Shown: positions 1 through 64,000 of the stretch, in pieces
Layout of the letters: the number at the start of each line of letters is the position of its first letter
Numbering within the stretch: the stretch's first letter is position 1
Origin: Oidiodendron maius Zn
Taxonomy: Eukaryota > Ascomycota > Leotiomycetes > Myxotrichaceae
NCBI GenBank assembly: GCA_000827325.1
Contig: KN832872.1
Location: 1,178,001-1,242,000 of the forward strand
Length of the DNA: 64,000 nt
Direction of reading: 5' to 3'
Notes under the pieces: model-generated
The model's database searches: none
Seen by the model: the letters and a program-made list of their open reading frames with translations, nothing else
What the model was told of the DNA's origin: nothing
Translations under genes and position numbers: made by a program

Positions 1-939
1 AACTGGTTGTTGGATACAGAGAGAATATCCTCACCTGGATCTTATTGACCTTCCCTGCCATCAAACTCGTTCCTCTTGAGCGCTTCTATATCCAGCGGCG
101 ACTGGCAACAAACCTAAAGGCTTTTCGAGCGCGTTGATCAACGGATCCATTGCAGGCGACCTATAAGGCTAGTCTTGCGGAAGTCTCATAAAACAAGGCT
201 GTCAACATTCTTATGGTGTATGAATCCTGCTACACTTATGCTATGTCCCTTGAGAACTACGTGAGCGAGTGGTTGTTGCTAGTTGCCTGGAGGGGAATGC
301 TAGCTCTTCAACGTCTGGCAAGTTGCGGCCAGGGATCTTTGTGTATCGCCCATCCTGCATCAAAGAGAGATCACATTCAGAGCCACCATAGGGAGAACAT
401 GGGGCTCGTTCTGTAACCCAATACTGGTCGTGGAGACTAATTTGGGACCGCTTCATGAGCGATCATTTCGACTGAGCACTGGGCTCTGTGGATATGGCTG
501 GACATGCGGGGAATGCGAGAGTTCTGTGATTGTTTGGAGGTCTCTTTACCCTATAGATATGAAAATCTAACCGTGTGAGAAGCGAGGCTGGTTGAAACCG
601 ATAATTGTTGACTTGTCCTAGAGTAGCTGGGCTTTCTCGATGTTCTGTATCATTGGGGCTTCTTGCTCTGAGTCCAGTGACTTGGGCTTCGGCATGCTAC
701 TATTCAATACTTCGCTGCGTCTAAACTTGGCATATGTGGCTGGCCTCCTTCGCTCTCATGCCGCCTGTAACTACTCTAGAGATGTCTCCCGTCCCCATCT
801 CTGCTTGTTCAATTTCACTATTTGGTACTGTCACTGGAGTTCAAACACCGTGACCATAATTTGGGAAATCCGATGCACTGTACAGAGCTGATGAATTGGA
901 AAGAGAATTCATGCTTGGCGTTATAGGATTGTTGACTGG
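1..939. other. intergenic, no gene seen
   Basis: I see no supportable gene here. The open frames are short (under 85 codons), lack family similarity I recognise and overlap each other on both strands. The right part is the 3' flank of the minus-strand orphan gene that ends at 940. The left part could belong to a gene outside the window. Confidence 0.5.
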
Positions 940-2340
940 TTAGCTTCCGCTCAAAGTTTCAATCTCTCGACGATATATCTCGGCGTGATGTTCAGAACTA
1001 CAACTGACATTGTTGACATGATCGATGTGATAGCCATCATCACAATCTGCAATTTCTCCATAATCCGAACCACCGTCACTGAATTTGTCAAAGCGGCTTG
1101 TGTTCTTCTTCCCATGTTTGTCGGTCACTACATATCGACGATGGATAGGGATATAATTAGATGGTTCAGCGGTACGTTCCGCTGTAGTCATCCACTGATC
1201 AATAAGGGCAGCTGAGGCAGAAATTGTCGCTTCCTTGCGCTCTCCTTGGCTCTGGTGCATTGAACTATGTATTTCGGTCAGACCAGCACGTCGAGTTGGT
1301 GGACGCGTGAAGGAGTCCGCTGATAAAGCTGAGTAGAGGCCAACTCCATGATCATCTTGATGTCGATCGTGAAAGTCCGGCATCGATTTACTTTGCAGTA
1401 GGGCATGGTCCCATTGAAAGGGTCGAGCTCCATTTGCTGGAAGGCCAAGTGTGCTTGGATCTACAGCCACTGCTGTCTTCTGTTCTTCAGCTGGTTCTAG
1501 AGCAAGCCGCTGCACTTCCTCTTCAATATAACGTCTTGACAACGGCGGAGCCCGGCCAATGATGGAATTTCTAATGTGTCCTTGGCCACGGAAGGCTAAG
1601 AGTCGGTCACTAATTGCTCTGTCCTTTAGAGCTTGCTGAGTCGCCTGATTGCGTTGGTCCCGTACCGCTTCTTCCTCATACAAAATGCTGTGCTCTCCTC
1701 CTAGAGGATTTTGGTCTCTATCGAAGGCAGGTCCAGGGTTGTCGAAGACTAGCTGTGGTGTTATAGGTGGAGCACATCTTGGCGGATACCTGTCGATATT
1801 TGGTGCTGGCCAGTATATTGGCTCCGGGCATTGCTGTGGAAGTTCATACAGTGGGATGGGACGCGCGACCTCCTTTTTGCGGCGCCGAAGTCGATGAAGC
1901 TTATCCCGAAAAGGATCTTTATTTACTTTGATGCGCATGTTGAGACCACGGGGAAGGTGAGCGAAATCAGGGTCGATTTGTGGGTTTTTGCGCACGATCC
2001 AAGCACGACGGATCTTTTTCTTCAGGGTGTCATTCCTTGCTCCGTCTTTGGATCCCGAAAATCTTGTTTCATCTGGAACCGGCGATGCTGACTCTTCATG
2101 ATGAGGATGTCTCTTAGCAAGTCTCATTGGTGGAGCTCTTCTTATATCAGTTGCTTCAAACGCCGTTGGTATATCAGGTAGGGGACCTGATGGCGGCTCC
2201 ATGGGCACTTCTACTACACTGGAATAGCCCTTAGCAGAGGAGCATTTCGAGTAATAACTGTGAGGTGGCTGCGTCGAGGAACGAGTTAAATCCATGGCAG
2301 TGTCCAAGGAGCTGAATTTTTGCGTTTTGAAGCGGCCCAT
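940..2340 (-). CDS. hypothetical protein, 466 aa, unrecognised
   Basis: A single open exon of 466 codons starts at an ATG at 2338-2340. I do not recognise the family. The protein is hydrophilic with no signal peptide or membrane segment. Residues about 100-160 are strongly basic (KKKIRRAW, then RLRRRKK), which would suit a nuclear localisation signal or nucleic-acid contact. The middle is proline-rich with tyrosine-proline runs. A charged, possibly helical part follows (about 225-290), and the tail is Ser/Asp/His-rich. Length and even codon use over 1.4 kb argue for a real gene. An unseen 5' exon upstream of 2340 cannot be excluded, because the minus-strand frame at 2286-2555 is also open, but it has no clear link. 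Function unknown. Confidence 0.6.
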   Translation of the reverse strand: MGRFKTQKFSSLDTAMDLTRSSTQPPHSYYSKCSSAKGYSSVVEVPMEPPSGPLPDIPTAFEATDIRRAPPMRLAKRHPHHEESASPVPDETRFSGSKDGARNDTLKKKIRRAWIVRKNPQIDPDFAHLPRGLNMRIKVNKDPFRDKLHRLRRRKKEVARPIPLYELPQQCPEPIYWPAPNIDRYPPRCAPPITPQLVFDNPGPAFDRDQNPLGGEHSILYEEEAVRDQRNQATQQALKDRAISDRLLAFRGQGHIRNSIIGRAPPLSRRYIEEEVQRLALEPAEEQKTAVAVDPSTLGLPANGARPFQWDHALLQSKSMPDFHDRHQDDHGVGLYSALSADSFTRPPTRRAGLTEIHSSMHQSQGERKEATISASAALIDQWMTTAERTAEPSNYIPIHRRYVVTDKHGKKNTSRFDKFSDGGSDYGEIADCDDGYHIDHVNNVSCSSEHHAEIYRREIETLSGS

Positions 2341-2927
2341 TTTGTCTGGTTCCCCACCTGTGGATTATCTGGTGAATGATGCAGTAAGCGCGGAAATGGA
2401 ATCGAGAGTTGAGGAACTTCGTGACTAACTGGAGACCCAGTTTGGACGAGATGATTTGATGGTGAGACGGTGAGAGGGTTAGAAGGAGTGATGTTGACTA
2501 GTTTGGCGTGGAGATACACTAGATATTCACCTTTTACATATGGCTTACCTCTCAAGAAGGTTGTTGTGGCCTTCTATTGCAGCTTTCTAATCAAACTAGC
2601 CTGGCGTTTGAATACAATAAGGTGGTAACGGAACTGAGGTACAAGAGACTTGCTGCCCGTGACTGATAGTTGTAGAAGACTTTACAGCCAGTAATATTAG
2701 AATAATACGCCCTCTCTTACAATAATTTACAACGCCCATCTCAAAATAGCTCTCCATGGAGTTATCACTGCTTGCAAAGATTCGTGATCTCATACTTACT
2801 CTGATCAAGGAAGGGCGAGCATATAGAAAATTGCACGCTTCTTGAATCGTCAGGTTCGGGATATAGGATATTTCTTGTATGATTGACTCAAGGCTCTAGA
2901 ATTGTTACAAGCAATCCATTTATCTGA
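2341..2927. other. intergenic between two minus-strand genes
   Basis: This holds the 5' flank of the 466-aa orphan and the 3' flank of the TGS1 gene. Short open frames on the minus strand (2286-2555, 2596-2808) have no recognisable product. No other signal seen. Confidence 0.5.
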
Positions 2928-4171
2928 CTATGATACAAGACAGGCAGCAGGGATATAAGCAACTAATGCTTTGCTCGCTCCTTCCATACAGTATTGCACG
3001 ACTTCTACTTTCTTTCCTGCTGGTGGAAGCTTTGCAAGCTGCCTCAGGTCACTTGTCCTTGGCAAATACAGTGCCGAGTCCATGTGCCTGCAAGGGTCAT
3101 GTATGGTCTTCAATGAATATGGGTACATGGTATTCAGATTGAATACTTCATCGCTTGTGTAACCGGGCCCTCCCCATGGAGGCGAGGCAAATACAACAGT
3201 TTTCGAAGGGTCAATAGATGATGAATTAGAAGCGAGGTAAGAGAAGCAGTCGTCATTGATCCAGGTTATGTATTCGGATGCGCCGTATATTGCTGCGTTG
3301 TGCTGACCGCATGCGATGACCGAAGGGTCCTTTTCGATGGCGATAACTTGTACCCAACGATTAGAGAGAGCAAATGCAATAGAGTTACCTCCAACACCTC
3401 CAAATAGATCGATTATGACGGTCCTTGAAGGGTCGCTAATTGCTGCTAAGTCTTTTGCTATTTGGCTATTCAAAGTCATCAATATCGCACACATATATGG
3501 TCGGGAGACTGGACCTTACTTCGCAATGGGCTCAGGAGTGACGCCAAACCAAGCGTCATCAGTCATTTGTATACCCATATTATAACATGAGAATATACTG
3601 TGGCGTTGCTGCCAATATCTGGTGAATGTTAGTTTTGTGCGTTAGTATAACGAGCTCCCCACTCCACCTACTTCTGGATATCCCATGGCACTTGTCTAAT
3701 TGACGTATAATGATGGCACTCGTCTGTCAGAGGATAAATAGTTGAGACATCCTCTTGAGCGAATACATCCTCCCCATCGCCTATGCTGTTTTCGTTTATT
3801 GAATTCTTTACCTCCTTATCTCCTTTTCCTGTTTTCTTTCCCAGGCGTTGGGGAGTATCCTTCTCATTTGACCAATTTCCATGTAACGTACGTCGGTCTT
3901 CCCAAAGTTTTATGCCTCCATCAATTGCCTCAAGCAGTTCCTTATGTGACTTCGGATCACACTGTTCGCAATTGTAATCAGGTGGTGATTCGCCGTCAAC
4001 AATACCGATACCCATACATAGGCTGTGCTGCTTACATCCGCAACTAATGCAAGCGAGCCACATTTCGTTTGTATCATCTGGATCCCGTGTCATTCCACAC
4101 ACGCAGCGAATGACCTCGACTTCAGATTCTGTTAGCCCTGCTCTCTTGGACTTCTTCCTGGAGAATCTCAT
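2928..4171 (-). CDS. TGS1: PHD finger-trimethylguanosine synthase fusion
   Basis: Three exons (complement of 3672-4171, 3520-3618, 2928-3465) give 378 aa; the introns are 53 and 54 nt. Tgs1 converts the m7G cap of snRNAs and snoRNAs to the 2,2,7-trimethyl cap using S-adenosylmethionine, in the nucleus. The C-terminal ~210 residues carry the family marks: KYWQQR across intron 1, MTDDAWFGVTPEPIA, the SAM loop DLFGGVGGN, the acidic AIEKDP and the catalytic SPPWGGPGY. Unusually, exon 1 encodes a Cys4-His-Cys3 PHD finger (about residues 23-70; CVC, CISC, QHSLC, CEQC) on the same frame, then a Lys/Asp/Glu-rich linker (about 75-165). No in-frame Met lies between the PHD finger and the methyltransferase, so the two are one product unless an upstream promoter is missed. 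Yeast Tgs1 has no such domain. Start chosen at the only Met before the finger. Confidence 0.88.
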
Positions 4172-4675
4172 TGTAATCTCTTAAATAGTACTTCGAGTGC
4201 TCTAACTCGGATGAACTCTGATGAAACAATATTTACAACAGCTGGCAAATTGAGAAGAAATTATGCCTCTGATAATTCTTGGCCCTTCTATATCTGAAAG
4301 TTGTCAGAAGCACAAAAGCCTCAAAGATGAGTCCTAGATTTAGCAATCTTAGGTCTGCCATTCACCGTATGGATTCTACTAACTGCTCTAGTCTTCTCGC
4401 GGTGGACTTCAGCTTTATTGAACACCGTAATCATTCGTCTCGATGACACTCCAATGATGTATGAACATTCGCGGTTGATAAATTGCACGTGACGTTTGTG
4501 TGAAATATTTAGATATCCATGTAGTTAAATCTCCATTGGCTAAAACGAGACTAGCACAAGGCTGAGTTGTTGTGTGGTAGCGACATCCGCGCCTTCGGGG
4601 CCACATCAACCTTCCACGATTCAGAGCCTCTACAACTGCAGCGCATTCCACAAGCATCTATACTGGACGGAAATC
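4172..4675. promoter_or_regulatory. divergent promoter region TGS1 / GRASP
   Basis: About 0.5 kb separates the start codons of two divergent genes, so both promoters must lie here. It is AT-rich near the TGS1 start. No defined operator or TATA box could be assigned. Confidence 0.4.
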
Positions 4676-5764
4676 ATGTTTAATGCACTCAATCGCTTCA
4701 TATCGCGGCTTGACTCAGAATCTCCGAACCACGCTGCGAATCACGGAGCATTTGGCTTCCAGGTTTTGCGAAACACGAACCTTGAGCTTGCCCTTGAACC
4801 ATGGTTTGACTTTATAGTTGGAATCAATGGGCGCATGATTGTATGAAACCCGGACCACATATATATAATTTATTGATGACAGCAGGATGATTCTGATGCC
4901 ACTCTTTTCGCCCAAGAAGTGCGTAATTGTGCTGGCAGTACGGTTACACTTGGTCTGTGGAGCGCCAAGGTAAGCTCTTCAGCAATTTTTGGCTTGAATG
5001 GACTCTTATCGTTCGTAAAGGGGCAACGTACGAGAACGATGCACATTCCAATACCGGCAAGCAATTCATCGTTGGGTATAACTCTACAATGGACGTCTCT
5101 CTCAGCTGCGTCGAATATCTGGCATATCCTCGACGTTCCCACATCGTCGCCTGCGGATGCCGCTGGCCTCCTTCCATACAGCGACTATATTCTCGGAACG
5201 CCGGAAGGCGTTTTACATGGAGAAAGTGGCCTTGGAGAGCTTGTGGAGGATCACATTGGGCGACCGCTGCGACTATATGTCTACAACAATGAATATGATG
5301 TCACAAGAGAAGTCACTATTCACCCCAGTAGAGATTGGGGCGGAGAGGGTGCATTAGGCTGTGTCCTAGGATATGGAGCGTTGCATAGATTACCTGCGCC
5401 TCTGAGCGAGCCTGTTGCAGAACCGGGAGAAACCTTATTTGAGACTGAGAATGCACGATTTTCGAATGAAGAAGTAAGGCCTATCTCCAGCAGAGGAGAC
5501 GCATCTCAGCTCTTCATCCCTGCTGCAGCTTCCGCATCTACCGATTTCCTGGTTCCTGCCCAAATGGCGACGCCGCCGCCGCCGCCGAGTTCAACGCCTG
5601 GGAGGAAGAAGGAAAAGAAATCTCATCCTACGAATAAGAACTTCATAGACGACTACTTTATGGAAGGAGAAAAGAAGAGCAGAGAGCTAGATCATGCTCC
5701 CTCAAGGACCCCGGGACATACCCCACCTCCGCCTCCGAAATCAGGTCTACCGAAGGCAGGTTAG
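4676..5764 (+). CDS. GRH1: Golgi reassembly stacking protein (GRASP/Grh1)
   Basis: Three exons (4676-4840, 4886-4969, 5021-5764) give 330 aa. GRASP proteins are peripheral Golgi/ER-exit-site proteins that tether COPII vesicles and Golgi membranes and serve unconventional secretion. Two PDZ-like domains are visible: the first begins GAFGFQVLRN with WFDFIVGINGRMI, and the second holds LGITLQWTSLSAASNIWHIL, AAGLLPYSDYILGTPEGVLH and YNNEYDVTREVTI, ending at the GALGCVLGYGALHRLP stretch typical of the family. The C-terminal ~120 residues are Pro/Ser/Lys-rich and disordered (PPPPPSS, PPPPPKSG). No glycine follows the initiator Met, so N-myristoylation as in animal GRASPs is not expected. The second intron is 51 nt, a multiple of three, with no stop. 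The 3' end faces OST2 tail-to-tail. Confidence 0.93.
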
Positions 5765-5960
5765 GGACGAGGCAATTTGGTCATCGATAACATTTCGAAG
5801 AGGGCATAAAATGCGTTGATACCGTTTTGCTTATTGCACGGTAAATTTATACATGCAAGCACCAATCCATATGCATAAGATGATCTTCTATGCTCGTTTA
5901 TGAATTTTGCTAATCCTACACTCCTGTAAAATATACGTTCCTGACTCATTCCGAAACTGG

Positions 5961-6579
5961 TTAATTGATGAAGTTGACACAGAAGAAGTGTAAGATCAAG
6001 CTCCCAAACACGTAGTCGGCGAATGCCCTAGAAGCAGATTAGTATTAATCTTGATATGCTCGAGCTTAGTAAATGGATGCCATACCTCTCGGGAGATACT
6101 GAACTGAATTCTGCTTTGTTCTCGACATTTGTCTGTATCCTCAAAGAAGCTTCGTGTGATCAGCCCCATTTGTACTTCCAAGGCTCCAATTGAAACATAC
6201 CTGTCAACACAAACTGGCCCACGGTTGCCGAAAACCCAGAAAGGAAAGCATTGAAGGGCTAAATGCACAATTATCAGTCTTTTGTATATTCATGACAATG
6301 TTTGGAGCTGCATACGTAATTCCCTGAAATCAAACAATACGCAAACTGCAAACAGCCAACAGCTACCAGAAATACCATGAAAACATCTATGAGTTTTGTC
6401 CTTTGTGGTGTCGTCTCGACATAGTGCTGCCAGACCCCTAACGCGATCTCTGGGGGGTTCAAGTTGCTGCTCTGCTTAAGCTTGATGGGCGGCGGGATGG
6501 GGGTGGAAGTTCCTGATGATTGGGTCGTAGCAGTTGTTGACGATGGAGTCGCATCGCGGGGATTGCGTTTAGGTGCCAT
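5961..6579 (-). CDS. OST2: oligosaccharyltransferase subunit OST2/DAD1
   Basis: Four exons (complement of 6316-6579, 6201-6258, 6086-6149, 5961-6027) give 150 aa. The protein is a small integral subunit of the ER oligosaccharyltransferase that N-glycosylates nascent proteins. After a ~45-residue Ser/Thr/Pro-rich head come TTPQRTKLIDVFMVFLVAVG, a membrane segment with FAYCLISGNY, then PFNAFLSGFSATVGQFVLTASLR and the conserved end SPERAFADYVFGSLILHFF, finishing CVNFIN. Three transmembrane segments are predicted by eye. Length fits the family (110-150 aa). The three introns are 57, 51 and 58 nt and all phases close correctly. The start is the only Met before the conserved core. Confidence 0.95.
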
Positions 6580-6842
6580 GATCGAGAACAGCTGTGAAAA
6601 TGTTGCGTTGTGGAGTGTGTAAAATATGGAAGCTCAACTCTACGCTTCGCGACTCTGAGGCCACGAAGCCGCTTGGGTGGCTTGCACTGGGGTCGGCGTC
6701 GGCTTCGGGTACTTCCTCGGCTGACTGATCGATGGTTGACGTCTCATGTCAAGCATACTCGTTGCGTGCAACAAGCAAACACGCAATAATCATACCGATC
6801 TGAAATATGGTGGGCCATAGCTAGAGCTACCTGAATTGCAAT

Positions 6843-7388
6843 ATGTTGATACAGCTGCAGGGCATTGAAGCACAATCCGCCTTTATCATTGGAGCTCTGA
6901 CAGCTGGCGGGGGAACTTTTGGATACATCAAAGTCTATAAGATTCATCTATTATGTTGTGTCTTCACACTATTACTGATTAAATATAGACTGGATCTGTT
7001 CCGTCGATCGCCGCTGGGTTAACCGTTGGAACTCTGGTAAAGACTTGGGGATCAACACTTCATTATGCTACAATTGACTGACAGCGTCACGCAGTACCTT
7101 TTTGGAGGTTACCGAATCCAGACCAAGCAGTCATATGGGATAGAACTCGCCCTTCTTGCCTCCGTCGTCCTTGCTGGTTCTTCCATCCCGAGGGCCATAA
7201 AGTCCCAGAAGCCGCTCCCTATTGGCTTGAGTGCGCTGGCACTTTACGGGCTGTACACTTTCGGTACGGAGATTCTCATCCTTTTCCTCCTATTCCGTCT
7301 GCAAGAATTCATTTGTATACTCTTATTTGCATACTCCATATCATCCGAAACGCCTCCCTTGTTGACTTGCTGGTCCCGGAGCTCCTGA
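6843..7388 (+). CDS. TMEM14-family small membrane protein
   Basis: Modelled as exons 6843-6932, 6989-7036 and 7095-7388. The conserved core is clear across both introns: IIGALTAGGGTFGYIK, TGSVPSIAAGLTVGTL, YLFGGYRIQTKQSYGIELAL, then SSIPRAIKSQKPLPIGLS. This is the UPF0136/TMEM14 family of four-helix inner mitochondrial or ER membrane proteins; human TMEM14C is tied to porphyrin transport in haem synthesis, and the yeast relative is Tmh11. Whether this protein has that role is inference. Both ends are uncertain. The ATG at 6843 gives MLIQLQ before the core, and a start from an ATG at about 6808 joined by an intron is possible. After LYGLYTFG the frame runs into residues unlike the family, so a last intron near 7263 was probably missed; the family is usually about 110 aa, against 143 here. 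Confidence 0.8.
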
Positions 7389-7793
7389 CTGAGAGACCTA
7401 GGAAACGCCTACAAGCTCCAGAAGTAGTATCTCTTCGGGTTACACATCGCGTACTAGCAATTGATAACGTTCTATGACGTGTTTCTTTGGAACGTTTCGT
7501 TGATGTCGAATCGTGCTGGGAGTTGGGCTTTCGAGGGATTTGCACATGGCTTACAGAGCATGCAGCCACACCAAACTCTCGACTCATTGCATTGCTTTAA
7601 TTTATTGAAACAATTTTAACATTGAATCTAAGACAAGAGTAGAGAGAAAATCTCCAATTGCTGTGCGCCACCTTAAAAGTTGTCTCTAAGCCAAATATAC
7701 ATCAATGCCACTCAGTTGCGAGGTATTCCCATCCAGAACGCCGTAACAAAACCCCTCTGTCGCAGTTCATATCCCCCAAGTCCAATATGTGTG
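7389..7793. other. convergent 3' flanks
   Basis: This lies between the 3' ends of the TMEM14-family gene and CMC2, and presumably holds both 3'-UTRs. The last exon of the TMEM14 gene may extend into it. No other gene seen. Confidence 0.4.
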
Positions 7794-8090
7794 TTATGAA
7801 TTGGCATCAATCTCTGCCCATTTCTCCTTGATATCTTGGTTCTTTGTCTTTGAGGTGTCTCGATTCGCTTTCGTCCGCTCCAGTCTTTGCGCTCGCAAAC
7901 ATTTGTTGACCTGCGTCTTTGCATCATTGCACATTCCAATTGCTTTCCACATAAAGCCTCGAGCGTGGCATTCGTCAAGGAGTGTCATTACCTCTTCACA
8001 GGCTAAAAAGCGTTAGCATGGGAAGCTGGGGCTGCACCGGTAAATTGGCAGAGAACCTATATTGTCTTTTGTATGTAAATGCGGATGCAT
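7794..8090 (-). CDS. CMC2: COX assembly protein Cmc2 (twin Cx9C)
   Basis: Two exons (complement of 8057-8090 and 7794-8002; intron 54 nt) give 80 aa. Cmc2 is a small protein of the mitochondrial intermembrane space needed to assemble cytochrome c oxidase. The protein begins MHPHLHTKDNIACEEV and carries two Cx9C motifs: C-EEVMTLLDE-C, followed by HARGFMWKAIG, and C-NDAKTQVNK-C. They form the disulfide-linked helical hairpin imported by the Mia40 relay. The tail is a basic helix (LRAQRLERTKANRD). Length fits the family. The first exon is only 34 nt. It is divergent from prefoldin 2, with ~200 bp between start codons. Confidence 0.93.
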
Positions 8091-8288
8091 TTTGGTGGCA
8101 GACCTAATAGCAGCCTATCAACTATGACACAGGTTTCCAATATTTTGTTGGTTGTGATGTTTTTGGTAGCTATGCTGTTATCCCAAGTCGTCGGCGAAAA
8201 TTCGGCTCCCGCTCTCGCGTCTCCAAGTGGCAGCTTGTTTAACGTACGCCAGGAAAACTGTCATCACTTTTACACAAGACCAGGTAAA

Positions 8289-8883
8289 ATGTCACAACAA
8301 ATTACCCAACGAAAGCAGCAAGGTAAATATTTGAGACCTGTACAGCCGATTATGAACTAGCTAACATATTGCTATCAGAGCTGCAGCTCCAGTATACGAA
8401 CTATAAGAACGGTCTACAGCAGATCGCGCAGAAGATAGGGGATGTCGAGCAAGAGGCAGAAGAGCATAAGTTCGTCATAATGTCCTAATCCGCTATTATT
8501 AAACACTGCAGCAGTCTCCCGTCCCTGCTTGGTTTCCCCTGCTCAAGGTCTCAATACACCGCTAGAATCTGTACTCACCGCTTGTGGCCCCACAGACTCG
8601 TCTTAGAAACCCTCGAGCCGCTTTCGGGAGATCGCAAATGTTTCCGAATGATAAATGGAGTTCTCGTTGAGAGGACGGTGAAGGATGTAGTCCCGGCGTT
8701 GAAGACGAATTCGGAAGGTCTCAAGAAGGTCTTAGAGGATCTTGTAAAGCAGTACAATAGTAAGCAGCAGGAGATGGAGAAGTGGAAGGTATGTCTACAT
8801 TTCTAGGGATGAGCGAGGAAGCGCCCAAGAGCTGATAATATGGTTTGCAGAAGAAGAACAACATCCAAGTTGTTCAACAATAA
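8289..8883 (+). CDS. GIM4: prefoldin subunit 2
   Basis: Four exons (8289-8322, 8379-8469, 8596-8788, 8851-8883) give 116 aa. Prefoldin is a cytosolic hexameric co-chaperone that hands nascent actin and tubulin to the CCT chaperonin; this is a beta-class subunit. Seen: an N-terminal helix from MSQQITQRKQQELQLQY through IAQKIGDVEQEAEEHKLVLE, the hairpin CFRMINGVLVERTVKDVVP, and a second helix VLEDLVKQYNSKQQEMEKWK ending KKNNIQVVQQ. Coiled-coil spacing and length match the family. The first exon is 34 nt, the last 33 nt. Intron 2 is 126 nt, longer than its neighbours. Confidence 0.93.
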
Positions 8884-10730
8884 TGGAGGGTGTTAAAAAG
8901 TGGGGTTTCGAGAGTAGGAAGGCTGGCAAGGGTTTCAAATCACATTCCAATCGTTCCCAAATCTAACAGAGGTTCCTTCTATGCTTCCCCACTACAGTTG
9001 GTGGCACTTACGAAGAGCGCATACGTACCTAAAGCCGCATAGCACTTTCAGGCGGCCAGGGACAACGAAAATTTTTGCCTTCATCACGAGGCGTTGTACG
9101 ACGTCACCAGCAATTTTGTAAGATCCAGAAGGTCGGGAATGGATGTGTTGTACAAGCAACAAGCTTTGGGCTCACGATCATTCGACCGCGGTTCCAGCGT
9201 CTCGAGGCCCAACGAGACAGCCCCGTCTCATGTCTTGATGCCCTATCATCGAAGGCTGCCCATATCGAGAGGCCTTGGAGCTCCCATGACTTCAGGCTCT
9301 ATGGGCCCCGAGGCGCGACAGGTGGGTTGTCCACGCATGTGCTCATCGTGCGCAAGTACGAGGCACGGCCAGCAGGGCTCTTCCTGCGGGTGGGGAGGGG
9401 TGATGACAGAGTCGAGAAGGGTGTCTGCATTTCGTGCGTGGGCCGAGGGCTTTGCAGTGTGTCCGACGGCTGAAAAGACAATAATACGGTGTGATGCCCA
9501 TGCCGCAACGCTACGCCAACATATTTCTCTCGGTCTGGAAATCCTTGGCCGCTTGGACAATTGTGGATATTATTCGCCCATGCATTACGTTTATACCGAG
9601 TAGAATAAAGATCATATATTCCCAGCGCTCCTCCAGCTGAAATTGTGTCTGTACACGGCCGTACAAGGCGAGTCGGCGGGTACGAGATACCAGCAGTGAT
9701 ATTGAATATGTGATTGGCTGAGAGATGGTATAACGTAAGCCGGCGCGAATCACCCAAATATCCTGAATTCCCGCCGGGCAACCAATAGAATCACCATCCT
9801 GCTATTATTGTCCCAGCTGGGTCATTAGATTAATTGATCGACTGGCCGACTGGGTGACTGTCTGCCTCGTCCAGAGTTCCAGCTCCTTCGTCCAGCCTTC
9901 TGCCAGTGTCGCGAACAATCTCATACTTAACATCAACAAAGAAACGCTCGCCGCTGCCACAGCCCGCTTCCCCTTCCGCCGAGTCCTTCAAAGCCCCAAA
10001 CCCCCGCGCGACCGCCTCATTCCGAGCACAGGAAGCGTCGTTGTTGCTTCATTGTCAGCCCGTTCAATTGGATCGCGCAGCAGTTGCCGCGGCCGTCTCG
10101 ACCTGACCTGCCAGAGCTTGACCTCATCGTGCGCGCGTGCCATCGTCCCTAGTCGCTCTCACGATTCGACCCTTCCCCCCCACGGTTGCATGCGTTATCA
10201 TATGCACGCTCATCCTGCGACCCTTTCTTCGGCCTCACAACAAGGCGCATTGTGCCTGTGTCTCCTGAGGTAAAAAAAACCCTTCCAAGACCCGTCCTCC
10301 GCAGGCGAGTAGCTTGCAAACTGTTGGCTGTAGCCCTGTTTTCATGCATCCCCTTTCCCCTCTCCCAAGAAACCATCAACACGTACATACACAGGGAGAC
10401 GGTACCGAACACTAACAGGCGCCCCGTGCAGCAAGCGTTCCTTAACCGACCTCCTCGCAAGCCCCAAGCGTGTCAATTCGAGCGCAGGCCCTAGAGTAAC
10501 GGTGAGAGATCTGACGCTGCATTAGACCATCTCTTGCCCGCCCCGGATCCAGCCCAGATCTGGGTAGTACCCTGGAAATAGAGGATCGACACTGTGTTCC
10601 TCCTGCAACAATCAGACCCGTGCAGGGCTTGCTAGGACCGTCGGACACATCAGCGTCCCTAATTGCCACGTCGCATCCAAGGAATTTCGAGAAAAAGCAC
10701 TTATTCTGAACCTGCGGGTAGCCGATAGAT
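8884..10730. other. long gene-free stretch upstream of HAP3
   Basis: About 1.85 kb without a convincing gene. Overlapping frames at 9075-9781 on both strands have no family features and look like shadows in a GC-richer patch. From about 9850 to 10730 the plus strand is pyrimidine-rich with several short upstream ATGs, which fits a long 5' leader for HAP3. CCAAT boxes lie at 9713-9717 (inverted) and 9782-9786. A non-coding transcript cannot be excluded. Confidence 0.45.
9713..9786. promoter_or_regulatory. pair of CCAAT boxes upstream of HAP3
   Basis: ATTGG at 9713-9717 and CCAAT at 9782-9786, in opposite orientation and 64 bp apart, lie about 1 kb before the HAP3 start codon and just before the pyrimidine-rich leader. 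The CCAAT pentamer is the target of the complex that HAP3 itself belongs to, so autoregulation is possible. That is inference; the pentamer is common by chance. Confidence 0.35.
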
Positions 10731-11574
10731 ATGTCTGCATCCCCTCCTCCAAAAGAGTCGGACGTCGGACAAGGTGCCCACTCGTCGCCGGAAGATCCAG
10801 ATGCGCAAATGGATCCTCAAGACCCACTCGCCTCTGGTCTCTCGTACGAGTTTGAAGTTAAAGAACAGGATCGCTGGCTTCCAATAGCAAATGGTTAGCC
10901 ATTTCCCTTCCCGTCTTGATCTCCGCAATGTCCATTTGTAACTTTGCGCCAGTTGCCCGTATCATGAAGACTGCCCTCCCAGAGAACGCAAAGATTGCAA
11001 AGGAGGCTAAGGAATGCATGCAAGAGTGTGTGAGCGAGTTCATCTCGTTCATCACCAGCGAAGGTTCGTCCAAGTCTAGTGGCCTAGAAGTCGTGTCGTA
11101 TTGCTAACTGCCCCCGTCACAGCGTCAGAGAAGTGCCACCAAGAGAAGCGCAAGACGGTTAACGGAGAGGATATCCTGTTTGCCATGACTTCATTAGGAT
11201 TTGAAAACTATGCCGAGGCTCTCAAGATATACTTGTCCAAGTACCGAGATGTAAGTATTAATTCCGGCCACCTAAGTGGTGTTCTGCCAAAGGTTGTCCC
11301 ACCGGACGTTAGTTGACCGTCTGAACAGACCCAGTCTGCAAGAGGTGAGAACCGCCCAGGGAGCCAAGGTTTCGGATCAGCTCCTGCAGGTGCGGCAGCT
11401 GGGGGAGCAAATGCAGCCTCTTCTACCACGTTCTCTGGTAGCGCCGAAACATCGAACAACATTCTTGGCCAGCAGGCAGAGGGTAGCGAGCATGACAACG
11501 CGAACTACGGTGGTCTTTATGGAGGGCAAGTCTCCGGCGGGCACAACGGTGCGACTGGAGGAGATGCCTACTAG
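10731..11574 (+). CDS. HAP3: CCAAT-binding factor subunit HAP3/NF-YB
   Basis: Four exons (10731-10893, 10953-11063, 11123-11250, 11329-11574) give 215 aa. This is the histone-fold B subunit of the trimeric CCAAT-binding complex (HapC in Aspergillus), acting in the nucleus on respiratory, iron, haem and nitrogen genes. The core, residues about 48-140, is almost invariant: [65 protein letters not shown] and [19 protein letters not shown]. The conserved cysteines linked to redox control are present. The N-terminal ~45 residues are acidic and the last ~70 are Gly/Ala/Ser-rich, as in other filamentous fungi. All three introns fall at frame-preserving sites inside or just after the core. Confidence 0.96.
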
Positions 11575-12338
11575 GAGCTCAACCCACAGCTGTGTGGTTG
11601 TAACCTGGTCGGCAAATGGAGGGAATGTGTGAATTCATAGGCAAGGGACTTGCATTCGTGGAGTGTATCTACTACTGGGAAAGGTGTTGGGGTTGATCGT
11701 GGACATGGATGGGATTGAGCACTGTTCTTCCTTGCTGTATATGAGGGTCAGGGCCAAAAGATCAAGGGTGTTTCTGTATTGCTTTAGATTTCCTGGCTCT
11801 TCAGGGCAACCGGCCACCAGAGGCAAGATCGGTGATCGAAGGCAGATCACATGAGCACTAACAACAGGATGATGCGAGGTATATAGTCCACGCCTGTGTG
11901 AATAGTATCACACGTTGTCTGTTATTTATTTATTCACATTATTAAACCCCAAGCCAGACCAACGGCGGAAGTCTAGATCATGATGTCCCTGCAGCTTTCC
12001 TTATACCAGGCCACAACCGTTTCTGTTTCTCGACCTTTTCGGGAGTACAATTTTGGAGGCCCCGTCATTACCGATCAGATCCCGATCCCGATCAGTGATA
12101 CCCGACAAGGCACGTGCCCTCGCCTCCGCATGGTAATAAATTTTGTACAGCAGTGAATCCTTCGGGAAGATCTGTTGAAGCACGACGACACCTGACATTG
12201 TACGGCTCTCGCAGCACTGCTATCTATATCCCAATTTCTCGAGCATTTATTTTCACGACATGATATCTACTGTTATATCCACATCACACCAACTGTCCGA
12301 AATCCTACCCTGATCTGCGTCGAACGCCGCGGTCACCG
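11575..12338. other. HAP3 3' flank and RRN3 promoter
   Basis: The first part is presumably the HAP3 3'-UTR; an AT-rich stretch near 11920-11945 (TTATTTATTTATTC) could serve 3'-end formation. The rest should hold the RRN3 promoter. No gene seen. Confidence 0.4.
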
Positions 12339-14427
12339 ATGGTGTCAGTCGTACCAGTCGCAGGGCCTTACGAGCCCAAAGCACTACAACATCCAAAAAA
12401 ACCCCTTCTGCGACGACCCACAGTCGCTGGAGCCATCCGCAAGAGCAATGATGCCGACCTGTCCGATGAGCTTCTCTCTACTCCGACCAAGCGAGCCAGA
12501 GTGACTTTCAACCCTACCGTAGAGGAAAAGGTCATGGAGACATACAGCGCAAAAGGCAAAAGCGTGGAGGCCATTAGAGCCGAAGTGCGAAGGGCGATCG
12601 AATTACACAAGAATGGAGAGAGCGTGGAATATGATGCTCTCAAGGAACTCTTCGCGCCTGCGGACAAGGGAGACCCTAGCGATTACGACGAGGAGGACGA
12701 AGAAGCTGCAGCAATTGCCAGAGTAGACTTGAAGACGTACTTAGTTGTACTCACGAACAATGCCTCGTTATTGAAGGGCTGTGCAAGTCTGGTCAGAGGC
12801 GTACTTACTTGCGACTGGGTGGGTAGAGATACCGGCTTTGTCAAAGCCTATATCCAATTTTTAGGCCATCTTGCCAGCGCGCAAGGCAGCTATGTGGGAC
12901 TGGTGCTTGATATGCTCGTGAGCTACTTTCACGGTGGTGAGTTATTGCCTTTGCAGTAAATAATCACATCTAATACAGGGTACAGTGAGAATATCTAGCG
13001 GTCGCTTGCCTGGATACCCCGATGTCAGCCGTAATCAGCTCTCTTCAAGGATCCATATTGCGCTGAAGCATGTATTGAGCGTCATTCCTGCTGCCGGAGC
13101 TGCTCTATCGCAGATCCTCACTTCCAAGTTCCCATTCGCTGATGAATCCAAGAATGCCCATATGACCTACATCAATAATTTGATGTATCTCTTGGGATAC
13201 GCCCCGCACCTCAAGTCCGATATATTTGCTCTTATCACCGATAGACTGGTTAAAATTGATGTACAAATGCAGGTGGATCTCGATGATTTAGACGATGAAG
13301 TTGCAGCTGCTATCGTTCATGCCATGTCTTTGAACTCATCAGCCAATACCGATGGAGGAAGATCAGACGAAAGCGACATAGACTCTGTCACTAGCGGCGA
13401 CGGCCTCGATGAAGATTCTAAAAGAATCAAAGAGATACAAAGTAACGTGGAAAAGATGGATGCCATATTAGATCTCCTATTTGCCACCTACAAGCCCTAC
13501 TTCTTAGATCCACATAGCCACGAGGCAACTGAGATGTTCGACACTCTACTAGCGCACTTCCAAAAAATAATTCTCCCAACATACCGATCCCGACATACCC
13601 AATTCCTTCTCTTCCACTTCTCACAGACGGCCGATTATCTCATTGATCAATTCGCAGGCACCTGTGCCCAGCTAGCCTTTGACTCTAGTCGGCCAGCTGT
13701 TCTCCGCCAATCATCTGCCGCCTATCTTGCCAGTTTTGTTGCACGAGGCGTTCATGTACAGCCTCACGTCGTCCGTACGGTCTTCGAACTGATCGGCAGC
13801 AAACTGGACGAAATTCGTACCGAGAATGAAGTTACTTGTCGTGGGCCAAATTTAAGACGCTATGGCACTTTCTACGCCATGACGCAGGCGCTTCTATACA
13901 TATTCTGTTTCCGCTGGCGAGATCTCCTCATAGCTGATGATGTATTTGACGAAGATGACGAGTCTACCCCCTTCCGCGGTCAAGATCTGCACTGGGTCCC
14001 CAATATCAAGGAGATCCTCTTCAGAACCATCCACTCAAAGCTCAATCCCCTTAAGATCTGCTCGCCACCTATCGTCGCTGAGTTCGCCAAGATAGCCAAA
14101 CATCTCGAATTTATGCAGGTGTACCCCCTTCTTGAGACCAACAAGCGTGTACGCCTCAGCCAGTATTCGTCTGCTCAAGGCTCCGGCGCCATCAGAGATT
14201 CCGGACTGAGTTCGTCCGACGAAAGTTGGCACCAGCTCGACGCTTACTTCCCATTTGACCCATACCAGCTACCTGTCAGCAAGAAGTGGGTCGAGGGGGA
14301 CTATGTGCAGTGGAGAGGTATACCTGGTCTCAATCAGGACGACGATGATACTGAAGATGAGACGGAAGAAAAAGTGGACGTGGACCTTGAATCGGAAGAT
14401 ACAGCTACGGATAATGACGATGAATGA
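12339..14427 (+). CDS. RRN3: RNA polymerase I initiation factor RRN3
   Basis: Two exons (12339-12936, 12986-14427) give 679 aa. Rrn3/TIF-IA binds RNA polymerase I and makes it competent to start rDNA transcription in the nucleolus. Family marks include DLKTYLVVLTNNASLLKGCA near the N-terminal third, the helical repeat stretch from SSRIHIALKHVLSVIP, and LLFHFSQTADYLIDQFAGTC followed by LRQSSAAYLASFVARGVHV. Also seen are FCFRWRDLL and the C-terminal LNPLKICSPPIVAEFAKIAK. An acidic insert (about residues 330-355) and an acidic tail of Asp/Glu runs are present. Length is close to yeast Rrn3 (627 aa). The 49-nt intron begins GTGAGT; the acceptor that keeps frame lies at 12985, eight bases after a nearer TACAG that would give a stop. 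Confidence 0.95.
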
Positions 14428-14730
14428 TCTTTGCTTCTTTCTCTCAATTAAAGAGATATGGTCTGTCTTTGGCGTAATGCATAGCGGGGTGGGAATAAAC
14501 CTAAGCAGTTAAGTGTGAAGTTTCTGAGGTAACGTATCCTGCATCTTTTGTTAATACAGGAGCCAGTGTTAAAATGGTAGACTTCTCGTTTAAACTCGTC
14601 CCGTAAAATAAAGAAGATTTAGATTTTTCAAATAATGAGCAGCAGCGTGATTATAAATTGTCGTTCAGATGGATAACGCCTGCCAGACGGTGTTGTGGAA
14701 GGATCTGAGCCCATTGTTTAAAAGTTCTAT
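14428..14730. other. convergent 3' flanks RRN3 / DOP1
   Basis: About 0.3 kb of AT-rich sequence between two 3' ends. AATAAA-like signals occur (AAAATAAAG near 14607). No gene seen. Confidence 0.4.
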
Positions 14731-17700
14731 CTACAACGCCTTCACAATGCTCTTCTCATTAAATATGTCCTTAAGAAGACTCTGCCTGCACGCTTCCCAG
14801 TCCGGCACATTCATCGAATACGTACTCTCAAAAGCAAAAATACTCAGCTGGCTGAAGAAAGGTCGCAATACCTTTCCCACTAATTCCTCCTTCCTCTCCC
14901 ATATCCCGTCATCATTGATTCCACCAGGCCCTAGCAGAGGCTTACGAGACATGCTGCTCGAAGTTTGAGCTAGCATAGAATTTGTAGGCGTTGTGGTGTG
15001 AGCTGTTAGTCCCAAATCCTCCGCTATGTCATCGACCAGTGCAATGGAGTGCATATTGGTCGGCCGGTACACAGCATCAATAGTATCTGTAACAAACAGC
15101 CATTCGTGTACTTGGAAGTCATCTGGCGCCAAACAAACTAACGTATCAAGAAGCTTACACGCTTGGAGGACCGAGTAATTGTTAAAAGTTTCGGATGGTA
15201 TGCTGTGATCTGGTGCCACGACTGAGGAAATGGCGGATTGCAGTTCAGCGTTGATAATTGGCCATAGGGTAGCGAGATGAATGGCAGAGGTTTTAAGAAC
15301 TAGAGCGCGGAGGAGGAGATATATATCAGCTCGGGTTGTTGATGATGGAGATGAAGTTGTAGTGGCTGAAAGTAGATCGACTATCTTCTCCTGTATCGCA
15401 GGTAGATCGACGACGAAGTTGTCATCTGCTGTTGCTAGGATCAAGGTAGCAGTACGACGGAGATTGAGCTGCGTCTTTCGATCTGATTCTAATCGGGCTG
15501 AAGTGGCTCCAACACCAAAAACAATCCCAGCCGTCGAGGGCGCCACAAACCGTGAAAGCAACTCAGGCATCCGCTCTTTGTCGCTTACAGTCCACTGCTT
15601 CAACAGAGGGAGCCAGTCACTGTCCACAAGAATAACCGCATTTGCAAAGAACCTTGAATCGTTAAACGCATCACCCAAGTCTTTCTTCCACGACTTTTGA
15701 GTATTAGGCAGTCTGGATAGTTGATAGAGAAGTACGAGAGTGCTTTTAGAGACATTTTCAGGATACGACTTGGATTTGAAGGTTGGACCAATAACACTGG
15801 TGGAGATAGTGTTTGCGGCAGATAAGACTCGATCCTGCTCTACCAAGATTTTTGGCAGTTTGGACGCAATAGTGGCCAGTATACTAACAATATCATCAGG
15901 CTTCGATGTGGAACGATCATCGGTATCAGGGGAAGTGTCTAGGAATCCCATTGGCCTGGTCGTAAAAATTGCCGCAAGTAGGCGTAGGAAAAGATCCTGT
16001 CAATGTTAGTTATAACATATACGAAATACACTCCAAAAGATACTTTGCGAATACTAACTGCTAATTCCCTACGCATCCTCCGCTGCTCTCCAAAGTTTGT
16101 ATTATCAACTTTTTCACCCAGAATAGCCGCAAATTCTAACATGCTAGGTAGTGTCTGCCTGTGCGGGAAAGGATTGGCCAGCAAGTCTTTCAAGAATGCC
16201 ACGCAATCGGTCCAAATTTCGTCCATTGCATCGTCTTCAAGAGACTTTGCATACTCGACCAGGAATCGCACCAGTTCTATGTCATCTATCGAGGTAGTCA
16301 GAGTTGACTTCCTAGACGGATCTAAAGCCGACGGGTTGGTTCGACTGTAAATCGCATCGAAAATGGCTGGCATAGTATGCTTTGGCCTTGAACCATCGAG
16401 TACATGCAGAAGATTGAGCACGACTGGCGATCTCAAACCATTGTGACTTTTTGAAGAATTCTGCCAAATTTGTATTACAGTCTCCAGACACTCAAGCGTT
16501 TCAGCTGCGAAGAGATGCTCCAGGAGTCTACGAGCGCGATTACGCATCCGTAGAGAAGTGTAATTGAACGAGGATGCGGACTCGATATCCTGAACCCCTC
16601 CATCGGGTCCACCCCATGACCATATTGTGAAGCAGATACGGACAGAGTCTTGAAACGATAACAGTACCGTGAGACGGTTATTGGCGGTGGCACTACGTGT
16701 CTGTGGTGCTTCAGTTGTGAAGACTCCAGACACCATATTTCCGAAGAATCCTTGGGGCTGGTCAGGGCTTTTGGCTGCTGATTGTTTCAACTCATCTTGC
16801 AGTAGACAGTCGTGGCTTCTTGCTAGGACATGTTCAAGAGCATTCAACAGCGATATTAGAGTTGTTTCGGGTGCTGCAGATCCTACAGACCCAACTCCAC
16901 TATTCTTGAAAGTGGTTCGAAGATTGTCAAACGTCTCTCCAATTTGCGAGCAGAGTGTCTCGACAAGTGGTATGAGAATTTGATAAATGCTGTCGGAGTA
17001 GAATGGAAGACATTCAATAAGAAAACTAACCCAGCTATCTAGGACAGGTCGACTACTAGAGGCTGAAAAGCCCGCTTGTAGACATTTGATCAACGACGGA
17101 GGCGGAGGAGTAAAGTTAAGAGGCTGTACTTCGCCAGTCTCCAGCGAAAGTGAACGCCTTGCGCTCTGAGGCCGTTCTAATGTTAGTTGGCGTTTCGGCT
17201 CTGTAGTCGGAGACAACGGAACAGAATCAGGTTTAGATGCATGGCTGATTTTAAGCGTATCAAAAACAACGTCCAACAAAAGCACTTGAAGGAACGGCTC
17301 TGGCCCACTCAGGGATTGAGTCAGTCTGTCTATCAAAAGGTGCTCCAAATTGAGTTCAGAAAGTGATAATGAATTCTGGCTCAAGAGGATTTGGTGCAGT
17401 GTTGTTAACGCCGTACGTTGTAATTGACTGATACGTGATTCTAATTGAGAGAATTCTGAGTCATAGGTCCCAGATATTGCGGCCAAGCAGACATGGGTGA
17501 AAAATTCCAACAGTGATATGTTTGCATCTCGACCAGCTGTCTCTTATTAGATTGCTCTCTCATGCGAAATAGATACTTACTTATTCGGTACAAGGCGGGA
17601 TGTGCTGGGTCTGTAGAAATGATATTCTTGGAAAGGATTGCCCACAGGCTATCTGAAGACCACCGAAGGATGTTGGATAGGGTCCTAAGATAGTACAAGC

Positions 17701-20602
17701 ACTGATCAAGATCGTCCTCATCGTTGTAGATTTGGATGATATTATTGTCAGGTGATGTCTGAAGAAATTTGAATGCAGAAAACTTCTCAACAAAGATATG
17801 AAAAAGCCTGCAGGTGATCAGTAAGTGCGTTAAATTTGCAACATGTCACATACTTATCCATCCCGATGTTGCTCTGCAGCCAGGTCCTGGCGGTCATGAA
17901 AAGCTGAGTGCGGTCATCAAGGAGAGCATCAAGTAGCAAAAATACAGGTCTAGTAAGCATTACCTGGTAATTGCTAACTCCCAAAAGTCGCGGTGGGCTT
18001 TTCAATTCAATATTGGAAGATTTTGATGATCTTCTGTCGGTATGTGCAGCATTATCTTGAAGTGTGTGAGTCCATAGCACTGAGAAGGTTCTGCCAGCGT
18101 CCGCTCCTCGCACAGCAAATATTCCATTAGTGTCTTTCCTAATCATGAGAGAGCAGAGGGACGCTTCAATCTCACGATTGGTGAATGATAGACATGTCTG
18201 CAATTGCCAAAGACACCTGACAGTCTCCACATGATACTTTGGACAAGATGCATGCAAATAAGACCATGCCAAGCATACTAAAGGCTCAATGAGCTTTGAC
18301 AGGTTGATCAAGTTCATATAGGAAGCTGAATATAAGCATGTTGCAAGAGAAATTATGGACGTGAATGTTGCAAAGGGAAGCTGGGTAGCTGAATTTAAAC
18401 TTTTTTGCATGGATGAGAGAAGTCTATCCGCATCAAGGCTTGTGGCTTTGGGGAGTTTTGTAAGCATCATCACCAACAATCTAGTCTTAATTCCAGCATC
18501 AGCACTTGGCACCGGATCAGATAAGATTTGGCAGACAATACTCCCAGATTCACGAATGAGGAGCTCGCTAACGTTTTGAGACAAGAATGGGGCCGAAAAC
18601 GCATCCAGGTTTCCCTGGCCTTGAACATAAAACGTTCGTATATTCTGGAGAATTTTGTGATTAGGGAGGTCCAGCGTCGAGTCATCTTCATATGTTGATG
18701 TGGACTGGCTGGTAGATGGTCGTGTCTGAAAGGCTCTTTCTGGGATCAACTCGATCAAATCGCCTGCAATTTTAAAAGCCAATTTTGAAACTTCGCTGGG
18801 CATATTGGTGTCGATAGCTTGCTTCTCCGCCCTGTCCTTTGTGTCCTCGAGAAGCGTCAAGACCGTTAAGGCAGTCAATGGCGCGTGTACTAGAAGCATT
18901 TCCTCTTCCCGTACGTTGAAATGGGCTATTATGAAGCTCACCAACGAAAGCCTATCGATCCTCTCTGTCGTCGAAGCCTTACCAGGCCCTATCGCTTGCA
19001 CTATTAACCGTACAATCTCGCCCCAAATCAGCCCGCTCTCAACGCCATCAAAGAAGACACTTGCACTACGGAGCACTTCTGAGAAGTGAGATTTACTGAC
19101 AGCCTTTTCCTTATAATTGCGAACGCTATTAACAACGGGCAAAAATATATCGGGCACGATATGACCGCCAATCTCCCACCTGTCCATTAAAGAGAGACAA
19201 ATGCGAAATGGTCGAGCCCTGTCAACCGGATTGAGAGAATCCTTTTCAATCATTTTTAGGAGAGCTCGTGTCAACGGCTGTAGGCCAAATTCTTCGAAAT
19301 ACTGTGTCCTCAAAGATGAATGCGTTCCTGATGGATCACCTGAAATCGAAGCCGGAGACTCCGCCCCACCTTCAAGCTCATGACCCGGCACTTCAGGTCC
19401 TAGGAGCCATGCCCACAGACGCCTATTCAGGCTCATATCTCTGCGTGCAACAACACCAGCCGCTGCAGCAATAAGGAGTTCTAGATCTTCGCTCTTGACT
19501 CGTTTTTGTAGAACATCTGCATGCAGCGGTAGATGAGTTACCAGTAGGTCTAGGAATCCACGTTGAATCAAGAGTTGCTCGTCGGCTAAGCCAGCAGCAA
19601 AACACCTTAGGAGAAGCCCAGGCTCTGGGGATGTCACAATTTCGGCCAGGCGGTCAGATGCAATTGCAATACTCCCACCGTCCGCTTTATTGGACGTGTG
19701 GTCCTGCACCAGGGGTTTCCCTAGCTTTGGAAGACTGCGAGTAAGATACGCTAAGGCACCGAGTCGACGTCCATTGCTTGTTATAGATGCAAGGAAGAAA
19801 CATTGCCAGAAATACTCGTCACCGCTGCTGTGGTAGTGGCCCAAATCTTCCGTCCCTGAAGCTCTTATAGCTTGCTTAAATGCATCCATAAGCCCAAGTG
19901 TTCGTTCGAACTCCTCACTTGTCTCTTCTTCCAGTCCTGGGAGCAGTGCGAGTATGATGGCTTTTAGGGCCGGACGGAGAGACCGAGGCTCAAGTCGAAG
20001 TAGATGTGATTCCAACAATTCAAGGAATGGCGCTCGAACAGAAAGTGAGGCAAAGGACAAGGTTGTTGATAACCCTGGCAGATAGAGAGGCAGGTCCCGT
20101 GAGAGTGCTTCTTTGCCTATCATTGAAAACAAATATGCGTACACCTCGAGAGCTTTTTGATGCACTCCTGAAGGAAGAGAGGGGTTCAGACATTGCGCTA
20201 GGCGCTTTGCGACAGTTGCCTGTGACGGGACAGCGAGAATAGTAGGAGGATGGGATTGCAGGGCCTGGAAACAAATTAGGGTATAATTTAATATTAGGGT
20301 TATGGACCTCAAATACCTTCAGTAAGCGGCTCAGAAAGGAGATGTAGTCGGCCCATTCTTGGAGATTGCCATCGAAGGTAGCCAAAACCTTTTCGATGGT
20401 CGATTGGAACTTTCGATACGCTTTGTCTCTAATAAGAGGGTCATCTACATAAAACTCTGTTAGATCTAGTTATATAGAGTATAGGAGACACTGAGAGAGC
20501 TGATATACCTCCGCCCAGCTGATTCCATCTCGGCACTGGAGATGCTCGCCCAGAGCTGGTTGGTGACCCAGACGCATGGCCAGAGCTGGGCTCAAGAGCC
20601 AT
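14731..20602 (-). CDS. DOP1: Dopey family protein DOP1
   Basis: Six exons (complement of 20509-20602, 20317-20456, 17854-20264, 17581-17807, 16059-17536, 14731-15996) give 1871 aa; the introns are 44-62 nt and every phase closes. Dop1 is a large peripheral protein of the Golgi/endosomal membrane that acts with Mon2 and the Neo1 flippase in endosome-to-Golgi recycling and cell-shape control. The N-terminus has the Dopey domain: KAYRKFQSTIEKVLATFDGN, EWADYISFLSRLLKALQSH, then VAKRLAQCLNPSLPSGVHQK and KAIILALLPGLEEETSEEF. The remainder is a long run of amphipathic helices expected for an ARM-like solenoid. Length matches fungal Dop1 (about 1700-1900 aa). Its start lies 313 bp from that of MON1, another endosomal trafficking gene on the opposite strand. 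The first exon encodes a Ser/Gly/Pro-rich head. Confidence 0.94.
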
Positions 20603-20915
20603 GATTCTTGTAAGGCTTCACAGAGATGGCCACAGACCAGTTGCATCGTTTTCAGGTCTGGTGCATGTCATGTACTCGTTTGCGTGCGCGTCGTTTGAGG
20701 GCAGAGGAGAGTGAGCACAAGGCTACCATCGCGTATATTTCTCCACACAAGTTCCAACACCTCGCCTCAAGAACCCCTGCAATCTTGACGTTCTCTTGGA
20801 GAGGGGCTAAAGTCTTATCAACCAATTTGCTAACGACCGCTTCACCAACAATAATATTTGCGCCCAGGCTGAGGAATGCACTTCTGCAAGCAGATATCAC
20901 CCCGGCCGGGACCTC
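20603..20915. promoter_or_regulatory. divergent promoter DOP1 / MON1
   Basis: These 313 bp separate the two start codons and must hold both promoters and leaders. Both genes serve endosomal/Golgi trafficking, so shared control is conceivable, but no defined site was recognised. Confidence 0.4.
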
Positions 20916-23008
20916 ATGGGACCTCCCCCTGATCTTACCAGGAGATCTTCTCACGATCGACCGACGTTCCCAGTGGCCAACAACCATGGCACTACAATTA
21001 CTTCGATGCCCTCTGACAGTAGCGGAGACCCCCTGAGGCGGACAAATCAACTAAATGTCGAGAATGGTGCAAGTGGCAACACAATAGAAGAGCAACGGCC
21101 ACCTCTCCCGCCACGACCCTCTCTCCTTCAAACTGGAAATGGACCAGCATCCCCGCACTCCCCTAGCAAGTCTGCCTTGCAAGCAAAAGCCACAACTGCA
21201 ATATCGTCTCTAGACATACAGACACTCTCTTTTCCCGACGGGTCAAGGGGTACCTTTTCAGCACCCACGAGTGGATCAGTATCCGAATCTCTGTCCGAAT
21301 TACCAGAAGGTCAGAGGACACCTAGCAGGAACGTTAATCGAAATGGCAGCGATTTGAATGACGATGCAAGTCTTATGAGCATTGCACCAACGTTGAGGGG
21401 AAATGGAGATCTCGCGAGTTTTCTTGACGATGAACTTAATACTCAGAGCCCTGCATGGCGACTGTTAAACTCACAAACGGAAGCGGCGAATTTATTCGAG
21501 GCAGCTGAATTTGAGGACACTTCATTAATTGATTTTGATCATGAATTTGATGAGATAGAGGCGGTTGATAGCCAAAGAGGCAACGAAGGTTCGATATAGT
21601 TTCCCAGTGTCGACTTAACTCTAATTGTTATCTACAGAGGAGGTTCTTCGGAAATGGAAATCAAAACTTAAGCATTACTTGATATTATCATCTGCAGGGA
21701 AGCCAATCTACAGCCGACATGGCGATCAAAACCTTGTGAATGGATATATTGGAATAGTGCAGACCATCATTTCTTTTTTTGAAGGCGCAAAAGACCCGCT
21801 GTTGGGATTCGCGGCCGGAGAAACTAGATTTGTTGTGGTCACTGAAGGTCCGCTCTACTTCGTAGCTATAAGCAAGCTTGGCGAAAGCGACGCTCAGCTT
21901 CGAAGCCAGTTGGAGGCTCTCTACATGCAAATCCTATCAACATTGACGCTGCCTGCTTTGAAGCAGTTGTTCTCAAATCGGCCTAACACCGATCTTCGCC
22001 GGCCACTGGGAGGTACGGAGACCTTATTGTCCTCACTGGCTGATACTTTTACAAAGGGATCCGCATCAGCCCTACTTTCTGCATTGGAGTGTTTGAAGAT
22101 TAGAAAGTCACAACGTTATACAATCGACAGTACACTACTGAAAGCTCGGACAGAAAAGCTGCTGTATGGTCTTATTGTTGCAGGAGGGAGACTCGTTAGC
22201 GTTATCCGTCCCAAACGACATTCCCTCCATCCAAGTGATCTCCAGTTGATCTTCAATATGCTTTTCGAAGCGAAGAGCATTGAGACAGGGGGCGGCGAGA
22301 ACTGGATTCCTATCTGTCTTCCTGGCTTTAATAGCAGTGGGTATCTTTACATGTACGTCAGTTTCTTGGCCAGTCAAGAAGAATGTGAAGTCACAGATGG
22401 TCGGCCCTCGACAGCAAGCAGTACCAGTCCGCAAGATAAAGTAGCCGTCCTTCTCATCAGCGCAGACAAGGAAAGCTTCTACGAGCTCCAAAAAATGCGA
22501 GATGATGTAGTCAGTCAGCTCGAGAAGAATGGTAGTATGGATATTATCAAAACTGCCGTCCGGGGCGGACGACCTAGTACTACGGACATCATCCCAGGAA
22601 GTCAGTTGCGGCACTATCTATATAAATCCCGCTCAAACGTTCAATTCACCATGCCATCGTTTGCACCATACTTCTGCAGTCCTATAGCGCGTCGCAGGTA
22701 TGCTCTATATCATATATATCAGCTGTGTGAAAGGTTAAGAGAATCTTAATAACAAAATTAATAGACTGATGAGCCTGTATCACAACTTACACGCCTCTGC
22801 ACACGCAAAACATTCTCATCTCAAAGTAATCCACTGCGTTAGCCGAGACTATGTATCGCTTGGCTGGGCAAGTCCTCAATTTGAGTTCTATTGTGTTGCG
22901 GGTCCAAGCACCACCCGTGCAAGTCTCGCTAAAAGCGCTAATGATATAATCCAATGGATCAAGCGCGAAGAGCAGCGAGTCTTCATTATTGGCGGTGCGG
23001 TGTTCTGA
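20916..23008 (+). CDS. MON1: vacuolar fusion protein MON1
   Basis: Three exons (20916-21588, 21638-22697, 22765-23008) give 658 aa. Mon1 with Ccz1 forms the guanine-nucleotide exchange factor for Ypt7/Rab7 on late endosomes and autophagosomes. The N-terminal ~225 residues are disordered, Ser/Pro-rich and acidic. The longin-fold core follows: [78 protein letters not shown], then [20 protein letters not shown] and [20 protein letters not shown]. It ends HVSRDY-type as [19 protein letters not shown]. Length is close to yeast Mon1 (644 aa). Introns are 49 and 67 nt. The start used is the first ATG of the open frame; a later Met cannot be excluded because the head is not conserved. Confidence 0.95.
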
Positions 23009-23473
23009 ACTCCCGTTGTTAGAATTTATTTCGCTGCTTTAAAGTCACTCTGTAATAGAGAAATCTTCAGGCATAGAGACAAGGGAATAGATGTGACACA
23101 AGCCAAATCCGTGGCGGGGGAGTTAGGAAGGGAGAGCGGTGTGTTCCTCTGGTAAATTGAATCACTTCCACTACCCATCTAAGAAGACTGTCTGACTTGA
23201 GAAAGCTTTCATACCAGTGTAAGTAGAGTGCAGTCGAGGTTAAAATATTGTAGAGTGATGCTATATTTGAGGTCCGAATCGAACAATCTTCAGCTTAGAA
23301 ACATTACAGTGTAGAACCTGTTAGGATCTCTCAGGATCTTCTGTGCTTCACAGCAAGCACTGCGTCCTAAATCAGATTTGACATGGAGTTGTAATGCCTT
23401 ATGCTTGTTCGTATGGGACACGCCTAAGCTCGGGCTGTTGCACCAGCATTACTTCCCCAAATACTCTTCTAAC
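23009..23473. other. convergent 3' flanks
   Basis: This stretch between the 3' ends of MON1 and the 893-aa orphan presumably contains both 3'-UTRs. Nothing else seen. Confidence 0.4.
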
Positions 23474-26226
23474 TCAAGTCTCCGACCTCATATGAGCTAC
23501 AATTTTTGATTTTGCTCCCCTAATCCAAATAGACATCCTTTCTCTCCATTTATCCCCATGTATCTTCTCTCTTAGCCGATGACGATAGCTAGCCATAGCC
23601 TTTGTGTTTGCCACATGGAGGTTGTCCGCTGATCTGATGACAGGAAATGTTGCATGTCGAGCACAATTTCCATTCTTCAAACCCACACCATCATATGAAG
23701 GTGCGCCGTCATAATTGTGTGGTCCAGTTTTGGATGAATTTGGCTTACCTACTCGAGCCCTTAAGTTGGACAACCTTTTCCTTAGCTTCCGCTTCTCATA
23801 CATGCGGGAGCTATCATCGGAAAAGAAACTCTGCTCATCAGAAGGATTATCCGTCGCGGCAAAATGCCGTAGGATATTCAGTTCCGAACTTGGCGGCTTG
23901 TCGGGTAACTTGTTTGAGTCTGGGCCTAATCTTGGAGCCTGCTCCCACCTAACCTGGGAGTGGATACTGCCTGAACCTACCCTTGGTGCATTAAAATGCT
24001 GATTGACTTGCCGAAAGATATTACCGGTGCCGGAGGTCGGCGTAAAAAGGTCCCTTGGGTCGCATAAATCTTGAACTGAAAGGGGTTTGCTATCAGCAGA
24101 CATCCTGTTCATTCGCACTGTACCCAGAATCGAATCAGATGGCCGTGTGATCTTCAGCCTGAATTTAGGTACATCTGTTTTGTTGTATTCATTATATTCA
24201 TTGCCATCCGTCGACTCAGTACCAAAAAGTCGACCCGATAAAAGGCAACTTCCCACAGAATTATAAGAGGAAGAGCACTCTGGTGAACCATTGTGTTCTG
24301 ATGTCGGTGTCTGTAAATTGAGAGCGAGTGTCGATGAGGAATGAGAAGCTTGGAGTAGTGTCTCTTCCTCATGATGCTCAAATCGAATTTGAGAAGGCAC
24401 TGAGTCCATCTCTAGTGGGGTACTTGCACTTTGCTGATCTTCTTGTCTTAGGCGTCGATTGTGTACAGAATTATTTTTTGATATGCGGCAAAATAACTCA
24501 GGTTGAAGTAACAATTGTGGGAACTGTGGGACACTTCTCCGGGATCCCATTTGACCCATTTTGGGACGCAGAGCTGGAGTTCCCGTAGGATATTCAGGTT
24601 GGGTCAAGACCTTCTGGCGGAGCTGACCAAATTGGTGGAAATCCTCTTCATTACCAGAATCTGGCACAGATGTGGACACAGGCATTATCCCTAGGTTTAG
24701 GCTCTGATTCTTTCCCCTACACTCATCAATCTCATAATTGACTAATGGTGAGAAGGGTATGGTAAGATAACTAAGACGCTCATTAACTGTTTTACTCCTA
24801 CTAGCCAATCTACATGAAGGATGGAGAGAGCTGTTCTCAGAGCAACCATTTGCAAGGCACTTGTAGTTAGGAATCGCTAGTATGTCTTTAGCTGTGAAGT
24901 CATCATCTCGAGAAATATCAGCAGTTCCGGCACCAAAGACTCCTTCGGTATTAGACGCTGTAGGCGACTGTACGTCATCTTGCTTCTGTTCCCATATGTC
25001 TGCAGGAGGCAGTGCTGGGAAGACGTTGACAAAGCTGGATTCTGTAGCTGGATTATTGCAATTCTGTCTCTCCTGGCAGACAGTTCTCACTTTTCGGTTT
25101 TGAGGAATCGCTCTCCCAAGGTAACAGTGTGGTTGCTGCTCCTGTGCCCCAAGGTGACAGTATTTATTGGCGTCAAAATACTCAGAATAGTCGTAAAATA
25201 GCGGGCAGGACTCATTTTCCCGTATAGGCGTCGTCGGGGTTGAATATAAAGGCATAGTTTGCCGAAGACTTCCAGCAGATGCCAAGCTGGCGTCACTAGA
25301 TGCTGAGGACACGGTCATAAGAGTTGGCTTATTTAGTTGCTTCCAGTTGTTAGCAGCAGGTCCACTATTACTACGTCCAGAGTTCGGACTGCGTTTTCGA
25401 TATGACTGGGATGTCTGCGCCAATAAGGAGGGAGTTGGTTTGCTTGAATTGTGACGAAATGGCGATGATGGAGGTCTCTGCTTCCGAAAATACAAGGGCG
25501 ATGGCGACAGTGTTTCAACAGCACGTTCCTAAAATATGAAAAATTAATGAGACCTCTCCAAGGACGGTAGCCAGTGACTCCGTGACACGGAAAACACACA
25601 TATAATAATTGTTCAGCCTCAGCATTGGGGAGAATGCTTGTATCATCACCATCAACCAGTACAGGAAAGCAAGAGCGAGCAGGCCGTATCACTCGTGCCG
25701 TGGAGCTAAGGGGAGACCTGGGACATGATGAAGGGCCATTTTCACCCGTCTTGTTTGCGAGAGTCACATAGGGTCGACGATTGGAGACGATTGGAGACGA
25801 ATATGTCGCAGAATAGGAGTGACGATTCGTGTCTTGGGCAGCGGAATATTGACTCATAGACCTCTGACTGGTAGTGTCATAAGTTGATAGGATCTCTGAT
25901 GAAGCATCATGGGGTTGTGAAAGGATATGGCACCTATCATCCCCGGGTTGAAAGTGTCTGAATAGAGGCTGTGGAGGATGGTATATTCTTCGAGGACCGC
26001 TAAGTGGCTGGGAGATCCTAGACGCTTTGAGAGAGAAGATTCCTATATCGCCGGTCTCGGTGGTTGTCTTCAGCATACCCTCAAAGACTCTCGAAGCAGG
26101 AAGAGGGTCTAAATTTTCTTCAGCAGAGTCCCTCGCCACGGCATGCTGATGTGAAGATGTAGATTGGCCATCGTTAATGCCCCTTTCTTGGCTCAAACGC
26201 GGCTGGGAACTGTGCAGAGCTGCCAT
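23474..26226 (-). CDS. hypothetical protein, 893 aa, unrecognised
   Basis: Two exons (complement of 25600-26226 and 23474-25528, 71-nt intron, phase 0) give 893 aa. I do not recognise the family. The protein is low-complexity, Ser/Pro/Asn-rich and hydrophilic throughout, with no signal peptide or membrane segment. The best-ordered parts are the exon junction (CFPVLVDGDDTSILP, then EAEQLLY joined to ERAVETLSPSP) and the basic C-terminus (MYEKRKLRKRLSNLRARVG, and YRHRLREKIHGDKWRERMS with an amphipathic end). These would be the first places to look for conservation. The basic tail may bind membrane or nucleic acid; that is a guess. It shares a promoter region with PDI1 but no functional link is visible. 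An exact 11-bp tandem duplication lies at 25777-25798 inside the first exon. Confidence 0.65.
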
Positions 26227-27707
26227 TTTTTATGATGTGAGGCAAGAAGGAGCGCTGAAAAGTATTCAAGAAGCCGTAAATTGCCGGCGTGGTACTTGCA
26301 GAGCAATGCAGGCGCCGGATCGCAGCTCAGTCCCAGACCATAATGTTGAATTGCAGCCCGTTCGCGCCTCCTATACTTGCTCAGTTGTGACGCGCGGAAA
26401 GGAAAATAAGTGACTAGTGACGGAAACCGGTAAGGACGCTGTAGACATTGCCCCATCTGATGTCAAAATAGGGGAAAGACCTCATAGACCTCAGGGACTC
26501 ACAACAATGTCGCTGCCTTAAGCTTGTATCAAGAACACTCGGTGGTTGATACGCCACACAGATGGAACAGAAGAATGGACTTTCTTCATACCTCTTAGAG
26601 TTGGCTTCTACGCATAGGGAACCGCTTCACCAGAGACCTTGAGGAAAGTGCGAGATAGATATGCTTTCCAATTCCGGAGAGCTGGCCTGAGGCTCTGAGG
26701 CATGGATCACGAGCTGCCCTTGAAAAGGCATTTGAGTTCAATGAGAATAATAGCAGGATGGTGCCTTTGCTCCAATGAAAACGATAGGGCAGCCGAGAGT
26801 CAGATATATAGCAGGAAATCAAGAAACACTAGCACGAAAGCAGAGCAAACAGCAGACGAGTCTATGAATATCACTCACACAGGTGAGATCATACTGTTAA
26901 ACATGCATAACTATGCATCGAAATTCTTGAAGTGAGGATAGCTGAACCGACCCTCTTGCGAGCAGCTTGGTACGTGAGTTTTCTCGAGACCAGACGGTTC
27001 TCTCAAGGGCAGCCGCGACCAGTGCGATACAGGCTGTCCCCATGGTCCGCATAAAGCCAGCCGGGTGATACGCATGCAAGAACAACCATATTTGGCTGCC
27101 CGACTGCCCTTGCACGGAGCTGATTCCGTTGGCGTGTGGCTGCAAGGCAAGAAGACACGCTGTTCTGATCAGCCGTAGATGATTAATCTGTCTCAAGAGC
27201 AAGAGGAAAGGGTAGTGCAGATCCAGGCGCAGACCACTGACACAATTGCACCCGAGGGAGCAGCAACAAATAGTCTGTGAAGCTATTGATATAAACATCT
27301 TACTGTGTGCGAACATCTCAGAGGTCAGTGGGCATTTCTTGGGTCTACGCCACGATCGATTGATAATCTGGTAACCGGGCTCAGGGGCACAGTGGTACCC
27401 GCCCCTTGCGCGCTATTTATATGATCCTGCATGTACCTTTTAAGCGAAAGCGGCTGCCAAACGACCACATCTCCTCTTCTCTTGTCCAGCTCCTCCGATC
27501 CATAATCCCTTTCAACCTTCTCTTTCTATTTATTCGGCCAGTTCCCCCTCGGTCCTGTCTTGGCTCTCTCCTACATTTGTCTTCACTATCCTACAGACCT
27601 TTCATATTCCATTACTATTTAAAGGTACGCTTTGTCTCTTATCTGGAGGAAGCTTCAGCTCCCGTAAGCTCTCTACGCACCACTGACCAGAACACAGTGT
27701 TGCCAAC
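26227..27707. promoter_or_regulatory. divergent region upstream of PDI1
   Basis: A 1.48-kb stretch separates the 893-aa orphan from PDI1. No gene is supportable; the open frames at 26897-27316 and elsewhere look random. Near PDI1 a TATA-like TATTTATA lies at 27414-27421, followed by a pyrimidine-rich leader from about 27470. CACAGTGGTAC at 27388-27398 partly resembles the fungal unfolded-protein response element, matching the first 8 of 11 positions; induction by Hac1 is expected for PDI genes but this site is weak evidence. Confidence 0.4.
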
Positions 27708-29529
27708 ATGCGGACTTTCACCACGGTTGCGCTGGGCTTGATCGGCGCTGCAGTTGCATCAGCTTCAGACGTCTCATCCTTGACAAAGGACACCTTCACA
27801 GATTTCGTCACTGAAAATGACTTAGTTCTGGCAGAATGTGAGTTTCCCGCAACCAGTTGATGCTTTGTGCATCCTAGCTCTTACCTTCCTTTACTAACAT
27901 CTCTCCTGCAGTCTTCGCAGTATGTCTATCTTAACTCTGGCTTCATTGACCTTGCTAACGGTGGTCTCTATTACTTAAGCCATGGTGGTGAGTGTGCCCC
28001 TCTAAAGCCACCTGTCCAATTACAGATTACTAACATCTTGGAACAGCGGTCACTGCAAAGCGCTAGCACCCGAATATGAGGAAGCTGCTACCACATTGAA
28101 GGAGAAGAACATCAAGTTGGCCAAGGTTGACTGCACAGAGGAGGCTGATCTCTGCAAGAGCTACGGCGTTGAAGGCTACCCAACTCTCAAGGTCTTCCGC
28201 GGCCCAGAGAACATCTCCCCATACACAGGTGCACGAAAAGCCCCAGCGTATGTCATATTATACCCGTTCCTTTGCAGTATGGGGTTCGATTTTACTAACC
28301 TGCGAATTTACAGGATTGTTTCATATATGACCAAGCAGTCCCTACCGGCCGTTTCAACTCTCACCAAAGATACCCTGGAGGATTTCAAGTCCGCCGATAA
28401 AGTAGTCTTGGTTGCCTACTTTGCCGCCGACGATAAGGCATCAAATGCCAGTTTCACAACCGTTGCGGAGAAGCTCCGGGACAACTATCTCTTTGGCGCT
28501 GTCACTGACGCCGACCTGGCGAAGGCCGAGGGGGTTTCCTTCCCATCTGTCATTCTCTACAAGTCCTTCGACGAGGGCAAGAGCGTCTTCTCTGATTCCA
28601 TGGATGCGGAAGCGGTTGAGAAATTCGCCACCACTGCATCGATTCCCTTAGTTGGAGAAGTTGGCCCAGAGACATATGCAGGCTACATGGCCACCGGAAT
28701 CCCATTGGCATATATCTTTGCTGACACCGAGGAGGAGCGCACCAAGCTTGCCGAGGCTCTTAAGCCCGTCGCTGAGAAGCACAGATCTGCCATCAGCTTT
28801 GCCACTATTGATGCTAAGGCATTCGGTGCTCACGCCGGTAACCTCAACCTCAAGGTGGACCAGTGGCCCGCCTTTGCTATCCAGGACACCGTCAACAACA
28901 AGAAATTCCCCTACGATCAGGAATCTGAAATTACTGCCGATCTCATTGGCAAATTTGTTCAGGACTTCGTGGACGGCAAGGTTGAGCCCAGCATCAAGTC
29001 TGAGCCTATTCCAGAGACGCAGGAAGGCCCTGTCCAGATCGTTGTGGCGAAGAACTACAATGACATTGTCTTGGATGACGCTAAGGATGTCCTGATTGAA
29101 TTCTATGCTCCTTGGTGCGGTCACTGCAAGGCCCTCGCCCCCAAGTATGACATCCTCGCTGGCCTGTACACCGAGCAAGGTCACGCCGACAAGGTCACCA
29201 TCGCTAAGGTCGATGCCACTGCTAACGACGTCCCCGATGAGATTGAGGGCTTCCCAACTATCAAACTCTACAAGGCTGGCGACAAGAGCAACCCTGTCAC
29301 CTACAGCGGCAGTCGTAGCATCGAGGATCTCATCAAGTTCATCAAGGAGAATGGGAAGCACGAGGTTTCTGTCACCTATGAGGAGGAGACTGCCGAGGCT
29401 GAGAAGCCTGCCGAGCCCACGGCGAAGGAGACTGAGGATTCAACTGAGACTGCTACAGAGGAGGTAAAGGAGACTGCCACCGAGGCTGCTGAGGCAGAAA
29501 AGACTGCGGATGCGCATGACGAATTGTAA
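27708..29529 (+). CDS. PDI1: protein disulfide isomerase
   Basis: Five exons (27708-27837, 27912-27919, 27980-27987, 28047-28247, 28314-29529) give 520 aa. Pdi1 makes and reshuffles disulfides of secretory proteins in the ER lumen. Seen: a signal peptide (MRTFTTVALGLIGAAVASA), domain a with EFFAPWCGHC (Cys49/Cys52), middle b and b' thioredoxin folds, domain a' with FYAPWCGHCKALAPKYD (Cys384/Cys387), an acidic Glu/Ala/Thr tail, and the retention signal HDEL at the end. The architecture and length are typical. The first active site is assembled from four exons: exons 2 and 3 are only 8 nt each (phase: GAA T / TC TTC GCA / CCA TGG TG / C GGT), and without them the first CGHC is lost. Intron 2 has a GCTAAC branch site. 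Codon choice is strongly C-ending, as in highly expressed genes. Confidence 0.95.
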
Positions 29530-30000
29530 GGAGTTGATGAATGCGGCATGGTTTCTTTAAGTCTGTATTATGTACGTCCCTGGTGTGACTGATACCAAAT
29601 GTGGTGAAAGTAAGCTGCGAGCCTTAGAGCTGTCGGGCAATGGATAAGGACAATTGACAATGATGGGTTTCCGAGCATTTATACTTCAATGTAGCTTGGG
29701 TGTGAACCCCTCTTTTTCAATGCTTCCCTAATATCTAAATCGAAAGTGATGTGTAAGAGGGTAGGGGGTGCATTGTGGACATGGCTGATACTATTTTAAC
29801 TTCGTTTTGCGGCCTGCCTCTGTCAGCAGCATTTCTGCCTCAGAGAGCAGGCCGAAATCAACTTGATATTAAGCTTCCGTTGCTATAGCTCTGCTACTGA
29901 GGTCACAACAGCCCCCTCACCACCTTCCCCCAAAGAGCAACGAACCCCTCAATCGAAGACTTCAATCAATATAGCTATTGGCTATTCGATCCCGACTACC
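29530..30000. other. PDI1 3' flank and next promoter
   Basis: This presumably contains the PDI1 3'-UTR and the promoter/leader of the small mitochondrial-type gene starting at 30001. An open frame on the plus strand from 29863 extends upstream of the ATG at 30001 but lacks features of its own. Confidence 0.4.
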
Positions 30001-30561
30001 ATGGCTTTGCGCTTCCTGTCACACGCGATGCGCACTACCTCTTCTCCATCCGCCACCTTTCGGATGGCTCGAAGCTTCCAAACGTCGTCACGACGATTGG
30101 CAGATGCAGCTCCTTTGCCAGCCAAAAAGCCAGTTGGTGCATTTAGGGGAGGGTAAGGCATAATTAACTCCATGTTCGCGCACCGTGTGCTCTGCCACAC
30201 TTTCTACCGCTGGACAGAATTGAAGCACGAAAGTCAGTTGGCTATGAAGCTGATCAACTGTGCGTAAACAGGTTATTCGGTTTCCTACTAGGAAGCACTC
30301 TCACGGGAGCGGGCATTTACTACTACTTTCTGGATGAGTACATGGTTGCGAACGAGGCTCTGACGGACGATATTACCGTACGCTCTCTACCCTGGCTGTC
30401 AATAACTACCCAAGTGATCTTGCGAGGGACTCTATAATGCATATCTTAGGAATTAGAACTGACTTGGACCAAAATAGGGCCTACAAAGAAATGTTCAGCG
30501 TGTTCACGACTACGTTCGGACATTAGAGGAGAAACTTGCCCAGTTGGAAAAGAAGAAATGA
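30001..30561 (+). CDS. small mitochondrial-type membrane protein
   Basis: Three exons (30001-30152, 30272-30377, 30478-30561) give 113 aa; the introns are 119 and 100 nt, long for this window. The N-terminus looks like a mitochondrial presequence: basic and hydroxylated, no acidic residue in the first 30 (MALRFLSHAMRTTSS..RMARSFQTSSRRLADAA). One membrane segment follows (LFGFLLGSTLTGAGIYYYFL), then a C-terminal helix with heptad-like spacing (LQRNVQRVHDYVRTLEEKLAQLEKK). An inner-membrane protein with a coiled coil is therefore likely. I do not recognise a named family. Similar one-helix proteins are common in filamentous fungi, and a respiratory-chain or MICOS-linked role is only a guess. Confidence 0.78.
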
Positions 30562-30998
30562 TGGATAGTTGGAAGAAGGCAAGGGTCATGATTAGTAGAT
30601 ATACTACATATGGCTTTAAGCATAGGGACGGGGGCTTTCACTTGTGGAAGATGTGTTGGCGGCAAATTTTGAGAGAAACTCATTTTGAATTGCATTTTTG
30701 CATGGAAACAGTGCGTAATGTACATGTATGGCCTTAGGAGAAGTTGTCTGGCTTGACTGCACTGCTACCGACGAACGGGTAGTAAGTATCTAATAGAAAC
30801 AATCGTTACCACAATCTTAAACCTATGTTATGATGTTTCAAATGATTAAAGGAAGGTCAGTCGCTATGGTAGTTGTTGATGTACCCCGGATATTTTTCCC
30901 GCCCGGTTGACTTCTCTCGTCCTCACAAAGTATCTGACTTCGCGACACACCACCCTCGCTGTACCCGACCATCCCTTCCGCGGCAACAGCATAATAAC
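30562..30998. other. intergenic, tandem plus-strand genes
   Basis: 3' flank of the small mitochondrial-type gene and promoter of the HIT-finger gene. Nothing further seen. Confidence 0.4.
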
Positions 30999-31956
30999 AT
31001 GATCAACTTTGGGGTGCGAGAGGTTGCTATTTCAACGGTGCCGGTAGCGCCAGGCTGGGCATACGTCCCAGACACAGGATCTGCAGCTTCAGCCTCGCAG
31101 CCTTCTGCCCGCAAGCGCATGCGCACACTGCCCAGCGCAAGCCAGCACGAGACAACTGCAAAGCAAGATGCCAAGATTATGCGAGAGTTAGCAGCTCTAG
31201 ATCGCGAGAATCATCGGGACGTGTCAATCCCAGTACCTATACGCCACCGCGATAATGCTGGGCGAGGTGTGATCCTTCTCATCAAAATAACGCTCTGTTG
31301 CTAACATGTAAGTAGCGAGCCATGGCAAAGTTACTCCTGCAGTCCGCAAGATTCTCCAGTCCCAGAAGACTTTTGCAAACCACCTAGCAGACTACGAAGC
31401 TCTCTCTGCAATCAATGCTTCACAGCCAGCCCAGCCCAACCCTCCCCCGCCACTCACCTCAGGTCGCGCCACTCCGACGACGGCGGGCCCGCAGCCTCCA
31501 GTTGGCACGAAACGAAGTTACAAGAAGAGGGAATCAGCAGCTACTGCTCCCACGCCGCTACGCAATGTCTCTACCGTGGGCGAATCATCGACGCCCGTTG
31601 TCTCGAAGTCCGAATCGAGCCATGACACCAGCATGACAGACGCACCAAATACCCTTCTCGGAACCGCTGTTCCCCCCGCTTCACATCCAGAAGATAATAA
31701 CCCCCTTCTGATCTCACGTGTCCCCCAGATGCCGAGCCAGGAAGAAATCGAGAAAATGCTTGCTGCACCAGCACTGAGTTACAATGAAGCGCGGGGTTCC
31801 TTGACTGCAGAGGATAGGAGGAAACCTGCGAAGCACTTCTGCGATGTGTGTGGGTACTGGGGAAGGGTCAGGTGTGGAAGGTGTGGAGGGAGAGTGTGTG
31901 CTTTGGAGTGTTTGGCTTTGCACCAAGAAGAATGCTTTACGAGATATGGGGCGTGA
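30999..31956 (+). CDS. VPS71: HIT zinc-finger protein, VPS71/SWC6 type
   Basis: Two exons (30999-31266, 31316-31956; intron 49 nt) give 302 aa. The C-terminus is a HIT zinc finger with the eight ligands: FCDVCGYWGRVRCGRCGGRV, CALEC, HQEEC. The preceding part has the region KKREILQSQKTFA-like (RKILQSQKTFANHLADYEAL) found in fungal Swc6 proteins. Vps71/Swc6 (human ZNHIT1) is a subunit of the SWR1 complex that exchanges H2A for H2A.Z in promoter nucleosomes. The middle is a Pro/Ser/Thr-rich spacer, as in filamentous fungi. The N-terminal ~90 residues contain a basic cluster (ARKRMRTL). Assignment among HIT-finger proteins rests on the C-terminal position of the finger and on the size (yeast Vps71 is 280 aa). 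Confidence 0.85.
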
Positions 31957-32233
31957 TACGGGATTTGGATATTGGTGTTTACCGTCTATCGGGGGCTTGA
32001 TAGCTGAAGGAAATATTATACCCTCTTTGCATGCATAGCAAAGAAATGGTTGTATGATGTCCAAATAGATCTTTCTTGTGAGAGACCGTGATGCTGTCTA
32101 GCCAGGCATGTAGAGCCTTGCCATTTGCTAAAGCTGTTTGTCCATCCAACGCTCGGTTTTCGAAGGAGATTTTGATTATCAAAGGGTCGCAGCCACTTCC
32201 GTCCTACCCTGTCCCATTCTACCTATGAGATAC

Positions 32234-34047
32234 TTAATCAATAGAATCATCTCTCAATTTGAATAGCTCCTTCATGATATCAGCAGTCTTGCTGCGAACA
32301 GCATCATGATACATTGCATTTGTGATGTACTGTTTTAAATTCTTGACCATCTTCGCTGTGTTCTGCGCGAGTCCAAAGTCAACGTACTATGTGAAATTAG
32401 ATGTAGCTTCACATATGGATATGGCATATGAAACAAAATAGAGATATCCTCACGGACTTACCATATCATCGACATAAGTAGCTGAATAAACGGGCACCTC
32501 ATTCCGAGCCAGTTGCCATTCATTATAGAGGGCAGGCCAGTCCGAGTACTGTGCAAGTATGTCGGCCACTGGTTTTAACTTCTCCAACTCCGGGAAGTTA
32601 TCAAAGAGGAATGGATATATCATTTCTCCTGAAAAGTAGAGTGGATGCTCTCGGACCTCGGATGGATTTTGGGGAGACCCATGCAACCACTGGAACTCCT
32701 TGAGAGCTTTACCCACACGTTCAGCGGCCCAGTTCGAGGCTTGGCCTTGGCAATAGCAAGCCTCATGAAGAACACCGTAGAGTACTATATCATCGAAAGT
32801 GAGGTTGTGTTCCAGGAGCATAAGGGTGGGCCGTGTGAGAAATTGAAATTGTGAGAGGTCCATCCTCATTCGGAGCACGAGATTATGAATTATATCAAGA
32901 CCACCATGGAAACCGAAATTTCTTCCAAGTGTTAAGAATCCCCGGACAGATAGAGTGGCACCAGATGGAAGGGTTATGCCGCCTTTGCTTCTGATGTGGA
33001 AGGCAATGTCTGCAACTTGTCAGCCTCATCGGCTGGAGAATAAATAGTTCCTTTTACTTACTTTGTATAGTCTCTACATCTTCAGGGTATTTTGCGTAGA
33101 AAGCTTTGTTGCGTTCAATAACTCTCTGGAACGTAGATTTGTACACCTCCACAGCAGATTTGCCAATGGGAGGCAGTCCTCCGAGGGTAAAAGCTTCCCT
33201 GAGGCCTTGGGGATATTTGGAGAGGTAACTAAGTGTGCAGAAACCTCCAAATGATTGACCAAATATTGACCACTTCTTGAGTTCTTCAGGGTACTCTGCA
33301 GTGAGAGTTTTTCGGATTGCCTCGCAATCTTTGACGATGCTATCTGCCCGGAAGAGCTTTAGATAGTCGGCCTGTTTGTGGACATCTCCTTGAAGAGCCA
33401 GCGTTGCGGATGACACGGGGGTACTGAGTCCGGTCCCGCGCTGGTCGAGGAACAGTAATTGGTATCCCTTATCGAGGACGATGTCAGTGATCCAGGAGTC
33501 TTGCGGCGGCGAGCACGGGCAACCTGTAATTACTTGAGTTCTCTGTTTCTGCTCTTAAGCATCTGAGGTTCTAACCTGGTCCACCTTGCAGGTAGACAAA
33601 CCATGGCTTCTGGGACTTCTTCTGGCGCTCCTCATCGGTCCGAGGGGCAACTGGGTTTTCGTATCTTGTCGCTGAGCGGGCAAAAACCTGAATTGTGCCA
33701 GCCGAGAGGTTCGCATAGTCAATTGGTACCTCAAATAAAAGTTCCGTGACTTCGAGTTTGCCTTTGGAAATTGGGTGTCAGTGTAGTGCTCCACCTTTAG
33801 AAGGGAAGATTGCAGAAACTCTTCCCTTGGCCAGACCATTTAGGACCTGGTGACAAGATTTCCATGAAGTTCACTGGGGCAAACAGAACAAGAGATTCAA
33901 TAGCCAAGATCACTTGATTAACTCCCATGAAGGGACACTTCTGGAGGAATTATTATAAAGCAGTAGAGACGTCTAGCAGAGTATCGGTTTACCGGGAATT
34001 ATATGTGTCTTGCTCTCCCGCACTCGTGCTGGCACCAATTCAGACAT
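32234..34047 (-). CDS. proline iminopeptidase-like hydrolase (S33)
   Basis: Five exons (complement of 33993-34047, 33576-33761, 33062-33523, 32462-33009, 32234-32386) give 467 aa. This is an alpha/beta-hydrolase of peptidase family S33, which removes N-terminal proline from peptides. Seen: FYEVP-type start as LLFEVPIDYANLSAGTIQVF, the oxyanion loop VYLQGGPG, FLDQRGTGLSTPV, the nucleophile elbow IFGQSFGGFCT with the catalytic Ser, the helical cap, and the end ITNAMYHDAV where the family has its catalytic His (usually EHDG). No signal peptide, so cytosolic. Intron 1 is 231 nt against 52-75 for the others and contains a possible 27-nt in-frame cassette at 33847-33873. Length fits fungal members (440-480 aa). 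It is divergent from the Kelch gene. Confidence 0.9.
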
Positions 34048-34563
34048 GACGACCATCAGGGTTCGTAACAGAAAGACAGGAACTGTGAATTTTCGCGAGG
34101 AGATAAGTTGAAGGAAACCAATGAAGAGGAAGACGGTGCCCAATGTGATTATGCCCCTCTTCTATATAGGACCTCGATCGCAGTCTTTCGTGGTGCGTAA
34201 GGATCTAGACATGAAGCGGGGCGAGGGATATCTTGACCGAAAAGGTGGGCGGCACAGCGAGGCTACTGTAGCTTTCATACGATTATGAACGACCCGCGCG
34301 AAAACAGAATTTCGTTGGCATTAGGTACTAGAAATGCTAAAGCAGGAAGTACTTATATGAGATGACGAAGTCAATATTTTTTCTCCTGTACATAGAGATC
34401 AGGACGCCTAAAGCTTGCGTATCCTGGCAGCCATATCATCGTGGGTATCTCAGCCACGGAATAACTCCCAGGCGAGGCGCCCACTTTCTACCTTTTCTAT
34501 ATTTATTCAACCGCACTTCTTAGGGCTGCATCCCAGGCCACAACTCAGACATCGGCTCCCAAA
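34048..34563. promoter_or_regulatory. divergent promoter, iminopeptidase / Kelch gene
   Basis: About 0.5 kb between two divergent starts. A pyrimidine-rich leader is visible just before 34564. No specific site assigned. Confidence 0.4.
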
Positions 34564-36751
34564 ATGGCAAAGGACAAGAAAGCAAAGGCGGAGAGCAAGA
34601 AGTCAAGATTGGCAGAGAAGAAGCAGAAGCAAGAGAAAAAGGGGGAGAAAAAGGAGAAGGCGAGGAATGCAAAGGCCACCGAGTTCTCCATCCTGTACCC
34701 ATGGTCACGGGATATTGATTCTAACTGCTTCATAATAGGAGTGATGCTGAAGACGTGGATCTCGATACAATTATCGCAGAATATGCTAAACTGCAGGAGC
34801 AGTTTCTCAAAGTTACGGAATCGCCTTGCGATCCTCCTCGAGCACGCGCATCTTCCACTGTGATAGCATCGCCGTCTAATGACAACGAGCTCTTTTTATT
34901 TGGAGGGGAGTATTTTAATGGCTCCGTAGCTACTTTCTTTAATGACCTTTATATCTACCTCATCAATCGTGACGAGTGGCGGCTTGTCACTTCACCCAAC
35001 ACCCCGCTGCCGAGATCTGGACATGCTTGGTGTCGTGGCGGCAACGCAGGAGGAATTTACCTATTTGGAGGAGAATTTTCTAGCCCAAAACAGGGTACCT
35101 TTTACCACTATAATGATGTAAGTCTCACAAAGCATTGTAGCTTTACTAAATGCTGACGGACAGCAAGTTCTGGCGCTTTGAACCGTCTAGTAGGGAGTGG
35201 GCTCGAATAGAGACTAAGGGCAAGTCTCCCTCAGCTAGAAGTGGCCATAGAATGACATACTACAAAAACTATATTATTCTCTTTGGGGGGTTTCAGGACA
35301 CGTCTCAGCAAACGAAATATCTGGCCGATTGCTGGGTCTATGATACACAAAATTTCGTTTGGCACAACCCTGTGCCTCCAATATCGGCGTTGAAACCGGA
35401 TGCCCGCTCATCATTCACATTTCTGCCGCATAATTCTGGTGCTGTACTCTTCGGCGGGTACTCACGAGTCAAGGCTACTCTGACTGGCAAACAGACCAAA
35501 GGTGGTGGCCAAGCTCAAAGAAACATTTTGAAACCCATAGTCCACCAAGATTGTTACTTCCTGCGTATTACACAACCACCTTCCGACTCCACACCTAACA
35601 CACCGCCAACACTGAGATGGGAGCGCAGGAAGAGACCAGCAAATGCACCAAACCCTCCGCGGGCAGGAGCCACCATGGCCTATCATCGGGGACGTGGAAT
35701 ATCGTTCGGCGGAGTGCATGACGTGGAAGAGAGTGAAGAAGGAATCAATAGTGAATTCTTTAACGGTCTATTTGCCTGGAATATTGACCGAAATAGATTT
35801 TTCCCTCTTGCATTGCGGAAGCCTCGTGCCACGCAACGCAAACCACAAGCTAATGATCGAGGAGGGCGTCGAGGTAGGGGCCAAGCGAATGAGGATGAAC
35901 TTCTTCGGAATCTGGCCGCACTTCAGACTGGAAAGTCTTTAGATGATATGGATGATATAGACGTTGATACAGCCAAAGAATTTCCCACTGATGCACAATT
36001 ACCAGCGAAGGAGGTCCTGACGGAATTTCCCCACCCAAGATTCAACGCCCTGTTAGCTGTGCAGGATGATACTCTCTTTATTTATGGAGGTACATATGAG
36101 AAGGGAGACCGTGAATATACCTTTGATGAGATGTATGCGATCGATCTGGGAAGGTTGGAAGGAGTGAAGCAGATATTCCGCCGTGAGCCGGAAAATTGGC
36201 TTGGTAGTGAAGATGAAGAGTCAGAAGATGATGACGAGATGGAGACCGATGAAGAGGAAGATGATGATGGAGAACAAGACGAAGGTGGAGACGTTATCAT
36301 GGCAGATGAGTCGCCGTTGCGTTCCGAAATCAACAAGAAGTCTAAACGCAAGGAGAAAGTTGACGACGATAGCTTAGAAAGGGAGGCAGCATCCACATCA
36401 ACAACAGCAGCATTCGATGATACTCCGGATGATAATACCACAAGTGTCACCACAACGGATGATCGTCCACAACCTCGTCCTTTTGAATCTCGAAGAGAAT
36501 TCTTCCAGCGAACAGGTAACGAATGGCAAGAGTTATTAATGACAAGCCTTCGATGGAATGGTATTCAACCTGAGACATTGTCTGTTAAGGAGATCAAGAC
36601 CAAAGCTTTTGAGATGAGTGAAGAGAAGTGGTGGGATACTCGTGAGGAGATTACTGCACTTGAAGATGAACAGGAAGCCGCTGGTATTGGAGAAGTGGTC
36701 ACATTAGCAGACAGGGGGGATACAGGAGGGGGTGTTGGGAAAAGAAGATGA
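34564..36751 (+). CDS. KEL3: Kelch-repeat protein with DUF4110 (Kel3/KLHDC4)
   Basis: Three exons (34564-34694, 34739-35117, 35168-36751) give 697 aa. The head is highly charged (repeated KKxKxE, a likely coiled coil). Six Kelch blades follow, each with the GG pair: ELFLFGGEYFNG, GIYLFGGEFSS, IILFGGFQDT, AVLFGGYSR, ISFGGVHDVE and LFIYGGTYEKGDREYTFDEM. Next come an acidic stretch (about residues 535-590) and the C-terminal DUF4110 region with SRREFFQRTGNEWQELL and SEEKWWDTREEI. This order matches yeast Kel3 and human KLHDC4, whose function is poorly defined. The second intron ends CAGCAAG: only the AAG acceptor gives the family sequence YNDFWRFEPS; the earlier CAG shifts frame. Symbol given by architecture. 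Confidence 0.9.
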
Positions 36752-37209
36752 GAAGTCCCTTCATATAAATGAACATTTCCAATTCTTCACATATATGTTA
36801 GGTCCAATACCTTAAATATTCATCAGGGGTGGAGAAGAAGATAATTACTCTTTGGTAGTCGCCAAACCCTGGTACGAAATACACAAAAATTGCGCTTGTA
36901 CAGTACAAAAACTCGCAAGTCCTCGAATTTTTTTTGGCCACTCATATAGACTAGGATTAGAGAAGGAAAATATGGAGTGCATTTAAAAGAAGGATTCAGT
37001 CTCACAGAACTATAGCCCATGGAGCAAAACCCTTGGAACTTTGTGACCTGCGTCACCTGACAGCGCGTTCCTTGCGCGATAGATTATATAATGCCAATAA
37101 AGTGCAATGGAACCCCACCGTTGGACTTGCCTCCTCTCACACCTTCACAACTCCCCCTTTGAAGATTTGTGCAGCACATTACAGCTTGCGCATAGTAAGC
37201 TGATACATC
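36752..37209. other. intergenic, tandem plus-strand genes
   Basis: 3' flank of the Kelch gene and promoter of WSS1, with a pyrimidine-rich leader at about 37120-37160. Nothing else seen. Confidence 0.4.
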
Positions 37210-38669
37210 ATGCCCCTAGGATGGGAGAGGATAAATTCCAAACACACTCCTCCGAACAAGAACATCGTTTTCATTAAACCTCTTCCTGGGCCATACGAGA
37301 AGACCGCGAAGGACTTCCTTGAACGTATCGCAGCTCAATGTCTCCCTATCATGAACAAGCATTATCTTGCTGTCGTTAGTCTCGAAGAGTATGAGCCAAA
37401 CGTGGAATTTTGGGGTAAATAATGATTCAGCCTCGTCATTTTTCGCCACTAATATCGTCTTTAGGGCGCAACTTCAATAATGGCGAGGTTATCCAGCTCG
37501 TCCTCCGGTCGCCATCTTCTGGCCACTGGCTCCCATTCAAATTTGTTCAAATGATCATGATTCACGAACTCGCACACAACAAGCAGATGAACCATTCCAA
37601 GCACTTCTGGGCTGTCCGTAACGAGTTTGCCGCTGAGATGAAGGGCTTATGGGACAGGGAATATACCGGAGAAGGACTCTGGGGCAGAGGGGTGCTTTTA
37701 GATAATGGCGCTTTCGACCGGGAGGGACTCGAAGAAGGCGAAACACTCCCAGATCATCTCTGTGGGGGTGGATTCCGATCACGAGAGAAGAAGAGGAAGC
37801 CGAGGCCGAAGATAACGTACAGAGAGCGAAGAGAAAGGCGGGAACGAAAGATGAATGCCAAATACGGCTCTGGCATGGCTCTAGGCGGTGATGGAGAGAC
37901 TAGGGCCAAGTTAGAGAAGGGGAAAAGGCCATTGAGCAGTCCGAAAAAGGCCAATACAGCGCGAGGAAGAGAACTCCGTGCAGCAGCAGCGCTTGCGAGA
38001 TTCGAGCCCACGAAAGAGTTTGAATCGAAGCCAAGCGATGACGATTTGGTCACAGATAGCGAGGCCGAAAATGGTGGAGAGTACGGTAATATGATTAAAT
38101 CTGAGCCCGACGATGCTGTTGACATGAATGGCAAGCCAATTCTCGATACCCAGGGCCGGCATATGGTCAGGATATGTAAAGAAGAGGAAAAAGACGATGA
38201 ATATGCTAAACGTGAATTGTGGGAATTGCAAAACATGAGCGATGCTGGTATTGGTGAGAAAATATCTCACCCTTCGTCATTTAACCACGCCAAGTTGAAC
38301 TCAATGCCGGAAACTACATTCAAATCTCCCGAGCGATTAGTAATTGAGGATGAAAAGAACCCCTCCTCAACTATCAGATCAGAGCAACAACCGAAGAAGT
38401 CTCCTCCAGTCACACAGGACGCCACCTCTAGTGTCGGCAAAGCTCCAGAAACGCACGGCCAACGAGTGAATGGCCTTTCCTGTCCTACCTGTTCCTTTGG
38501 CAACGAGTTCGCAGCGTTGACATGTTCAGTCTGTGCAAACGTCCTCCAGCCAGACGCTCTTCTTAATTCATGGCGGTGCGATAGCACAACCTGCAGCTAC
38601 AGTAAATACATAAATTCTGGAGACGTGGGTTTGTGCGGGGTCTGCGGCGCTAAGAAGTGCTCCAGTTAA
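37210..38669 (+). CDS. WSS1: DNA-dependent metalloprotease WSS1
   Basis: Two exons (37210-37414, 37465-38669; intron 50 nt) give 469 aa. Wss1 (SPRTN-like) degrades proteins crosslinked to DNA and acts with Cdc48 and SUMO. The WLM domain holds the zinc site IHELAHNKQMNHSKHFW (His102, Glu103, His106 and His112 by my count). A long basic/acidic linker follows, with KKRKPRPKITYRERRERRER for DNA contact and stretches rich in Asp/Glu, Ser and Lys. A run such as DAVDMNG might house a VCP-binding or SUMO-interacting motif, but I cannot place one with confidence. At the C-terminus are two Ran-binding-type zinc fingers (CPTCSFGNEFAALTCSVC, and CDSTTC..CGVC). Members with these fingers are usual in filamentous fungi; yeast Wss1 is shorter (269 aa). 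Confidence 0.93.
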
Positions 38670-38971
38670 TGGACCCTTTTATGAGTTATGACCAATAGTA
38701 CCTTATGAAATGTAACAAGTAGGAAACAAGAATCGAAGAGTTTTCAACGCCGATGCCTCCTAGAGTATGTCAGTTCTATCTATTTAACTCAGAGGGTCGT
38801 GATAGTTGAATATGACAGGTAAGTTTTTGATTGTATTCTGGTGTCGCTCTACAACGCCACCCTATATTAAAATGTTGAATCCTGAATGTACAATATACTT
38901 GAGAAAGGCGCCATCAGCCAATCTCCGAGGATTCCTTCCGTTGACTCCGGTATATGAGCAGGGACCCGTCT

Positions 38972-41900
38972 CTAGCCCCAAAACTTTTCCTCATCATCAT
39001 CCATGAGCCTGACATTTGTGCCGGCTTTCTGCAAGGCTGTTCTCAGACGATCCGTCACCATCTTCTTATTTGCTAACTTCGTTCTCAGCTGATTCTTCTC
39101 CTCAGCTGTGTAGCCACTCAGTTTCTTCCGAGGCGGAGAGTTTCGAGAAAAGGAACCGGTCGAGGACATCAAGGAATCTTGGAACTCTCTGCGCGTGGTA
39201 TCTCTGATGCTGTCTGGTGTGTAAAATAGACCGTATGTGCTGGCAGTGCCGGGATTACGAATTGATGTGCGACTATTATGAGGCGTGGTGAAAGGGGAAC
39301 CCTCTCGGCTTCCAGTGCTTCCGACAGAGTCAAACCGTAGTTTACGCATCTGCCCTTCCAGCACATCTATATCTCCACTCCTCCTCTCCGCCATGCTAGT
39401 CATTTTCGTGATAGTTCTCATTACAGCCTCAACAGTGGGCAGAGCTCCAGTGCCGAATCTGCCATGAGATACCTGCTGAGATGCAATCTTCGCCTTCAGG
39501 ATAGTAAGCCCTTCCTCGGCTTCGGCAAGTAGATTCTGAAACTTGGTAAAGTCCCTGCGAAGGTCGTGCTGCTGGGCGGCCTGCTCTGTATTCAGTGGTT
39601 GAGCCCGAGTAACAGCAAGCACGTCAGGGTCGAAACGGGCCGCATGAATCTTTTTGATATCTTCATGTCTCGCGCGTAGCCTATTCAAATCCTTCTGAAG
39701 TTCGTGGCACGCATCCAATTTTTTGTCAATGTCTTGCAGCCGGCTTTCTTCGAGTTCGTACATAAGTGTGTTTTCCACGTCTTCGGTAAGATCTTCGATT
39801 TCCACTAGGCACCAATCGTCCTCATTCTCAAGGTCTCTCTTAGTCCGACCTCCTTCCTTGCGCTGTTCTGTATGACCCTTCATAAAGCACTTCAAGGTTC
39901 GAGCATTCAGACCAAGCGTATCAATCATGGAGTTGATGTCTCGATAGACTGTCTCAACTTGAGCCGGAATGCTATCCACGGAGGTCTGGCCGATGTAATT
40001 TGAGTGAGCCACGAACTCATCGAGAGTCGTCGTTGCAACGGGTTCGGATGCAAGAAACCTCTGCAAGTCTTCGTCCTCATTGTCGACAAGTGCCTGTTTC
40101 TCTGCCGCTTCTCTGAGAGCCCTGGCTTTACTTCGACGTTGTTCTTCTGCCTTCTGTTGCTCTAGGGTAAGTGCAAAGGTACTTGGCTGACCTGCTGGTT
40201 GACGGGACAGCCTCTGGGAGCCTAGTATCTGGGAAGCAATGCCTGGAGCGCTAACAGACCTAGAAGATTCAGCCCGCAGCATTCTGCCAGGCAGAGCAGA
40301 TCGCACCGGGCTTGGCGACCGAGGGCTAGCGGGTGCTTTTGGTGGCAGAAGAACAGGTGCAGCGAGTTCACCGAAGAGAGACCTGTTTTGGTTTGTCTGA
40401 CCAGGTTTTGGTATCTTCGTGAACATAGTGCTATCTGGAGTGCGGTTGTTTAACCCCCCGAAAGAACTTTGAGGTGTAAAACCGGGAGTTTCGTTTACTT
40501 CAGAAGCAGGACTAAGATCTTTAGCAACATCTTCGCCGCTTCCTTCTTGTTCTTCCTCCTCCCCTTCCTCCTCTTCTTCCTCCTCTTCTTCAAGGCCTTC
40601 TTCCTCACTAGGACCTTCACTTTCATCGCCGTCGTTTCCTTCAGACAACTCTGACTCGTGGCCATCATCGGCCGGACCGCCTGGGACTTCACTCGGAGGA
40701 ATTAGATCGGCAGAGATTGGCTTTTTGATTGTGGCTTCGGAGGTGGATGAAGGGGGTGATTCTTTTAGTGCTGCTTTAGGAATAAAATCTGGGGGTAGTG
40801 GTGCATCCGTGCCAGTGGAAGAAACTGATGTATCACCGGCAGCATAGTAGGGTTTGCTAGTGGTATCGGGTGGCAAGGGAGCTTCGTCAATATTAGACTT
40901 CGTCGATGCCTTCTCGTCGTCCGACATTGGCTCTTCCTTGACTCTGGGAGAGGGTTGGGGTTCCTCAACAGAAAGCTTGTCTTGTTTCTCTGAGTTCAAC
41001 TTTGGGAAAGTCAAACCTGATTTAGGCTGTTCCATACTAAGGCGGCCAAAGCTTATTGGTGCTGGTTTAGGCTCCTCTGGTTTAGGTTCTTTTGCCGTTG
41101 AACTGACAAAATTCAGAGATCCCTTAGGCTCAACTGCTGCAGGCATTTCTACACTAAGCTTGCCAAAGCTTACGCGTGCCGCTGCTTTATCATCTTCTGC
41201 AAGTGGTTTACCAAAGTTAAAGCTCGCTGAAATGGAAGGTTTAGTTGTTGTGGCTGTCGCTGCTTGACTAACACGGCCAAAAAGTCCACCGGTAGACAAT
41301 GAAGATATAGGTGGAGTTGAAGCGAAGACTGAGGTAGTAGTGGCGGGAGTTGACACAAGTTCTGCCACGGGCGATTTAATAAGTTCTTCTGGCTTAGCTA
41401 TATCCTCGGAGATGTCCATTTCGGCATCTTTAGATTCATTTTCATGTAGTGGTGCCTTCGTGGCCTCCCCAAGGGCGCTCGCAAGAGTTCCCCCAAAGAA
41501 AAATCCCTTGGGTTCATTTGTTGTCTCCTGCACATCATTTTTAGCAGCTGGGTCAGCCTTGAAAGTAGACTCTAGAACAAAACCACTCGAACTAGAGCCA
41601 TCTCCAAATATCCCTGCTGGTTTTTGTTCGGGCTTATTTTGCGTTCCGCCAAATGTAGAACTAGATCCGAACACAGAGGTTGTGCTAGGATTACCGAATG
41701 TATTTGTGGACGATTTTCCTCCCAGTACACTTCCAGCGGACGGTGCGGCGGTAGCTGCAGTAAACCCTCCCTTCGAAGCAAAGGAAGCAAACCCTCCACT
41801 CGTAGGTACCGCAGCCCCAGTTGCAGGGGCTGCCGAGCCAAAGACTCCAGCAGGTTTGCCGAGCCCGCTAGATTGGCCAAACACTGAAGTTGTGGTAGTG

Positions 41901-43698
41901 GATGCTCCAGAACCCCACAGGGATGCTTTGGGACCAGAGAACCCAGAGGCTCCAAATGCTGGAGTACTGGGAGCCCCAAAGACGGAGGTATTAAAGGCAG
42001 GCTTAGGGGCAGAGGGTGCCCCAAATCCAGGGGTATTAAATCCAGCACTGGTAGTGGACGCTCCGGCTGAGGGTGAAGTCCAGGGAGATTGATTTTGGCC
42101 AAGACCAGAGCGAGCACCAAATGCACCCGAAGGAGCACCGAAAGCAGGCTTTGTAGCCCCACCAAACACGGATGTAGTAGCTTGAGCATGATCCGAGGCA
42201 GGTTGTTGCTGAGTACTTTCTGCTACAGAAAGACCTGGGTAAACTGTGCCTTGGCGTACGGAGTCCGAGTAAACAATCCACCATGAGGCTAACACGCCCT
42301 CATTATTTAAAACCATAAGAGCGGGTAACGGCGTTTGTGATGCGTCCATCTCATCGCTGGGGATTGGCTTAATAACTTTGTCCTTGCTGGAAAGATCTAG
42401 TGCCATGCCGATTGGAGACGTATCAGTTAGCTCTCCTGTCATGGGAAGTTGGGCACGGCGAGAGTCGTCAGACATTTCCGTCATGGCAAACGCATTGGCG
42501 GGTTTGCCATGGGCCAGGGGCACTTTGGCGCGGGAGAATACTCCAATATCTGTCGAAGCCGTTGAGGCGACAATGATGACATCCTGTAGATTAGGAGGAA
42601 ATTCTTTCAGCCGAAGGAAGAAATGATGTGGCGGCGAACGATTGAGACCAAAAGGTCCTGCAGGTTCCGAGATCTTCTGGTAAAGAAAGCTGGAAGGAGA
42701 GTCTCGCGTCACAATATGGAAAACAGAGGATGGTGCTTCGTTACTGCCAAAATTCGACGGTGTGTGGGCCAAGAGGAATATGTTATTCTCGATCCAAGAG
42801 ATGGAGGAGACTGGATGGTTAGTTTGCTTTTCAACCAGAAGGGCGAGTCACATACCATGATGATTATCATCTATGCCGGGCGGTTTTGGTATGTCAAGTT
42901 TACCAACCCCTTCGGGCGTCATTTGGTAAGCGGTTCCATTTCCAAGACCAGCCACTAATTGCTTCCCTTTTGTGCTCCATGACACACAGCTAACGCCACC
43001 CTTCAAGATCTGGCCCGTAGATCCAGAGACAAAAGATCTCTCCTTGAGGTTTGCCATCATAAGGTTGCCATCCGCGGTGATGACAGCAAATAACTCGCCC
43101 CTATCCGCAGTTGGATTAGGAATAAGAGCCCTAACTGCTTGCCCGTTTGTAGACAATTCAAACGCTGACTGTGTGGAGCCCTGCAAAAGAGTTTGCACAT
43201 CGTAGACGGCAAGTCCACCTCCAACTTCAGCAGCCAATACCAGATATGATTCGTCAGCTGAGAAAGCCAGCTGTGAGATCCTCATCGGCATTGGCAAGGT
43301 CAATTGGGGCTGGAAGGGCTTGAAATTTCCACCCCCCGTATTGGGCCCATCGAAAGCCTTCCGTACAGATTCTGTAGTAGCCACAATAACTGAATCCGGT
43401 CCCGCTGCTGCAACCAAGCCTTTATGTGACGCCACGCTCATGAGGGAAGCTGTAGGTGGCGGGAGGTTGTTGGTTGGCCATGGTGTTGGAAGCAACTGAA
43501 CTTTCGATTCCCCGGAGAGAGCTAAGAATCCGAGGGCCTAGTAGATAAGATGGTTAGGATTAAGTAAAAAAACACATCAAAAGACAACGAAGGGTCTACC
43601 TCTGTTTGTATATCCCCTAGATCTGGGCCAGATTGTATACTTGGGGCAGCTCCACCAAGAGCAGCTCCCGTAGGATTTGCAAAGCTGCTGAAGGCCAT
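38972..43698 (-). CDS. NUP159: FG nucleoporin NUP159
   Basis: Three exons (complement of 43600-43698, 42856-43537, 38972-42810) give 1539 aa; the introns are 62 and 45 nt. Nup159 (human NUP214) sits on the cytoplasmic face of the pore and recruits the helicase Dbp5 for mRNA export. The first ~470 residues form the beta-propeller (LMSVASHKGLVAAAGPDSVI, SQLAFSADESYLVLAAEVGG, GVSCVSWSTKGKQLVAGLGN). FG repeats follow (about 470-720: SVFGG, AFGAPSGAFGA, STFGG, and more). A Ser/Pro/Lys-rich spacer comes next. A Glu run lies near 990-1020, encoded where the plus strand shows CTTCCTC repeats (40540-40620). The C-terminus is coiled coil (about 1150-1500), where the Nup82-Nsp1 partners bind in yeast, ending DDDEEKFWG. 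A long antisense open frame across the FG region (41340-42092) is a composition artefact. Confidence 0.93.
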
Positions 43699-44291
43699 GA
43701 TGGTAGCGCGTCCCCGGCTTTGCTGAGCGAGTCTGCGGACTATGCGAGAGCCTTAAACATCTGGGTGAATGAAAGGCAGATCGATGTTCGCACGGTCGTG
43801 CACAAGTGGCGTCGTGGTGAGGTTGAATGTGGTTATTGACGAAATGCGAAGCGACCTTTGTAATTAGGGGGCAAAAAATATATCTGGTGCGACTATCCGA
43901 AGACCGCGGTGGAATATGGCGCTGTCCCTAGATTCGCGCGATAAAAACTGGTATCGTGTATTGTGTATTATATGCGAAGTGTGATATTCTAAAAAATGTT
44001 GCTGGCCTGCGCGCTTTCCTCGGATTCTATTCCCAGCTCTCCGTCACTCGCGTTTCGGGAGGATAAGCGCACGCGAGAAACTTCGACCTTACGCAGCAGC
44101 TCTGCCTAAGAACATCGACACGTACAGACGAGAGCTGCCGGCCGCACAGCTCCACCACTCCACAACAACAAATACTATTACCACCTCCTGATATCCCGGC
44201 TACTACTGCTCAAGGTTGTCAGTCGATTAGAACTTCGCAGAACATAAGCATCCCCCTCTCAGCTTGACAAAGAGCTCTCGAGCTCCTTAAC
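43699..44291. promoter_or_regulatory. divergent promoter NUP159 / proteasome beta2
   Basis: About 0.6 kb between divergent starts. The PUP1 side is rich in CACC/CAACAA and pyrimidines before the ATG. I looked for the yeast proteasome control element GGTGGCAAA and did not see it. Confidence 0.4.
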
Positions 44292-45285
44292 ATGCCCGGC
44301 TTCGACTTCTCAAATCACACCCGCAACGCAGCTCTGCATGCGCGGGGCGTGCCACTACCAAAATCGACGAGCACAGGTACGACGATTGTGGGATGCATAT
44401 TTGATGGAGGTGTGGTGGTGAGTACATTTATCTTGCAACGGCAGCTAGACATGCGCCTTGTCCTGGGCCTGAAACAATCAAGTTCTATACAACAGCAATG
44501 CTAATGCTACATAAACCAGATCGCGGCAGATACGAGAGCAACAAGTGGTCCGATTGTAGCTGACAAGGTGCGTCCATCGTCCATCCATAGCCCTCTTCAG
44601 ACATGAGTCGGAGAGCTGATTATTTCTCCAGAATTGCGAGAAGCTACATTACATCGCCCCCCAGATCTGGTGCGCAGGCGCCGGAACGGCCGCGGACACC
44701 GAGTTCACTACCGCTCTTATCTCCTCACAGCTCGAGCTGCACTCCCTTTCCACAGGGCGCAAGCCCCGCGTTGTGACCTGCATGACGATGCTCAAGCAGC
44801 ACCTCTTCCGCTACCAGGGCCATATCGGGGCATACCTCGTAGTGGCGGGTGTGGACCCTACGGGCGTGGGCCTCTTCACTGTGCACGCGCACGGCAGCAC
44901 AGACAAGCTTCCCTACGTGACCATGGGCAGTGGTTCCCTAGCCGCCATGTCCGTGTTCGAGACACAGTGGAAGCCTAGTCTGACACAAGAAGAGGCAGTG
45001 AAGCTAGCTTCGAATGCCATTCAGGCGGGTATATTCAACGATTTGGGTTCGGGATCGAATGTGGACGTAGCGATCATCACGAAGGACAAGACAACGCTGA
45101 AGAGGGGCTATGTGCGGCCGAACCAGCGTAGCGAGAAGCAGAAGAGCTACATTTTCGCGCGTGGTACGACAGCTGTGCTGAATGAGAAGATTATCAGGAA
45201 GGAGGAGATCAGCAAATATGTCTCTGTTCATGATTTAGGGAGCGAGGAGACGGCAAGTGGGGAGAAGATGGATATTGATGCTTAG
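44292..45285 (+). CDS. PUP1: proteasome subunit beta2 (Pup1)
   Basis: Three exons (44292-44417, 44520-44567, 44632-45285) give 275 aa. This is the trypsin-like catalytic subunit of the 20S core. The 29-residue propeptide ends at Gly29, and Thr30 ([16 protein letters not shown]) becomes the catalytic N-terminal Thr after autocleavage. Family features: [40 protein letters not shown]-type helix, [33 protein letters not shown] and [13 protein letters not shown]. The C-terminal extension that wraps the neighbouring beta3 subunit is present. It ends in an acidic tail (EKMDIDA). Codon choice is GC-rich and biased as in a highly expressed gene. The 48-nt second exon codes exactly for 16 residues. Confidence 0.96.
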
Positions 45286-46067
45286 ACCGGGGCTTTATAA
45301 ATGTACAATACGGGTTGTGAAGATGGGATGGCGCATCGAGTTTCTATGTACCAGCTCACCAATGCATACTTTGCATAAATCCGAGCAATTTTTTAACCTT
45401 ATATTGACTTCCTAGGAGCTATTTATAAATCTCCTGAGTACAGATCGCCCCGGAAAACTTTGGAGAACATCTTTAGGCTCTCGGGAAAGCGTCTGGTTAT
45501 ATATATCCCTCTATATAGGGATCTTTACTATTTCTTGGGAAAGACTTGAAATCAAACGTTTCTTTCTTTTGCGATGTGAGGCAAAAGCCCTTGATTCTGT
45601 TAGTTCGTGGCCGCTTTCTACACATCTCCTTCACTGACATATTCTACGAAGAGGCACCAGAAGGATCATTTCAAAGAGCTTCTTTTCTTGCTATCTATTC
45701 CCGTCTAAACGCCAAAGGCAACGAATGATTTCTCTCTCTCGCCATGGGACCCAACCAAACGCAACTATGAAAATGCAAAACGTAAACGTACGCTTGATCA
45801 AGCCCCCGGAGCTTTATCATTTTCCGCTCTTCCCCTCAGCCCGCATGTTTCGTGATGCCTTCCCACCCCGACCCCGCCGATTATGCCTTGATCTCATTAA
45901 GCCCGCAAGATTAGAAAAAGAGGTTCATCATCAGTTCATGATGGGAGTAAGCCACACATGCTACGCCACAGCAGACATACAAAGTGCATTGCCTGAAGCA
46001 CAGAGAATGTTCTTCCATGGGATCTTCTATCTTCACTTCATTGAAGATATCAACCCCCGATAGTCCT
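45286..46067. other. convergent 3' flanks PUP1 / YDJ1
   Basis: About 0.8 kb between two 3' ends. A plus-strand open frame at 45725-46063 overlaps the YDJ1 tail flank and has no recognisable product; I do not call it. The palindromic string TATATCCCTCTATATAGGGA (45499-45518) could fold as a hairpin. Confidence 0.4.
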
Positions 46068-47626
46068 TTACTGAGATGCACACTGCACCCGCTCGCCGCC
46101 TGGGTGGCCGTCTTCATCCTCGTCCATCCCAGTCGCGCCCGTGGCCCGAGATTGCTGGCCAGGATCGACATCTTCGAGATCGGCAACTTCCGTCATCGTA
46201 TCGGTAGGGGGAGGGATAGCCGGGTTTTGGGCCGGGAGGATGGCTTTGAGGGCGTCGAAGGCAGCAGGGTCGCTTGTCCAGTTCTTCTGGGGAAAGGTAA
46301 CGTCAAACTGAACGTACATATTGCCGAAATCGTGATGGCGGAAAGAAGGCATTCCCTGACCCCGGATCATCTTGATGGAGCCTGGTGTGGATTGGTTAGT
46401 AAGCATAACACAGGAATAGACTTAAGAGATAGACCAACCTGGAGAAATGACCTCGCCAGGGAGAATCTCAACATTGAGCCACCGGTCGTCCAGATGCTCG
46501 ATGTAGATGGAGCCTCCGGCAAGAGCTGTGACAAGATCGATCTCGGTGTGGTAGAAGAGATCATCGTCCTTCCGCTGGAATCTGGGGTGGGGCTTCTGCT
46601 CAATCTCGAAGACGACGTCGCCGGGTAGGACTCCGGGTGTCTGATCTCCCTCGCCTTTGAACTCAATCTTGTGACCACTCCGGACACCTCTATCGACGTG
46701 GACGTGGAGGACCTTTCTCTCAACAATAGTCTTCTTCCCGTTGCAACCTTTGCACCTATCCTTCTCGCGGATGATCTCGCCCTCGCCATTGCAGTCAGGG
46801 CAGACGGTCTGGAAGCGCTGGATCATGGGACCCATCTGGCGCATCATGGTCTTCATACCGTGGCCATCGCATCCGGCACACTTTCTAACGGCGCCTTCCT
46901 TGCCACCACGTCCATCGCACTTCGGGCAGATCACGGACTTCTGCAAAGCGAGTTTCGAGACCTTACCTCTGTAGATATCCTCGAGGGAGACCTTGTGGGC
47001 GTGGTGGATGGTACGAGCCTTTGGTGGGCCGCGTTGTTGCATTCCTCCGCCAAACATACCTCCAAGGCCGCCACCGAAGGCGGATCCGCCTCCAAAGAAC
47101 TGCGAGAACAGGTCCTCGGCATTCATGCCACCTGCACCAGCGCCGCCCTCTAAGCCCTCTTCGCCATATTGGTCGTAGATCGAGCGTTTCTGCGGGTCAG
47201 AGAGCACTTCGTAGGCATGGGACAGATCCTTGAATTTTTCAGCCGCGTCGGGGTTGTGGGCATTCTTGTCTGTATCGCACGTTAATAAGAATCCTGCACA
47301 GGGATATAAAGAACCTTCGGCAATCGAAACAAAGTTATTCATCCTTTGAGGTCTCCGGCCGTCTCTTCGCTGAGTAAGGCTCTGAAAGCGAGGAAGGATG
47401 CACACGCCAGCAAATGGCTATCCCAAGGACGGATCACAGACCAACCGCGTGTGTGGAGGGTGCAACCTACCAGGATGATGTTTCAGAGCTCCAACTTTAT
47501 ATGCTTTCTTCAGTTCCGCCTCAGTGGCATTTGGGGACACCTAGATCGTTGTGAGCGACAGGTGTGGCACTTTCTGACACGCACACCTACCCCAAGCAGA
47601 TCATAGAACTTGGTATCTTTGGCCAT
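46068..47626 (-). CDS. YDJ1: type I DnaJ/Hsp40 co-chaperone Ydj1
   Basis: Four exons (complement of 47591-47626, 47471-47540, 46439-47269, 46068-46381) give 416 aa. Ydj1 stimulates Hsp70 ATPase, binds unfolded proteins and helps import into mitochondria and ER. Seen: the J domain ([26 protein letters not shown] with the HPD motif), a Gly/Phe region ([19 protein letters not shown]), four CxxCxGxG zinc repeats ([24 protein letters not shown], and CKGCNGKK, whose last residues depart from the rule), and the substrate-binding domains. The protein ends CASQ, a CaaX box identical to that of yeast Ydj1, so farnesylation is expected. The longest intron (201 nt) splits the HPD Asp codon. An inverted heat-shock unit lies about 560 bp upstream. 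Confidence 0.96.
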
Positions 47627-49155
47627 ACTGCCGATTTTGTCTTCAAAAGTGGGAGAGGGGACAAAGAGTAGTCAGTGTTGGCGTATCAGTGCTTGTGGAG
47701 CCTTGTTGGTTGATCGATCTGTGCGGCAGATCTTTTTCCTTGACGCAGTAGAGCACTATCTCAGAAGCGTTAGAAGCGCAATCAAAGGCGGAAGAGGATC
47801 AAGTATCACGAACCAGAGATTTCCCCGAGACACCAATATCTAAAAGAGAATCGCGGGTCCAGGCAGCGAAGTGGCAGACTCACAGGTGGCGGAAAGAGGT
47901 GAGGCTGAGGCCTTGCGAAGGCGCAGGCGGACAGGCCGGCGTTAAAAGAAGGGTAGTTTGTTTGGGCGCCGGGAGACACCAGGAGCAAGGAAGACAGAGA
48001 AATGAGAGCGATGTGGTCTATCTATGATTCTCGCGCACACGGGGTGGTGTGTTTGGGAGATTGGGGTAGCGTGGAGGGTGAGAGGGGTGTATGGGGAGTT
48101 GCGAAGTTGAAAGATTTATTATCCTCCGGCGATAAGTGAGAGGTGGTCGGGAACTCGCTTGGGAGAATGCTTTAGACGGCCATGGAACATTCGCCCACCA
48201 CCACCTCGGGTGGTCTCCGGGCGTCAAAAAGCAAACAAGAATAGCACAAAAAGAGGAAAAGGATTATACGAGGGCGACACAGCACGCCAGAGGGCATCAG
48301 AGAAGTCACACAACTCGTCACCACCAGCAATCCTTCGCCGTCCGCATCGATTCCGGCCCACGCTGCGTTCCTGAACAGGACTGCCAGGCTGATCCACCGA
48401 TCAGTAAGCCTCGGCTATAGAGTACACGCATCGATTATACAGACACGCCTGCACATATTCGCTGCGAAGGTGCCGCGTGGGGAGTTCTATGGGGATAGAA
48501 AGTATATACAAGGTAGGACCTTGGTATGGTAGATGTGAATACGTGCGTCCTTTGTCTCCCCACTGTGCCCGAAACTATCTCCTAAGAAGAGTTCTCGTCT
48601 ACCCACATAAATGAAATTGAAAATCATCTCTCACAGTCCATGCCCAGGATACTACCTCTGAATATCCTGTATTACCGACAAAGAGAGAGTATGTGGTAGC
48701 TAGCTATCATGGCCCTTCGTCTAGGAAGCAGACTGTGCCAGCAATTCCAATGCTATCGGTGTATGCCGCTTTTGGCTTCACTCGGTTACAGGACTGAACT
48801 GATTCCATCTCGAAAGCTTGCCTTTAGTATTGCAAATAGCCACGAGGCGAACAGTGGTCAATGGCTCGGAGTTGTTCATTTGAGATGATAGGCTGGTGGA
48901 GGGCGCGCCCACCAGCCAGAAGAATCTCCTTACTAATCACCTCCTGATTTGTGGCAGAGAAGAGAGATGTGGGGGCTGTTGAGGGTTATGACTCTCCAAG
49001 GGATTTCGGACTCTTTGTAATGTCCATTGAATAAACAAGGCCTATCTGTTATCTATCAACCTTAGATAAGAGACGGCCCATATATATATACGAAAGAACA
49101 CCCATTTAAACCATCACATTCTCGGGTTCACACCCAAGCGCAGACACACGCCACT
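47627..49155. promoter_or_regulatory. divergent region YDJ1 / FCY1
   Basis: About 1.5 kb between divergent starts. The YDJ1-proximal part is the promoter and leader, with a heat-shock-type inverted pair at 48184-48193. The FCY1-proximal part contains TATATATATA at 49080-49090 about 70 bp before the ATG. The plus-strand open frames at 48136-48420 look random. Confidence 0.45.
48184..48193. promoter_or_regulatory. heat-shock element-like inverted pair
   Basis: GGAACATTCG contains the two inverted pentamers nGAAn/nTTCn. A full element has at least three units and the flanks here do not supply a third. Position upstream of a DnaJ gene makes control by Hsf1 plausible. Confidence 0.35.
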
Positions 49156-49889
49156 ATGAACGATCAAGAAGGCCTCGCAATTGCCATTGATGAGGCAAAA
49201 ATAAGTTATGGAGAGGGTGGAATTCCTGTGAGCAATACACGTTGCGTTATACCATTAATATTCTAAGATGGGGAATAGGTAGGAGCTGCCTTGGTGTCAA
49301 AAAATGGAGAGCTGTTAGGTCGGGGCCACAACATGAGAGTTCAACTAGGCTCTCCTATTCACCATGTATGTGAATCTTACCAGTTTTAGCAAACGACAAT
49401 CAGTTCTGACATTGTCCGAGGGCGAGACTGCCGCTTTGGAGAATTCAGGCCGACTCCATGCATCGGCGTATCGTGGGGCTACAATGTATACAACGTAAGA
49501 AAACTACCAGGCAAAATAACTCTATTACTATTTACTAAATAATCTAGGCTTTCTCCTTGTGATATGTGGTAGCTATATAATTTGCTGTCCATTTATATTG
49601 ATCTATACTTACGACACTTAGCACCGGCGCTTGCATTCTCTATGGCATTGCTCGAGTAGTAATCGGCGAGAATAAAAATTTTCTAGGTGGAGAAGCCTAC
49701 TTAAAGCAGAGAGGTATTGAAGTTATCAATTTGGAAAGTAAGGAATGCCAGGATTTGATGGAGCGATTCATTAGCGAGAAACCGGAAGTTTGGTTTGTTG
49801 GCCCTCTCACCTCACAGCAGGCTTTAACGCTTACTTAGTCAAGGTATGAGGATATAGGTGAAATAGAGAGGAGGCATGCAAAGGATTAG
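49156..49889 (+). CDS. FCY1: cytosine deaminase
   Basis: Six exons (49156-49227, 49279-49365, 49421-49494, 49548-49568, 49622-49792, 49844-49889) give 156 aa, against 158 in yeast Fcy1. The enzyme deaminates cytosine to uracil in pyrimidine salvage (and converts 5-fluorocytosine to 5-fluorouracil). Seen: IAIDEAKISYGEGGIPVGAA, the zinc site HHGETAALEN (His ligand and catalytic Glu), MYTTLSPCDMCTGACILYGI (both Cys ligands), and the C-terminal VWYEDIGEIE that closes over the active site. The gene is very fragmented: exon 4 is only 21 nt and codes for the SPCDMC loop, with its last Cys codon split by an intron. Donors, acceptors and phases all close. It is tail-to-tail with HEM12, 66 bp apart. 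Confidence 0.93.
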
Positions 49890-49955
49890 ATGACACAGCA
49901 TTATGCATAGAGAATTGGCCTGCCCATGGAAACCTTATGTCTGATATTGATAATA

Positions 49956-51263
49956 TCAGCTACACGTTATTCTCTGGATTTCTTCGAAATAGAATTTCAG
50001 GTCATCGGGGTTAACGAAAGGTGTTATTCCTAGATTTGTTAATGAACACGGGTCGCTGAGGGGGAAAGCGGCTTACCATGACCAAGATTGGCAATCCATC
50101 CTTGCTTTCCACCCCCAAAGCCCTTCACCATATCTTCCACGGCTGTTGTTATTGCTTTTTTTGATCCATATAAAATTCCTGGGTCTGCATTTCCTTGAAA
50201 AACAACAGGCCTATCGCCCCTTATTCTGACAGCTTCTGCTGGATCTTGAAGCCAATCTAATCCTATCACTTGATAGCCCAGATCGCAGAGTGAATCCAGT
50301 GCATACCACGCCCCTTTGGCGAAAACGATCATCGGCACAGGGTCGAGATTTAGTTCCTTTAATCGCTGCGGCAGGTTTTCCGAAATATATGCCAGGTATG
50401 GCTGCGAAAATTCTTTGAAGGATGCCGGAGATAGCTCCGAGGCCCACGAATCGAATACCTGCACAAGCTGTACAACTTTAGATAAAACACTTCTGAAATA
50501 ATCTTGCCAAGACTTACCTGTGCTCCCGCTTGAACTTGTAATGCCAAATATTCCACACATATCTCGGCAATCTTTTGCAGGAGATCTTTGCTGGCTTGGG
50601 GATATTTGTAGATCCAGGTCTTCGTTTGAACAAAGAGCTTGCTCCCGCCACCTTCCACCATGTAACACAGGAGGGTCCATGGAGCCCCGCAGAAGCCAAA
50701 TAATGGAACTCTCCCTTTTAACTTGTGTCTCGTCATGGTGATGGCCTTGTACACATAGTCCAACTCACCGGCCACATCGACTCTCTTCCTGAGAACTTCA
50801 GCATACTGCCCGTCGTCTGGGGATTTGAGAGGATTGGGAAAATGAGGGCCTTTCTTGTCCATCATCTCAACCGTCATTCCAAGCGCCTGCGGGATTACCA
50901 GAATATCAGAAAAGATAATTGCCGCATCGACTAAGCCGGCATATCGCTCGATGGGCTGGAGGGTCAAGGTTGAGGCTATTTCAGGCGAGCGGCAACACTC
51001 GAAGAAATCGTGGTCTCCTTTGGCAACGTGGTACTCGGGAAGATATCTTCCAGCTATAAGCAACTGTCAGCGAGATATTGCATCTAGCACAATGCAAAAC
51101 GTATACCTTGGCGCATCACCCACATTGGAGGCCTCTCGACCTTTTGGCCTGAATGATTCAGCAATTCACCCTGTCATATCTCCTTTGTCACAGAATAAGA
51201 CAACATACCCCATGCTGTTCTGATAATCAGATCATTCTGCAGAGGCTCAAAATTATGTTGCAT
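49956..51263 (-). CDS. HEM12: uroporphyrinogen decarboxylase
   Basis: Five exons (complement of 51209-51263, 51107-51148, 50518-51053, 50077-50458, 49956-50029) give 362 aa, the same size as yeast Hem12. The enzyme removes four carboxyl groups from uroporphyrinogen III to give coproporphyrinogen III in cytosolic haem synthesis. Both family signatures are seen: [16 protein letters not shown] near residue 28 and [20 protein letters not shown] near 160. Also present are [17 protein letters not shown] with the active-site Asp, and [12 protein letters not shown]. Introns are 46-60 nt; one splits the codon just before the A of MRQAGRY. The start is the first Met, giving [19 protein letters not shown]. 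The 3' end faces FCY1. Confidence 0.96.
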
Positions 51264-51669
51264 CTTGAATTGGCGATAAATATTCGCGATGACCACGAAA
51301 ATGTACTTTTCCAACGATTAAAGTAAGGTCTGGTTTCCATCTAGGAAACAAAAAACTTAAACAGACCCCGCCGACATTGCGCAGTTGCCCCGCCGGTGCG
51401 AGTATCACATCCGATAATCGAACTCCCTAAGTGTGAGCCTCACTTACGGGGCAGCAATAGCCATCTCAATTTGCGAACCGAGCTTCAAGCTTCTTCCTGC
51501 TCGTTTAACAGGTGGTACTTCTGCATTCAACTACGATTAGCAATTCCCGACTTTCTTTCGTTGCTTGTTAAGAAAAGTCAAAGATTTCCCTTTTTTGTAT
51601 ATATGCGCTCCAAGCCGAGAAAGAGAGCGATTTCGCGCCCCTGAATGCACCCATCGACAATCAGTCTTC
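51264..51669. promoter_or_regulatory. divergent promoter HEM12 / orphan gene
   Basis: About 0.4 kb between divergent starts. The right edge is uncertain because the start of the 742-aa gene is not fixed. No defined element seen. Confidence 0.35.
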
Positions 51670-53898
51670 ATGTGCCCCCGTCCCCCCTCGGGCTGTCGAC
51701 TAGTACGACGTCCGTTAGGCACAGCTCCAGAGTCGATATGGATTTGTGATGAAATCTTGCATGCCGCATTTAACCAATTCTGTGCTCCAACTAAGACGAC
51801 ACGGCGCCATGGAAGTTCGGTTCCTGGTCCGATGGAGAGCAGGAGGAGGTTGGGAAGGAGGCGCATGACACACCTTTCTGAGGCTATTCCGACGCCAATT
51901 TTAAACCAAGGGCATATATGGCACTTTTTTGGAGCTGTCGATAGACCTCAATGGCGATGGGAGGCGCCCACTCCTCGGTCTACGAAGGAAGAAGGTCGAG
52001 CAGCCTCGTTGCCTAGTTGGCTATCAGATTGGGATACGGCATCTCAGGAAGTGGCTGGAGAAGCCTCACTAACTGGGTTAAAGGAAGAGAAACTCCTAGT
52101 TGGCGATGCGCCCACTATCAAGGACGATATTCGCCATTTTCGAGAAATATTTTTAGGCGAAGCGGATCCAAGTACTCAAATTGCGGAGTTTAATCGAAGA
52201 CTCGAACAAAATCTTGCGCTTGGCTTGGTTTCTGGCGATATGCTCACCTTTACTCTGCGTCGAATTACAGATAATATACGGGAAGGATCGAAACCTGCGG
52301 AGATTGGCCCGCGATGCCTTGCGTTCTACCGTAGCGTCTGGCGGGGAATATCTACTTCTAAGGTTTTAGGACCTGCTGATTTCGAAGGCAAAATAATGAA
52401 CGAATTTATATCCCTCATCTTACACCTTCCCCCCGCGCGGGAGGTCCTAGTATTGGCCCGCCATATTCTCTCGTCGGTTTCACGTTCCCAGCTTGAATCT
52501 ATGGAGCTAGGCATAATCTCAGTTTTGAAAGCTTGGTCCGAAAGCTGGTTTCAAACACCAGCCATTTGTGATAGCCAGGTTTCTATGCAGAGGGCAGAAG
52601 ATTCGGTACTAAATGCAGAGACGAAGTATTCGGATGCACATCACCTGTCAATGATATTGGGTGGCAAATTGCAGGGTGAGAACAAGCTCATTAAGGCTCA
52701 AGAAGGAATTTCTGCTGTTCATGTTGCTATACGTCAAGCTCTAGAGTGTATCGCAGATGCGGAACTGGCCATCTCGCCGTTGAAAGAGTCAACTAAGTTG
52801 CTTGCTGACACACTATGTGGCGTACCACACGATATACTTCTGCGTGTTTCATCTTCTTTCTTAGAAGATGTTATAATGACGAGCAGCCGACAGAGATGGG
52901 AACGCCGGGTAATGCGACATTGCTGGCTCTCAACTTTAGCCCAGATACCCAGCGTCGATACAAAATACTTCATTCAAACGTGGAAGAATCTAGAGACCGC
53001 GGATAAAATTCTCGACAGTGAAGCAAGCGAATTGATTCTTAGCCATTGGATCAGTCAAGGCTATATTAAGAACGCAGCTATTGTTAGAATTAGTTATGAA
53101 ACGATTGCTCAGCGAGCAGGGAAGGAAGATTTTGCATCGCTACTCTTCGCTCTTGACAAACACAGAGAGAATGCGTTAATACGGACTCGAGAGCTTTTTC
53201 TACTATTGGACAGTCTTGGAAAGTATAAGAGAGTCTATACGACCTTGTCTCGTATGAAAGACTTTGGACTAAAGGTCCCAGTGAGCTTCCTAAGTCGGGC
53301 TATTGACATGATGAGCAATTATGACGCCCGACTTGCGCTTAAAACCTTCCACCTTCACAAAGTAATCCTCCTTGACGAAAAGCAGATGAGATTGGATTGG
53401 ATTCCGAACTTCATCATTGCTCTCATCAACCACAAAGGCATTACACCGAATCATATCTGGGAAATCTTGGAGATACCTGTGTATGAAGCTCTTCCCCGAT
53501 CTCAGCGGCATTTCAAACCTTCCGCTATGTCTCAGACGATGAGAGATCTTCTGCATAAAATGGCCCTAGCTTTTGCATCCTCAAACGCACGACCACCTAG
53601 GGTCGCGCTTCGGAATGTTCTTCAATGTTTGTACCACCTTCGAGTTCACCGAGCGCCGATAGGCCCAGAATTGTCCAGAGCTGTGACTCGACTTGGCATC
53701 ACTAATGAAATTGGTAACGGGAAGTGGATCCGCCAGGAACGATTACGCTACGCTCTTCATCTGATTAGCGAGGTGGAAGGGAAAGACGTAGCAAAGGAAG
53801 CAGATGCTACTGTCCTCAACTGGAGAATCTACCTCTCCGAGAAACAAGCTCGAGAGAATCGGGAGGGCAATGTATTGCGTGTAGGTGTAATAAGCTAA
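51670..53898 (+). CDS. hypothetical protein, probably mitochondrial, helical repeats
   Basis: One long exon, 742 aa from the first in-frame ATG at 51670. I do not recognise a named family. The N-terminus is Arg-rich with few acidic residues (RPPSGCRLVRRPLG, then RRRLGRRRM), as in a mitochondrial presequence. The rest is almost all alpha-helical with repeated hydrophobic-pair spacing ([59 protein letters not shown]). The last of these resembles pentatricopeptide-type repeats of fungal mitochondrial RNA or translation factors. That reading is inference. The frame is open upstream to 51565 without an ATG, so the start may lie in an unseen 5' exon or at the later ATG at 51832. The gene is convergent with TRM82, with only 85 bp between stops. 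Confidence 0.7.
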   Translation: MCPRPPSGCRLVRRPLGTAPESIWICDEILHAAFNQFCAPTKTTRRHGSSVPGPMESRRRLGRRRMTHLSEAIPTPILNQGHIWHFFGAVDRPQWRWEAPTPRSTKEEGRAASLPSWLSDWDTASQEVAGEASLTGLKEEKLLVGDAPTIKDDIRHFREIFLGEADPSTQIAEFNRRLEQNLALGLVSGDMLTFTLRRITDNIREGSKPAEIGPRCLAFYRSVWRGISTSKVLGPADFEGKIMNEFISLILHLPPAREVLVLARHILSSVSRSQLESMELGIISVLKAWSESWFQTPAICDSQVSMQRAEDSVLNAETKYSDAHHLSMILGGKLQGENKLIKAQEGISAVHVAIRQALECIADAELAISPLKESTKLLADTLCGVPHDILLRVSSSFLEDVIMTSSRQRWERRVMRHCWLSTLAQIPSVDTKYFIQTWKNLETADKILDSEASELILSHWISQGYIKNAAIVRISYETIAQRAGKEDFASLLFALDKHRENALIRTRELFLLLDSLGKYKRVYTTLSRMKDFGLKVPVSFLSRAIDMMSNYDARLALKTFHLHKVILLDEKQMRLDWIPNFIIALINHKGITPNHIWEILEIPVYEALPRSQRHFKPSAMSQTMRDLLHKMALAFASSNARPPRVALRNVLQCLYHLRVHRAPIGPELSRAVTRLGITNEIGNGKWIRQERLRYALHLISEVEGKDVAKEADATVLNWRIYLSEKQARENREGNVLRVGVIS

Positions 53899-53983
53899 TA
53901 GAACCCGACAATACAAGAAACATCATGTTACTACTTTTGGTAACAACAATACTGTGAAGTTGAATCAATAACATTTTATTTAT

Positions 53984-55712
53984 CTATTCAAACTCCTTCG
54001 CCTCTCCATCCCTCTTCCTCAAATTCTCCAGATTATATAACAGGTTTGTCAACTTCACTGACTGCTTTTCGTCATACGCATTTGTCGGCTTGAAAATCGA
54101 CTTGTTGTTTAATTCGTTGCCACGAAACATATATAAGCGCAACGGCTCAGTGGCTTCTGCTTCGGACCTACAGTCCGTGATAGAACCGGGCTTGTGAATA
54201 CTATCCACGGACACTATAATGCTGCCTTCAGGAGTTAAAGCATACGTCGTCAGAGCGAGAGCATTTCCAGGCAATTTAACGGTTTGGATATGTTTAAGTA
54301 TATTGTCGGGCGTGAGTAAGAACGTAAATAGAGCTGGTACACTGCACGAAGTTAAGTCGATTAAGGTACAAGCAAGGGTAGAATGTAGAGAACTTACCCT
54401 TCAGATGTAACTAAGAGCATATCCGCTCCATCATTCCAGTCTGCATGCTTCGCGTGTACAATATTGGATACGGTAACTTTGATCTCATCTTTCGGATAGC
54501 TGCCATCATTTTTTGCTTTGTATTCGAGAAGTACATCCGCAATTAAACTCTGCAGATCTGTTTTCGACAACAGGCGGCATGTTAACCAGTCCCAGACGAA
54601 CAGTTCATTATCTCCTCCACCAGAGATCAGCAAGTTCGGTTTCCCTTGAGGAATGCATAATCGGCTAATAAACTCAGTGTGGCCTAGACAGAACCCTTCA
54701 ATGATATGACTCTGAGGGATACCTCGTGAGACACGGATATGCTCATCTCTATCCGCAGAGATAATATAGCCACGTCCCTGGATATCAACGGCTGCAACAT
54801 CTGTGAGCATCGACACATGGCCAAGTAGAAGCCTATGCTCGAACGTAAGTTCCGGCTTCTCGGAGGCTTTGTTGCTTTGTGCCTTTTGATTCTCAAGGGC
54901 CCTGCGGTTACGTTGCGAATGTACAGTTAGCTCGTTGGCAGCAGGTGTGAATGGCTTGGACGACGATTCGGTACGTGGAGTCGCAATGCTACCGGGCGTT
55001 TGATCGACTTCCAGCTCTGAGAACAATAATGGAAGAGAATAGACGTCTCCAAATTTGTCTGCTGCAATTATGGTTGAATTGTCCTGTGTAATAGTTATAG
55101 CACATGGACGCTTTGGCATAGGTCTGCTTCAGAATTAGCTGCCAGCTCCACGTGTCCGCTCTAAGATTGTCCTCTTCTAGCTAACCTTTGGCTCAAGCTC
55201 TTTAAATAAGTCTTCCCATTTTCTTCGACGGCAATTTCGAACACTCTGATGGTCTTATCCTCCCCAGTGACAGCAATCACGTGCTGCCCTCCTCGTGTGG
55301 AAGCCAAAGTAATGAAGGCAGGGTCTTCGAGGCCAGAGGCTACAGAGTCAGATCGGCTATTTGGTTTTGTCATTGATTTCCTCTCTCCAGCCTCAACTGC
55401 CTGAGTACTGCTTTCATCAGATAATTTTCTCCTCTTTGCTGCAGGAGATGTGTGTGGCGGCTCAGTATCGAGAGCTGGAGTCTCTAACATGTTTATTGAA
55501 TGATTCTTCGTTGTCGACTGAGTTCCACCTTTGGTGCTAAGGCCTTGTGCATGTGGAAATTTCCATGTGGATAAGAGGGAAAGATCGTCGAGACTGAAGA
55601 GGTCGATGCTTGAACCTCGCGCAGCAACGAGAAACTTTCCTGCTTTCTCAATGCATTGGTATGGCATCCGTAGCTTCGACATCGTTCTTCCTTCTGAGGA
55701 CTCGCCCGTCAT
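53984..55712 (-). CDS. TRM82: tRNA m7G46 methyltransferase subunit Trm82
   Basis: Three exons (complement of 55186-55712, 54398-55123, 53984-54341; introns 62 and 56 nt) give 536 aa. Trm82 (WDR4) is the WD40 partner that stabilises the catalytic Trm8 for N7-methylation of G46 in tRNA, in the nucleus. WD-type blades are seen: FLVAARGSSIDLFSLDDLSL, HVIAVTGEDKTIRVFEIAVE, TIIAADKFGDVYSLPLL, MLTDVAAVDIQGRGYIISAD with RDEHIRVSRG, then LGHTEFISRLCIPQGKPNLL and SGGGDNELFVWDW. The motif YIISADRDEHIRVS is highly typical. A Ser/Pro-rich insert with PAAKRRKLSDES (about 80-130) is usual in filamentous fungi. A start at the in-frame Met 10 codons later (MSKLRMPYQ) is as likely. It is divergent from RPP0. 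Confidence 0.93.
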
Positions 55713-56039
55713 CCCTTCAACTTCACGAAGCTCTTACGAAAAGGGAGAAGATTGTGGTGATATGCGTAGCCTCTACTTCCACGGATGAGATAGGGATTTC
55801 AATGGGAAATATAGAACCGATTGATAAGATTAGATCTACACATCGCCAGGCTAACCAATTAGATTGCGACTTCAGTAGCGCTAGCCTCTCCCGGCGCCCA
55901 CAAACGAGAAATTATTGAAATCGCACCTCCTGGATTTACTTCCGCGACGCGACATCTTCACTTCTCAACCATCGAGAACATTTCCATTCAATCCCACAAA
56001 ATCTGACCCTTAAACATCCTACCTTCATTATAAGAAGAT
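55713..56039. promoter_or_regulatory. divergent promoter TRM82 / RPP0
   Basis: These 327 bp serve a tRNA-modification gene and a ribosomal protein gene. A pyrimidine-rich leader (about 55960-56030) precedes RPP0. No defined element assigned. Confidence 0.4.
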
Positions 56040-57033
56040 ATGGGGGGCAGATCCGAGAACAAGGCCGGCTATTTCGACAAACTCAAAGGCTTGCTCGAGC
56101 AGTACAGGTCCATCTTCATCGTCGGTGTCGACAATGTCAGCTCCCAACAGATGCACGAGATCCGACTCGCCCTCCGAGGTGATGGCGTTGTCTTGATGGG
56201 CAAGAATACTATGGTGAGAATTTCCGTACCTCGATTGGTATCTGGGCACAGCTAATTCAACTCGACAGGTGCGCCGAGCTATCAAGGGCTTCATCTCGGA
56301 GTCCCCCGAGTACGAACGTCTCCTTCCTTACGTCAAGGGCAACGTTGGTTTCGTCTTCACCAACGGCGATCTCAAGGATATCCGTGAGAAGATTCTTGCC
56401 AACAAGGTCGCTGCCCCCGCTCGTGCCGGTGCCGTCGCCCCAGGCGACGTCTTCGTCCCAGCTGGTAACACTGGCATGGAACCCGGCAAGACCTCTTTCT
56501 TCCAGGCTCTCGGTGTTCCAACCAAGATTGCCCGTGGTACCATTGAAATTACGGCCGACTTGAAGCTTGTTGAGGCTGGCAGCAAGGTCGGAGCATCCGA
56601 GGCTACACTGCTGAACATGCTGAACATCTCTCCCTTCACCTACGGTATGACCATCGGCCAAGTCTACGACGCAGGCAACACCTTTCCTCCCAGTGTTCTT
56701 GATATTGAGGAATCTCAACTGCTCAAGACTTTCACAAGCGCCATTGCCACCATTGCTTCTATCTCTTTGGCCGCAAACTTCCCCACCCTCCCATCCGTCA
56801 TGCACTCCATTGTCAACGGCTACAAGAAAGTTCTAGCCGTAGCTGTCGAGACCGAGTACAGCTGGCCTGAGATTGAAGAACTTAAGGACCGTATCGCCAA
56901 TCCCGATGCGTACGCTGGTGCTGCTGTCGCTGCGGTCACCGAAGCACCAGCTGCTGCCGCAGAGGCCGAGGCCGAGAAGGAGGAAGAGGCCGAGGAGTCC
57001 GGTGACGAAGGATTCGGAGGCTTGTTTGACTAG
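56040..57033 (+). CDS. RPP0: 60S acidic ribosomal protein P0 (uL10)
   Basis: Two exons (56040-56213, 56269-57033; intron 55 nt) give 312 aa. P0 anchors the P1/P2 heterodimers of the ribosomal stalk that recruits elongation factors. Seen: [58 protein letters not shown], then [40 protein letters not shown] and [20 protein letters not shown]. The C-terminus is the Ala/Glu-rich hinge and the stalk peptide, here [13 protein letters not shown]; the usual fungal end is DMGFGLFD, so Gly-Gly replaces one Gly. Codon use is strongly biased (many C-ending codons), as in other ribosomal protein genes. Confidence 0.97.
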
Positions 57034-57400
57034 GTTGCGTCTGACATGGATAAAATGGTTCGATGACACGATTGTGAAGTCACATAGACAATATGCAGGT
57101 ACTCGGAATACAGCTGGCATATGTGGGAAACGAGTACTTCCAGAATGAGTGAAATGACATGCGTCACCTCCCTGCTGACCAACTGACACCAGGCAAAAGG
57201 CAAAAGGCAAAAGGTCAGTAACCGCAATTTTATTACTCTGTTTCCTCCAAGCTATATGATGATCAAATCAAAAAGCTTTTTAACCCTGATTGGTGCTCAC
57301 AACGCCCTGAAGACCAAAAAACAACAACTCTAATTTTTTCCTGATTGCTACCATCCATCTTTATAATAATACAGGATATCGTACAAGAGCTACTTGCTTA
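57034..57400. other. convergent 3' flanks RPP0 / MSH1
   Basis: Contains both 3'-UTRs and a short tandem repeat: three copies of AGGCAAA plus a partial fourth at 57191-57214. Confidence 0.5.
57191..57214. repeat. AGGCAAA heptamer, 3.4 copies
   Basis: Perfect tandem copies of AGGCAAA in the 3' flank of RPP0. Short enough to be replication slippage. Confidence 0.8.
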
Positions 57401-60400
57401 CTATTTCTGCACAGATTCCAGAATATTGTCCAGTACCCCCTTTGCAATATTAATTGCCTCCTCTGGAAGACCCGCTAGCTTGGCGACTTTCAATGCGTGA
57501 CTCTGCCTATTGACCCCCTCCCTCAATCGATGAACGTATCTGAAGCCATCGCCGTCCTCTTGCACGTCAGTGCAATAAAACCCTATTCCGTGCATAACCC
57601 CATCCTGCTTTACCATGTCTGCTAAAACGTGAAAGTGGGTAGCGAACAGTGTCCTGCACTTGTTGATATGATACAGGTGATGCAGACTTGCAAAGGCCAC
57701 GGCAATGCCGTCTTGCGGTGTAGTACCCCTGCCAACCTCGTCCATTATCACAAAGGATCTAGGCGTGGCATTCTTTAAAATATTCGCAGTCTCTAGCATC
57801 TCCACCATGAACGTAGATTGATCGCTATAAAGATTGTCCGCTGACCCTACGCGGCTGAATATCTGATCCACAATGCCCAGCTCCGCGTACTGAGCTGGAA
57901 CGTAGGAGCCGACCTGAGCAAGAATCGTGATAAGAGCGTTCTGTCTCAGGAACGTGCTCTTTCCAGCCATGTTCGGGCCAGTTATGACCCAACTGCGCTG
58001 CACATCCCCAACGAAACAGTCATTCGTTGTGAAACTTCTCCCTTCCTCTTCAAGTCCTCCTTCGACCGTAGGGTGGCGGCCGGCGATGACTTTGTGAGTC
58101 GTTGTCTGGTTCAGGATCGGTCGAGTCCAGTTCTTCTCCGCTGCGAGTGTAGCGAATGAACAAGCTACGTCTAGTTCATCAAGAACAGCAGCATTCCGAC
58201 GGAGTTTAATGATGTTAGCAATCACTTGTTCACGGATATTATTAAGGACCCGCTGCTCTTCCGCTCGAATATGTAATCTGCATTGATCAATTCTTTGACC
58301 CAGATTGGTCCACTCTGGATGATGGAATGAGCGTGTACTCTTGCTTGAACTGACACTTCTAACTGAAGTCAACTCCTTTTTCATATCTTTGCCTTTGACA
58401 TGGCAAATATGGCCGAGCCCGGGCGTGAAACGCAGGGTTAGGCTTGCTACACCAAGGCGAGAGCTCAAGTCTTTCGCCAGAGCTTCTTTCTCTTCTGATA
58501 ATTTGGTAAGATCTCTATGAAAACTCTGCAGTGTTGGACTAGCACCCGGTTTCATGATCCACGCTTCACTGCTATCCGAATAATGCTCTCGGATACTGGC
58601 TGTTTTCTTCTTCCGTTCTCCCTTTCGGAGGATATTGAAATCATCTTCGGATCCTTCAGAGGTGATGACTGCGTGTGCAAGAGTTTGAATTTCTTCAGCT
58701 TCCATATCTTCAATCTCGTGCCGCTGAACAATCCCTTCTTCATCGATTGCTTCTTTGATGCGATCAGAAAGTACCGTCGGTCCATCAAGGTCAATTCGAA
58801 CCATCATTGCCTTGATACTTTCATCGTCTCGGCTGTCTTGATCTAGGGTTGCCGCAAGGTCTCCCGTCGCGCACACTGTAGCAGCCAAGGCCAGCAGATC
58901 ATCAGGATCACCTCTGCCGAAGGCAAATTTCTGCAGGAGGCGATGAGAGTCATGGCATCGTCTTAGCAAAATGGTCAAGCGCTCTCGGAGGGATTCATCA
59001 TGTAACATATATCCCACAAGATCCAGTCTCGAGTTGATCACAGCAAGAGAAGTTGATGGGGAAGCTGGTACACAGTCAGTGCCGGTGTAAAGGTAGACTC
59101 ATGCCGTGTACATACTCAACCAACTGTCTAGCAACCTAGCTCCGCCTTTGGTGATTGTACGTCGGACGGTATGCAAAAGACTACCAGTGAAAAGGTCATC
59201 CCTAATCGTTGTCTTGATTTCCAAAGCTTTCAAGGTATTCTTGTCAACTCCCATCACATCTAGCTGACGCAATGGAGGTTGAAGTTTCATAGCAGAGCTT
59301 TGTAGTCGTGTTTTAACGTAATGGAGCAAAGCACTACACGCTGCAATTTCCAGCGGAGAAAATTCATCCTCCTGTTTTACTGGCACGGGAGATTCTAGCA
59401 TTTGTGACCATTCAAAGATGGGTTGGGCTTTAGGTGTCTTCACATAAGTGACAAGGTGGAGCTCTTCTCGAAGGATGGGGGCTATGTCCCGATCGTGAAC
59501 AGTGCGGAAACATTCGTCCAACACAATCTCCCGAGGACTAATGCGAGCTAGTAGAGACGGTAAGGCTGCCAGAGTGGTGGATTGAGTGAAGAAGTGTCCC
59601 GTTGATAAGTCTAACCAAGCTAGGCCAAGAGGCAAAGCAGATTGTTTACTCATATTGCTATGGTTAATGCTCTCCATTTCGGCTGGGAGGTCACAAGTAA
59701 GCTTCCCACCCTGGTGTTCCGCTTGAATTGTAAGCACGTAATTATTAGTGAATGGATCCATGAAATTTTCATCGATTAATGTGCCTGGGGTGATAACCCG
59801 CGAGACCTGTCGGTCATGCATCAGCCCTCCAGCTTTGATTTTAGCTGAAGGGTCATTTGGAAACTCTTCGGCAATAGCAACATACCGGTTGAAGTCCTGC
59901 ACTAGAATCTTCAGGTAGCGATCCAGTTGAAAGAATGGGAATCCAGCCTATTCGCAGATCAGTATATTTGTAATCCGGGAAGCCTGAGTGATGAGGCGTA
60001 CCATCGAGACGAATCCGGCGTTTGTCCTCTTCTGAGCAACTTTGAGATTCAAAAGGGGTCCAAATTCCTCTGCCTGCTCGAAATAGAGCTCATAGAAGCC
60101 GCCTACCCGGGTTAGAAGGATGCAATTCTCGAAATTACGCATATTGGTGAGGGCTTGGAGCACGACTGTGGGGTACGTGGGGACCTGTGCTTCGATGGGC
60201 AGAGGCTGCAGGGGAATCAGGCCTTGTGGCAGCTCATCCAACATGGCCGAGGCCTTCGTCTTCTTGCCCCTCTGCTGCAGTCTTGACCAGCCGTGATGCC
60301 GACCGGTCCGAGGCGTGTGGCCATGCTGGAGGAGCGGGGGCCGAATAGGGATCACGGTTAGATGAGGTGCTAATGCTCGTAGGAGGTGTCTCCCAAGCAC

Positions 60401-60421
60401 GATAGGCGGGCGTGGGGACAT
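57401..60421 (-). CDS. MSH1: mitochondrial MutS homologue MSH1
   Basis: Three exons (complement of 60002-60421, 59116-59947, 57401-59064; introns 54 and 51 nt) give 971 aa, against 959 in yeast Msh1. Msh1 maintains mitochondrial DNA. Seen: an Arg/His/Leu-rich N-terminal presequence, the mismatch-recognition segment RVGGFYELYFEQAEEFGPLL (Phe-x-Glu, near residue 110), FFQLDRYLKILVQDFNRYVA, the core and clamp domains, Walker A TGPNMAGKSTFLRQNA near 776, and Walker B FVIMDEVGRGTTPQDG near 853. The signature HFHVLADM and the C-terminal GVNRQSHALKVAKLAGLPE follow. The mitochondrial-type DEVGRGTTPQDG separates it from nuclear MSH proteins. The start at 60421 is the first ATG of the frame. The same frame is open a further 40 codons with no ATG, and a second open frame overlaps the N-terminus, so the 5' end is uncertain. 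Confidence 0.93.
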
Positions 60422-60868
60422 CAGGCCATGCTTTGCCGCATTGATCGATCCGATGGATAATCCAGTTCCCGGCAGTCCAAGCACGAGGAGTGGGGGTCGG
60501 ATTGTGAAGCAACAACACGCACGCTGTTGGAGGCCGATAGTAGGTACGCTTTCACCTCGCCTGGCAGGGCTCGCTCACACATCGCAGCCTCGTTGGTTGA
60601 TCGAGGTGATGTGATTAGTCAGCCAAGAGACCCCAAGGCCTTAGTCAACAATTATTAAGGTTTGTCAAAGTTTGTCAGGACAGGGGGGCGGGTGGTAATC
60701 GCATGAGATCATGAGAGGGCAAGCTTCCTGCAAAAGCCTTATAAACACTCAAGCGCCTTCCTGGTTTCCAGCCTGTCAATTGACTTTCCCCGTGCCTCCA
60801 TCTTCACAGCTTCAAACACACTTCTGCTCAGACTCACGTTCTACTCACATCGCTACACTCCCGTCACC
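60422..60868. promoter_or_regulatory. divergent region MSH1 / WrbA-like gene
   Basis: About 0.45 kb containing both promoters. Part of it (60422-60540) may be MSH1 coding sequence if translation starts further up. A GC-rich stretch GGACAGGGGGGCGGGTGG lies near 60679-60696. Confidence 0.4.
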
Positions 60869-61756
60869 ATGTCGACTCCCAAAGTTGCCATCGTCTTTGT
60901 AGGTTCTTTGAATACCCCGCTATGGACCCCGCGGCATCACTTTTTCCTTTTGCCCTTGCAACTGCCCCCCACCCACCATCACCAGGGCAACTCGTGCTGA
61001 CTTTTCATATCTAGTACTCTATGTACGGCCACATCCAAAAGTTGGCTGAGGCCGAACAGGCAGGTCTCAAGAAGGTTGGCATCAATGCAGACCTCTTCCA
61101 GTATGGCTTCCCAGCAGTCATTGCCCTCTTTCCGCTCCGGCTCTAACGGTCTCTAGGGTTCCGGAAACTCTGCCTGAGGAGGTACTGACGAAGGTATTGT
61201 AGTTCCTTGTGGATGGAATGCGACGACATATCCTGACTTCGCTAGATGCATGCCCCTCCCAAATCGACCTACCCAACCATTGACCCGGCTACTCTTGAGA
61301 CATATGATGCCTTCCTCCTTGGCATTCCCACTCGTTATGGTAGCTTCCCTGCCCAGTGGAAGGCCTTCTGGGACGCCACTGGAAAACAGTGGGCTACCGG
61401 TGGCTTCTGGGGGAAATATGCTGGGCTGTTCGTCTCTTCTGCTGGCTTGGGTGGTGGCCAGGAATCCACTTCCATTGCCGCCATGTCTACTCTGGCCCAT
61501 CACGGCATTATTTACGTCCCATTGGGGTACAAGCCTGCTTTCCCCATACTCACCAACGTATCAGAGGTTCGCGGTGGCTCACCATGGGGTGCCGGAACGT
61601 TCGCTGTAAGTTAATTCATGCTTCTCACCTAGGAGACTATATCTGACGTTATTTCAGGCTAGTGACGGGTCCCGCCAGCCGTCTGCTCTAGAGATTGAGC
61701 TTGCAACCATACATGGGGAATCCTTTGGCACTGCCATTAAGAAAGTCGCTTTTTAA
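60869..61756 (+). CDS. WrbA-like NAD(P)H:quinone oxidoreductase
   Basis: Five exons (60869-60898, 61015-61100, 61157-61193, 61246-61605, 61658-61756) give 203 aa. This is the flavodoxin-fold WrbA family (yeast Pst2, Rfs1, Ycp4), FMN-binding enzymes that reduce quinones by two electrons and are often found at eisosomes or membranes. Seen: the phosphate-binding start [60 protein letters not shown] then [40 protein letters not shown], the [20 protein letters not shown] loop, and the helical end. Length fits (about 200 aa). Three of the five exons are under 90 nt and the 116-nt first intron splits the FMN-binding strand right after the first 10 codons. Confidence 0.94.
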
Positions 61757-63400
61757 CACGTTTGAAGTTGTGACGACCAAAACAAAGGTTATGCGATAGT
61801 CCAGTGATAAAATAAAGTGAAAATTATGGAAATTCAGGGGGCATGAACCATTGGCGATACTGGCACGAAAGCTAAGGTTCCTCCTAACAGCTGTCAATAT
61901 CGCATATCTCTTAAGTTTGTTTTATTCAATGTCACCTAAGTGAAGGCGTAAACAAATTTGAAAGCCCAGTTTCCCATGATCTCGGAACTATTTAAGGGTG
62001 CAACAATACTGAAGGTCTATATAGATAGTGACAACGTGCAGGTGTAGTGGCCCCCCCACAAGTATATATATATGTATTGTATGTGGTACAGCAACTCTAT
62101 GCTCAGGAATGCTTCCTGAACACGTTAGCCGACGGTATGCAGAGTATAGGATGCTCAAAATAGCTCAAAGAGTGCACGGTAGCTGTCAATCTGGCTAGAG
62201 CCTTAACCATAGTATGCCCCATATCCTAAAGTTAGTGCGCTAGCTAATACATAGATTACGAGAACAGAACCGAGCAGAACAGAAGAGAAGCAAGAGCATG
62301 CTGGCCAGGCAGAGTTTTATACACGACACAGACATTTGATTTAGATGCACACACATGCTGTCCATCCTAGCTATACCAGAGAAACTCGGCATAGCGCTTG
62401 ACAGAGTATAGATTCGTTTTACTAGATAGCCAAAGGAGGACATTACCACATTTAACATCGTTGTATGCTCTGAGGACGGACTAATCCATCTCACATATGT
62501 ATTAGAGCTACCAGGCAATCCAGGCAGGGAGCAAGAGCACTACTACAATCATTCTATCAGTAGAGCAGGCGCGAGACGACAAAATTGAATGCTACAAACT
62601 ACGAAGACAGAAAATATTTTCAACAGCAGCGGTGTAGGCGCGTGGCCACGTGAACTATATGTCTGTCCTGCAACGCATTTCACGACATAGAGGGAGCTTA
62701 AGCGTTGCATGGAGTCTCCCCAAGTAGGCTCACATATCTCTCAGCAGCTCGTAATAGTGCAAGATGTAAAACCACCCACACGTGGTAACACAGCTTGCAT
62801 GGCAAGAATGGACGTTGTCGGTTCGCGTATTCCTCCTCACAGCGGTCCTCAGGCACCAAGAAACCATCCTGACTAGCGTGGATCTTGCTCCCTCTAATAT
62901 CTCCATCAACGCTCACTTCTCTCTTCTTCCCTCCATTTACCGATGGAATATCTACGGGTTGTAAGATCTTCGCGCTGCCTCCTCCGCATCATCCCTCACT
63001 CCATTTGACCAAGTTTCCCACGCACCGCGCAGCTACTTAACCGCCTCTCTTTACCGCGAGATAATATTCTGCCCCCCAGATCGATACTCGCCGACAACCT
63101 AGACGGCACCGAATAGCCTCGCCTCTACAGATCGGGTTGGCCGTGTCCCTCTAGCACACCAAGCGCATTTCCAACAATTCCAGCCACCATAACGCGACAG
63201 TAAGAGTGGAGTTGCTAGTAACTCACTTGAACTGCCTCGTCCGACGTATCCCCTCATTCTGATGGGTTGAAGCCCTGTCACTATCGGTCGATAGCCTCGA
63301 ACCCCAGCGCTTCTCGCACGACCGTCTTGCGGGAAGCGCTTCCAACCCACACTGATTACCAGAACTCGCCTGTCCAGTCCTACCAACAAGGCCCTTCGAT
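61757..63400. other. 1.6-kb gene-free stretch before the last gene
   Basis: No gene recognised. The left half is AT-rich with TATATATATATG near 62065-62076. From about 62880 to 63400 the plus strand is pyrimidine-rich (TCTCTCTTCTTCCCTCC-like strings), which looks like a long 5' leader of the gene starting at 63401. Open frames on the minus strand at 63099-63474 look like shadows. Confidence 0.45.
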
Positions 63401-64000
63401 ATGACGAAAGATATTTCTCGTCGCTCAAGCGTCTCTGGCTCGGCGCATGCCTCATTGCCTCCTACGAATGGCACAGATTCACCACTTCAGGATCCGCAGC
63501 AATCTAGCGAGCCCTCCTTGGCCGCACGTCGGTCCCCGTCGCCAGTAAGAGACGCGCCCAAATCTACAGATAGCGATGCGCCTTCGGTGATCGCAGCAGA
63601 ATCGCAACCCATGACCGCCTCAAATTCAACATCGTCGAGTCCAGCACCGAACAATTTTACAACCGGAGCGTCCGCTACTGGAGCTGTTCCCTACGGGACG
63701 CGGTCTCGCAACCGGACGGGAGGAGCACGACCCAATTATGCTGAAGATAAGGAGATAGACATGGACTTTGAGGTTGCACCTGCTGCAAAGGAGCCCAACG
63801 GACGAAAACCAGCAAGGGGTGCTGACCAAAGCCCATCATCACAGACCGAGACGGGGCGAGCGACAAGCAGTGTACGCAGAGCTGGTATTGACACATCTCA
63901 GTCTGTCACTGTTCAGAATCACTACAAGGAACAGATCCCGGGCACTTCTACATTTTCTGCCAACCTCACATCCGCCACAATCGCCAGCCAACCCTCGACT
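63401..64000 (+). CDS. partial hypothetical protein, N-terminus only
   Basis: An open frame starts at the ATG at 63401 and runs without stop to the window edge (200 codons), so the gene continues outside. The visible part is disordered and Ser/Pro/Thr/Ala-rich. The only well-marked motif is YGTRSRNRTGGARPNYAEDK followed by the acidic EIDMDFEV (about residues 99-127). Basic-then-acidic motifs of this type occur in fungal chromatin and transcription proteins, so a nuclear regulator is a reasonable guess, supported weakly by the long leader. I do not recognise the family, and the diagnostic domain is probably beyond the edge. Confidence 0.7.
   Translation, partial: MTKDISRRSSVSGSAHASLPPTNGTDSPLQDPQQSSEPSLAARRSPSPVRDAPKSTDSDAPSVIAAESQPMTASNSTSSSPAPNNFTTGASATGAVPYGTRSRNRTGGARPNYAEDKEIDMDFEVAPAAKEPNGRKPARGADQSPSSQTETGRATSSVRRAGIDTSQSVTVQNHYKEQIPGTSTFSANLTSATIASQPST

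Follow-up and report, generated by a model that had tools for sequence, protein, structure and literature searches.

To our knowledge, what guides Tgs1 to its few substrates and keeps it off mRNA caps is only partly understood. The passages of PMC4466884 that deal with the N-terminus of the protein describe it as variable between species and as containing no known domain; in budding yeast, this N-terminus is nevertheless reported to be needed for nucleolar localisation and for self-association (PMC4466884). In S. pombe the localisation of Tgs1 is described as dependent on Mug174, the coilin orthologue (PMC11347179), so that there is a fungal precedent for a placing of Tgs1 that depends on a partner. 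The other described system that matters here is that of Bye1 and the PHF3/DIDO family, whose architecture, as given in PMC4100922 and PMC8526623, associates a PHD finger, a TFIIS central domain and a SPOC domain.

The gene considered here shares features with both systems. It lies in a window of 64,000 nucleotides of Oidiodendron maius Zn—the whole stretch of DNA that was analysed, to which the positions below refer unless a contig is given. The earlier note had proposed that a PHD finger, a linker and a Tgs1 methyltransferase are encoded in a single spliced frame of 378 amino acids; its coordinates proved exact, and the exons join across both introns as follows.

2928-4171, minus strand: the whole Tgs1 gene, with its ATG at 4171, three exons and a 378-aa spliced product
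3672..4171, minus strand: exon 1 (500 bases), residues 1-166 and two bases of codon 167
3959..4117, minus strand: PHD finger, residues 19-71, Cys4-His-Cys3, PF20826 PHD_5, with Lys47 and Ile42
3890..3958, minus strand: post-finger extension, residues 72-94, common to the genome's own BYE1-type gene
3692..3889, minus strand: charged linker, residues 95-160, devoid of Met
3619..3671, minus strand: intron 1 (53 bases), GT...AG, within the Lys codon of KYW
3520..3618, minus strand: exon 2, N-terminal Tgs1 fold, from YWQQRHSIF to VTPEPIA
3466..3519, minus strand: intron 2 (54 bases), GT...AG
2928..3465, minus strand: exon 3, core PF09445 domain (residues 215-372), SPPWGGP motif and stop

Exon 1 thus encodes, in this order, a basic N-terminus, the PHD finger, the Bye1-like extension, the charged linker and the start of the Tgs1 fold. 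Intron 1 contains CTAAC twice, with the second copy beginning 14 bases from the 3' end of the intron, and splits the conserved KYW motif as had been announced, the cut falling inside the Lys codon (AA|A TAT TGG). An in-frame TAA begins 12 bases upstream of the ATG. The protein has Mets at positions 1, 27, 37, 53, 181, 185, 313, 328 and 360; none occurs from Cys71, the last zinc ligand, to residue 180. As the Met following 53 is that of position 181, the stretch from Cys71 to the Tgs1 fold offers no start codon, in agreement with the claim that no Met lies between the two domains. We observe besides that, if intron 1 were retained, a TAG would follow the Lys codon immediately (3668-3671 of the window) and the product would be a PHD-plus-linker protein without methyltransferase; retention of this intron is thus a possible switch towards such a product.

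The methyltransferase part had been called complete, and the profile match and the alignment with human TGS1 agree. Methyltransf_15 (PF09445, RNA cap guanine-N2 methyltransferase) matches residues 215-372 with an E of 1.1e-37 (129.6 bits for a cut-off of 22), and human TGS1 (3gdh) aligns with residues 161-371 (E 7.6e-36) across both introns. This alignment includes the N-terminal lobe ahead of the core (KYW...WF.VTPE), present as in human TGS1, and sets SPPWGGP against the human PPW motif, whose W766 is reported to stack m7G (PMC3278928). Searched against NCBIfam, the protein gave methyltransferase families only, all far below their cut-offs. Compared with yeast Tgs1 and human TGS1/PIMT, the full catalytic fold is the same—KYW, VTPE and the core SPPWGGP—and the difference resides in the N-terminal PHD finger. 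We infer that this part of the protein is an ordinary Tgs1, with a predicted m2,2,7G capping activity.

A search for PF09445 in the 45.9-Mb assembly (58 contigs; four candidates, all scored) gave two places: the Tgs1 gene itself (132 bits) and C7:1200601 (30.8 bits, above the cut-off of 22). The frame at C7:1200601 bears TRAM and tRNA_U5-meth_tr domains, which designates a Trm2-type enzyme, so that this sole other match does not provide a second, PHD-less Tgs1. No second TGS1 was found by the PF09445 search in this assembly, which may be incomplete. Since Tgs1 is single as far as found, trimethylguanosine capping in this fungus would most likely need the PHD-bearing protein.

All eight zinc ligands of the Cys4-His-Cys3 finger claimed for exon 1 are present (Cys23, Cys25, Cys41, Cys44, His49, Cys52, Cys68 and Cys71), with the spacing of a PHD finger. 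The PHD_5 profile (PF20826) matches residues 19-71 of the spliced protein with 27.0 bits for a cut-off of 27, and the genome frame of the finger with 30.3 bits, above the cut-off; the generic PHD profile (PF00628) stays at 17.7 bits, under its cut-off of 24. By sequence, the nearest solved fingers are those of MLL5 (4l58, E 1.5e-6) and Set3 (5tdr, E 4.5e-6), together with PHF20 and ASH1L; the finger thus has its best matches among solved structures in the MLL5/Set3/ASH1L-type fingers (PF20826). When exon 1 was predicted alone the mean pLDDT was 37.2, too poor to be used, so that the fold of the finger is deduced from its sequence.

The closest relative of this finger is found in the same genome. 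The whole protein, searched against its own genome, gave seven matches, two of them being the Tgs1 gene itself; the match of residues 5-132 with C7:855084-855479 (41% identity, E 2.5e-25, 93.4 bits) falls in the following gene.

C7:855683-853053, minus strand: BYE1-type gene, an 876-aa frame with PHD, TFIIS_M, SPOC and DUF7071

The DUF7071 domain (PF23257) of this gene stands at its C-terminus, past SPOC. The BYE1-type gene having scored 93.4 bits and the next-best finger of the self-search 26.8, an origin from a different PHD gene was rejected (the weakest match, C3:135635 with an E of 1.73, was left out). Over residues 17-92 the Tgs1 finger and the BYE1-type copy are identical at 40 of 76 residues, and all zinc ligands are kept despite this low identity; were the 36 differences placed randomly, this would occur with a chance of 0.004. 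The similarity extends past the finger (DPKSHKELLEAIDGGIKLWED versus DPAYHKPLLDAIGRGEKPWED): the comparison of residues 72-100 with the BYE1 frame scored 69, a value reached by none of 1000 shuffles (best shuffle 49), and its aligned part, residues 72-94, corresponds to a shared extension of about 23 residues. Further along the linker, over residues 101-159, the likeness to Bye1 is not significant (score 36, reached by 230 of 1000 shuffles); we thus take the shared module to end near residue 94, though the match of the self-search reached 132.

At the codon level, the finger of exon 1 and the BYE1-type copy differ, over 76 codons, at 27 first, 24 second and 47 third positions. The NG86 method gave a dN of 0.41 and no value for dS, nor did YN00 give one; we read this absent dS as saturation. 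Taken together, these codon differences and this dN without dS make the presumed duplication look old. Like Bye1, PHF3 and DIDO, the Tgs1 protein has the PHD finger, related together with its extension of about 23 residues to that of the genome's own BYE1-type gene; unlike them, it gave no match to a TFIIS-like central domain or to SPOC at E 1 or better over its 378 amino acids. The simplest reading would be that the PHD module of BYE1 was duplicated onto TGS1, an event whose direction and date we infer from this comparison. The kinship between the Tgs1 finger and BYE1, as drawn from the two genes, is a new result.

These comparisons also bear on the reality of the fusion. The concentration of the differences at the third position of the codons is the pattern expected of coding DNA. 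In a rough codon score—slightly biased, since it was trained on the BYE1-type frame, which contains the related finger—the predicted frame was the best of six for the PHD finger (0.09), for the linker (0.13) and for exon 3 (0.02), whereas no frame of the intergenic stretch upstream scored better than -0.14. A chance open frame is rejected on this codon pattern and on the strong match (E 2.5e-25) of exon 1 in the same genome. As residues 161-166 and the two bases of codon 167 align with human TGS1, exon 1 itself encodes the start of the Tgs1 fold; mis-joined exons are rejected on this alignment, on the exon structure and on the coding signature. The PHD-Tgs1 fusion, as predicted from the genome, thus appears well supported, and it is unusual.

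The earlier note had further suggested that the finger, as a chromatin-reader module, could tie capping to histone state. The kinship with Bye1 goes in this direction; the lack of residues usually in charge of reading weakens the suggestion. In MLL5, Trp141 is reported to occupy 'position I' of the cage for H3K4me2/3, and Asp136 to contribute to a putative H3R2 pocket (PMC3793974). With MLL5 Asp136 and Met132 placed on the alignment by counting back from Trp141, the Tgs1 finger has Lys47 at the site of the position-I cage Trp and Ile42, after the third Cys, at that of the H3R2-pocket Asp, where the genome's Bye1-type finger has Trp and Asp. Trp is also the position-I residue of MLL5, Set3 and PHF20 as aligned with the Tgs1 finger, and of ASH1L as aligned with the Bye1-type finger. 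At the place of MLL5 Met132, the Tgs1 finger has Trp38, an aromatic residue of the cage wall present as in Bye1. The H3R2 pocket is not a constant feature of readers, PHF13, another H3K4me3 reader, being described without it (PMC3793974).

How uncommon Lys47 is depends on the fingers that are compared. The position-I Trp is found in all four other fingers above the PHD_5 cut-off, that is the Bye1-type finger of C7 and those at C6:910729, C1:4100794 and C1:3593603, and also in the finger at C9:283177 retrieved by the protein self-search. Three further PHD_5 matches stand under the cut-off: that at C3:1244603 has Thr, that of C2 shows no finger pattern, and that of C12 was left unread. The fingers of other PHD classes in the genome carry other residues at position I, so that a missing Trp is not unusual among PHD fingers at large; judged from the fingers compared here, it is unusual for the PHD_5-like class. 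Within the Bye1/PHF3/DIDO family itself, the finger of PHF3 is reported to carry mutations incompatible with H3K4me3 binding (PMC4100922). Lys47 and Ile42 were seen in one species and might be peculiar to Oidiodendron maius. With neither the cage Trp nor the H3R2-pocket Asp in place, a direct tie to chromatin marks is doubtful, and H3K4-methyl reading by the Tgs1 finger is not supported by its residues.

Given a real fusion and this unsupported H3K4-methyl reading, the interpretation that we favour is that of a docking or targeting module carried by an ordinary Tgs1. This Tgs1, the only one that the search gave, would act like other Tgs1 enzymes and provide snRNAs, capped snoRNAs and telomerase RNA with trimethylguanosine caps; its N-terminal finger would be a diverged relative of the Bye1 PHD module, most simply a duplicate, able to fold yet not to bind H3K4me2/3 in the usual mode. 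It would instead serve protein docking, targeting or self-association, as does the N-terminus of the budding-yeast enzyme. We consider this whole scheme as probable, though far from assured; for the docking role it draws on the analogy with yeast and on the loss of the alternative. A foldable, Bye1-related module in the N-terminus of Tgs1 would offer a concrete handle on the location of the enzyme and on its choice of substrates, and here a histone-reader domain may have been retained as a scaffold once its reading residues had changed.

Among the other explanations, we regard a coupling of capping to chromatin as unlikely. It supposes that the finger reads the H3 tail (H3K4me or other) or the 5' end of genes transcribed by Pol II, and so brings Tgs1 to nascent snRNAs and snoRNAs. 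The relation to a Bye1-type domain is in its favour, the more so since the yeast Bye1 finger is reported to bind H3K4me3 near start sites and promoters (PMC4100922); from this kinship and this activity, some altered contact with chromatin or polymerase could survive. The identity of the best solved matches (MLL5, Set3, PHF20, ASH1L) and the presence of Trp38 point the same way, as does the description of transcription partners for animal Tgs1/PIMT (PMC3278928). It has to be reconciled, on the other hand, with the absence of the position-I Trp and of the H3R2-pocket Asp, and with a Lys in the pocket that would be unfavourable to a lysine with its positive charge; moreover yeast Tgs1 is described as nucleolar, and trimethylation is viewed there as following transcription (PMC5934358).

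The finger could also be a relic, a tolerated baggage that folds and binds nothing of consequence. The absence of the ligand-reading residues and a PHD_5 score just at the cut-off would suit this explanation. Yet the eight zinc ligands and the extension have been kept despite an identity of 40/76 and a dS that we read as saturated, and the 500-base exon is still open and codon-structured, so that we hold a mere relic to be quite unlikely. Improbable too, in our opinion, is the idea that the cap hypermethylase acquired a Bye1-type finger whose specificity shifted, through Lys47 and Ile42, towards a new ligand located where Pol II units begin; should this be true, trimethylguanosine capping in this lineage would be guided to the gene while it is being transcribed, and not afterwards in the nucleolus. 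Finally, that exon 1 and the Tgs1 exons form separate transcripts, or that Tgs1 starts at another upstream exon, is very improbable: exon 1 left unspliced would indeed stop directly past the Lys codon, but its end, VPWDIQ, aligns with human TGS1 and runs into the KYW motif, the frame is restored across two introns of the GT-AG type, and the two domains are not separated by any in-frame Met.

A report of the PHD-Tgs1 pairing was not found in the literature searched, which consisted of open-licence papers; domain databases may well list it. As the presumed duplication looks old, the pairing is expected beyond Oidiodendron maius, which lowers the surprise. Relatives were looked for in viral and prokaryote contig collections, where none was confirmed from 11 viral and 20 genome pattern matches; these collections are not meant to hold fungi, so that the scans say nothing on the fungal spread of the pairing.

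Some observations concern the neighbourhood and the rest of the genome. A GRASP55/65 PDZ-like gene (4880-5764 of the window, plus strand; Pfam E 1.5e-47) is arranged head to head with Tgs1. Its start was placed by eye at 4676, and the approximately 500 bases that separate it from the Tgs1 gene may hold a shared promoter region. Just downstream of Tgs1 and on the same strand, positions 940-2364 (minus strand) form a 474-codon open frame without Pfam match at E 1 or better. About 800 bases past the right end of the window, at C3:1242791-1244710, PHD matches occur at two places, each in an 802-aa frame; the C3 finger at 1244579, with Thr at position I, belongs to a different class from the Tgs1 finger. 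At the scale of the genome, HET domains are very many, which together with the BYE1-type sequence suggests a member of the Pezizomycotina: all of the 150 candidates scored, out of 481, match.
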